Assembly: GCA_011056835.1 (NCBI GenBank)
Contig: DSDU01000125.1
Location: 1 to 33,128 of the forward strand
DNA: 33,128 bases
Source of the DNA: Deltaproteobacteria bacterium
Lineage (GTDB): Bacteria > Desulfobacterota > Syntrophia > Syntrophales > UBA6807
Reading direction: 5' to 3'
Shown: positions 1 through 33,128 of the stretch, piece by piece
Numbering within the stretch: the first letter of the stretch is position 1
How the letters are laid out: each line of letters begins with the position of its first letter
Notes under the pieces: model-generated
Database searches by the model: none
Told to the model about the DNA's origin: nothing
The model's input: the letters and a program-made list of their open reading frames with translations, nothing else
Made by a program: the position numbers and the translations under genes

Positions 1-14
1 CATTGATAAATGGG

Positions 15-30
15 CCGCGCGAATGCGCGG
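15..30. repeat. GC-rich hairpin at window start
   Basis: CCGCGC-GAAT-GCGCGG is a perfect 6-bp stem with a 4-nt loop. A run of T follows some 10 bases later on the + strand. It may be a terminator for a gene lying left of the window on the + strand. The T tract is too far from the stem for a textbook intrinsic terminator. Confidence 0.4.
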
Positions 31-91
31 CAAAGTCAAGTATTTTTTATAAATTTTAACCATTATTTTACGGGGAGACTCTAAACTCTAG

Positions 92-259
92 TTAATTAAA
101 CAAATCGCTCAAAAAACGCCACATCGACACCGTAACACCCCGCTCGGTAGAGATTTCCGCCCCTGCCGGCTTCTTCATTCTCTCCACCATATCTCTCCGC
201 AGGCACTGCATATCATACCCGTCATATCCATTGCCGTATATCAGCATACAATTAATCAT
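92..259 (-). CDS. doubtful 55-aa ORF in the left intergenic stretch
   Basis: A 55-codon frame starts at ATG 259 and ends in TAA at 92-94. It begins MINCMLIYGNGYDGYDMQC and ends SMWRFLSDLFN, with a mixed composition that reads like protein rather than random translation. No clear Shine-Dalgarno sequence precedes the ATG, and no family is recognised. It could be a small hypothetical protein or the 3' remnant of an older gene. The rest of 1-387 shows only the GC-rich hairpin and AT-rich sequence leading to the phosphate carrier gene; no convincing promoter was found. Confidence 0.25.
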   Translation of the reverse strand: MINCMLIYGNGYDGYDMQCLRRDMVERMKKPAGAEISTERGVTVSMWRFLSDLFN

Positions 260-387
260 TGACAGGGAACATTATCTTTTGTATCTGTCCCCGTGAGATG
301 ATATAAATACTGCTGTGTCTATTTGTCTCCCGTTTCTATGTAACCTACTATAAAATAAGACAATAACGATTATAAATCATATAACCA

Positions 388-1359
388 ATGTATTTTAATG
401 TCTTCTTAGGAGTCGCCGGGGGTCTTGGCCTTTTTCTCGTCGGAATTCATCTTTTGAGCGACTCATTGAAAACACTTTCACTGGGGTTGCTCAAGGATCT
501 TCTCGAAAGGATAACCTCCAACAGGGTCAAATCTGCGCTCGTCGGTGTTGCCGTCACCTCCATTATACAGAGTTCAAGCGCCACATCGGTTCTGCTCATC
601 GGTTTTCTCAATGCCGGGATCATTTCGCTTACAGCGGCGCTCCCTGTCATTTTCGGCGCTAATATCGGTACAACCATAACAGCGCAGTTGATAGCCTTCA
701 AGTTGACGAAGGCAGCCCTGCTGTTTGTATTCGCCGGCGCGATGCTCTACCTTTTTGCCAAGAAGACGAAAAATAAAAACAAAGGGCTCGCACTGTTCGG
801 CTTCGGCATACTGTTCCTCGGCCTTTCCACAATGAGTACCGCGGTCAAGCCGCTGGCGGAAAATCAAACAATCATAGATTTCTTTATACACTTTGGACGG
901 CAACCACTTCTGGGAATTCTGACAGGTATGATTGTAACGGTTATTCTTCAGAGCAGCAGCACGACCATCGGCATGGTCATCGCCTTCGCATCCGTAGGAT
1001 TACTTGATCTCCCGTCATCGGTGTATCTGGTTCTTGGCGACAATATCGGCACCTGCGTTACGGCAATTATCGCCAGCATCGGGGGGAAACTGGTCAGCCG
1101 GAGACTTGCCCTCGGTCATGCCCTCTTCAATATCACGGGAACATTAATTGTTCTTCCGTTGATACCTGTATATATCCACTACATGCCCATGCTCTCCACA
1201 GATATCGCCCGGCAGATCGCCAATACCCACACCATATTCAATGTCGTCAATACCATCATTTTGCTGCCGTTCATCCCGCTGTTTATTAAACTCCTGAACA
1301 AGCTGGTTCCGGGAGAGGATTACGAAAAAAGGGAGCACGGTATCTTGATCGAAATTTGA
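388..1359 (+). CDS. Na+/phosphate cotransporter, membrane part (NptA/SLC34-like)
   Basis: This is an inner-membrane carrier that imports inorganic phosphate with Na+. It shows the signature of the Na/Pi-cotransporter II family: two inverted copies of a QSSS motif (SIIQSSSATS, QSSS at residues 61-64, and VILQSSSTT, QSSS at 187-190), each followed by a G-(A/D)-N-I-G-T motif (GANIGTTITA and GDNIGTCVTA). About eight hydrophobic segments are visible. Bacterial members commonly run to about 550 aa with a cytoplasmic PhoU-like tail. Here the protein ends at 323 aa and the tail is the next gene, which overlaps this stop in a TGATG. No good Shine-Dalgarno sequence precedes ATG 388, but the family N-terminus begins close to this residue. 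It is convergent with the pst-pho operon. Confidence 0.85.
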   Translation: MYFNVFLGVAGGLGLFLVGIHLLSDSLKTLSLGLLKDLLERITSNRVKSALVGVAVTSIIQSSSATSVLLIGFLNAGIISLTAALPVIFGANIGTTITAQLIAFKLTKAALLFVFAGAMLYLFAKKTKNKNKGLALFGFGILFLGLSTMSTAVKPLAENQTIIDFFIHFGRQPLLGILTGMIVTVILQSSSTTIGMVIAFASVGLLDLPSSVYLVLGDNIGTCVTAIIASIGGKLVSRRLALGHALFNITGTLIVLPLIPVYIHYMPMLSTDIARQIANTHTIFNVVNTIILLPFIPLFIKLLNKLVPGEDYEKREHGILIEI

Positions 1360-1994
1360 TGGTGACGCCCAGCATGGCAATCAAGGCCGTCATAAAAGAG
1401 TTGTCGGCCATGCTGAACATCTGTCATGAGATGCTGGACAAGGCCCGGAAATGTGCCCTCGATTACAATCACAAACTCAGAAATGAAATCTCCATCGACG
1501 AAGAATCGGTGGATGAGATGCAGAAGAACATTACGAATTATCTCGTTGAAATCACCCAGGAAGAACTGGCGGATAAACAGCGGCGCCTGGTTCCGGCCAT
1601 CCTTCACAGCGTCAACGACATAGAAAAAGTGGGGGATTACTGTGAAGATATCGTCATACTTGCCCAGCGGGCGTATGAATATAATCTCTCTTTTTCATCC
1701 GAAGCCAAGGCTGAGTTGAGTAAGCTCTTTGATAAGACGGAAGCCTTGATGAGACACACCCAGAAAGCCCTCGACAGGAATGACCAACATGCCGCACGGA
1801 TTACATTAAATATTGAACGGGAAATCGATGAACTGATCAATCAATACAAACTGAATCATATCACCCGTCTCGAGGCACGGATCTGTGTCAGCGAGTCGGG
1901 ACTGATCTTTTCCGACATGCTTACCAACATCGAGCGCCTCAATGACCATCTCTGCAATATCACGAAGGGCATCCTCCACATCGGGAAGCGGTAA
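1359..1994 (+). CDS. PhoU-like cytoplasmic domain protein, split partner of the Na/Pi cotransporter
   Basis: This 211-aa helical protein contains PhoU-type repeats: residues such as HSVNDIEKVGDYCEDIV and LTNIERLNDHLCNITKGI match the E-(R/K)-(I/V)-x-D-H/Y pattern of PhoU helices. In related carriers such a region is the C-terminal tail of the transporter. Here it is a separate frame. ATG 1359 overlaps the transporter's TGA (TGATG), so translation is probably coupled. A TTG at 1356 in the same frame is an alternative start. It probably regulates or binds the carrier at the inner face of the membrane. This is a second PhoU-like protein in the window, distinct from the phoU of the pst operon. The arrangement could be a natural gene split or an old frameshift of a fused gene. 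Confidence 0.8.
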   Translation: MVTPSMAIKAVIKELSAMLNICHEMLDKARKCALDYNHKLRNEISIDEESVDEMQKNITNYLVEITQEELADKQRRLVPAILHSVNDIEKVGDYCEDIVILAQRAYEYNLSFSSEAKAELSKLFDKTEALMRHTQKALDRNDQHAARITLNIEREIDELINQYKLNHITRLEARICVSESGLIFSDMLTNIERLNDHLCNITKGILHIGKR

Positions 1995-2003
1995 CGGTCA
2001 TCC

Positions 2004-2052
2004 ACGGCATCTCTCTATGGTATTTTCACGATCTTTTCCGTGACGATGCCGT
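2004..2052. repeat. inverted repeat between convergent genes
   Basis: ACGGCATC (2004-2011) and GATGCCGT (2045-2052) are perfect complements. An inner CACG/CGTG pair sits at 2027-2030 and 2039-2042. It lies between the stops of the PhoU-like gene (+) and phoB (-), so it may fold into a two-step hairpin that limits read-through in both directions. There is no strong T tract. Confidence 0.4.
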
Positions 2053-2069
2053 TCGTAGACTCACGGACC

Positions 2070-2774
2070 TCACATGACATCATCGGAGAACTTGTACCCT
2101 ACACCCCGTACGGTCAGAATATAGAGAGGATTTGATGTATCTTTTTCAATGTGCGTTCTGAGACGCTTTATATGGACATCTACGGTTCGTGGTTCCACAA
2201 ATGCCGTATCCGCCCAGACATGATCGAGGATCTGATCCCGCGTGTAAACCCGGCCCGGACGCCGTAAAAGATACTGGAGTATCTTGAATTCCGTGGGGCT
2301 CAAATCAACTTTTTTGCCGTCAACGGTGACCAGGTGAGAGTTAAAATCGATGCGGAGACCGCGAAATTCAAACGTGTCTTTCTCCGACTGCAGAACCGAT
2401 GCTTCAAACCGACGGAGAACCGCCTTTACCCTGGCAAGCAGTTCCCTGACACTGAACGGCTTGGTAATATAATCATCCGCTCCAACCTCGAGACCTAGAA
2501 TTTTATCAACCTCGTCACCTTTTGCAGTAACCATGATAATCGGGAGATTCGATGTTGCAGAATTTTTGCGAATAAGCTTGCACACCTCCATGCCCTGAAT
2601 GCCGGGAAGCATAAGATCAAGGATGACAAGATCCGGATTTTTTGAATGAACGAGCCCCAATGCTGCTTCACCGTTATAGGCCTTCAGCACTTTGTACCCT
2701 TCCTTTTCAAGATTATAGGAAATGAGATCAACCAGATCCTTTTCATCATCGACAACCAGTACTTTGGCGGGCAT
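2070..2774 (-). CDS. phoB: PhoB-family response regulator
   Basis: This is the DNA-binding response regulator of the phosphate two-component system. Its 234 aa fit the family. The receiver domain spans residues 4-118: acidic pocket D9-D10, phospho-acceptor D53 in VILDLMLPG, T83 and K105 in TKPFS. An OmpR/PhoB winged-helix domain follows (about 130-232), including LSPTEFKILQYLL and the recognition region RTVDVHIKRLR. A clear AAGGAAAG precedes the ATG. It is the last gene of the pstSCAB-phoU-phoR-phoB series, 42 bases after phoR. Phosphorylated PhoB is expected to act at the Pho boxes upstream of pstS, giving positive autoregulation. Confidence 0.93.
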   Translation of the reverse strand: MPAKVLVVDDEKDLVDLISYNLEKEGYKVLKAYNGEAALGLVHSKNPDLVILDLMLPGIQGMEVCKLIRKNSATSNLPIIMVTAKGDEVDKILGLEVGADDYITKPFSVRELLARVKAVLRRFEASVLQSEKDTFEFRGLRIDFNSHLVTVDGKKVDLSPTEFKILQYLLRRPGRVYTRDQILDHVWADTAFVEPRTVDVHIKRLRTHIEKDTSNPLYILTVRGVGYKFSDDVM

Positions 2775-2816
2775 TCTTTCCTTTTTTCCATTTCTTGAAG
2801 GATTCGGTGATCCCTC

Positions 2817-4586
2817 TCAGGATTCTTCAACCGATTTGAAAATCGGGAAGGACAGCGATACTATAGTTCCCACACCAAGCCGACTATCTATATCCATTGC
2901 ACCGTTGTGCGCCTTCATAAGGTGCTTGACAATCGAAAGTCCCAAGCCTGTTCCGCCCAGTTCCCGGGACCGCGTCTTGTCAACACGATAGAAACGTTCA
3001 CCCAATCGAGGAATTTCATCCTTCGGTATACCAATACCCGTATCCGCAATATTAACCATGACATGATTGTTATCCTCATGCAGACGGGCCGTCACGGAGA
3101 TTTTTTCCGACTCAGGAGTAAATTTAACCGCATTATCAAGAACATTCAATAAAATCTGATTCAATTTGTCTCTATCGGCATTAACCGGCGGCAAATCCTC
3201 CGGTATGTCTTTCGTCAGAACTATCCGTTTTTCCTGAGCCCGTGGATTGATCATGGCAAGCACACTTTCCACTACCCCTCCGAGTGCGACACTTTCAAAA
3301 AATAGAGGCGTTTCACCCAATTCAATATTGGATATCGCCAAGAGGTCATCGACCAGTCGATTCAGTCGTTCCGAATGCTTACGGATGGTCTGAAGAAATT
3401 TTCGAGCTGTATCCTCTTCTGAGATCGCCCCTTCCTGCAGGGTCTCAATAAATCCGAGAATCGCCTTAAGCGGTGTCTTTATTTCATGAGTCACATTTGC
3501 AACAAAGTCAACTCTCATTTTCTCCAGCTTTTTAAGTCGTGTTACATCATGAAACACCATCATCGTCTTTTCTTCACCCTTCGGCAACCCGAGAATCGAC
3601 GAAACTGATACATCAAGAATCATATTCCGTGCACCTCCCAGAATGATCTCTTCGGCGACGGGCAGACCCGTTTCCTTATATTTATCGATTGCATTCTCCA
3701 GTTCGATATTTCTGAACGCTTCGAGAGGGGTCCGCCCGATAATATCACGCCTTCTGATTCCGAATATCGCCTTGAAGGAATTATTCAATGCTTCGATTCG
3801 TCCCTGATTGTCGAGAACCAGCACACCGTCGGTCATACTGGAGAAAGCAGCCTCCAGTTTTCCCTTTTCCTCATTGGCGAAATTAACCTTTTCCTGCAGT
3901 TCCGTAACGATATAATTAATGTTGCGGGCCAGACGTCCCATTTCATCACTGGAATTGATGAGAAGCATTCCCGAAATGTCTCCGTCTTTCAATTTCCTCG
4001 TAAACTGTTCCATCTCCTGAATAGGAGACACCAGCCGCGCAGAAAAAATAAATGCAATGATGAAGGAAATCACGCCCACAAGAGCGAATGACTGAAAAAT
4101 CAACATATTGAATGCACCAACGGTTTTTCTTATCTCGTAAAGGGGTCGCGCCAGGCGCACATACCCCCTGATGTCGGTATTTTCCACCATCGGCAAGGCG
4201 ACATACAAGGTATCAATGCCAAGCGTATGACTGTAACGGATTGCCGATCCTTTCCCTTTAACCCGTGCCTCCTGTACTTCGGTGCGATTAAGGTGATTAT
4301 CCATTTCCAAGGCGGGCGCTTCCGAATCGAAAAATACATTCCCGGCGGCATCGATGAGGGTTATCCGCGCATCGGCCAGATTCGCAAGGTTTGCCAGCTT
4401 CGATTCGATCTCCTCCTTTGAGTAAGTAAGATTGATCATTTCCGCATAGACCGTCAGATCGGATTCGATTTTGTCCATCAGCTTTGTTTTTATCTGACCG
4501 GTAACCTGAAACACGACTGTTGCCATCGCCAGGAGTATAATGATAATATATGTTACGAAAATCTTATAAAACAAGTTACCTTTCAT
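2817..4586 (-). CDS. phoR: PhoR-family sensor histidine kinase
   Basis: This is a membrane sensor kinase paired with PhoB. The 589 aa contain TM1 (about 9-29), an extracytoplasmic region of about 130 residues, TM2 (about 162-185), HAMP (about 186-238), PAS (about 245-350, starting LEAAFSSMTDGVLVLDN), HisKA with the phosphorylated H367 in NVTHEIKTPL, and a HATPase with N box NQILLNVLDNAVKF, G1 DTGIG (515-519) and G2 GGTGLGL (544-550). The large periplasmic domain makes it longer than E. coli PhoR (431 aa) and closer to the Bacillus/Gram-positive type. AAGGAA precedes the ATG. PhoU upstream and PhoB downstream indicate sensing through the Pst-PhoU complex; the extra domain could sense another envelope signal. 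Confidence 0.92.
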   Translation of the reverse strand: MKGNLFYKIFVTYIIIILLAMATVVFQVTGQIKTKLMDKIESDLTVYAEMINLTYSKEEIESKLANLANLADARITLIDAAGNVFFDSEAPALEMDNHLNRTEVQEARVKGKGSAIRYSHTLGIDTLYVALPMVENTDIRGYVRLARPLYEIRKTVGAFNMLIFQSFALVGVISFIIAFIFSARLVSPIQEMEQFTRKLKDGDISGMLLINSSDEMGRLARNINYIVTELQEKVNFANEEKGKLEAAFSSMTDGVLVLDNQGRIEALNNSFKAIFGIRRRDIIGRTPLEAFRNIELENAIDKYKETGLPVAEEIILGGARNMILDVSVSSILGLPKGEEKTMMVFHDVTRLKKLEKMRVDFVANVTHEIKTPLKAILGFIETLQEGAISEEDTARKFLQTIRKHSERLNRLVDDLLAISNIELGETPLFFESVALGGVVESVLAMINPRAQEKRIVLTKDIPEDLPPVNADRDKLNQILLNVLDNAVKFTPESEKISVTARLHEDNNHVMVNIADTGIGIPKDEIPRLGERFYRVDKTRSRELGGTGLGLSIVKHLMKAHNGAMDIDSRLGVGTIVSLSFPIFKSVEES

Positions 4587-4628
4587 GAGGCATTCCTTCC
4601 GGTGTTCTACACAATGTCACGTTTCTCT

Positions 4629-5318
4629 TTATTTAGTCTTCTCCATCTTATCACGGTGGCGCACGTTCCGACCTGTCACCAGATAAATGATCATGACGGC
4701 GATACTCGTGGCGTGATCCGAAATCCGTTCCAGGTTTTTGGCAATCTGCATGATGAGAAGGGCCCGGTGAATCGTCCGGGGATCTTCCATCATAAAGGTA
4801 AGAAGTTCTCTGAAGATCTGGTCGTTCAGACTATCCACTATCTCATCCGCCTTGATGACCTCTTCAGCCAAATCACAATCTTCTCTCACCAGGGCGTCGA
4901 GGCTCTTTTTAATCATCTGCTGGGCCGTGTCGGACATGCGCGGCAGATCGATATATGGCTTGAGTTGCGGTTCTTCATTCAGTGCTATCGCCTTTTCGGC
5001 GATATTGGCGGCCATATCGCCGATTCTCTCCAGATGGGCATTGATTTTGATGGCGGTGGTTATGAACCGTAAATCCTTGGCAACCGGCTGCCTCAGCGCA
5101 ATAACGTCAAGACATTTCCGTTCAATTTCCTCATCGAGCCGGTCAATCTGCATGTCAGAATCAATAACATTCCTCCCGAGATCGGAATCCCGCTCCAGGA
5201 GACACGTCATTGCTCTCTGTATCGCCTGTTCCGCAAGGGCCCCTGCAAATAATAGATTCTCCTTGATAGATTGGAGCGCTCTGTCATAGACGCTGCTTGT
5301 GTGAGCCTTTTCTGCCAT
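4629..5318 (-). CDS. phoU: phosphate-signalling regulator PhoU
   Basis: PhoU is a cytoplasmic all-helical protein that links PstB to PhoR and keeps the Pho response off when phosphate is plentiful. The 229 aa hold the two mirrored three-helix PhoU repeats. Metal-binding style motifs are visible in HLERIGDMAANIAEKAI (first repeat) and NLERISDHATSIAVM (second repeat). It starts with ATG behind AAAGGATG, 17 bases after pstB, and precedes phoR by 42 bases. The final residues are charged (RHRDKMEKTK). Function follows from strong family resemblance and operon position. Confidence 0.93.
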   Translation of the reverse strand: MAEKAHTSSVYDRALQSIKENLLFAGALAEQAIQRAMTCLLERDSDLGRNVIDSDMQIDRLDEEIERKCLDVIALRQPVAKDLRFITTAIKINAHLERIGDMAANIAEKAIALNEEPQLKPYIDLPRMSDTAQQMIKKSLDALVREDCDLAEEVIKADEIVDSLNDQIFRELLTFMMEDPRTIHRALLIMQIAKNLERISDHATSIAVMIIYLVTGRNVRHRDKMEKTK

Positions 5319-5335
5319 TTTCCCATCCTTTCATG

Positions 5336-6109
5336 TCAGCCGAATCGTCCGGTAATATATTCTTCCGTCTGCTTCTCGTCAGGCTTGGTAAAGAGTTTCT
5401 CTGTCGGATTAAACTCAATAAGTTTTCCAAGATAAAAGAACCCGGTGTAGTCGGATACCCGTGCAGCCTGCTGCATGTTATGAGTAACGATGATGATCGT
5501 ATAGTTCCTTTTCAGTTCCGCAATTAATTCCTCTATTTTCGCCGTCGAGATAGGATCGAGCGCCGATGTCGGCTCATCCATCAACAGGACATCCGGTCTC
5601 ATCGCCAGCGCCCGGGCAATACAGAGACGCTGTTGCTGCCCGCCTGAAAGCGTCATGGCCGATCGATTCAGGATATCTTTCACTTCCTCCCAGAGTGATG
5701 CCTGTTCAAGGCTTTGCTGCACAAGAGTCTCCTGAGCATCTTTGCTGCGGACGCCATTAAGTTTCGGCCCGTAGGTAATATTATCAAAAATCGTTTTGGG
5801 AAAGGGATTGGGCTTCTGAAATACCATCCCTATTCTTCGTCGGATATCAACAGGATCGATGCCGGTATCGTAAATATTTGTTCCTTCGAAAATAACTTCT
5901 CCCTCGACACGCGTCCCATCAATGAGATCATTCATCCTGTTGAGGAGTCTGAGCAATGTGGACTTCCCGCAACCTGAAGGACCGATCAGGGCGGTCACTT
6001 TATTCTTCTCGAAATCCATGGTAACGTCAATCAACGCCTTGAACGTGCCATAGAAAAAATTCACTTGCTTTGTCTGTATAATACTATCATTAGTTCGCAT
6101 GGTTACCAT
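5336..6109 (-). CDS. pstB: phosphate ABC transporter ATPase PstB
   Basis: This is the ATP-hydrolysing subunit that drives PstSCA phosphate import at the inner face of the cytoplasmic membrane. Its 257 aa match the family. Walker A GPSGCGKS is at 43-50, followed by the PstB-typical NRMNDL; the Q-loop sits in VFQKPNPFP. The signature LSGGQQQR starts at 154, Walker [13 protein letters not shown] is near 175-186, and the H-loop is in [10 protein letters not shown]. The first ATG (6109) overlaps the last codons of pstA by 7 bases; ATG 6100 is an alternative. Translational coupling with pstA is likely. Confidence 0.95.
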
Positions 6110-6957
6110 CTTTTTTTCTTTCTGATATAGCTGCGTATTATTATGGCAATCAAATCAACTCCCAGCACGAGAGCAACCAGGACAAGCACCGTTCCATATT
6201 GAAGTGGTCTCGTTTCCTCAATATATGTCCCCGCTGTTGCCAGCACATACACATGATACGGCAGCGCCATGACCTCATCAAATATCGATGAGGGCAGTTT
6301 GGCCGTAAAAAAGGCCGCGGCGGTAAACATGATCGGAGCCGTTTCTCCCGCGGCACGGCCGATGCCGAGAATCGATCCGGTCAGAATACCCGGCAGGGCG
6401 TTCGGCAGGACAATGCGCAGTATTGTCTGCCACTTTGAAACACCAAGTCCCAGCGATGCCTCCCGGAATGTCTGAGGGACCGATTTCAGCGCTTCTTCCG
6501 AAGCGCCGATGATCGTCGGCAGAATCAGAAACCCCAGCGTCAATGCACCCGACAATATACATGACCCGAACTGAAGAAACACCACAAAAAGTCCCAGACC
6601 GAACAGCCCGAACACGATGGACGGGACCCCGGCGAGACAATTGACACCGACACGGATTATTCTGATAACAGGTCCCTGCTTCGCGTATTCGCTTAAGTAT
6701 ATGGCGGACGCAACACCGAGCGGCAGGGCGATAATAATGGCCCCGGCAGTCAGATAGAAGGTACCGAGAATCGCCGGCATGATGCCCCCCTTGGTCATCG
6801 ATTCCCGGGGGTGCTCACTGAGAAATTCCCAGCTGATGGCGCCGATGCCGTTCACCAGGATATAAACGAGGAACGCACCGATGGCCGCGGCAATTGAGAA
6901 CGCCGCCAGCCGGACGATCGCAAAGAATGCATGTTGTTTGAAGTAACGCCATCTCAT
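6103..6957 (-). CDS. pstA: phosphate ABC transporter permease PstA
   Basis: This is one of the two membrane channel subunits of the Pst importer (284 aa). About six hydrophobic helices are seen. The binding-protein-dependent permease loop is present as [25 protein letters not shown] followed by [25 protein letters not shown], the EAA-type site that docks PstB. The start ATG overlaps the pstC stop as ATGA, and the stop overlaps pstB. The C-terminus is short and basic (RKKKRW), as is common for a cytoplasmic end. Confidence 0.94.
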
Positions 6958-7841
6958 AGCGTGGCAGACCCCACCTCTTTGAATTTATGTGATACGTAGT
7001 CGGCAATCAGATTGAAAGAAAGTGTTAAACCGAACAGAATAATACCCGTCGCGAAAAGAGCATGGTAATGGTCGCTCCGGAAGGGAGCTTCCCCCATTTC
7101 CGCGGCAATACTTGCGGGCATGGGCCGGACCGAGTCGAAAATACTTTCCGGTATCGCCGCGGCACCACCAGCCACCATGAGTACAACCATCGTTTCACCG
7201 ATAGCACGGGCCATACCAAGAATAACCGCTGTCGATATTCCCGAAAGAGCCGCCGGCACGATGACCCTGGCAATCGTCTCGAAGCGTGTCGCCCCCAGAG
7301 CATACGACGCCTCCTTGAATTCCTGCGGCACGGAATACAGCGCATCCTCTGATATACTGGCTATGGTGGGTACCGCCATGAGGGCGAGCAGCATCGAAGC
7401 ATTGACAATATTCAACCCTGTGGGGATATCGAAGGTCGCCTGCAGCCACGGGGCCATGACGGCCATGCCGAAAAAGCCGAGCACCACCGACGGCAGTCCG
7501 GCAAGGAGTTCGACGACCGGTTTGAATACCTCCTTGATCAATGGCGGCGCAATTTCGGCAATATACACGGCAGACAGGACTCCAAGGGGTATGGCGATCA
7601 CCGATGCGCAGAGGGTTACAATAAATGAACCGACGATGAGGGACCAGATGCCGAATGACGGCGGATCATAGGTGGGATACCACTCAATGCCGAAAATGAA
7701 ATCCTTGATTGAAACGACCTTAAAGACCGGAATTCCTTCAATGAAGAGAAAAATGACAATAAGAGCGAGAATAACAATAGAAACGAGGGCAATAAATAAG
7801 AAAATATTTTTTATAATCGTCTCTTTGATTTTTCGCTTCAT
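6954..7841 (-). CDS. pstC: phosphate ABC transporter permease PstC
   Basis: This is the second channel subunit of the Pst importer (295 aa). An N-terminal transmembrane segment (residues about 10-32) is followed by five or six more. The permease loop reads EDALYSVPQEFKEASYALGATRFET and then AIGETMVVLMVAGG, parallel to the EAA loop in PstA. It is separated from pstS by about 107 bases containing a long hairpin, whereas pstC, pstA and pstB overlap one another. This suggests that the membrane and ATPase subunits are made together at a lower level than the binding protein. Confidence 0.94.
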   Translation of the reverse strand: MKRKIKETIIKNIFLFIALVSIVILALIVIFLFIEGIPVFKVVSIKDFIFGIEWYPTYDPPSFGIWSLIVGSFIVTLCASVIAIPLGVLSAVYIAEIAPPLIKEVFKPVVELLAGLPSVVLGFFGMAVMAPWLQATFDIPTGLNIVNASMLLALMAVPTIASISEDALYSVPQEFKEASYALGATRFETIARVIVPAALSGISTAVILGMARAIGETMVVLMVAGGAAAIPESIFDSVRPMPASIAAEMGEAPFRSDHYHALFATGIILFGLTLSFNLIADYVSHKFKEVGSATL

Positions 7842-7867
7842 GTAACGACCTCAGTCTGTTATTTCGT

Positions 7868-7924
7868 CGGCTGCCGGGGGTGCCGTACACCTCATGTGGT
7901 GCGGGCATCCTGTGCCGGCAGCCG
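7868..7924 (-). promoter_or_regulatory. long hairpin in the pstS-pstC intercistronic gap
   Basis: A perfect 10-bp inverted repeat, CGGCTGCCGG (7868-7877) and CCGGCAGCCG (7915-7924), encloses an inner CACC...GGTG pair. It sits directly after the pstS stop on the transcribed strand, without a T tract. Such elements after the first gene of binding-protein transporter operons commonly protect the upstream message or reduce read-through. Here that would favour PstS over PstCAB. Confidence 0.55.
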
Positions 7925-7947
7925 GAACGAAACGATATCTGATCAGT

Positions 7948-8769
7948 CTAAAACAGTGGAATGAATCCCTCTTTAGTTACGATCTCCTGGCCTTCTCTGC
8001 TCACGATAAAGTTGATAAAGGACGAGACGGTTCCTGTCGGCCATCCGTTGGTAAACATGAACAGCGGCCGGGCCACAGGATACACGCCGGATAAGGCCGT
8101 CTCAACCGACGCCTCAACGCCGCCGACGGTAAGCGCCTTTACAGTCTTATTCAAATAGCCGAAGCCGATATATCCAATGGCATATCTGTTCTTTGAAACC
8201 GCCTGAATGACGGCGCCATTTGATGCCTGCAACTGTGCCCGGGGAAAGACCTTCGCCTTGTGGAGAACCTTTTCTTCCCAGACCTCGTAGGTGCCGGAGC
8301 TCGTGTCACGGGATACCACCACGATCTGAAGATCCTGACCGCCCACTTCTTTCCAGTTTCTGATCTTGCCCTGATAAATAAGGCTCAACTGTTCGATCGT
8401 GAGGTCGCCGACCGGATTTTCGGAATGCACGATCGGCACGATGGCATCGATGGCTACACGGTGCGGAACAGGGTATACGCCCTTTGCCGTAGACATCTCG
8501 ATTTCCTTGTCTTTGACGAACCGTGATGAGGTGGCAATGTCCGTCGATTTATCGACAAGGGCTTTGATACCGTTGCCGGAACCGCCGCCGGAAATTGAAA
8601 TATTGATGTCGGGATGAAGCTTCATATAGGCTTCAGCCGCTCCCTGCGCCACGGGAAGCACCGTCGTCGAACCCTTGATAACGATTGTTTCACCGGTACG
8701 AGCCGTCCCCACTCCTGCAGTCGCAAGGCAGATAACGGCAACCAAAAAAATGTTCATAATCCTTCTCAT
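7948..8769 (-). CDS. pstS: periplasmic phosphate-binding protein PstS
   Basis: This is the high-affinity phosphate receptor of the Pst importer. Its 273 aa belong to the short PstS-like (PBP superfamily) group. A signal peptide covers about residues 1-23 (hydrophobic MNIFLVAVICLATAG, likely cleavage near GTA/RTG). The mature protein starts GETIVIKGSTTVLPVAQ, with phosphate-contacting loops visible in GSTT, SISGGGSGNGIKAL and VSRDTSSGTYE. A strong AAGGAGG lies 7 bases before ATG 8769, which decides that start over the internal ATG at residue 5. It is the first gene of the operon, and two Pho-box candidates lie 68-150 bases upstream. Confidence 0.93.
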   Translation of the reverse strand: MRRIMNIFLVAVICLATAGVGTARTGETIVIKGSTTVLPVAQGAAEAYMKLHPDINISISGGGSGNGIKALVDKSTDIATSSRFVKDKEIEMSTAKGVYPVPHRVAIDAIVPIVHSENPVGDLTIEQLSLIYQGKIRNWKEVGGQDLQIVVVSRDTSSGTYEVWEEKVLHKAKVFPRAQLQASNGAVIQAVSKNRYAIGYIGFGYLNKTVKALTVGGVEASVETALSGVYPVARPLFMFTNGWPTGTVSSFINFIVSREGQEIVTKEGFIPLF

Positions 8770-8836
8770 CGTGGTTCCTCCTTGTCATGAGTTTTTTGAT
8801 TATGTTTGTGATTTGAGGAAACCCTACACGACAAAT

Positions 8837-8854
8837 GTTACAATTGTATGACGA
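8837..8854 (-). promoter_or_regulatory. Pho box candidate 1, proximal to pstS
   Basis: Read on the minus strand this is TCGTCATACAATTGTAAC. It matches 12 of 18 positions of the enterobacterial Pho-box consensus CTGTCATAAATCTGTCAC, including GTCATA and the spaced TGT-AC half. It lies about 68 bases before the pstS ATG, where a PhoB site would replace a -35 element. TAGGGT downstream is a possible weak -10. Confidence 0.5.
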
Positions 8855-8901
8855 CTTTATTAAGAATCAAAGAAATCGCAACAATATGAATACGTTCCCT
8901 T

Positions 8902-8919
8902 GTAACAGATATATGACAT
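8902..8919 (-). promoter_or_regulatory. Pho box candidate 2, distal to pstS
   Basis: Read on the minus strand this is ATGTCATATATCTGTTAC. It matches 15 of 18 positions of the consensus CTGTCATAAATCTGTCAC and carries both TGTCA-like direct half-repeats 11 bases apart. It lies 65 bases (about six helical turns) from the proximal candidate, so both could lie on the same face of the DNA. PhoB is encoded at the end of the same operon. The remaining gap, 8920-9325, shows no gene that can be supported. Confidence 0.65.
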
Positions 8920-9325
8920 GTATATTACGGTTTGATGACAATCCGATGAAGAAACGATGAAGAGTTCATGAGAGATTTACAGACTGTTCGCAAATCTCCC
9001 CCTGTCATTCCAATGGTAGCGGGAATCTAATGTTTACAAGCAGTTATAGATTTCGAGGCACGGTGAGAATGAAAAAATATTTGCTATGGAAATCTCTTTT
9101 CATATCGTCAGGAATAGGGCAGCAATATCACCGGACAGGTACCGTAAATCACACCGCTCTTGCAGCATAGCGTGTGCGAGCACTTTCACGGGCGATTCGG
9201 ATCCGACGGCATCGATGAAAAAGATATGAACTGTCGCGTTGTTTCTTTATATCATTACGCCACGAATGATTCAATCCTTACACCGCTGCACCTCCGGATT
9301 GACGCATCCACACCGTAACTGCTTT
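8920..9325. other. gene-free stretch upstream of the pst operon
   Basis: No reading frame with a start, a ribosome-binding site and protein-like composition was found. A 33-codon + frame begins at ATG 9069 (MKKYLLWKSLF) and a 48-codon minus frame without a start lies near 9105-9250. Neither resembles a known family. No repeat or RNA structure stands out. It may contain the far-upstream regulatory DNA of pstS or a decayed gene. Confidence 0.4.
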
Positions 9326-10207
9326 TTATAACAATCGATTCCGGACAGCCAGCCAGTCGAGCACTCCCGGGGTCTTCTTCCATGTATCGACATTTGCGGC
9401 GGCATAAACGAGGGCTTCACTCTCGTCCCCGATGCCGACATATTCGGGCAGTCGTCTCGAAATCTTTTTTGTGCCGAGGAGATATGACGGAACATGTGGA
9501 TTTGCGTCAACAGCCTTCTCCAGGAGTGTAACGGAACCCTCGCTGTCCCCCTCCCGTCTGAAGGATACGAGCGCTTTCGTATACAGCCAGTACGTATCAT
9601 CATCACCGGCATAGTCGCTCAGGAGATCCCACAGCTCATCGTATCGATCGAGTTCAAGCAGACACGACATGCAGATATATCGAATGCCCTGATTATCATC
9701 GGGATTCAGGCGGAGCATGTCTTTATAATGGAGGATGGCTTCCTCATGTTCTCCCTTGTCCCAGAGGCATTGAGCAAGACCTTCACGGGCACGCATGTAA
9801 GGACGTGCCTCCAGAATGACCCAGAAGTAGCCGACATCGTCAGCAAAGGCGCTCTTTCCGAGGACCCGCTCGCCCGCGTCGACGCCTTTCTTATACAACT
9901 CCATCGCATCATCGAGGGATGCCGCCGATTCTTCCGCCAGGAGAACATAGGCATCGGCACAGTCCGGTGAAATCCCGAGAGCTTCCCGGGCCAATTGCAC
10001 CCGCTGCTTTCTACCGGCTGATTCCCAGGCACGGTAGATAATCTCCTGTGCCTCATACAGAGCGGTTTCATCGACCTCATCGAACGTACCGGACATCACT
10101 CGGTCCACGGCCCGCCTGCTTATAAAAGGAGCAATATCAATAATATTGCCTCCCTCCTTGGGAAATATTTTTTCTTTGATACTGCTCGTTTTTTTCTTTT
10201 TGCTCAT
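9326..10207 (-). CDS. tetratricopeptide-repeat protein (ST7-like)
   Basis: A 293-aa soluble protein without signal peptide. After a basic N-terminus (MSKKKKTSSIKEKIFPKEGG) come TPR-type helix pairs: YRAWESAGRKQRVQLAREALGIS (about residues 53-75), CADAYVLLAEESAASLDDAMELYKKGV, and most clearly RAREGLAQCLWDKGEHEEAILHYKDMLRLNPDDNQGIRY. That last block resembles the ST7/TPR proteins found in many bacteria and eukaryotes. TPRs bind other proteins; no catalytic residues are seen and the partner is unknown. The gene stands alone, upstream of the pst operon on the same strand. A decayed gene with a related repeat lies 1.5 kb away (11772-12455). Confidence 0.75.
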   Translation of the reverse strand: MSKKKKTSSIKEKIFPKEGGNIIDIAPFISRRAVDRVMSGTFDEVDETALYEAQEIIYRAWESAGRKQRVQLAREALGISPDCADAYVLLAEESAASLDDAMELYKKGVDAGERVLGKSAFADDVGYFWVILEARPYMRAREGLAQCLWDKGEHEEAILHYKDMLRLNPDDNQGIRYICMSCLLELDRYDELWDLLSDYAGDDDTYWLYTKALVSFRREGDSEGSVTLLEKAVDANPHVPSYLLGTKKISRRLPEYVGIGDESEALVYAAANVDTWKKTPGVLDWLAVRNRLL

Positions 10208-10354
10208 CCTTGTCCTCTTCTCAGCCCTATGAACAGCGGCCTTTACGAGGATTTACCCGGTTCACGGACCGCCGAGTTATCTTTCAGAGGTCTTGTAGCT
10301 TTATATGTTTCTGTGGTTCAGGTCAAATGAATTCGAAAGAAATGCCGGAAAACA

Positions 10355-10393
10355 AAAAAATAAGGCATGACGCTTGGTCAGGACTTATTTTTT
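10355..10393 (-). terminator. inverted repeat with T tract, probable terminator
   Basis: AAAAAATAAG (10355-10364) and CTTATTTTTT (10384-10393) are perfect complements around an inner TGAC/GTCA pair. On the minus strand the stem ends in CTTATTTTTTT, as in an intrinsic terminator, about 145 bases after the methyltransferase stop. The structure is A/T-flanked on both sides and could stop transcription from either direction. The surrounding gap 10208-10538 holds this element and the hairpin at 10486-10511, with no supportable gene. Confidence 0.5.
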
Positions 10394-10485
10394 CTGACTC
10401 CCTGTGTGCAACCCTCTTCATAACCGGTCTCTTTCTTCCGCAGTTAACCGAAAACCCTCAATATCAATGGGTTAACAAATATCAG

Positions 10486-10511
10486 GCCGCTCCCGGTGAG
10501 GCGGAAGCGGC
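10486..10511 (-). repeat. GC-rich hairpin after the methyltransferase gene
   Basis: On the minus strand GCCGCTTCC and GGGAGCGGC pair over 9 bp (one T-G pair) with an 8-nt loop. It begins right after ATTCAAC and is followed, about 9 bases beyond the stem, by GTTAACC. This recalls the outer arms of an attC site (RYYYAAC ... GTTRRRY), but GTTAACC breaks the consensus at one position and the element is only about 49 bases. It may simply be a weak terminator. Confidence 0.35.
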
Positions 10512-10538
10512 GTTGAATCACATTTCCTCTGAGGTTCA

Positions 10539-11300
10539 TTACACCTTCAGACGCGCCACAAAGAACTCGTAAGCGTAGTAGTCCGAGTAACTTCGGTGTA
10601 TTGCGGGCTCTTGCGCGAGTTGGTCAAGCACGGTAAGCGCTTCGCCGTCCGCATATTTTTGTCGCAGTTCCTCAATACGAATCTCCATTGGGGTGTAGAA
10701 ATCATCCCACCAGGCATCGTCCGGCAAGGTGAAGTGACCGATGAGCGAAAAGCCGCTTCTTTCGATTGCAGCCTGGATGTCTGGAACCCTTCCCATGGTC
10801 GGGTAATCATTCTCGAAGCTCGCCTTCACTTCGGGCGGTGGATTCTCCTTGCGCCAGACGGCATCCGTGAAAGCGAGGTAGCCACCAGGACACAACAGCT
10901 TGTGGCAGACGCGCAGGGCACTCTCGATGCCGATATTGTAAAGTGCGCCCTCGGACCAGACGAGGTCGAAGCTTCCGGGCGGTTGCCCAAGGTTGGATAG
11001 GTCGCCGACCACCGGAGAGATTCGTTGGGATAGCCCATGTTCGGCAATCGTCGCGTGCAGCCGCTCAATGCTCGGAGCATGGCTGTCCACGGCGACGATG
11101 TTTCCTGATGTAAGCTCGGCGAGTTGCAGTGTCTGCCCACCAACGCCGCAACCAAGGTCTATTATAGCGGGCGAAGGCGGTAGGTCACGACAGAGGGCGA
11201 GTGCCTTGGCAGCGGATGCTCGGTTGCCCGGCCCCTGCCGGGGTAAGCTCTCGTAGAGCTCGAAAAAGATCTCCCAGAAGCGCGGCGTCGGTTCAATCAT
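10539..11300 (-). CDS. class I SAM-dependent methyltransferase
   Basis: A 253-aa cytoplasmic methyltransferase of unknown substrate. Motif I for S-adenosylmethionine binding is clear (IIDLGCGVGGQTLQLAE, about residues 46-62), followed by the acidic end of strand 2 (IVAVDSH) and motif IV-like FDLVWSEGALYNIG. The later LLCPGGYLAFTDAVW is the usual post-motif strand of small-molecule methyltransferases. It looks intact, unlike its neighbours. It is GC-richer than the phosphate genes and stands in the accessory segment beside tRNA-Asn. Spacing to upstream and downstream core-like sites resembles an integron cassette, so it is probably acquired. Confidence 0.8.
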   Translation of the reverse strand: MIEPTPRFWEIFFELYESLPRQGPGNRASAAKALALCRDLPPSPAIIDLGCGVGGQTLQLAELTSGNIVAVDSHAPSIERLHATIAEHGLSQRISPVVGDLSNLGQPPGSFDLVWSEGALYNIGIESALRVCHKLLCPGGYLAFTDAVWRKENPPPEVKASFENDYPTMGRVPDIQAAIERSGFSLIGHFTLPDDAWWDDFYTPMEIRIEELRQKYADGEALTVLDQLAQEPAIHRSYSDYYAYEFFVARLKV

Positions 11301-11324
11301 GTCTTATCCCATCACCCATATTTT

Positions 11325-11443
11325 ATCTAACGATCATACGTAACCGAAGATTGTACGGTGTCAGGTTCCCCCTCCTCAGCAACCGGCTCGGCTTTCAGAC
11401 AATCAACATTTCCTGCGCCAACAGACCGATGTCATTGTTAGAA
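11325..11443 (-). other. possible attC-like recombination site (weak)
   Basis: On the minus strand TTCTAACAAT (near 11434-11443) and ATCGTTAGAT (11325-11334) form the outer arms of an imperfect inverted repeat (8 of 10 pairs), 119 bases end to end. GTTAGAT fits the integron core GTTRRRY. The left arm begins about 17 bases after the DUF3788 remnant's stop, and GTTAGAT lies 24 bases before the methyltransferase ATG, as expected for a cassette boundary. Inner-arm pairing is poor and no integrase is in the window, so this is tentative. Confidence 0.3.
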
Positions 11444-11460
11444 TCATCTATTGCCATAGG

Positions 11461-11774
11461 TCAGCTTCTCTTTGCTCTTTTTTTTCGCTTGACCGCCAAA
11501 AGCGAAAATGCGTCTTTCAGAACATTCTCAATGTCGATTGTAAGAAGCTGCCATTTCCCATCATCATATGTCTTGGCCTTGCCGTATTCCTTCTTTGTAT
11601 ATGATGACAGACTGCCCCTCTTTTGTATCTGAGAGACCAACCGTGTTTCTTTCCACCGAAAAGCCATTCCGGGCCAAAGACATTTGGGTAAACCTGTTCG
11701 ATCCATTCTATGGTACACTTTCAGTATTGATGGGCTTCTGTGCCAATCCAATCCGCGATTTCTGAATCGCTTGG
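11461..11774 (-). pseudogene. DUF3788 remnant with stop codon, frameshift and internal deletion
   Basis: The DUF3788 family is short (about 140 aa) and of unknown function. The remnant reads SDSEIADWIGTEAHQY, then TGA (11721-11723) where relatives would carry a tryptophan, then, in the same frame, KCTIEWIEQVYPNVFG and PEWLFGGKKHGWSLRYKRG. The last block is the family's hallmark (G-K-K-x-G-W-x-x-R-Y). The frame then shifts to SSYTKKEYGKAKTYDDGKWQ and LLAVKRKKRAKRS, a normal DUF3788 C-terminus. Roughly 40-50 central residues are missing at the shift. No start codon of its own is left, since the 5' end is fused to the preceding TPR-like pseudogene. Assignment rests on remembered family sequences. 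Confidence 0.6.
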
Positions 11775-12455
11775 ACGATTGTCAATAAGACCCCACGCCA
11801 GCACGCCGGTAAAGTCGGCACCGAAAGACAGCTCGCCAATACGCAGTCCGACTTCGTAATGGCGAATGGCATCCTGGGGATGGTGATCAAAGACGAAATT
11901 GCCCAGATGTGTATGGGCATCGAGACAGCGCAGGTCCTCCTGGCACAGCTCCATCAAAATCATGATCGCCTCTGCCCACTGGCCGGCGTCTTTGAGATCG
12001 TTGGACCGGGTGATGGGGTCATTGAAAGGGTCGTCAAGGTCCTCGCCGGGCAGCACCTGCTCCATTTCGAACATGGGGCGGGGACCGTGAGCGATGATCG
12101 GCAGGGCCCATACGTCGATGGGTTCTTCATCTTCTCCCCATTACTCCTCCTTGGGGTCCCACATGCCCATCTCTTCAAGCCCCAGTGGCACGAGATCGAG
12201 GGCCTTCACGTCGATCCGGGTCGACTGAATCTCGCCGGAGAGATACGGATGACCGCCGTAACGCCACTGCTTTTGGGGCGTTACCGTGACGATGGCGCCA
12301 GGAACCACCTCCCAGAGGCGGCTCGCGCGCAGGATAATGATCCGGTCGCTTCCCAGCAAACGGCACCGGGCGGCCCGCTCCTTGACCGATAGGGCGACCA
12401 ATTCGACCGGTTTGCTCAGGTCGATGTCATCGTCTGTTGCTTTGTGTTGCCGCAT
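11772..12455 (-). pseudogene. TPR-containing conserved protein, broken by an in-frame TAA and truncated
   Basis: The frame opens at ATG 12455 (MRQHKATDDDIDLSKPVELV), one base after the preceding gene's TAA, so the two were translationally coupled. After KDLVPLGLEE-type sequence and WDPKEE it meets TAA at 12141-12143. It then continues in the same frame as WGEDEEPIDVWALPIIAHG, LPGEDLDDPFNDPITRSND, LRCLDAHTHLGNFVFDH and VLAWGLIDNRP. Intact relatives I recall run straight through this point with a tyrosine-tryptophan pair and continue past the last motif with a TPR block, which is absent here. The sequence instead enters DUF3788. A restart at ATG 12074 could yield a 117-aa fragment. Function unknown. 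Confidence 0.65.
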
Positions 12456-13610
12456 TTATTCTTCCTTCCAGATGCCGGCCTTCACTAAGCGTTGAATCAG
12501 CGCCTTGCGCCGCAGGTGGCCGGCTATGAATTTTTTCAATTCGTTTTGGAATTGCTTTTTGGTCGCAAACAGGTCATGGGCTTCGGCGATGTCGACAAGT
12601 ATGCGGCATGCTTCGTCATACCCCCGCGCCGATCCGCACTCGACGGGTTCTTTAACCAAAGCCCAGACCTTGGGAAAATCGCTGGACAGATTCTTCAGAT
12701 ACGCCTTGCGTTTCTCACGTCGATTAATCTCCCGTTGTTTTCGGTCCCGTTTTTGCTTTTCCAGCCGAATTTGTCGTGCCTTTTCGGCGTTCTGCCGCAA
12801 TTCTCCCACCGTACGCCGGGGTGCATCCATATCGCCCGTCTGTGAGCCGCGCCGCCATGATGCGAACCGGTTCCTGATGGACCGTCCGGCCTGCTGCCCC
12901 TTGCCCTCCAGCAGTTGTTTCAGGGTCGAATTGACTTCTTCTCTTGGCAGGGCATCGATCCACCTATCCATTTCACGTGGCGAAATTTCCGCCTTCGGAG
13001 CAGACGGGCTGCCCATGCCGGCACCGGCCAGCAGGTCCGGGTCCACCTCAAAAAATTCGGCCAGCGCCTGCTGGCTCGCCGTCAGGTTTCCCAATCAGCT
13101 CACGCATAGCGGCTCCATCTCATCGTCATCCATCATCTCCCCGGCTGCGGCCAGCAGCCAGCCGATGTACAGGCTGCGCAGGTCCCCGCGCAGCAGTTCA
13201 TCCCGCACCGGAGCCAGACGCGCCATCCTGCCGCGGCCGTCCTCTATGCCGAAGCGGTCGTAGTTTTCCGACTCCTCCAAACTCCAGGTAATGATCCAAT
13301 GAGTCTTGGTGGCCTTGATATCCAACAGGTAAGGCACGGCCGCAGCTTTGGCCGTCTCTTTGGTCAATGCTTCGATGGGCAGGCGCACCATGAATGTGGC
13401 CGTCATCCAGTTGGCCACATAGATATGGGCATCGAAATAGCGCTGCATCAGTTTTTCGGGATCGCCCTTGAAATCGCCCCAGTTGTATTCGTTGGTGAAG
13501 CTCACCGGCGTAATCGTGGCTCGTGTCGAGAGCGCCCGCAGTTCGGCCATCTCATCCGTTGTCAAAGGCCGGTCAATGGCCAGAAACTCGTAATACTGAT
13601 ATTCGCTCAT
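12456..13610 (-). pseudogene. conserved protein of unknown function, split by an in-frame TGA
   Basis: The frame opens at ATG 13610 with MSEYQYYEFLAIDRPLTTDE and runs 171 codons to TGA at 13095-13097. It resumes at the very next codon, in the same frame, as LGNLTASQQALAEFFEVD and continues 212 codons to TAA at 12456. In family members I recall the two halves form one protein, and a glycine stands at the stop position (GGA to TGA is one base change). The N-terminal half carries YFDAHIYVANW and DLRSLYIGWLLAAAG. The C-terminal half has a long charged helix (EKARQIRLEKQKRDRKQRE), probably a coiled coil, and a helical end. Both halves could be read separately (TTG 13094), but decay is likelier. 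The role is unknown. Confidence 0.65.
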
Positions 13611-13649
13611 GGTTTCAGTTCATCTTTTATCCGCCGGTATTGATCAGGT

Positions 13650-13853
13650 TCAATCATCTTTGTTCACCTTGCCGCCATCTTCCAGAAAGCGTTTCAGCTC
13701 GACATCGTCAGCCAATGTTTCTTCGTGGGCTCCCTCGTCGAGGCTTTGCTGGTGGAAGATCTCGTATTGCTCCAGAGCCAGTTGGTCGGCCACGGCTTTG
13801 CCGACCTTGCCGGGATGTTTACGGATTTTGTTGATGGGTGAATCTTTATACAT
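13650..13853 (-). CDS. small hypothetical protein, possibly a RhuM-like C-terminal fragment
   Basis: A 67-aa frame begins at ATG 13853 behind a weak AGGGA and ends at 13650. Its core HPGKVGKAVADQLALEQYEIF resembles the C-terminal tail of RhuM-type virulence-associated proteins, which are usually about 340 aa. A TAG lies five codons upstream in frame, so nothing longer is encoded here. It may be the leftover 3' end of such a gene or a genuine small protein. It lies between the tRNA-Asn gene and the decayed genes, on the same strand. Confidence 0.35.
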   Translation of the reverse strand: MYKDSPINKIRKHPGKVGKAVADQLALEQYEIFHQQSLDEGAHEETLADDVELKRFLEDGGKVNKDD

Positions 13854-14021
13854 TTTTCCCTGGGACTAGTGAGATCAAGGCGTCTCAGCCTAAGCATTTG
13901 AAAGACCCGATACTGCTTCCTGTATTACTAATGATGATTTCTGTTTTATCGCTCTTAAACCTAGCACATTGAGAAGTAGAGAAACTTAGGAAATTATAAC
14001 AAGGGTAACAAGGATAAACGA

Positions 14022-14051
14022 AAGGGGTTACCCTGCATTAGGTAACCCCTT
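14022..14051 (-). terminator. terminator of the tRNA-Asn gene
   Basis: On the minus strand the stem AAGGGGTTACC / GGTAACCCCTT (11 bp, 7-8-nt loop) starts 9 bases after the tRNA's CCA and is followed by TTTCGTTTAT. Position, GC-rich stem and T-rich tail fit an intrinsic terminator. Confidence 0.7.
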
Positions 14052-14059
14052 GTTATTTC

Positions 14060-14135
14060 TGGCTCCCCGGCGCGGACTCGAACCACGGACCCGCTGGTTA
14101 ACAGCCAGCTGCTCTACCTGCTGAGCTACCGGGGA
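14060..14135 (-). tRNA. tRNA-Asn(GTT)
   Basis: The cloverleaf is complete: acceptor TCCCCGG/CCGGGGA, D-arm AGCTCAGCAGGTAGAGC, anticodon stem GCTGG/CCAGC with loop CTGTTAA (anticodon GTT), T-arm containing GGTTCGAGTCC, discriminator G and encoded CCA. A terminator follows. The foreign-looking segment begins directly downstream of its 3' end, a common location for integrated elements, but no second copy of the tRNA 3' end was found in the window. Confidence 0.95.
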
Positions 14136-14279
14136 ATATTCTCTTCTGCGCAACTCCCTCAGGATGTGCTGGCTAGTACCGATCCATCGGGGCTCTGTCA
14201 GAATTCTTGCGGATAGTCTCCGACAAGCAAGCGCTTGTAACAGAATCCGAGGTTATTTACAATGTTTTTTTACAGATTG

Positions 14280-14987
14280 TCATCTGCAGCTCACACAGGT
14301 TGTCAGTTTCTCGAACGGCACCCCCGTCGTCCTGCTGATATAACGAAGTTGGTCTTCTGGGGCAAAATATCGTCCACACTCTTCGCAGGGCACCATCTTG
14401 AACACTTTGTTCCAAATAATTCGCTTATCGTCTTCCGCTTCCATCTTCACAAAGCCCGTCGGACAGATATATGCACATGAACCGCAACCGATGCATGTAG
14501 TTGGATTAAAATCAATCTTCGGTTCGTCCAGATCACGGCCGGGACCCCGATCCAGAAATGTGAGGGCGCTGACGCCGACGATTTCACGGCAGGTTCGCAC
14601 GCACAATCCACAGAGGATGCAATCGTGATCTTCTCCTTTTTCATCGTAAACATCGACTCCCAGCTTCTCGGCAATTTCTCGCACCGCCTCGGTATCAGGA
14701 TATTTATAATAAAGCAATTCAGCGGCGAGCTTTCTGCTCTCACGAACCTGGTCAGTATCCGTTTTAATCTCCATTCCCTTTTCGACCACGGTGTTGCAGG
14801 AAGTAGCGACGTGCCACGTGCCGTTGACTTTTACCTCAACCGCGCAGAGACGGCAGGCTCCGAATGGGCTGAGATCTTCATGATAACAGAGTGTCGGGAT
14901 ATCCAATCTCAGCTCTCGGGCATTTTCCAATATCGTCGTACCTTCTTTTGCCTTCACCTTCCGCCCGTTTATTACTATATCAATCAT
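14280..14987 (-). CDS. NuoG/HoxU-like iron-sulfur protein of the oxidoreductase operon
   Basis: A 235-aa soluble electron carrier. An N-terminal plant-type [2Fe-2S] ferredoxin domain has C34, C45, C48 and C64 (PTLCYHEDLS, ACRLCAVEV). The region 76-110 resembles the NuoG linker. Two [4Fe-4S] motifs follow: CILCGLCVRTC (C123-C133) and CIGCGSCAYICP (C165-C175). A further four-cysteine set ends the protein, CEEC (201-204) and CVSC (231-234), which could hold Zn or another cluster. It is the last gene of the por block, 45 bases after the flavoprotein gene, and probably passes electrons between ferredoxin, that flavoprotein and NAD(P). Confidence 0.85.
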   Translation of the reverse strand: MIDIVINGRKVKAKEGTTILENARELRLDIPTLCYHEDLSPFGACRLCAVEVKVNGTWHVATSCNTVVEKGMEIKTDTDQVRESRKLAAELLYYKYPDTEAVREIAEKLGVDVYDEKGEDHDCILCGLCVRTCREIVGVSALTFLDRGPGRDLDEPKIDFNPTTCIGCGSCAYICPTGFVKMEAEDDKRIIWNKVFKMVPCEECGRYFAPEDQLRYISRTTGVPFEKLTTCVSCR

Positions 14988-15032
14988 TCCATTCCCCTTG
15001 CTAAAATGAATTTCAAATATTATTCGGATATG

Positions 15033-16946
15033 TTATTGCCAGACGACAACCCGGTAACATCGAAGACATCGCTGGGCCTCTTTCATTGCATCGGCCGCAG
15101 CAAAAGCACCTTCAACTTCAGAGAAACTCTTAATTCGCTTCTTGCTGTCAAGGAGATCGACTTTCCCCGCCGCTTTCTTTCCGACAAAAGCATCTCCCCG
15201 ATGCTTTCCGACCTCGACCCCTTTAAATGAAATACCTTTTTCCGGTTTAGCATTCTGAAGATAGGCATCGATGCTTTTTGCGACTTCATTTCCGGCATTC
15301 AATGCCTCAATCAGGGTTGCCGGACCGGTTACACAGTCACCCCCGGCGAAGACACCCTCAACAGATGTCTTATACGTTACCGCATCGACCTCTACTGTGC
15401 CCCAAGGTGTAGTTGAAAGCTTCTTCTTGGCCTTCACAACAGGAAGTTCGGGGCTCTGGCCAATCGCGCAGATTACCATATCCGCTTCAATGGTATGTTC
15501 CGATCCTTTGACCGGTACCGGCCGTTTTCTTCCGCTTTCGTCGGGCTTTCCCAGTTTCATTTTAACACAACCAAGACACTCTAACCGCCCTTCCGAAGCG
15601 ACGATTTCCAGAGGAGCAGTAAGATACATTATTTTAACACCTTCGGCCTCAGCTCCCTCGATTTCCTCTTCCCGTGCGGGCATTTCGGCGCGGGATCGAC
15701 GATAAACGATTTCAACATCCTTAAATCCAAGCCTGACGCAGCTTCGGGCACAATCGAGCGCCACGTTACCACCGCCGATGATGAGTACCTTTTTCTTCGG
15801 CTCGATCTTCTTTCCGAGATTGATATCTCTGAGGAATTCCACACCGTCGACAAATCCTTCACATCCGGCATCCTCACCCCTAGCTCCCATGGGATTTCCC
15901 TTGTGGGCGCCGACTGCAAGAAAAACAGCATCATAGCCTTCTTTTTTCAGACGATCTACATCGAGGGTTTCCATTTTCGTATTGAGTTTGAGTTCAACTC
16001 CCATTCTCTTGATCAGATCGATTTCATGGCTGAGGATATCAGCAGGCAACCGATATCCGGGGATACCGACGGCGGCCATGCCACCGGCCTGGGGAAACGT
16101 TTCGAATATCGTCACGCCATATCCCATAACACGAAGGTTATACGCTGCAGCAAGTCCCGCAGGCCCTGATCCGATAACGGCAACATTTTCCTTTTTTGCC
16201 GTCCTGGGGCCGCCCAACGACCCGCCGCCTTCTTGAAGATCAAAATCTGCGGCCGCTCGTTTCAGCAATCTGATCGAAAGGGGTTCATCAATATAGTTCC
16301 TGACACAGGCCTGCTCACAGGGGTGGGTACATACCCGCCCGACAACGCCGGGAAGAATACACTTTTCTCTGATAAGATTGAGCGACTCTGCAAATCTTCT
16401 GTTTTTAATCAGTTCGATATATCCCGGTATATCAAGGCTCGCCGGACATGCCTCTATGCATGGTGCGGTAACGGCTGACCGATAACCCGCAGCATCGATT
16501 TTCCGCCCACCCTTGATCACATCGAGAAAATCCTTCTTGTAATATTTTACGGCATCGGAAACCGGAAAGAGGGCTGACTGTCCGAAGGCACATTTCGCAT
16601 TTGCTGAAACTTCATTGGCAATTCTTTCGATTTCCGCAAGTGCACCTTGATCTCCCAGTCCTTCCGTCATCAGCTCAAACATGTCGATGATCTTATCAAT
16701 ACCAATCATGCAAACGGAGCATTCACCACATGATATTTTTCTCGCTTCTTTCAGATAATTCAGGGTCAGGGAAACAACATCCGCCTTTGGATTCATAACG
16801 ACGAGGCCGTTCCATCCCATCAAGGCATCCGCTTTCCCCGGCAGTTCAGGAAAATTCACGCCGGCCGATTTCAACGCCTTTGACGCCTTACCCTTTCTGT
16901 TATCTATTATCTTCCCGTTCCAACTGCTAAATGCAACTTTATCCAT
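15033..16946 (-). CDS. FAD-dependent NAD(P) oxidoreductase with NuoF-type Fe-S domain fused to a GltD-like module
   Basis: About 637 aa. The N-terminal part resembles the C-terminal [4Fe-4S] domain of NuoF, without its FMN-binding half: ISCGECSVCMIGIDKI (C73, C76, C79) with C119. A GltD/DPD-type Fe-S region follows (APCIEACPASLDIPGYIEL, and GRVCTHPCEQACVRN). Next comes the FAD site VIGSGPAGLAAAYNLRVMG and the NAD(P)-binding repeat LIIGGGNVALDCARSCVRLG, then FAGGDCVTGPATLIEAL near the end. ATG 16946 is preferred to the TTG two codons earlier. It probably couples NAD(P)H with ferredoxin or the NuoG-like partner next to it. The order of genes links it to the 2-oxoacid oxidoreductase; direction of electron flow cannot be read from sequence. 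Confidence 0.85.
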   Translation of the reverse strand: MDKVAFSSWNGKIIDNRKGKASKALKSAGVNFPELPGKADALMGWNGLVVMNPKADVVSLTLNYLKEARKISCGECSVCMIGIDKIIDMFELMTEGLGDQGALAEIERIANEVSANAKCAFGQSALFPVSDAVKYYKKDFLDVIKGGRKIDAAGYRSAVTAPCIEACPASLDIPGYIELIKNRRFAESLNLIREKCILPGVVGRVCTHPCEQACVRNYIDEPLSIRLLKRAAADFDLQEGGGSLGGPRTAKKENVAVIGSGPAGLAAAYNLRVMGYGVTIFETFPQAGGMAAVGIPGYRLPADILSHEIDLIKRMGVELKLNTKMETLDVDRLKKEGYDAVFLAVGAHKGNPMGARGEDAGCEGFVDGVEFLRDINLGKKIEPKKKVLIIGGGNVALDCARSCVRLGFKDVEIVYRRSRAEMPAREEEIEGAEAEGVKIMYLTAPLEIVASEGRLECLGCVKMKLGKPDESGRKRPVPVKGSEHTIEADMVICAIGQSPELPVVKAKKKLSTTPWGTVEVDAVTYKTSVEGVFAGGDCVTGPATLIEALNAGNEVAKSIDAYLQNAKPEKGISFKGVEVGKHRGDAFVGKKAAGKVDLLDSKKRIKSFSEVEGAFAAADAMKEAQRCLRCYRVVVWQ

Positions 16947-16988
16947 TCTCAAGCCACCCTATTCTGTGTATTATGAAGATGTGGAAAT

Positions 16989-17966
16989 TTAATCAAATAA
17001 CCCCCACTCATATTGCAAATCCGACCAGGCATGCAGGCCGTTGATCTTGTCCTGCAACTTGTTGTATTCCTGGTATACCCTGTCTTGAATTATCTCTATC
17101 TGATCCGGCGTCAGATGACGGTATCGGCCTTGAGGCTTCATATAATCTTCAATGGGGCGTAATTGATCGACTTCAACAGTCATTCTGTACTTTCCGTCTT
17201 CCACTTCATACAGAGGGAATATTCCCGTTTCAACAACCAGCCGACCGAGCTTAATGGTCATCTCGGAGGGACTTCTCCAGCCGGTGGGACAGACAGTAAA
17301 GCAGTGAATATATGACGGTCCCTTTACTTTCATGGCTTTTTTCACCTTGTTGATGAAATCCAGGGGATAACTGGGGCATGCCGTCGCCACATAGGACACT
17401 CCGTGGGCGACCATAATCTCCGGCACGTTCTTTTTCCAGGTTTTCTGACCGGAGCTTACCTTTCCTGCCGGTGATGTCGTCGTGGATGCCCCCATAGGGG
17501 TACCGCTTGATCGCTGGATTCCCGTATTCATATAGGCTTCATTATCAAGACAGACGAAAAGCATGTCATGGCCTCGTTCCATGGCACCCGAGAGGGCCTG
17601 CAGACCGATGTCCATCGTGCCGCCGTCTCCCGCGACGCCGACAACCTTCACATCTCGATCCGCTATCTTTCCTTTTCTCCGCAAGGCCTTCAGTCCCGCC
17701 TCGACACCGGATCCCACTGCCGCCGCATTTTCAAAGGCCACATGAATCCACGGCACTTCCCATGCAGTTGATGGATACATACTTGATATGATCTCCATAC
17801 AACCCGTGGCATTCGCGATGACCACATCCGGGCCCAACGCCTTGCACATCAGACGAAGCCCAAGGACTTCTCCACACCCCTGACAAGCCCGATGACCGGA
17901 ACATAAATACTCTTTCTTATCAACTAACCTCGGGGCATATAAATCGAAATTTTCTATAATATTCAT
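16989..17966 (-). CDS. porB: 2-oxoacid:ferredoxin oxidoreductase, beta (TPP) subunit
   Basis: The 325-aa beta subunit binds thiamine diphosphate and carries out decarboxylation of pyruvate or a related 2-oxoacid with CoA and ferredoxin. The TPP site is visible as GVAGDGGTMDIGLQALSGA with the downstream DNEAYMNTGIQ. Cysteine ligands for a cluster appear in HRACQGCGEVLG, with ATGCMEI and later TVCPTGWRSP. These features are typical of pyruvate-type (PorB) rather than 2-oxoglutarate enzymes, but substrate is inferred. Its ATG overlaps the alpha subunit's stop (TAATG). Soluble cytoplasmic enzyme. Confidence 0.9.
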   Translation of the reverse strand: MNIIENFDLYAPRLVDKKEYLCSGHRACQGCGEVLGLRLMCKALGPDVVIANATGCMEIISSMYPSTAWEVPWIHVAFENAAAVGSGVEAGLKALRRKGKIADRDVKVVGVAGDGGTMDIGLQALSGAMERGHDMLFVCLDNEAYMNTGIQRSSGTPMGASTTTSPAGKVSSGQKTWKKNVPEIMVAHGVSYVATACPSYPLDFINKVKKAMKVKGPSYIHCFTVCPTGWRSPSEMTIKLGRLVVETGIFPLYEVEDGKYRMTVEVDQLRPIEDYMKPQGRYRHLTPDQIEIIQDRVYQEYNKLQDKINGLHAWSDLQYEWGLFD

Positions 17967-19141
17967 TATCCCCTCACTCCATAAAATTCGTAGTCTTTAA
18001 TGATTCCTTTTTCACCGGATTTTACGGCATCTTCAACCATTGCAACGAAGTCTGACACGGCCATATCACGCCCACCGAGGCCGATGATCTGATTATAGAT
18101 CAACGGACGTTCTTTTTCACCGTACAGCGCCGCTCTCACCTCGCTTGCAACGGGCCCTCCGGGACCACCAAAGGAAACCGCACGGTCCGTCACGACCAGA
18201 ATCTTGGCCTTTTTCACCGCCTGTTTCAATTCTTCAAAGGGGAACGGTCTCCAGAGTCTCAGCTTAACCAATCCCGCGGATATCCCCTTCTTTCGCAATT
18301 CGTTAATGCCAATCTCCGCCGTCTCGCCCATGGAACCCATGGTCAAAAGAATTACGTCCGCATCATCGGCACAATATGTTTCAACGGGTCGGTAACGACG
18401 TCCGAACATTTTCTCCCATTCATCCCAGATGCCCAAAATAATCTTCTTCGAATTTTTCAGGGCCTCATCTTTTGCCTTCATAACCTCCGGGAAAATATCA
18501 GACATGGCAAAGGTCCCCATTGATACAGGCTTATCGGGATGAAGCGTCGCATAGGGTTTTCTCGGTGGCAGAAATTTATTGACCAGTTTCTGATCGGGGA
18601 ATTCAATCGGTTCAACCATGTGGGTCAACTGGAAACCGTCGATATTTACGCAACAGGGCAGCATCACGTCGGGATGCTCCGCAATTTTAAATGACTGGAT
18701 GGTCAGATCCACCGTTTCCTGGCCATTTTCCGTAAACATGGCGATCCACCCGTTATCTCTCTGAGGCATAATATCAGAATGATCGTTGAGGATATTCAGC
18801 GGTCCCGATACCGCACGATTGGCGATTCCCATAACGACGGGAAGCCTCATGGCCGATACAATGGGAAGAATTTCATGCATGAGCATCAGTCCCTGAGAAC
18901 TGGTGGCCGTATAAACGCGGGCACCCGTTCCCGAAGCACCGGCAACACAGCTGATTGCGGAGTGCTCCGATTCGACCGTTACAAACTCCGCGTCGGTTCT
19001 TCCGTCGGCGACAATCTCCGAAAGATGTTCCGCAATGTGTGACTGGGGAGTGATCGGATAGACAGCCGCCACGTCGATATCACACATCCCGACAGCTTCA
19101 GCCGCCGCGATCGCTACTTCCATACCAACACGTTTAGCCAT
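17966..19141 (-). CDS. porA: 2-oxoacid:ferredoxin oxidoreductase, alpha subunit
   Basis: The 391-aa alpha subunit holds the pyrimidine-binding half of the TPP site and the substrate pocket. Motifs seen: YPITPQSHIAEHLSEIVADG at about 29-48, the conserved SEHSAISCVAGASGTGARVYTATSSQGL region, and the C-terminal domain with SMGETAEIGINELRKKG and VTDRAVSFGGPGGP. It sits 2 bases after porD and overlaps porB, as expected for subunits made in fixed ratio. Pyruvate is the likeliest substrate. Confidence 0.9.
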   Translation of the reverse strand: MAKRVGMEVAIAAAEAVGMCDIDVAAVYPITPQSHIAEHLSEIVADGRTDAEFVTVESEHSAISCVAGASGTGARVYTATSSQGLMLMHEILPIVSAMRLPVVMGIANRAVSGPLNILNDHSDIMPQRDNGWIAMFTENGQETVDLTIQSFKIAEHPDVMLPCCVNIDGFQLTHMVEPIEFPDQKLVNKFLPPRKPYATLHPDKPVSMGTFAMSDIFPEVMKAKDEALKNSKKIILGIWDEWEKMFGRRYRPVETYCADDADVILLTMGSMGETAEIGINELRKKGISAGLVKLRLWRPFPFEELKQAVKKAKILVVTDRAVSFGGPGGPVASEVRAALYGEKERPLIYNQIIGLGGRDMAVSDFVAMVEDAVKSGEKGIIKDYEFYGVRG

Positions 19142-19143
19142 TC

Positions 19144-19434
19144 TTAACCCTCCTCAATCATCGTTATGGCACCGGGCCAGCATTCGTGAGCGCAGATTCC
19201 GCACCCTTTGCAGTAATCCAAATCCGCCCTGAATGTTCCGTCTTCCTGTTGTGTGACACATCCTTCCGGACAGAATATGTAACAGATACCGCATTTTATA
19301 CATTTCGAATCGTCCCATATCGGACGTTGCGCCTTCCAGCTTCCTGTGTGATATTCTCGTGCATTCGCCGGCGCAAACACAATGCAACCGGGATTTACTT
19401 CATGCCACGCTTCAGGCCATTTTTTCTTCTTCAT
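19144..19434 (-). CDS. porD: 2-oxoacid:ferredoxin oxidoreductase, delta (ferredoxin-like) subunit
   Basis: A 96-aa 2x[4Fe-4S] ferredoxin-type subunit that moves electrons from the TPP site to free ferredoxin. The two cluster motifs are CIKCGICYIFCPEGC and CKGCGICAHECWPGAI. The N-terminal WPEAWHEVNPGCIVFAPANA is the usual PorD leader region. GAGG precedes ATG 19434. It lies 19 bases after porG and 2 bases before porA. Confidence 0.92.
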   Translation of the reverse strand: MKKKKWPEAWHEVNPGCIVFAPANAREYHTGSWKAQRPIWDDSKCIKCGICYIFCPEGCVTQQEDGTFRADLDYCKGCGICAHECWPGAITMIEEG

Positions 19435-19453
19435 AGGACAACCTCAAAGTTAT

Positions 19454-20008
19454 TTAAGCTGCTGTAGATAGATTTAACTCGTCATGCGCCCGTTTGAGCG
19501 CTTTCATGTTCCTCGGAGCCAACCTTCCGAATCTCTCTTTCAGTGGAGCGTTCAACGATTCGACTTTCACAGGGTTTACCGCCTTTATGACGGCCCCGAG
19601 CATCGTCGTGTTCGTAATGGGAACGCCCAGCTCTTCTCGTGCAATATGGGTGGCATCAACCGTAGCAATCGTCCCTTTGAATTTTGTTCTCTCTCTCACA
19701 TCTTCAGGGGACAGCACGGTGTTGACAATCAGGGTACCGCCCTCTTTAAGACCTTCGGTGACATTTACCAGGGCTACAAGACTCGGATCAAGAACGACAA
19801 CGACATCCGGCTTGTAAATACCGGATCGTACTTTTATCTGCTTATCATCAACTCTGTTGAATGCCGCAACGGGGGCGCCCCGTCTCTCGGGACCGAAACT
19901 GGGGAAACCCTGGGCATACTTACCTTCTTCAATAGCGGCAAGCGCCAGCATCTCAACGGATGTAACGGCACCCTGACCACCTCTTCCATGCCAACGTATC
20001 TCAATCAT
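19454..20008 (-). CDS. porG: 2-oxoacid:ferredoxin oxidoreductase, gamma subunit
   Basis: The 184-aa gamma subunit forms the CoA-binding/structural domain of the enzyme. The family opening is textbook: MIEIRWHGRGGQGAVTSVEM, followed by AAIEEGKYAQGFPSFGPERR and later NTTMLGAVIKA. It is the first gene of the block porG-porD-porA-porB. A GGGAGA precedes the ATG, and a promoter with TTGACA lies about 60 bases upstream. Confidence 0.93.
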   Translation of the reverse strand: MIEIRWHGRGGQGAVTSVEMLALAAIEEGKYAQGFPSFGPERRGAPVAAFNRVDDKQIKVRSGIYKPDVVVVLDPSLVALVNVTEGLKEGGTLIVNTVLSPEDVRERTKFKGTIATVDATHIAREELGVPITNTTMLGAVIKAVNPVKVESLNAPLKERFGRLAPRNMKALKRAHDELNLSTAA

Positions 20009-20065
20009 CAGGCGATTCTCCCTTTATATCATTTATTTACGCTGGAATTGCACCGTAAAGTTAGG

Positions 20066-20094
20066 TTAGTAATACATTTAATTTCCAGTGTCAA
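20066..20094 (-). promoter_or_regulatory. probable sigma-70-type promoter of the por block
   Basis: On the minus strand a perfect -35 TTGACA (20089-20094) is separated by 17 bases from TACTAA (20066-20071). The predicted start is about 50 bases before porG. The -10 is a modest match, so the call rests on the -35, the spacing and the location in the only sizeable gap between fumarase and por genes. Confidence 0.5.
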
Positions 20095-20118
20095 TAAATT
20101 ATTTCTGAAAATATGCGG

Positions 20119-20169
20119 TTATTTCAGCTTTCCGCAACGATCGCAATCAATAATATCAGACTTTTTCAT
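20119..20169 (-). CDS. possible 16-aa peptide gene with a CxxC motif
   Basis: ATG 20169 follows GGAGAG by 7 bases and encodes MKKSDIIDCDRCGKLK before TAA at 20119. It begins 14 bases after the fumarase beta stop, on the same strand, so it could be co-translated. The CDRC motif suggests metal or cluster binding. It may equally be the surviving 5' end of a lost zinc-ribbon gene or chance. No homologue is known to me. Confidence 0.3.
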   Translation of the reverse strand: MKKSDIIDCDRCGKLK

Positions 20170-20183
20170 GACTGCTCTCCATA

Positions 20184-20738
20184 TCACCGACGATACCTGG
20201 CGGCTGCATCTTCATAGAGATCCCCGCCCCGGACATCATTGACGACCACCAATGGAAATTTCACAACTTCCAGGTGCATCATTGCCTCCGGACCGAGATC
20301 CGCATAGGCGACCACTTCAGCTTTTCGCACACATCCCGCCAGCAGTGCTGCAACACCCCCCATAGCACCGAAATAAATGGCTTTATAGCGTTTCATGCTA
20401 TCCCTGACTTCTGCCGACCGCTTACCCTTACCGATCATGCCTCTCAGACCACGCTCGATGAGCATCGGCGTATATCGATCCATGCGACTGCTCGTTGTCG
20501 GACCGATCGAACCAATGACCTGTCCGGGCCGGGCCGGGGTGGGAGCTGCATAGAATAATGTTGCTCCCGCAAGGGTGACCGGCAGTGGGTCACCTGCAAG
20601 GACGGCGTCACTTAATCTCCGATGTGCAGTATCTCGTCCCGTTATCACATCCCCGGTCAGGAGGACTATATCACCAACGGTGAGAGCTTCGCATATTTCA
20701 TCAGTGAGGGGTGTATGAATATTAATAGGTTTGTTCAT
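20184..20738 (-). CDS. class I fumarate hydratase, beta subunit
   Basis: This is the C-terminal-domain subunit of the Fe-S fumarase / L(+)-tartrate dehydratase family, which interconverts fumarate and malate. The 184 aa show DIVLLTGDVITGRDTAHRRL, GPTTSSRMDRYTPMLIE, the GMIGKG motif and PEAMMHLEVVKFPLVVVND. In E. coli FumA this domain is fused to the alpha part; in archaea and many anaerobes, as here, they are separate. It lies 24 bases after the alpha gene. Tartrate dehydratase is a less likely alternative, given the central-metabolism neighbours. Confidence 0.88.
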   Translation of the reverse strand: MNKPINIHTPLTDEICEALTVGDIVLLTGDVITGRDTAHRRLSDAVLAGDPLPVTLAGATLFYAAPTPARPGQVIGSIGPTTSSRMDRYTPMLIERGLRGMIGKGKRSAEVRDSMKRYKAIYFGAMGGVAALLAGCVRKAEVVAYADLGPEAMMHLEVVKFPLVVVNDVRGGDLYEDAAARYRR

Positions 20739-20762
20739 TGCATTATTTCGATCCCGCAGTCC

Positions 20763-21614
20763 TTAAATCACCGCTTCCTTATGCCGTGTCGCATGACATT
20801 GTATGTTGATCGCTACGGGGAGACTCGCTATATGACAGGGCATCATTTCGATATGCACCGCCAATGCGGTAATGAATCCCCCATATCCGTGCGGTCCGAT
20901 ACCGAGCTTATTGATTTCCCCAAGGATTTCTCTTTCAAGCCGCTGCAGACGGGGATCGTTACGATGGGATTCTCCCAACGGCCTCAGGAGCGCTTTCTTT
21001 GCCAGAATAGCGGATTGCTCCATCGATCCACCGATGCCGACACCCACGATCACGGGAGGGCAGGGGTTCGGACCCGCATCGGCAACGCTTTCCACAACGG
21101 CCGCCCGTACGCCCTCGGTACCCGCAGCCGGCAGGAGCATGAAACACCTGCTCATGTTTTCGCTTCCCCCGCCTTTCGGCATGGCAACGATTTTAATTTT
21201 ATCTCCTCTAACAATTTCAGAATGAATGATTGCGGGGGTGTTATCACCCGTGTTCCGACGCGAAAGGGGATCACAGACGGATTTTCTGAAGTACCCGTCC
21301 CGGTATGCCTGACGAACGCCTTTCTGGATTGCATCCGTGAAATTTCCGCCGATAATACGAACATCCTGCCCCATTTCAACAAAAAGGACCGCCAGACCCG
21401 TATCCTGACAGAGCGGTACTGACATTTCACGGGCAATTCGGGCATTTTCTTGTATTTTCTCAAGTCCATAACGTCCGATTTCCGACGCTTCACGGGAAAC
21501 CGCGGCGTTGAGACAGCGCAACACATCATCCCCTAACTCGGTATTCGCCTCGAGAAAAAGCCGTCGCACCGTTTCAATTATGGCTTTACAAGAGATTTCC
21601 CTCACCGAGCACAT
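20763..21614 (-). CDS. class I fumarate hydratase, alpha subunit
   Basis: The 283-aa alpha subunit carries the oxygen-sensitive [4Fe-4S] cluster that acts as Lewis acid. The three expected ligand cysteines are in SVPLCQDTGLAVLFVEMG, ADAGPNPCPPVIVGVGIGG and INIQCHATRH near the C-terminus. GGSENMSRCFML and the PHGYGG motif are also typical. It follows recR by 12 bases on the same strand, so it may be transcribed from the dnaX-recR operon. Confidence 0.9.
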   Translation of the reverse strand: MCSVREISCKAIIETVRRLFLEANTELGDDVLRCLNAAVSREASEIGRYGLEKIQENARIAREMSVPLCQDTGLAVLFVEMGQDVRIIGGNFTDAIQKGVRQAYRDGYFRKSVCDPLSRRNTGDNTPAIIHSEIVRGDKIKIVAMPKGGGSENMSRCFMLLPAAGTEGVRAAVVESVADAGPNPCPPVIVGVGIGGSMEQSAILAKKALLRPLGESHRNDPRLQRLEREILGEINKLGIGPHGYGGFITALAVHIEMMPCHIASLPVAINIQCHATRHKEAVI

Positions 21615-21626
21615 AGATGTTATATC

Positions 21627-22226
21627 CTAAAAATCACGACGAAATTCCATGGCCTTTGCCATGGTCATCTTGTCCGTATATTTCAGATCACCCCCGACGG
21701 GAATACCGAGGGCAATTCTCGACACCTTTACCGGTTTATCCTTGAGCAGTCTGGCGATCAGCAGTGCCGTCGACTCACCCTGCACGCTCGGGTTCGTTGC
21801 GATAATGACTTCGCTCACACCTTCCCGTGATATTCTATCGAGCAATTCCTGAAGTCTCAGACTATCCGGCCCGATGCCATCAATGGGAGAAAGGGTTCCA
21901 TGAAGGACATGATAGGTCCCGGTGAAACTGCCGCTCTCTTCGATCGACACCAGCGAATCCGGATCGGAAACAACACAAACAAGCTCCCGATCCCGGGTCG
22001 TGTCTCTGCAGATTTCACACAAATCACCGTCCGTCAGATTAAAACAGAGGGAACAGAGGCGTATCTTCTGTTTGACCTCAAGGATGCTGTCGGCAAGTCG
22101 TTTTGCATCATCCTCAGATGTGGTCAGGATGTGGATGGCCAATCGCGTTGCCGTTTTCTCCCCGATACCGGGGAATCTGCTCAACTCTTGAATCAACCGC
22201 CGTATCGGCGGCGCATAACCTGTCAT
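21627..22226 (-). CDS. recR: recombination mediator RecR
   Basis: RecR works with RecO (and RecF) to load RecA at gaps. The 199 aa carry a helix-hairpin-helix near the N-terminus ([17 protein letters not shown]), a C4 zinc motif [16 protein letters not shown], and a Toprim domain from about residue 80 ([18 protein letters not shown] to [20 protein letters not shown]). The C-terminal [22 protein letters not shown] is a family signature. It follows ybaB by 13 bases in the conserved dnaX-ybaB-recR order. Confidence 0.96.
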
Positions 22227-22239
22227 CGCACAAGAGTCC

Positions 22240-22557
22240 TTATGTTAATCCGGGAATATTCATGTTGAGACCGCCGGTGATTTTCGACATTTCAGATGCC
22301 GACATCTCCTGGGCTTTACGAATCCCCTCGTTTACTGCTGCGACAATCAGGTCCTGAAGCATTTCTATATCTTCCGGATCAACGACTTCTTTCTCGATTT
22401 TCAGCGACACGACCTCAAATTTTCCATTAACGACAGCGGTCACCATTCCACCACCTGCCGTGGCATCCACTGTTTTGGTCGCCAGTTCCTCCTGGACTCG
22501 CATCATCTGTTCCTGCATTTTCTGGGCCTGCTTCATAAGTTTCTGAAAATTGGCCAC
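22240..22557 (-). CDS. ybaB: nucleoid-associated protein YbaB/EbfC
   Basis: A small DNA-binding nucleoid protein of 105 aa. GTG 22557 is chosen because GAGGAGG stands 8 bases before it and the family N-terminus ([17 protein letters not shown]) begins there; an ATG 17 codons upstream would overlap dnaX. The middle shows [20 protein letters not shown] and the end [12 protein letters not shown], both typical. Confidence 0.93.
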
Positions 22558-22604
22558 GTTCCCTACCTCCTCACCGTTACTAACCCGCTCAACAGGGAAA
22601 CCGG

Positions 22605-24257
22605 TCACCGGTCCTTATCGCGGGTAATCACTTCGCATAACTCGGCACCTTCAAACACATCCATAACCTTCTGGACCAAAGGATGATTCAGGGCTTCGTT
22701 TTTAACATCGTTCGTTCCTTTGGCTTGCGGAATGCCATTCGGTGAAACCGCATCATCATTGACCGAGTTACGCGGTAATACTTCTATGGTAATTGATACT
22801 TCATCATTAAAATATTCTTTCGACAGCTCGGTCAGACGTGCCAACCGGCTGTTTTCCGTAATGTCATCAAAAAAAATATACCCCTCGGGAAATCCAACCC
22901 TCAAACATTTGCTGTCGAATGAGAGGAAGGTTCCCGATCTGATTTTTGAGTGGAGTATGGGATCTTTCTTTTTGATAAAAATTCTATAATTGTCCCAGAG
23001 GTTCGGATCTCCATCGATCGATCCCTCAGGTCCGGACTCGTAGGTTTTATGAACGGGTTCCGGCAGAATGTGGTTCGGCGGCGTGCTCCGTCGCTCCGGC
23101 GTCAGACCCGATAGAAGTCTTTTTTCAAGGTGTTCTATTTTCGAAATAATTTCATCAAGGGGAACGATAGGCTCGAGGTACGCCATCTTCACGGCCATGC
23201 ATTCAAGCGTCAAACGGGGGTCGAGACTTCGCTTTACATTCTCTTCCTCAGTCATGAGAATGTCAAGGAGGCGCTGATGAGTTTCTCGCGTTGCTTTAGC
23301 TGCCTGACCTTTTAATCGATCAATTTCATCACCGGGCAAATCTTCGAGAAAACTTCCTCCATCGGTGATTTTAATGAGGAGCAGGTTTCTAAAGTGATGA
23401 AGGAGTATCTGAAAAAACTGCTTCATGTCCACGCCGGAATAATAGCCCTCATCAATCACCTTGAGACAACGACCGGCATCTCTTTCGAGGATAGCGTCGG
23501 AAATATCAAAGAGGAAGCGCCGGTCTTTCAGCCCGAGCAGTTCTTCAATATCATCATCTTTAATATCCGTTCCACCATATGATATCACCTGATCAAAAAC
23601 ACTCTGGGCATCCCTGATACTGCCTTCCCCACTCTGGGCAATCCACAGCAACCCCTTATCGCTGATCGTGATTCCATCCGATGCGGCAATCTTCCCGAGG
23701 TTCTCGGCAATCTGCCTGATTGAAACCCGCTTGAAATCAAAGTGTTGGCATCGTGAGAGAATCGTTGCAGGCACTTTGTAAATTTCCGTTGTGGCGAACA
23801 TAAAAATGACGTGTGGCGGAGGCTCTTCCAACGTTTTGAGAAGCGCATTGAAGGCCTCTTTCGTCAGCATGTGGACTTCATCGATAATGTATATTTTATA
23901 ACGGGATGTTATCGGAGAGAATTTGATATTTTCTCTCAACTCTCGTATCTCATCAATCCCCCGGTTGGAGGCGCCGTCGATTTCTCGAACATCCAACGAT
24001 ACGCCCTCGGTAATTTCCCTGCAATTGCTGCAGACATTGCAGGGGATCTCCCCCGGCCCCTCCTTACAGTTAATCGCTTTCGAAAGGATTCGGGCAACGG
24101 ACGTTTTTCCGACACCACGAGGACCGCTGAATATGAAAGCGTGGGCAATTCGATTATACTTAATGGCATTTTTGAGGGTTCTCACGACATGATCCTGTCC
24201 CACCACATCTTCGAAAATCTGTGGCCGCCATTTTCGGGCTAGAACAAGATATTCCAT
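22605..24257 (-). CDS. dnaX: DNA polymerase III subunits gamma/tau
   Basis: The clamp-loader ATPase subunit of the replicative polymerase (550 aa, cytoplasmic). AAA+ features: Walker A GPRGVGKT (45-52), zinc ligands C64, C73, C76, C79, Walker B IIDEVH (124-129), [22 protein letters not shown], and sensor 1 [19 protein letters not shown]. Domain III follows to about residue 360. The C-terminal part is less conserved and includes an OB/tau-like region (about 415-500). No programmed frameshift that would give a short gamma form is convincing. It heads the dnaX-ybaB-recR group and follows the SRP RNA gene. Confidence 0.95.
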
Positions 24258-24315
24258 TCAAGACTCCCGGGGATACCATGTGATCATCGCGAACAGAAAT
24301 GCACGATGAATAAAG

Positions 24316-24415
24316 ATAGCCAGGTTTCCCCGCAGCACACAGAGGTCATTGCTGCCGCTGCTTCCTTCCGGACCTGACGGGGTTCACAACCCTCTGTTGC
24401 ACGGGACCCGGCTAT
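24316..24415 (-). ncRNA. ffs: signal recognition particle RNA (4.5S type)
   Basis: About 100 nt whose ends pair (ATAGCCGGGT / ACCTGGCTAT). The Ffh-binding apical part is unmistakable on the minus strand: GTCAGGTCCGGAAGGAAGCA followed by GCGGCA, with internal loops and GGAAG tetraloop. It has no Alu domain, as in Gram-negative bacteria. Position between tRNA-Ser and dnaX is a common arrangement. Confidence 0.93.
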
Positions 24416-24436
24416 CAATTCGAACTTGAGAATATA

Positions 24437-24531
24437 TGGCGGAGAGAGGGGGATTCGAACCCCCGGTGCACCTTTTTGGGTACACACACGATTTCCAGTC
24501 GTGCTCCTTCGGCCATCTCGGACATCTCTCC
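24437..24531 (-). tRNA. tRNA-Ser(GGA)
   Basis: A class II tRNA with long variable arm. Acceptor GGAGAGA/TCTCTCC, anticodon stem CACGA/TCGTG with loop CTGGAAA (anticodon GGA), T-arm GGGGGTTCGAATCCCCC, discriminator G and encoded CCA. It decodes UCC and UCU. Confidence 0.95.
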
Positions 24532-24571
24532 GGATTTTCCGTCCCGTTTAAGGAACTTTTAATTTTCTATT

Positions 24572-24665
24572 TGGCGGAGAGGGTGGGATTCGAACCCACG
24601 TGAGGGCTTTTGACCCCCAAGTCGATTTCGAGTCGACCCCGTTACGACCACTTCGGTACCTCTCC
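24572..24665 (-). tRNA. tRNA-Ser(CGA)
   Basis: A second class II serine tRNA. Acceptor GGAGAGG/CCTCTCC, anticodon stem GTCGA/TCGAC with loop CTCGAAA (anticodon CGA), long variable arm, T-arm GTGGGTTCGAATCCCAC, discriminator G and CCA. It decodes UCG. It lies 40 bases before tRNA-Ser(GGA) on the same strand and just after tadA. Confidence 0.95.
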
Positions 24666-24692
24666 ATTATCGCTCCATGGCGGAATGACCTC

Positions 24693-25151
24693 TCACGATA
24701 ACCTCTTTTTTCTAAAAAATCCACTTAAAATTTCACTGCATGCTTCGCGCAGGACACCACCGGTTATATCAACGGAATGATTCAGTCTTTCGTCACTGAG
24801 GATCGCATAGAGGGATTCGACACCCCCTCCTTTCCGATCAGATGCACCAAAGACAAGCCGATCAATTCGGGCGTGCAGTATTGCACCGGCGCACATAATA
24901 CACGGTTCAAGCGTTACATAGAGTGTTGTGCCGCTCAGTCGGTAATTACCGATAACTCCTGCAGCCTTTCGAATCGCCACCATTTCCGCATGAGCGGACG
25001 GATCATTCGTGGTTATGGAACCGTTGTGAGCCCGTGCAATGACTTCATCGCCACGAACGACAACAGCACCAACGGGAATCTCACCCTCGTCGAGCGCGGA
25101 GATGGCTTCCTCAAGGGCAATGCTCATAAATCGAATATCTTGTCGATGCAT
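24693..25151 (-). CDS. tadA: tRNA-specific adenosine deaminase
   Basis: TadA deaminates A34 to inosine in tRNA-Arg(ACG). The 152 aa carry the zinc deaminase site H54-A-E56 and P83-C84-I-M-C87, with the catalytic glutamate E56. NGSITTNDPSAHAEM and FGASDRKGGGVESLYAIL are family-specific. The order tadA, two tRNA-Ser, SRP RNA, dnaX puts translation genes together on the minus strand. Confidence 0.93.
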   Translation of the reverse strand: MHRQDIRFMSIALEEAISALDEGEIPVGAVVVRGDEVIARAHNGSITTNDPSAHAEMVAIRKAAGVIGNYRLSGTTLYVTLEPCIMCAGAILHARIDRLVFGASDRKGGGVESLYAILSDERLNHSVDITGGVLREACSEILSGFFRKKRLS

Positions 25152-25409
25152 ACCATTTCACCACCCGATCACCAGATAGTACAATTCCAGGCAAGAATCA
25201 ATGATGAATGAGGGGGGTCATGGAAATCAAACCATGTACGGGGTTGAGCAGACTGCTCCCGACACTCGGTTCGAGAACTTGATTCTCTGAGCGTTTCACA
25301 AAATGCTGACCTTCACAGGATATGTGATCTCTTTCATCGAAAAATCGTCGTTTCATGATAGGCATCCGTTAGAATTAATTATTGCTTTATCTTATACCCT
25401 TGGATTATT

Positions 25410-25982
25410 ATGGCGCAACATGGTGAGCCTATGATTCACAGACAACTTCTCATAACCGCAATCGTTATTTCACTGGTCGGTCATATTGCGATTATTGCCC
25501 TGTCCGGCATGATTGTTATGAACAGTACCTTACCGGCGGAAAATCCCTTTACGGTGCATCTGGAAAGTCAAACCAGTACCATCGGGATAAAGCCTCCAAT
25601 CAATCACCCTCCGACACAACTCTCCGATCCCCCTTCCATGGAAAAACAAGGCAAGGGTGAAGATATCGTTGAACTGGGAGATAAGCAAACCAAATACTAC
25701 TCGTACCTTAAACATCTGAAACGAAAAATTGAACAACACTGGACGTATCCCGGCGATGCATATATAAAAAAAGAAAAAGGGGCATCCGTTATCCGTTTCT
25801 CTATAACCGAATCGGGCAACCTTGCCGATTTATTCATTGTCGGATCATCAGGATATGAATCGCTTGATGGAGAGGCCCTTCGCGTGATCCGTTCGTCCTG
25901 CCCTTTCAACCCTCTGCCGGCTCAATTCAACCTGTCAAAGCTTCATGTGATTGCCCGGTTTCAATATACGCTGGCCGATTGA
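25410..25982 (+). CDS. TonB-like energy-transducer protein
   Basis: A 190-aa inner-membrane protein reaching into the periplasm. One N-terminal transmembrane helix (about residues 13-37, LLITAIVISLVGHIAIIALSG) is followed by a proline-rich linker (PPINHPPTQLSDPPS) and a TonB C-terminal domain (about 98-188: SYLKHLKRKIEQHWTYPG, VIRFSITESGNLADLFIVG, GESLDGEALRVI-like sequence, NPLPAQF). No ExbB/ExbD or receptor is nearby. ATG 25410 has only GGA before it; ATG 25431 behind GGTGAG would remove seven residues and fits TonB N-termini as well. The 258-base gap before it shows no gene. Confidence 0.8.
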   Translation: MAQHGEPMIHRQLLITAIVISLVGHIAIIALSGMIVMNSTLPAENPFTVHLESQTSTIGIKPPINHPPTQLSDPPSMEKQGKGEDIVELGDKQTKYYSYLKHLKRKIEQHWTYPGDAYIKKEKGASVIRFSITESGNLADLFIVGSSGYESLDGEALRVIRSSCPFNPLPAQFNLSKLHVIARFQYTLAD

Positions 25983-26167
25983 TTATACCGATCAGGCAAC
26001 ATCATCACTTGTAACTGGTTAACGAGGATCGTATCAGCGATACGAACCCTGAACCGATACATCGGAATGTCAGTCTTTCCCTGATTTCCCTCAGGAAAAG
26101 AGAAGGAGTAACGGTCCCATAATCCCTTGCGCTTTTTATGTTTCTTAACTATTGTAGCTTTCATCAT
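25961..26167 (-). CDS. doubtful 68-aa basic ORF between tonB-like and MFS genes
   Basis: A minus-strand frame from ATG 26167 (MMKATIVKKHKKRKGLWDRY) through SFPEGNQGKTDIP and MYRFRVRIADTIL to 25961, overlapping the last 22 bases of the TonB-like gene. The mixed, partly basic composition reads more like protein than most antisense frames. Only a weak AAGTGA precedes it. A small hairpin, TCGTATC-AGC-GATACGA (26029-26045), lies inside. No family recognised. Confidence 0.25.
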   Translation of the reverse strand: MMKATIVKKHKKRKGLWDRYSFSFPEGNQGKTDIPMYRFRVRIADTILVNQLQVMMLPDRYNQSASVY

Positions 26168-26202
26168 TCACTTATACGTGCATAGTCTCAACGGGACTAT
26201 TA

Positions 26203-27426
26203 ATGCCGATGACGAACGAAAAGAAAATTTTAGCCGTTACCTGCGTGGCACACTTTCTGTGTCACTTTTATGAACTCATCTTTCCCGCTCTCGCGATACC
26301 ACTGATGCTCTCGCTGAAGATGGATCTCGCCGATGTTCTGAAATTGAGCTTTCTCATGTATCTTCTCTATGGAGTCGGCGCACTTCCCTGGGGAATGATA
26401 TCCGATCGATTCGGCAACCGACGCAGTCTGATCATCTTTTTCCTGGGATGCGGTATCGGAGCCTTCATGACCGCGCTGTCACACTCGGAGATATCTCTGA
26501 TGATGTCGTTGGCCGTCATCGGCTTCTTTGCAAGCATATACCACTCAGCAGGCATGGGCCTCATATCGCTGGGAGTTAAAAACAGGGGAATGGCGCTGGG
26601 AATCAACGGTGTCGCCGGCAATGCCGGCCTTGTCAGCGCACCCTTTGCGGCAGGACTTCTGAACTGGCTGGTGGGCTGGGAGATGGCCTATCTTCTTATC
26701 GGCACGTTCAGTATTATCTGGGGCATTATCCTGCTTTTTACATCAATCGATGAAACACCGCTCCCGGAATACGCTGAACCCATGAAATCAACATCGAACA
26801 CAAACAATACCTATGTCCGATATTTTGCCATTATGTGCATCATCATGACCATTGCCGGTTTTTCCTATCGGGCCAACAGCGTCGTTCTGCCGGCATACCT
26901 CGAATTCAAGGCGTCATTTCTCTGGAATTTTTTTCAGCGTATCGATCTGTCAAACCTGCCGGGCACGAAGACCCTGGCGGCGACACTGCTGGCATCGTCG
27001 ATTTATTGCATCGGTATCTTTGGACAGCTCGCCGGCGGCAGGGTAGCCGATAGATATGACCTTCGATGGATGTATCTGACGTTTCACACCCTGAGTCTCC
27101 CCTTTGTCATCCTGATGGCAATCGTCGATGAACAGCTCCTGGTCATATCGGCTTCCATGTATGTCTTCTTTTCTCTCGGCATGCAGCCTATCGAAAACAG
27201 CATGGTTGCCAAGTTCACGCCCAGTAAGTGGAGAAGTACCGGCTATGGTATCAAGTTCATTCTTGTATTCGGAATCAGTTCCGTCACCGTCTATCTTGTA
27301 GGCTGGATTAAATCTCTGTGGAGCCTGGAAGCGGTATATTTCTTCGCCGGCGGTGCTGTAATACTTCTTGTCATCATCATCGTGTTCCTGATCTTTATCT
27401 CACGGGGAATCCCTTGCAGAAATTGA
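26203..27426 (+). CDS. MFS transporter
   Basis: A 407-aa major facilitator with about twelve transmembrane helices. The family loop motif between helices 2 and 3 is present as GMISDRFGNRRSL, and a related copy in the second half as GQLAGGRVADRYDLRWM. The opening CVAHFLCHFYELIFPALAIP recalls the Fsr-like branch of efflux carriers. Substrate unknown. A 40-residue cytoplasmic-looking loop (about 190-205, EYAEPMKSTSNTNNT) separates the halves. It appears monocistronic, between the TonB-like gene and a promoter at 27493. Confidence 0.85.
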   Translation: MPMTNEKKILAVTCVAHFLCHFYELIFPALAIPLMLSLKMDLADVLKLSFLMYLLYGVGALPWGMISDRFGNRRSLIIFFLGCGIGAFMTALSHSEISLMMSLAVIGFFASIYHSAGMGLISLGVKNRGMALGINGVAGNAGLVSAPFAAGLLNWLVGWEMAYLLIGTFSIIWGIILLFTSIDETPLPEYAEPMKSTSNTNNTYVRYFAIMCIIMTIAGFSYRANSVVLPAYLEFKASFLWNFFQRIDLSNLPGTKTLAATLLASSIYCIGIFGQLAGGRVADRYDLRWMYLTFHTLSLPFVILMAIVDEQLLVISASMYVFFSLGMQPIENSMVAKFTPSKWRSTGYGIKFILVFGISSVTVYLVGWIKSLWSLEAVYFFAGGAVILLVIIIVFLIFISRGIPCRN

Positions 27427-27492
27427 ATTGAAGCACTGCCGCACTGCTCTGTCCGGTCAGTATGCGCATTGTACCTTTTCTCTCGTTACATC

Positions 27493-27521
27493 TTGACACA
27501 CTATCATATTTTCCCTATAGT
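27493..27521 (+). promoter_or_regulatory. strong sigma-70-type promoter for the LolA-RND-barrel genes
   Basis: TTGACA (27493-27498), a 17-base spacer and TATAGT (27516-27521) make an almost ideal promoter. The predicted start is near 27528, giving an 80-base leader before the ATG at 27609. The rest of the gap 27427-27608 shows no gene. Confidence 0.75.
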
Positions 27522-27608
27522 TCAGCCTTGTAATTTTGTTGCCTTGTTGGTGAAAGTTCCCTGAAATGAAACACTGAACGTATAATTTGAGTATGTAAGG
27601 AGTGACAT

Positions 27609-28424
27609 ATGAAAAAATCATTCTTGATCGTGGGGCTGATCGCAATCTGGCTTTTTAACCCGGTAGTAACACACGCTGTAGAACCGACCGGACGTGAAGT
27701 CATGGAAAAGCAGAAAGAATTTCACAAAGTGCAGACCGAAATCGGCGATGAGGTAATGCTTCTTATCGACAAGGAAGGTGGCAGAGAGAAGCGGCAGGTG
27801 AAAAGATATGCAAAAGAAGTCGGCAATGACATCCATCACTATCTTGTCGTCTTCCTTTCACCAGCAGATATCAGAGGTACGGCGCTGCTTACCTGGGAAC
27901 AGAAAGAACGGGAAAACGACCAGTGGCTCTATCTGCCCGCACAGAAAAAAATGCAGCGTATTGCCAAGGGTAGCAAGAAGAATTACTTCATGGGAACGGA
28001 CTTCACTTACGAAGATATGGAGCCGGAAGATCTCGACAGCTTCACGTACACTATTCTCCGAACAGAGAAGCTTGAACAGGACGATGCCGTCTCCGAATGT
28101 TACGTCATTGAATCGGTTCCCGCCAACGATGAAAAAAGGAAGGAAAGCGGTTACTCCAAACGAATCATGTGGATTGAAAATAAATATCTGTATACCTTGA
28201 AGGTTGAATTCTATGACCGTCGCGGCAGGCTGCAAAAAGTTCAGACCAATCATGCAATGGAAAATGTTTCTGGAACGATATGGCGCGCCAAGAAAACCCT
28301 CATGTCTCACCTGGAAAGAGAACACAAAACGCTGACCAGCATTACGGCCCGACAGATCAATACCGATGTGGACAATTCCGTTTTTACGGAACGATATATT
28401 CTTACCGGCAAGCACACGCAATAG
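27609..28424 (+). CDS. periplasmic outer-membrane lipoprotein-sorting (LolA-like) protein
   Basis: A 271-aa exported protein. Signal peptide 1-23 (MKKSFLIVGLIAIWLFNP, cleavage likely after THA). The mature part has the beta-rich pattern of the LolA/LppX-like fold: DEVMLLIDKEGGREKRQVKR, VVFLSPADIRGTALLTWE, DQWLYLPAQKKMQRIA and GTDFTYEDMEPEDLDSF. This W-x-Y-L-P-x-x-K/R-R-I block marks the 'outer membrane lipoprotein-sorting protein' family, often paired with RND/MMPL permeases and unlike canonical LolA. TAAGGAG lies 6 bases before the ATG. It probably carries a lipid-like cargo between the RND permease and the outer membrane. Confidence 0.82.
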   Translation: MKKSFLIVGLIAIWLFNPVVTHAVEPTGREVMEKQKEFHKVQTEIGDEVMLLIDKEGGREKRQVKRYAKEVGNDIHHYLVVFLSPADIRGTALLTWEQKERENDQWLYLPAQKKMQRIAKGSKKNYFMGTDFTYEDMEPEDLDSFTYTILRTEKLEQDDAVSECYVIESVPANDEKRKESGYSKRIMWIENKYLYTLKVEFYDRRGRLQKVQTNHAMENVSGTIWRAKKTLMSHLEREHKTLTSITARQINTDVDNSVFTERYILTGKHTQ

Positions 28425-28523
28425 ACAGGGGAACACAAGTGTCGAGGTTACGGGGTTGCCATTTCTTCATGAAACACCGTTGATTATTTCATACAAAGCT
28501 GACTTTTCGAAGGTTATGGGCCG

Positions 28524-31262
28524 ATGCGCAAAATTCTGCTGTGGAGCCAGTCTCACCCCTGGATCGTAATAACCATCGTTGCATTTGCAACCATACTGAG
28601 CCTGTACAGTGCCCGGAACCTTCGCGTCGACGCATCGACGGAAGGCATGATGATTCAGGGAGACCCTGCTCAGGACTACTACCGTGAAACGCTCAAGAAA
28701 TTCGGTACCGACAATATTACCGTTATTTTCATAGAGGACAAAGACCTCTTTTCCCCTGAAAAGCTGAAGTTTATTGATGAGCTTGCTTTCAGGTTCGAAG
28801 AACTGCACGGCGTCAGTAAAGTTGAAAGCCTCTATTCCGTTACCAATTTCAAGGGGGCGGAGGGCGGTCTTGAGACCAACCCCTTAATGGATTGGCCGCC
28901 GGAAACACCGGAGGAAGTAGAGCAAATAAAAGAGGACGCCCTGCGTAGCCCGATCCTGCGGGACAGCTTGATTTCTAAGAACGCGACGGCCACGGCGATA
29001 AACCTCTTCATCGAGGGCGATGCCGGTGATCCCGAATTCAACGTTAAGTTTTCCAGAAAAGTCGATGAGATCATCAAACCGTTCGAAGAACGTTTTGACT
29101 CAATCTTTCAAATCGGCCTTTCATATACCCGTCGATTGATCACCGACAACATCATGGGCGACACCATCAAGCTCGTCCCCCTGGCGGCGTTCGTTCTCCT
29201 GCTCACATTGGTCATTTCCATGCGTTCCGCCAGCGGCGCACTGTTGCCGATGCTCACGGCGGGAACCAGCATTATCTGGACAGCCGGTTTCATGTCATAC
29301 AGTAATATCCCTCTCAATGTCCTCACAGTCATTGTGCCGGCACTGATCATTGTCATCGGCTCAACGGAAGACATTCATATTCTTTCCGAATATCTTGAGG
29401 GCATCGAAGAAACAGGGGGAAACAAGAACGAGGCTATAAAAATTATGTCAGGCAAGGTCGGAACTGCGGTCCTCCTGACATCGATGACGACCTTTATCGG
29501 CTTCCTCTCCATCACTCTGAATCAGATAACCCTGTTGAAGCAGTTCGGCATCGCCGCCGCTTTCGGCCTTCTTGTCAATCCACTGGCAACATGTATGCTG
29601 GCACCCGTCTATCTTCACTTCTTCGGCTCCACAAAAGTCAAAACGGCGAAAATACATGAATCCGGCGTGATGCATCGGTTTTTTGATACAGCGGCTACCA
29701 TCATCCTCAGAATTATCCGTAACAAACGGATGGTTCTCACGTGTTTCCTCGGAGGTGCCGCCCTCATCGGATTGTTCACCTTCAGTGTCAAGGTCGACAA
29801 CGACCTTCTCGGGTATTTCAAGGAAAATTCTCCGATGAGAAATCGAAGTCAGATTCTTCATGACAATCTTTCAGGAGCACAGACTTTCTTTATCAGGATC
29901 AGCAGTGGATTTCCTGGTACGTTCAAACAGCCGGAGAATCTGAAACAAATCGAAGCTATTCAACGTTACATCGCCGACAACGGCATGTTTGATAAAACGC
30001 AGTCTCTTGTCGACAATATTTCCCTGATACACCGGGAAATGAACGGCGGAAAGAATGAATATTATAAAACACCGGACACGGCGGACCTTATCGCACAATA
30101 CCTGCTCTTTCTCCACCGTGATGAAATATCCCGGTACGTCACGTCAGACTACGGTGAAGCGAATATCCTTGTACGACACAATATCAGTTCGTCATATGAA
30201 CTGAAGGAAGCTCTCAGTGAGTTGAAACGACATATAAATGCGACCCTCAACCCTCATTTCATCTGGGGGTTCACCGGTGAAAATATCCTCATCAACGCGG
30301 CCGCCGACAGCATGGCCGAGGGGCAGGCCAAGTCCCTATCGCTCGTCTTAGTCCTCATTTTCGTCATCATGTCCATACTTTTTGTCAATGTTAAAGCGGG
30401 AGCACTTTCGCTTATACCAAACCTTTTTCCGATCGTCCTGAATTTCGGCATTATGGGCATCTTCGGCATCCCTTTGAATACAGGCACCGCCATGGTCGCC
30501 GCGATCGCCATCGGTATCGCCGTGGACGACACAATCCATCTGATGAGCCGATATAATACGGAAATGCGACTTCTCCAAAGTCAGGACAAAGCGGTTGACG
30601 TGTGCATTCATGCCGAAGTCAGGCCGGTGATTTCCACATCGGTCGCCCTTGCCCTGGGATTTGCCGTCCTGGGATTTTCCAACTTTGTACCGGTTATCAG
30701 TTTCGGCCTGCTGTCATCAATCGTTATGATTTTCGCCATTATTGGAGATCTGTTCATAACCCCCATTCTCCTTTCATCGACACAACTCATGACACTCTGG
30801 GATGTTCTGGGGCTTCAACTGCAGCAGGCCGTCATTAAAAACGCTGAGCTGTTCAGGGATCTCAGACCGTGGCAAATGAAACGAATAGTTCTGCTCGGAC
30901 GGGTTTTCTCCAAGCAAGCAGGTGAACTGGCTGTCGTTCAGGGAGAGGAAGGAGCCAGCATGTATCTCCTACTCGAAGGAAGGGGGGAGGTTGTGACAAA
31001 GGACAAGAAAACGGGAAGAGATGTCGTTCTAACCGAACTGAATCCCGGAGATGTCTTCGGCGAAATTGCCCTGGTAGAACCGGGACCACGATCCGCCGAT
31101 GTGCGGGCAATCGAACCACTCCGATATCTTGAAATCGACTGGAACGGATTAAGAAGAATACAGCGGATATACCCGCGCATTGCCAGCCGCCTGTTCCTGA
31201 ATTTATCAAGAATTCTAGGAATCCGCCTGGCAAAAACAGATAAGCTTTTATTTGAATCATAA
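28524..31262 (+). CDS. RND/MMPL-family permease with C-terminal cyclic-nucleotide-binding domain
   Basis: A 912-aa inner-membrane transporter. It has two RND halves: TM near residues 15-31 and a periplasmic domain to about 210, a sterol-sensing-like TM bundle (213-380) with STEDIHILSEYLEGIEE, TM at about 395-415, a second periplasmic domain to about 610, and a second bundle (615-770) with IAVDDTIHLMSRYNTE. These DxxH motifs mark MMPL/HpnN-like lipid exporters. Residues about 785-905 form a CRP-type cNMP domain: VVQGEEGASMYLLLEGRGEV and the phosphate cassette FGEIALVEPGPRSADVRA with its arginine. It follows the LolA-like gene by 99 bases and precedes the beta-barrel gene. cAMP or c-di-nucleotide control of export is inference. 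Confidence 0.88.
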   Translation: MRKILLWSQSHPWIVITIVAFATILSLYSARNLRVDASTEGMMIQGDPAQDYYRETLKKFGTDNITVIFIEDKDLFSPEKLKFIDELAFRFEELHGVSKVESLYSVTNFKGAEGGLETNPLMDWPPETPEEVEQIKEDALRSPILRDSLISKNATATAINLFIEGDAGDPEFNVKFSRKVDEIIKPFEERFDSIFQIGLSYTRRLITDNIMGDTIKLVPLAAFVLLLTLVISMRSASGALLPMLTAGTSIIWTAGFMSYSNIPLNVLTVIVPALIIVIGSTEDIHILSEYLEGIEETGGNKNEAIKIMSGKVGTAVLLTSMTTFIGFLSITLNQITLLKQFGIAAAFGLLVNPLATCMLAPVYLHFFGSTKVKTAKIHESGVMHRFFDTAATIILRIIRNKRMVLTCFLGGAALIGLFTFSVKVDNDLLGYFKENSPMRNRSQILHDNLSGAQTFFIRISSGFPGTFKQPENLKQIEAIQRYIADNGMFDKTQSLVDNISLIHREMNGGKNEYYKTPDTADLIAQYLLFLHRDEISRYVTSDYGEANILVRHNISSSYELKEALSELKRHINATLNPHFIWGFTGENILINAAADSMAEGQAKSLSLVLVLIFVIMSILFVNVKAGALSLIPNLFPIVLNFGIMGIFGIPLNTGTAMVAAIAIGIAVDDTIHLMSRYNTEMRLLQSQDKAVDVCIHAEVRPVISTSVALALGFAVLGFSNFVPVISFGLLSSIVMIFAIIGDLFITPILLSSTQLMTLWDVLGLQLQQAVIKNAELFRDLRPWQMKRIVLLGRVFSKQAGELAVVQGEEGASMYLLLEGRGEVVTKDKKTGRDVVLTELNPGDVFGEIALVEPGPRSADVRAIEPLRYLEIDWNGLRRIQRIYPRIASRLFLNLSRILGIRLAKTDKLLFES

Positions 31263-31463
31263 CGTTGAGCTGCCCAAGGTTATTGAGCGCCGTATCTTCT
31301 GTTTTGAGACAAATCAGTAGTGCAGGTCGGAATTTTGGTCAGACAATCCCGGGGATATTTTTCCGGCGTGTTACCGTTTATCTTTTAGTAGTTTTGTAAT
31401 AATGCACCGGAATTTATGAGCCGTTGTGCAAGACCGCTTTACCAAGTGAAAGGATTGATGCAT

Positions 31464-32924
31464 ATGAAGTGGACACAGTACATCATCACCGTGGTTGCCG
31501 TTCTTTGTCTGTCATTTGGGGGAACTTCGTTTGTCGTCGCAGACGATATGGATCTTCTCAATGATCTGGATCAGGAAATAGCCACTGAAAAGCGTGGGGG
31601 CACGGGGAGTGATCTGGATCTTCTCGATGAGCTGGACACGGCACGCACCGAAAAAAAAGAAGATGCATACAAGTATGTTACCATGATCGGAACAAACCTT
31701 GAGGGAAGTATCAGGCTTCGCGGCCACGTTTTTTTTCGCGATCCCGTTGATCGCGAAAAAGTGGATAAGCGGAATCCCATCGGCGAGGCTCTTCTCCGGT
31801 TCAACACATGGACGGGAAATGACAAGTTGAGACTGAACCTTGCAGGATGGATCGAGACGGGCACACAGAAAGACACCTATGACGGCATCTTCCGATGGCC
31901 CCAGGACAAGGATCGCCAAAGACATTATCTTGAATTGAATGAAGTGTATCTTTCCCTCTTCCAGGATTCGTATGATGTAACAGTCGGGAAAAAAATCTTT
32001 CAAAATGGTATTTCGACGCTCTTTTCACCGGCCGACCGATATCGTCTCACCGATTCCAACGACCCCCTGGATCCGAAAGACCTCGGCATATGGCAGACAC
32101 GGGTGGATTACTTTTGGAACAAATACACGTTTACGGCAGCCATTTTCCCAATATATTCTCCGGCGAAACAGCCGAGCCACCGTTCCCGCTGGTCCGACAC
32201 GACGGGAGACTATGACATTTATGAACGAGACACAACAAACAAAGAGGTTGACGAATACTTCCCCTCCATGTCGATCGATAATGTAAGTTACTTTGCCCGC
32301 ATCAAGACGACACTTGCCGGATGGGACCTTTTCATATCGGGATACCATGGCTTAAATCCCTATTATGTCTTGCGGGAAGAGCAGCGTGGGAGCACGACCT
32401 ACCTGATCAAGGAAAATATAAAAGTAGGAAATTACGCAGCAGGATTTTCCACGGCTTATAAGAAATGGGAATTCCACGGCGAAACCCTTTTCAATTTCAG
32501 CTATGACGGAAAGGACGATCATTACTTCACATTCGTCGGAGGGTTCACCTATACTATGGACACATGGGCACGAAGAATATTCATGGAAAAAATCGATATA
32601 ACGATCGAATACGCCAATGAGGTCATCACCAAGGAACAGTCCGCCGATGAATACGTTGAGAGTTCCCGCAAGAGCAGGCTTGGAAGAAATGATATCTTCA
32701 CGCGAATTAACTTTAAATACGACGAGGATTTAAGTTTTCTGTACGTTTCGGATTTCGAGTTTGATCCGTCGGGACGATACAACAAAATTCAGTCGGAATA
32801 TAAAATCAGACCGGGGCTCTTGTGGACAATGGCTTTCGAATTCTTCAACGGAAAGGACGAAAGCTACTACGGTCGTTGGGCACGAAACGATCGATTCATT
32901 ACATCACTCAAATACAGCTTTTAA
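31464..32924 (+). CDS. outer-membrane beta-barrel protein (DUF1302-like)
   Basis: About 486 aa from ATG 31464, chosen because AAAGGA lies 9 bases before it and the signal peptide begins there (MKWTQYIITVVAVLCLSFGG, cleavage near VVA/DD); ATG 31458 is nearly as good. An acidic stretch follows with two imperfect copies of DMDLLNDLDQEIATEK / DLDLLDELDTARTEKK. The remainder alternates polar and aromatic residues in beta-strand fashion (LRLNLAGWIETG, YDVTVGKKIFQNG, YTFTAAIFPIY, YAAGFSTAYKKWEF) and ends in ITSLKYSF. The terminal phenylalanine is the BAM recognition signal. FSPADRYRLTDSNDPLDPKD recalls DUF1302-type barrels encoded with LolA-like and RND genes. It is probably the outer-membrane end of that export route. 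Confidence 0.78.
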   Translation: MKWTQYIITVVAVLCLSFGGTSFVVADDMDLLNDLDQEIATEKRGGTGSDLDLLDELDTARTEKKEDAYKYVTMIGTNLEGSIRLRGHVFFRDPVDREKVDKRNPIGEALLRFNTWTGNDKLRLNLAGWIETGTQKDTYDGIFRWPQDKDRQRHYLELNEVYLSLFQDSYDVTVGKKIFQNGISTLFSPADRYRLTDSNDPLDPKDLGIWQTRVDYFWNKYTFTAAIFPIYSPAKQPSHRSRWSDTTGDYDIYERDTTNKEVDEYFPSMSIDNVSYFARIKTTLAGWDLFISGYHGLNPYYVLREEQRGSTTYLIKENIKVGNYAAGFSTAYKKWEFHGETLFNFSYDGKDDHYFTFVGGFTYTMDTWARRIFMEKIDITIEYANEVITKEQSADEYVESSRKSRLGRNDIFTRINFKYDEDLSFLYVSDFEFDPSGRYNKIQSEYKIRPGLLWTMAFEFFNGKDESYYGRWARNDRFITSLKYSF

Positions 32925-32950
32925 TTTTACAAACCGTATGTCCTTCAATA

Positions 32951-32985
32951 AGGGGGTGATCGGAAGATCCCCCCCTTTTTATTTG
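32951..32985 (+). terminator. rho-independent terminator after the barrel gene
   Basis: AGGGGG...GATC-GGAA-GATC...CCCCCT folds into a GC-rich stem, followed by TTTTTATTT. It lies 27 bases after the stop of the beta-barrel gene and closes the three-gene module. The remaining 33-128-base tail to the window end (32986-33128) shows only a 39-codon frame with no support. Confidence 0.85.
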
Positions 32986-33128
32986 TGCCCATACAATCAA
33001 AGGATATGCGATCACGTAAAAGGTTGCTGAAGGAAATTGAGATCACATTGCTGGTCAGATCACACGGGTCCAACAGTCATTATTGCTTTTTTATCAGACA
33101 ATATTACCTAAAATCCATTAATTAGAGC

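Follow-up and report, generated by a model that had tools for sequence, protein, structure and literature searches.

RND pumps are usually controlled through gene expression or through small accessory proteins. The locus described here raises the question of whether one such pump might carry a cyclic-nucleotide switch of its own, encoded in the same reading frame as the permease. The window, meaning the whole stretch of 33,128 nucleotides analysed (contig DSDU01000125.1 from a Deltaproteobacteria bacterium), contains an MMPL/RND permease fused to a cyclic-nucleotide-binding (CNB) domain. It lies in a trio of genes that all run in the same direction, in the order LolA-like protein, MMPL-CNB, outer-membrane protein. 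Features are listed by window coordinates.

27493..27521, + strand: sigma-70-type promoter-like TTGACA-N17-TATAGT (11/12 consensus), 87 bases before the LolA-like ORF
27609..28424, + strand: LolA-like periplasmic protein, 271 aa, with a signal-peptide-like N-terminus (Pfam)
28524..31262, + strand: MMPL/RND permease fused to a CNB domain, 912 aa (ORF, Pfam, alignment, AF2 model)
28524..30779, + strand: permease part, residues 1-752, two RND halves (Pfam MMPL twice; AF2 model and Foldseek)
29367..29372, + strand: TM4 Glu282-Asp283 (E and D each in 30/42 fused proteins)
30525..30530, + strand: TM10 Asp668-Asp669, likely proton-relay pair (42/42 fused proteins)
30795..30893, + strand: linker helices, residues 758-790, from TM12 to the beta-roll (AF2 model)
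30900..31139, + strand: CNB beta-roll, residues 793-872 (PF00027; model matches cAMP-bound CRP and GlxR)
31056..31097, + strand: phosphate-binding cassette FGEIALVEPGPRSA, residues 845-858, with Glu847 and Arg856 (conservation; alignment with PKA RI)
31140..31235, + strand: B and C helices, residues 873-904, including Arg901 (AF2 model; conservation of residue 901)
31416..32924, + strand: outer-membrane beta-barrel-like protein with C-terminal Phe; the true start is likely 31464 (MKWTQ... signal peptide)

The 912-residue frame opens with ATG and contains no internal stops. Pfam recognizes MMPL (PF03176) in two stretches, one per half (E 4.2e-30, 105.3 bits against a cut-off of 20.5), and cNMP_binding (PF00027) at residues 798-879 (E 1.4e-16, 60.7 bits against a cut-off of 27.5), so the two-half RND permease with C-terminal CNB domain claimed in the preliminary description is borne out. 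The tail after the last membrane helix, put there at about 120 residues, is rather about 160 in the AF2 model, made up of linker helices, beta-roll, and B and C helices. Scores from two NCBIfam models, HAE3 (TIGR00921, 200.4 bits, below the 351.9 cut-off) and HpnN (TIGR03480, 84 bits, below the 751.85 cut-off), mark the protein as related to both families and by these models a member of neither.

An alignment of eleven sequences gave a full-length AF2 model (mean pLDDT 74.6, pTM 0.66) in which the permease, of RND type, extends to residue 752; after it come two short linker helices, the beta-roll, and a pair of helices at the C-terminus. The model resembles mycobacterial MmpL4, MmpL5 and MmpL3 and NPC1-type proteins, with Foldseek E-values down to 1e-24. 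The mycobacterial proteins, which handle lipid-type cargo, are alike in fold but differ in having about 15% sequence identity, no CNB domain, and another kind of envelope. Modelled alone (pLDDT 77.4), the tail matches cAMP-bound Mycobacterium tuberculosis CRP and GlxR (best E 2.8e-11, TM about 0.74). Confidence is low at the cassette loop (fragment residues 97-105), and pocket geometry was therefore judged by conservation and not from the model. None of the best 50 structure matches is described as combining permease and CNB domain in one solved structure.

The fusion is genuine, neither a chance match nor an assembly join. It occurs in a single frame in 41 other proteins of the collected set, and a search of 100 relatives plus a genome collection returned full-length orthologues at 86% down to 46% identity. 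Scans of 395 genomes from the phylum Desulfobacterota and of 155 from the class place it, among the matches listed, in at least 24 and at least 16 of them respectively, one of the latter broken. Because many independent genomes carry the same frame, a chimera or frameshift join is ruled out. Two copies are broken, the one in G073 near residue 669 and the one in G154 between residues 367 and 412; both breaks fall within the permease, not at its junction with the CNB domain. The preliminary description had raised the case of a C-terminal part translated as a separate gene in relatives; this was looked for, and no such CNB gene was found beside MMPL genes. Short standalone CNB proteins of about 170-190 aa do occur in the same order, 34-37% identical to the fused domain, and their genes, where viewed, adjoin unrelated long ORFs and not MMPL genes. 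Three successive MMPL genes without CNB lie on one strand at G065:C83:7032-15015 (L016 and beyond), also in the same order. Outside Desulfobacterota, occurrence of the fusion is known from one plasmid record, megaplasmid pCSC3H3 of Thalassospira marina (Alphaproteobacteria); a tblastn search against plasmids gave no second plasmid-borne fused case among the matches listed.

A maximum-likelihood tree was built from the permease part of 70 proteins, 43 of them fused, including the frame-broken copy in G073. All 43 fused proteins fall in one clade with no intruders. Support at its root is moderate (SH-aLRT 82.9, UFBoot 77), and a 38-member core reaches 100/100. A single clade implies a single origin among the sampled proteins, the sampling having been by similarity to the fused family. 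No sampled intact member of the clade has lost the CNB domain. Compared with the nearest orthologue (L033), the permease has a dN/dS of 0.057 and the linker plus CNB one of 0.060; by this measure purifying selection acts equally on the CNB domain and the permease.

The partner genes are likewise conserved in part of the family. The 271-aa protein matches LolA_like (PF17131, E 2.7e-54, 184 bits) and DUF1329 (PF07044, 56.1 bits), and its gene lies immediately upstream of MMPL-CNB in relatives too. The outer-membrane protein of the window has no Pfam matches; a homologue at L087:11511-12926 (E 9e-35) scores 26.5 bits for DUF1302, a small margin over the cut-off of 23.2, so that the window protein may be a distant relative of that family. 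A sequence scan found no terminator-like site on the + strand between the trio genes. A promoter scan returned 14 sites against 9.4 expected, and the one at 27493..27521 is a consensus match only. The trio is kept in those loci of the window clade that have enough flank, in L038 and L040 (46-51% identical), and in L086. It is rearranged in L087, which has two LolA-like genes, while L037 and L084 have the LolA-like gene with no outer-membrane protein detected. The same trio appears on pCSC3H3, where the LolA-like protein, permease (gene CSC3H3_RS22480), and outer-membrane protein are 40%, 37%, and 25% identical to those of the window. Upstream of the trio, at 25410-27426, the window encodes a TonB C-terminal-type protein and an MFS transporter; these are not core, since they are kept in L031 and L033 but absent in L034 and L039.

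Two clades lack the trio, the one comprising L088-L091 and the one that bears GGDEF domains. The former includes tandem MMPL-CNB gene pairs at L088:7001-13415 and L089:2822-9172, in which the first periplasmic loop of the second copy is extended by an insert of about 90-100 residues. L090 has a related single long MMPL-CNB copy followed by a UPF0182 gene. In the latter clade, seven proteins (L059, L060, L061, L062, L065, L068, L073; neighbourhoods L075, L076, L077, L078, L102) end in an additional GGDEF domain that follows the CNB domain and has a degenerate active-site motif. The gene adjoins [NiFe] hydrogenase subunit genes in four of seven loci, and in L102 it stands beside an ORF resembling a hydrogenase maturation protease.

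Conservation in the pocket was counted over 42 aligned fused proteins. The motif FGEIALVEPGPRSADV spans residues 845-860 of the 912-aa protein. The arginine that the preliminary description assigned to the cyclic phosphate, Arg856, is correctly identified and present in 42/42; Gly846 is invariant, Glu847 occurs in 39/42, and Ser or Thr directly follows Arg856 in 40/42. The cassette aligns residue by residue with PKA RI cassettes, with Glu847 and Arg856 both present; in the window clade its sequence is closest to that of PKA RI site B, and the fold of the domain is closest to cAMP-bound CRP. Arg or Lys occupies position 901, in the C-helix, in just those 39 proteins that have Glu847. The remaining three (L037, L038, L040) keep the CNB fold and Arg-Ser-Ala but have lost Glu847 and have Gln at 901. 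As these three form one lineage, the joint loss counts as one event. It would fit a common role of Glu847 and Arg901 in holding the ligand, and in this branch the ligand has possibly changed or been lost. The same three proteins show that a CNB domain can persist without the classic pocket.

As to which nucleotide might be bound, the preliminary description listed c-di-GMP among the candidates, an unlikely one for a cassette of the cyclic-mononucleotide type. The genome of the window has six class III cyclase matches, and the cyclase domains read mostly show a Lys/Thr pattern. That pattern is usual for adenylyl, not guanylyl, cyclases, which makes cAMP the likelier ligand. E. coli CRP uses a C-helix Thr-Ser pair for adenine; on reading the sequence, such a pair is not obvious in the 912-aa protein, which counts against cAMP. 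A cyclic nucleotide sensed by the domain would probably be cAMP. Presence of cyclases was considered as a predictor of the fusion and rejected: each of the 29 genomes tested that carry the fusion encodes two or more class III cyclase domains, and at least one occurs in 23 of 25 genomes without it, so cyclases are too common in non-bearers to be informative. At L083:5252-9943 (the same place as L058), MMPL-CNB is followed directly on the same strand by a class III cyclase-TPR gene. Among the loci viewed, a cyclase gene adjoins the fusion in this one genome, a single case that by rough estimate could be chance and was set aside as proof of the ligand.

On the permease side, Thr670 follows Asp668-Asp669 in 42/42 fused proteins, making a DDT triplet in TM10 invariant. 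We take the aspartate pair, from established RND knowledge, to be the likely proton-relay site, and its invariance is as would be expected of a working proton-driven pump.

Several known systems contain parts of this arrangement. AmeABCD of Castellaniella defragrans, an HAE3 RND cassette of monoterpene metabolism (PMC6394551), pairs an MMPL/HAE3-type permease with a periplasmic protein of the LolA superfamily (DUF1329), encodes a DUF1302 outer-membrane protein as well, and is linked to hydrophobic compounds. Its type of DUF1329/LolA-superfamily partner is present beside MMPL-CNB (PF17131, PF07044). However, AmeD has 787 aa and no CNB domain reported, and the cassette has AmeC (COG4447) as its fourth protein (PMC6394551). 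No counterpart of AmeC was seen with the trio, which in the viewed loci, judged by their neighbourhoods, is accompanied by no conserved fourth gene. TOL_3187/TOL_3188 of Thalassolituus oleivorans combine MMPL, LolA-like/DUF1329, and porin-like proteins and are expressed on C28 alkane, but there the LolA-like domain lies within the permease chain of TOL_3187 and no CNB domain is reported (PMC6304351). A similar set, the MMPL/DUF1329/porin cluster of ORM2a, is expressed in a benzene-degrading culture, again with no CNB domain reported (PMC13101534).

CNB-gated carriers are already known. A direct precedent for such gating is the sperm Na+/H+ exchanger SLC9C1, also a secondary transporter with a fused cytoplasmic CNB domain; cAMP modulates its transport, and the CNB mutation R1053Q abolishes the effect, although it has an unrelated transport fold, is an animal protein, and has an extra voltage sensor (PMC6052114). 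MFS-CNB fusions, mentioned in a review, are bacterial transporters with a plug-in CNB domain, of MFS rather than RND fold (PMC10710835). The preliminary description knew of no characterized RND-CNB example, and none was found either in the open-access literature searched. As far as we found, the parts are known and the combination of RND and CNB is undescribed.

Conservation of the fusion across many bacteria, usually with two partners, suggests that a second messenger, for example cAMP, may switch the pump. The reading we favour, with reasonable though limited confidence, is of a proton-driven RND transporter of hydrophobic or lipid-like cargo gated by a cyclic mononucleotide, probably cAMP. 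Cyclic-nucleotide binding and gating of transport are what we infer, as are the choice of nucleotide, the sign of regulation, the cargo, and the direction of transport. The MMPL-type pump would work with the LolA-like periplasmic carrier and outer-membrane barrel protein encoded alongside it, and the cytoplasmic CNB domain after TM12 would set its rate or opening. The cassette would be occupied by a cyclic mononucleotide, most probably cAMP made by the class III cyclases of the host, with Glu847 directed to the ribose, Arg856 to the phosphate, and Arg901 of the C-helix helping the pocket to close. On binding, the C-helix and linker helices would shift, and the shift could pass directly to TM12 and the C-terminal half-bundle, which holds the TM10 proton-relay residues. 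The LolA-like and outer-membrane partners would suit an envelope lipid as cargo, and a hydrocarbon or other hydrophobe equally well.

The CNB fold might instead be a structural or oligomerization module, pairing through the C-helix, docking a cytoplasmic partner, or placing an additional output domain, and sensing no cyclic nucleotide. The retention of the fold in the lineage that lost Glu847 and Arg901 agrees with such a role, as does the scaffold-like appending of a degenerate GGDEF domain in one subclade. Several CNB proteins are unresponsive to cyclic nucleotides, with non-responding domains known in channels and kinases (PMC6052114). This capacity of the fold to lose its response is the chief doubt about the favoured reading, and the Glu-less branch may be an instance of it. 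An idle pocket, however, would not predict Arg856 in 42/42 proteins, Glu847 in 39/42, or the paired loss of residues, and we regard a purely structural role as unlikely. Slightly less likely still is a pocket that senses something else, be it a nucleoside, a different phosphorylated metabolite, or, in the Glu-less subclade, a ligand of its own. CNB domains of trypanosome PKA bind nucleosides instead of cAMP (PMC10959531), and the Glu-less subclade retains Arg-Ser-Ala, but the window clade has a standard cyclic-mononucleotide cassette, like PKA RI site B, on a fold like cAMP-bound CRP. That a CNB gene came by accident to be read in frame with an MMPL gene ahead of it, and has been carried along without function, is very improbable, given a CNB dN/dS as low as that of the permease, one deep clade with no domain loss among its sampled intact members, and the same fusion with the same partners in Alphaproteobacteria.

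Beyond the single protein, the cyclic-nucleotide-gated pump may represent an old, occasionally mobile family in which a proton-driven pump for lipids or hydrocarbons is switched directly by cAMP, and in which the degenerate GGDEF domain of one branch, encoded beside [NiFe] hydrogenase genes, could integrate a second nucleotide signal; we consider this wider picture possible, just short of an even chance. Thalassospira marina CSC3H3, whose genome is fully sequenced, has one of the family, so the idea is testable in a named strain. If true, an RND pump that carries a cyclic-nucleotide switch within itself would connect second messengers directly and quickly to the transport of hydrophobic compounds.
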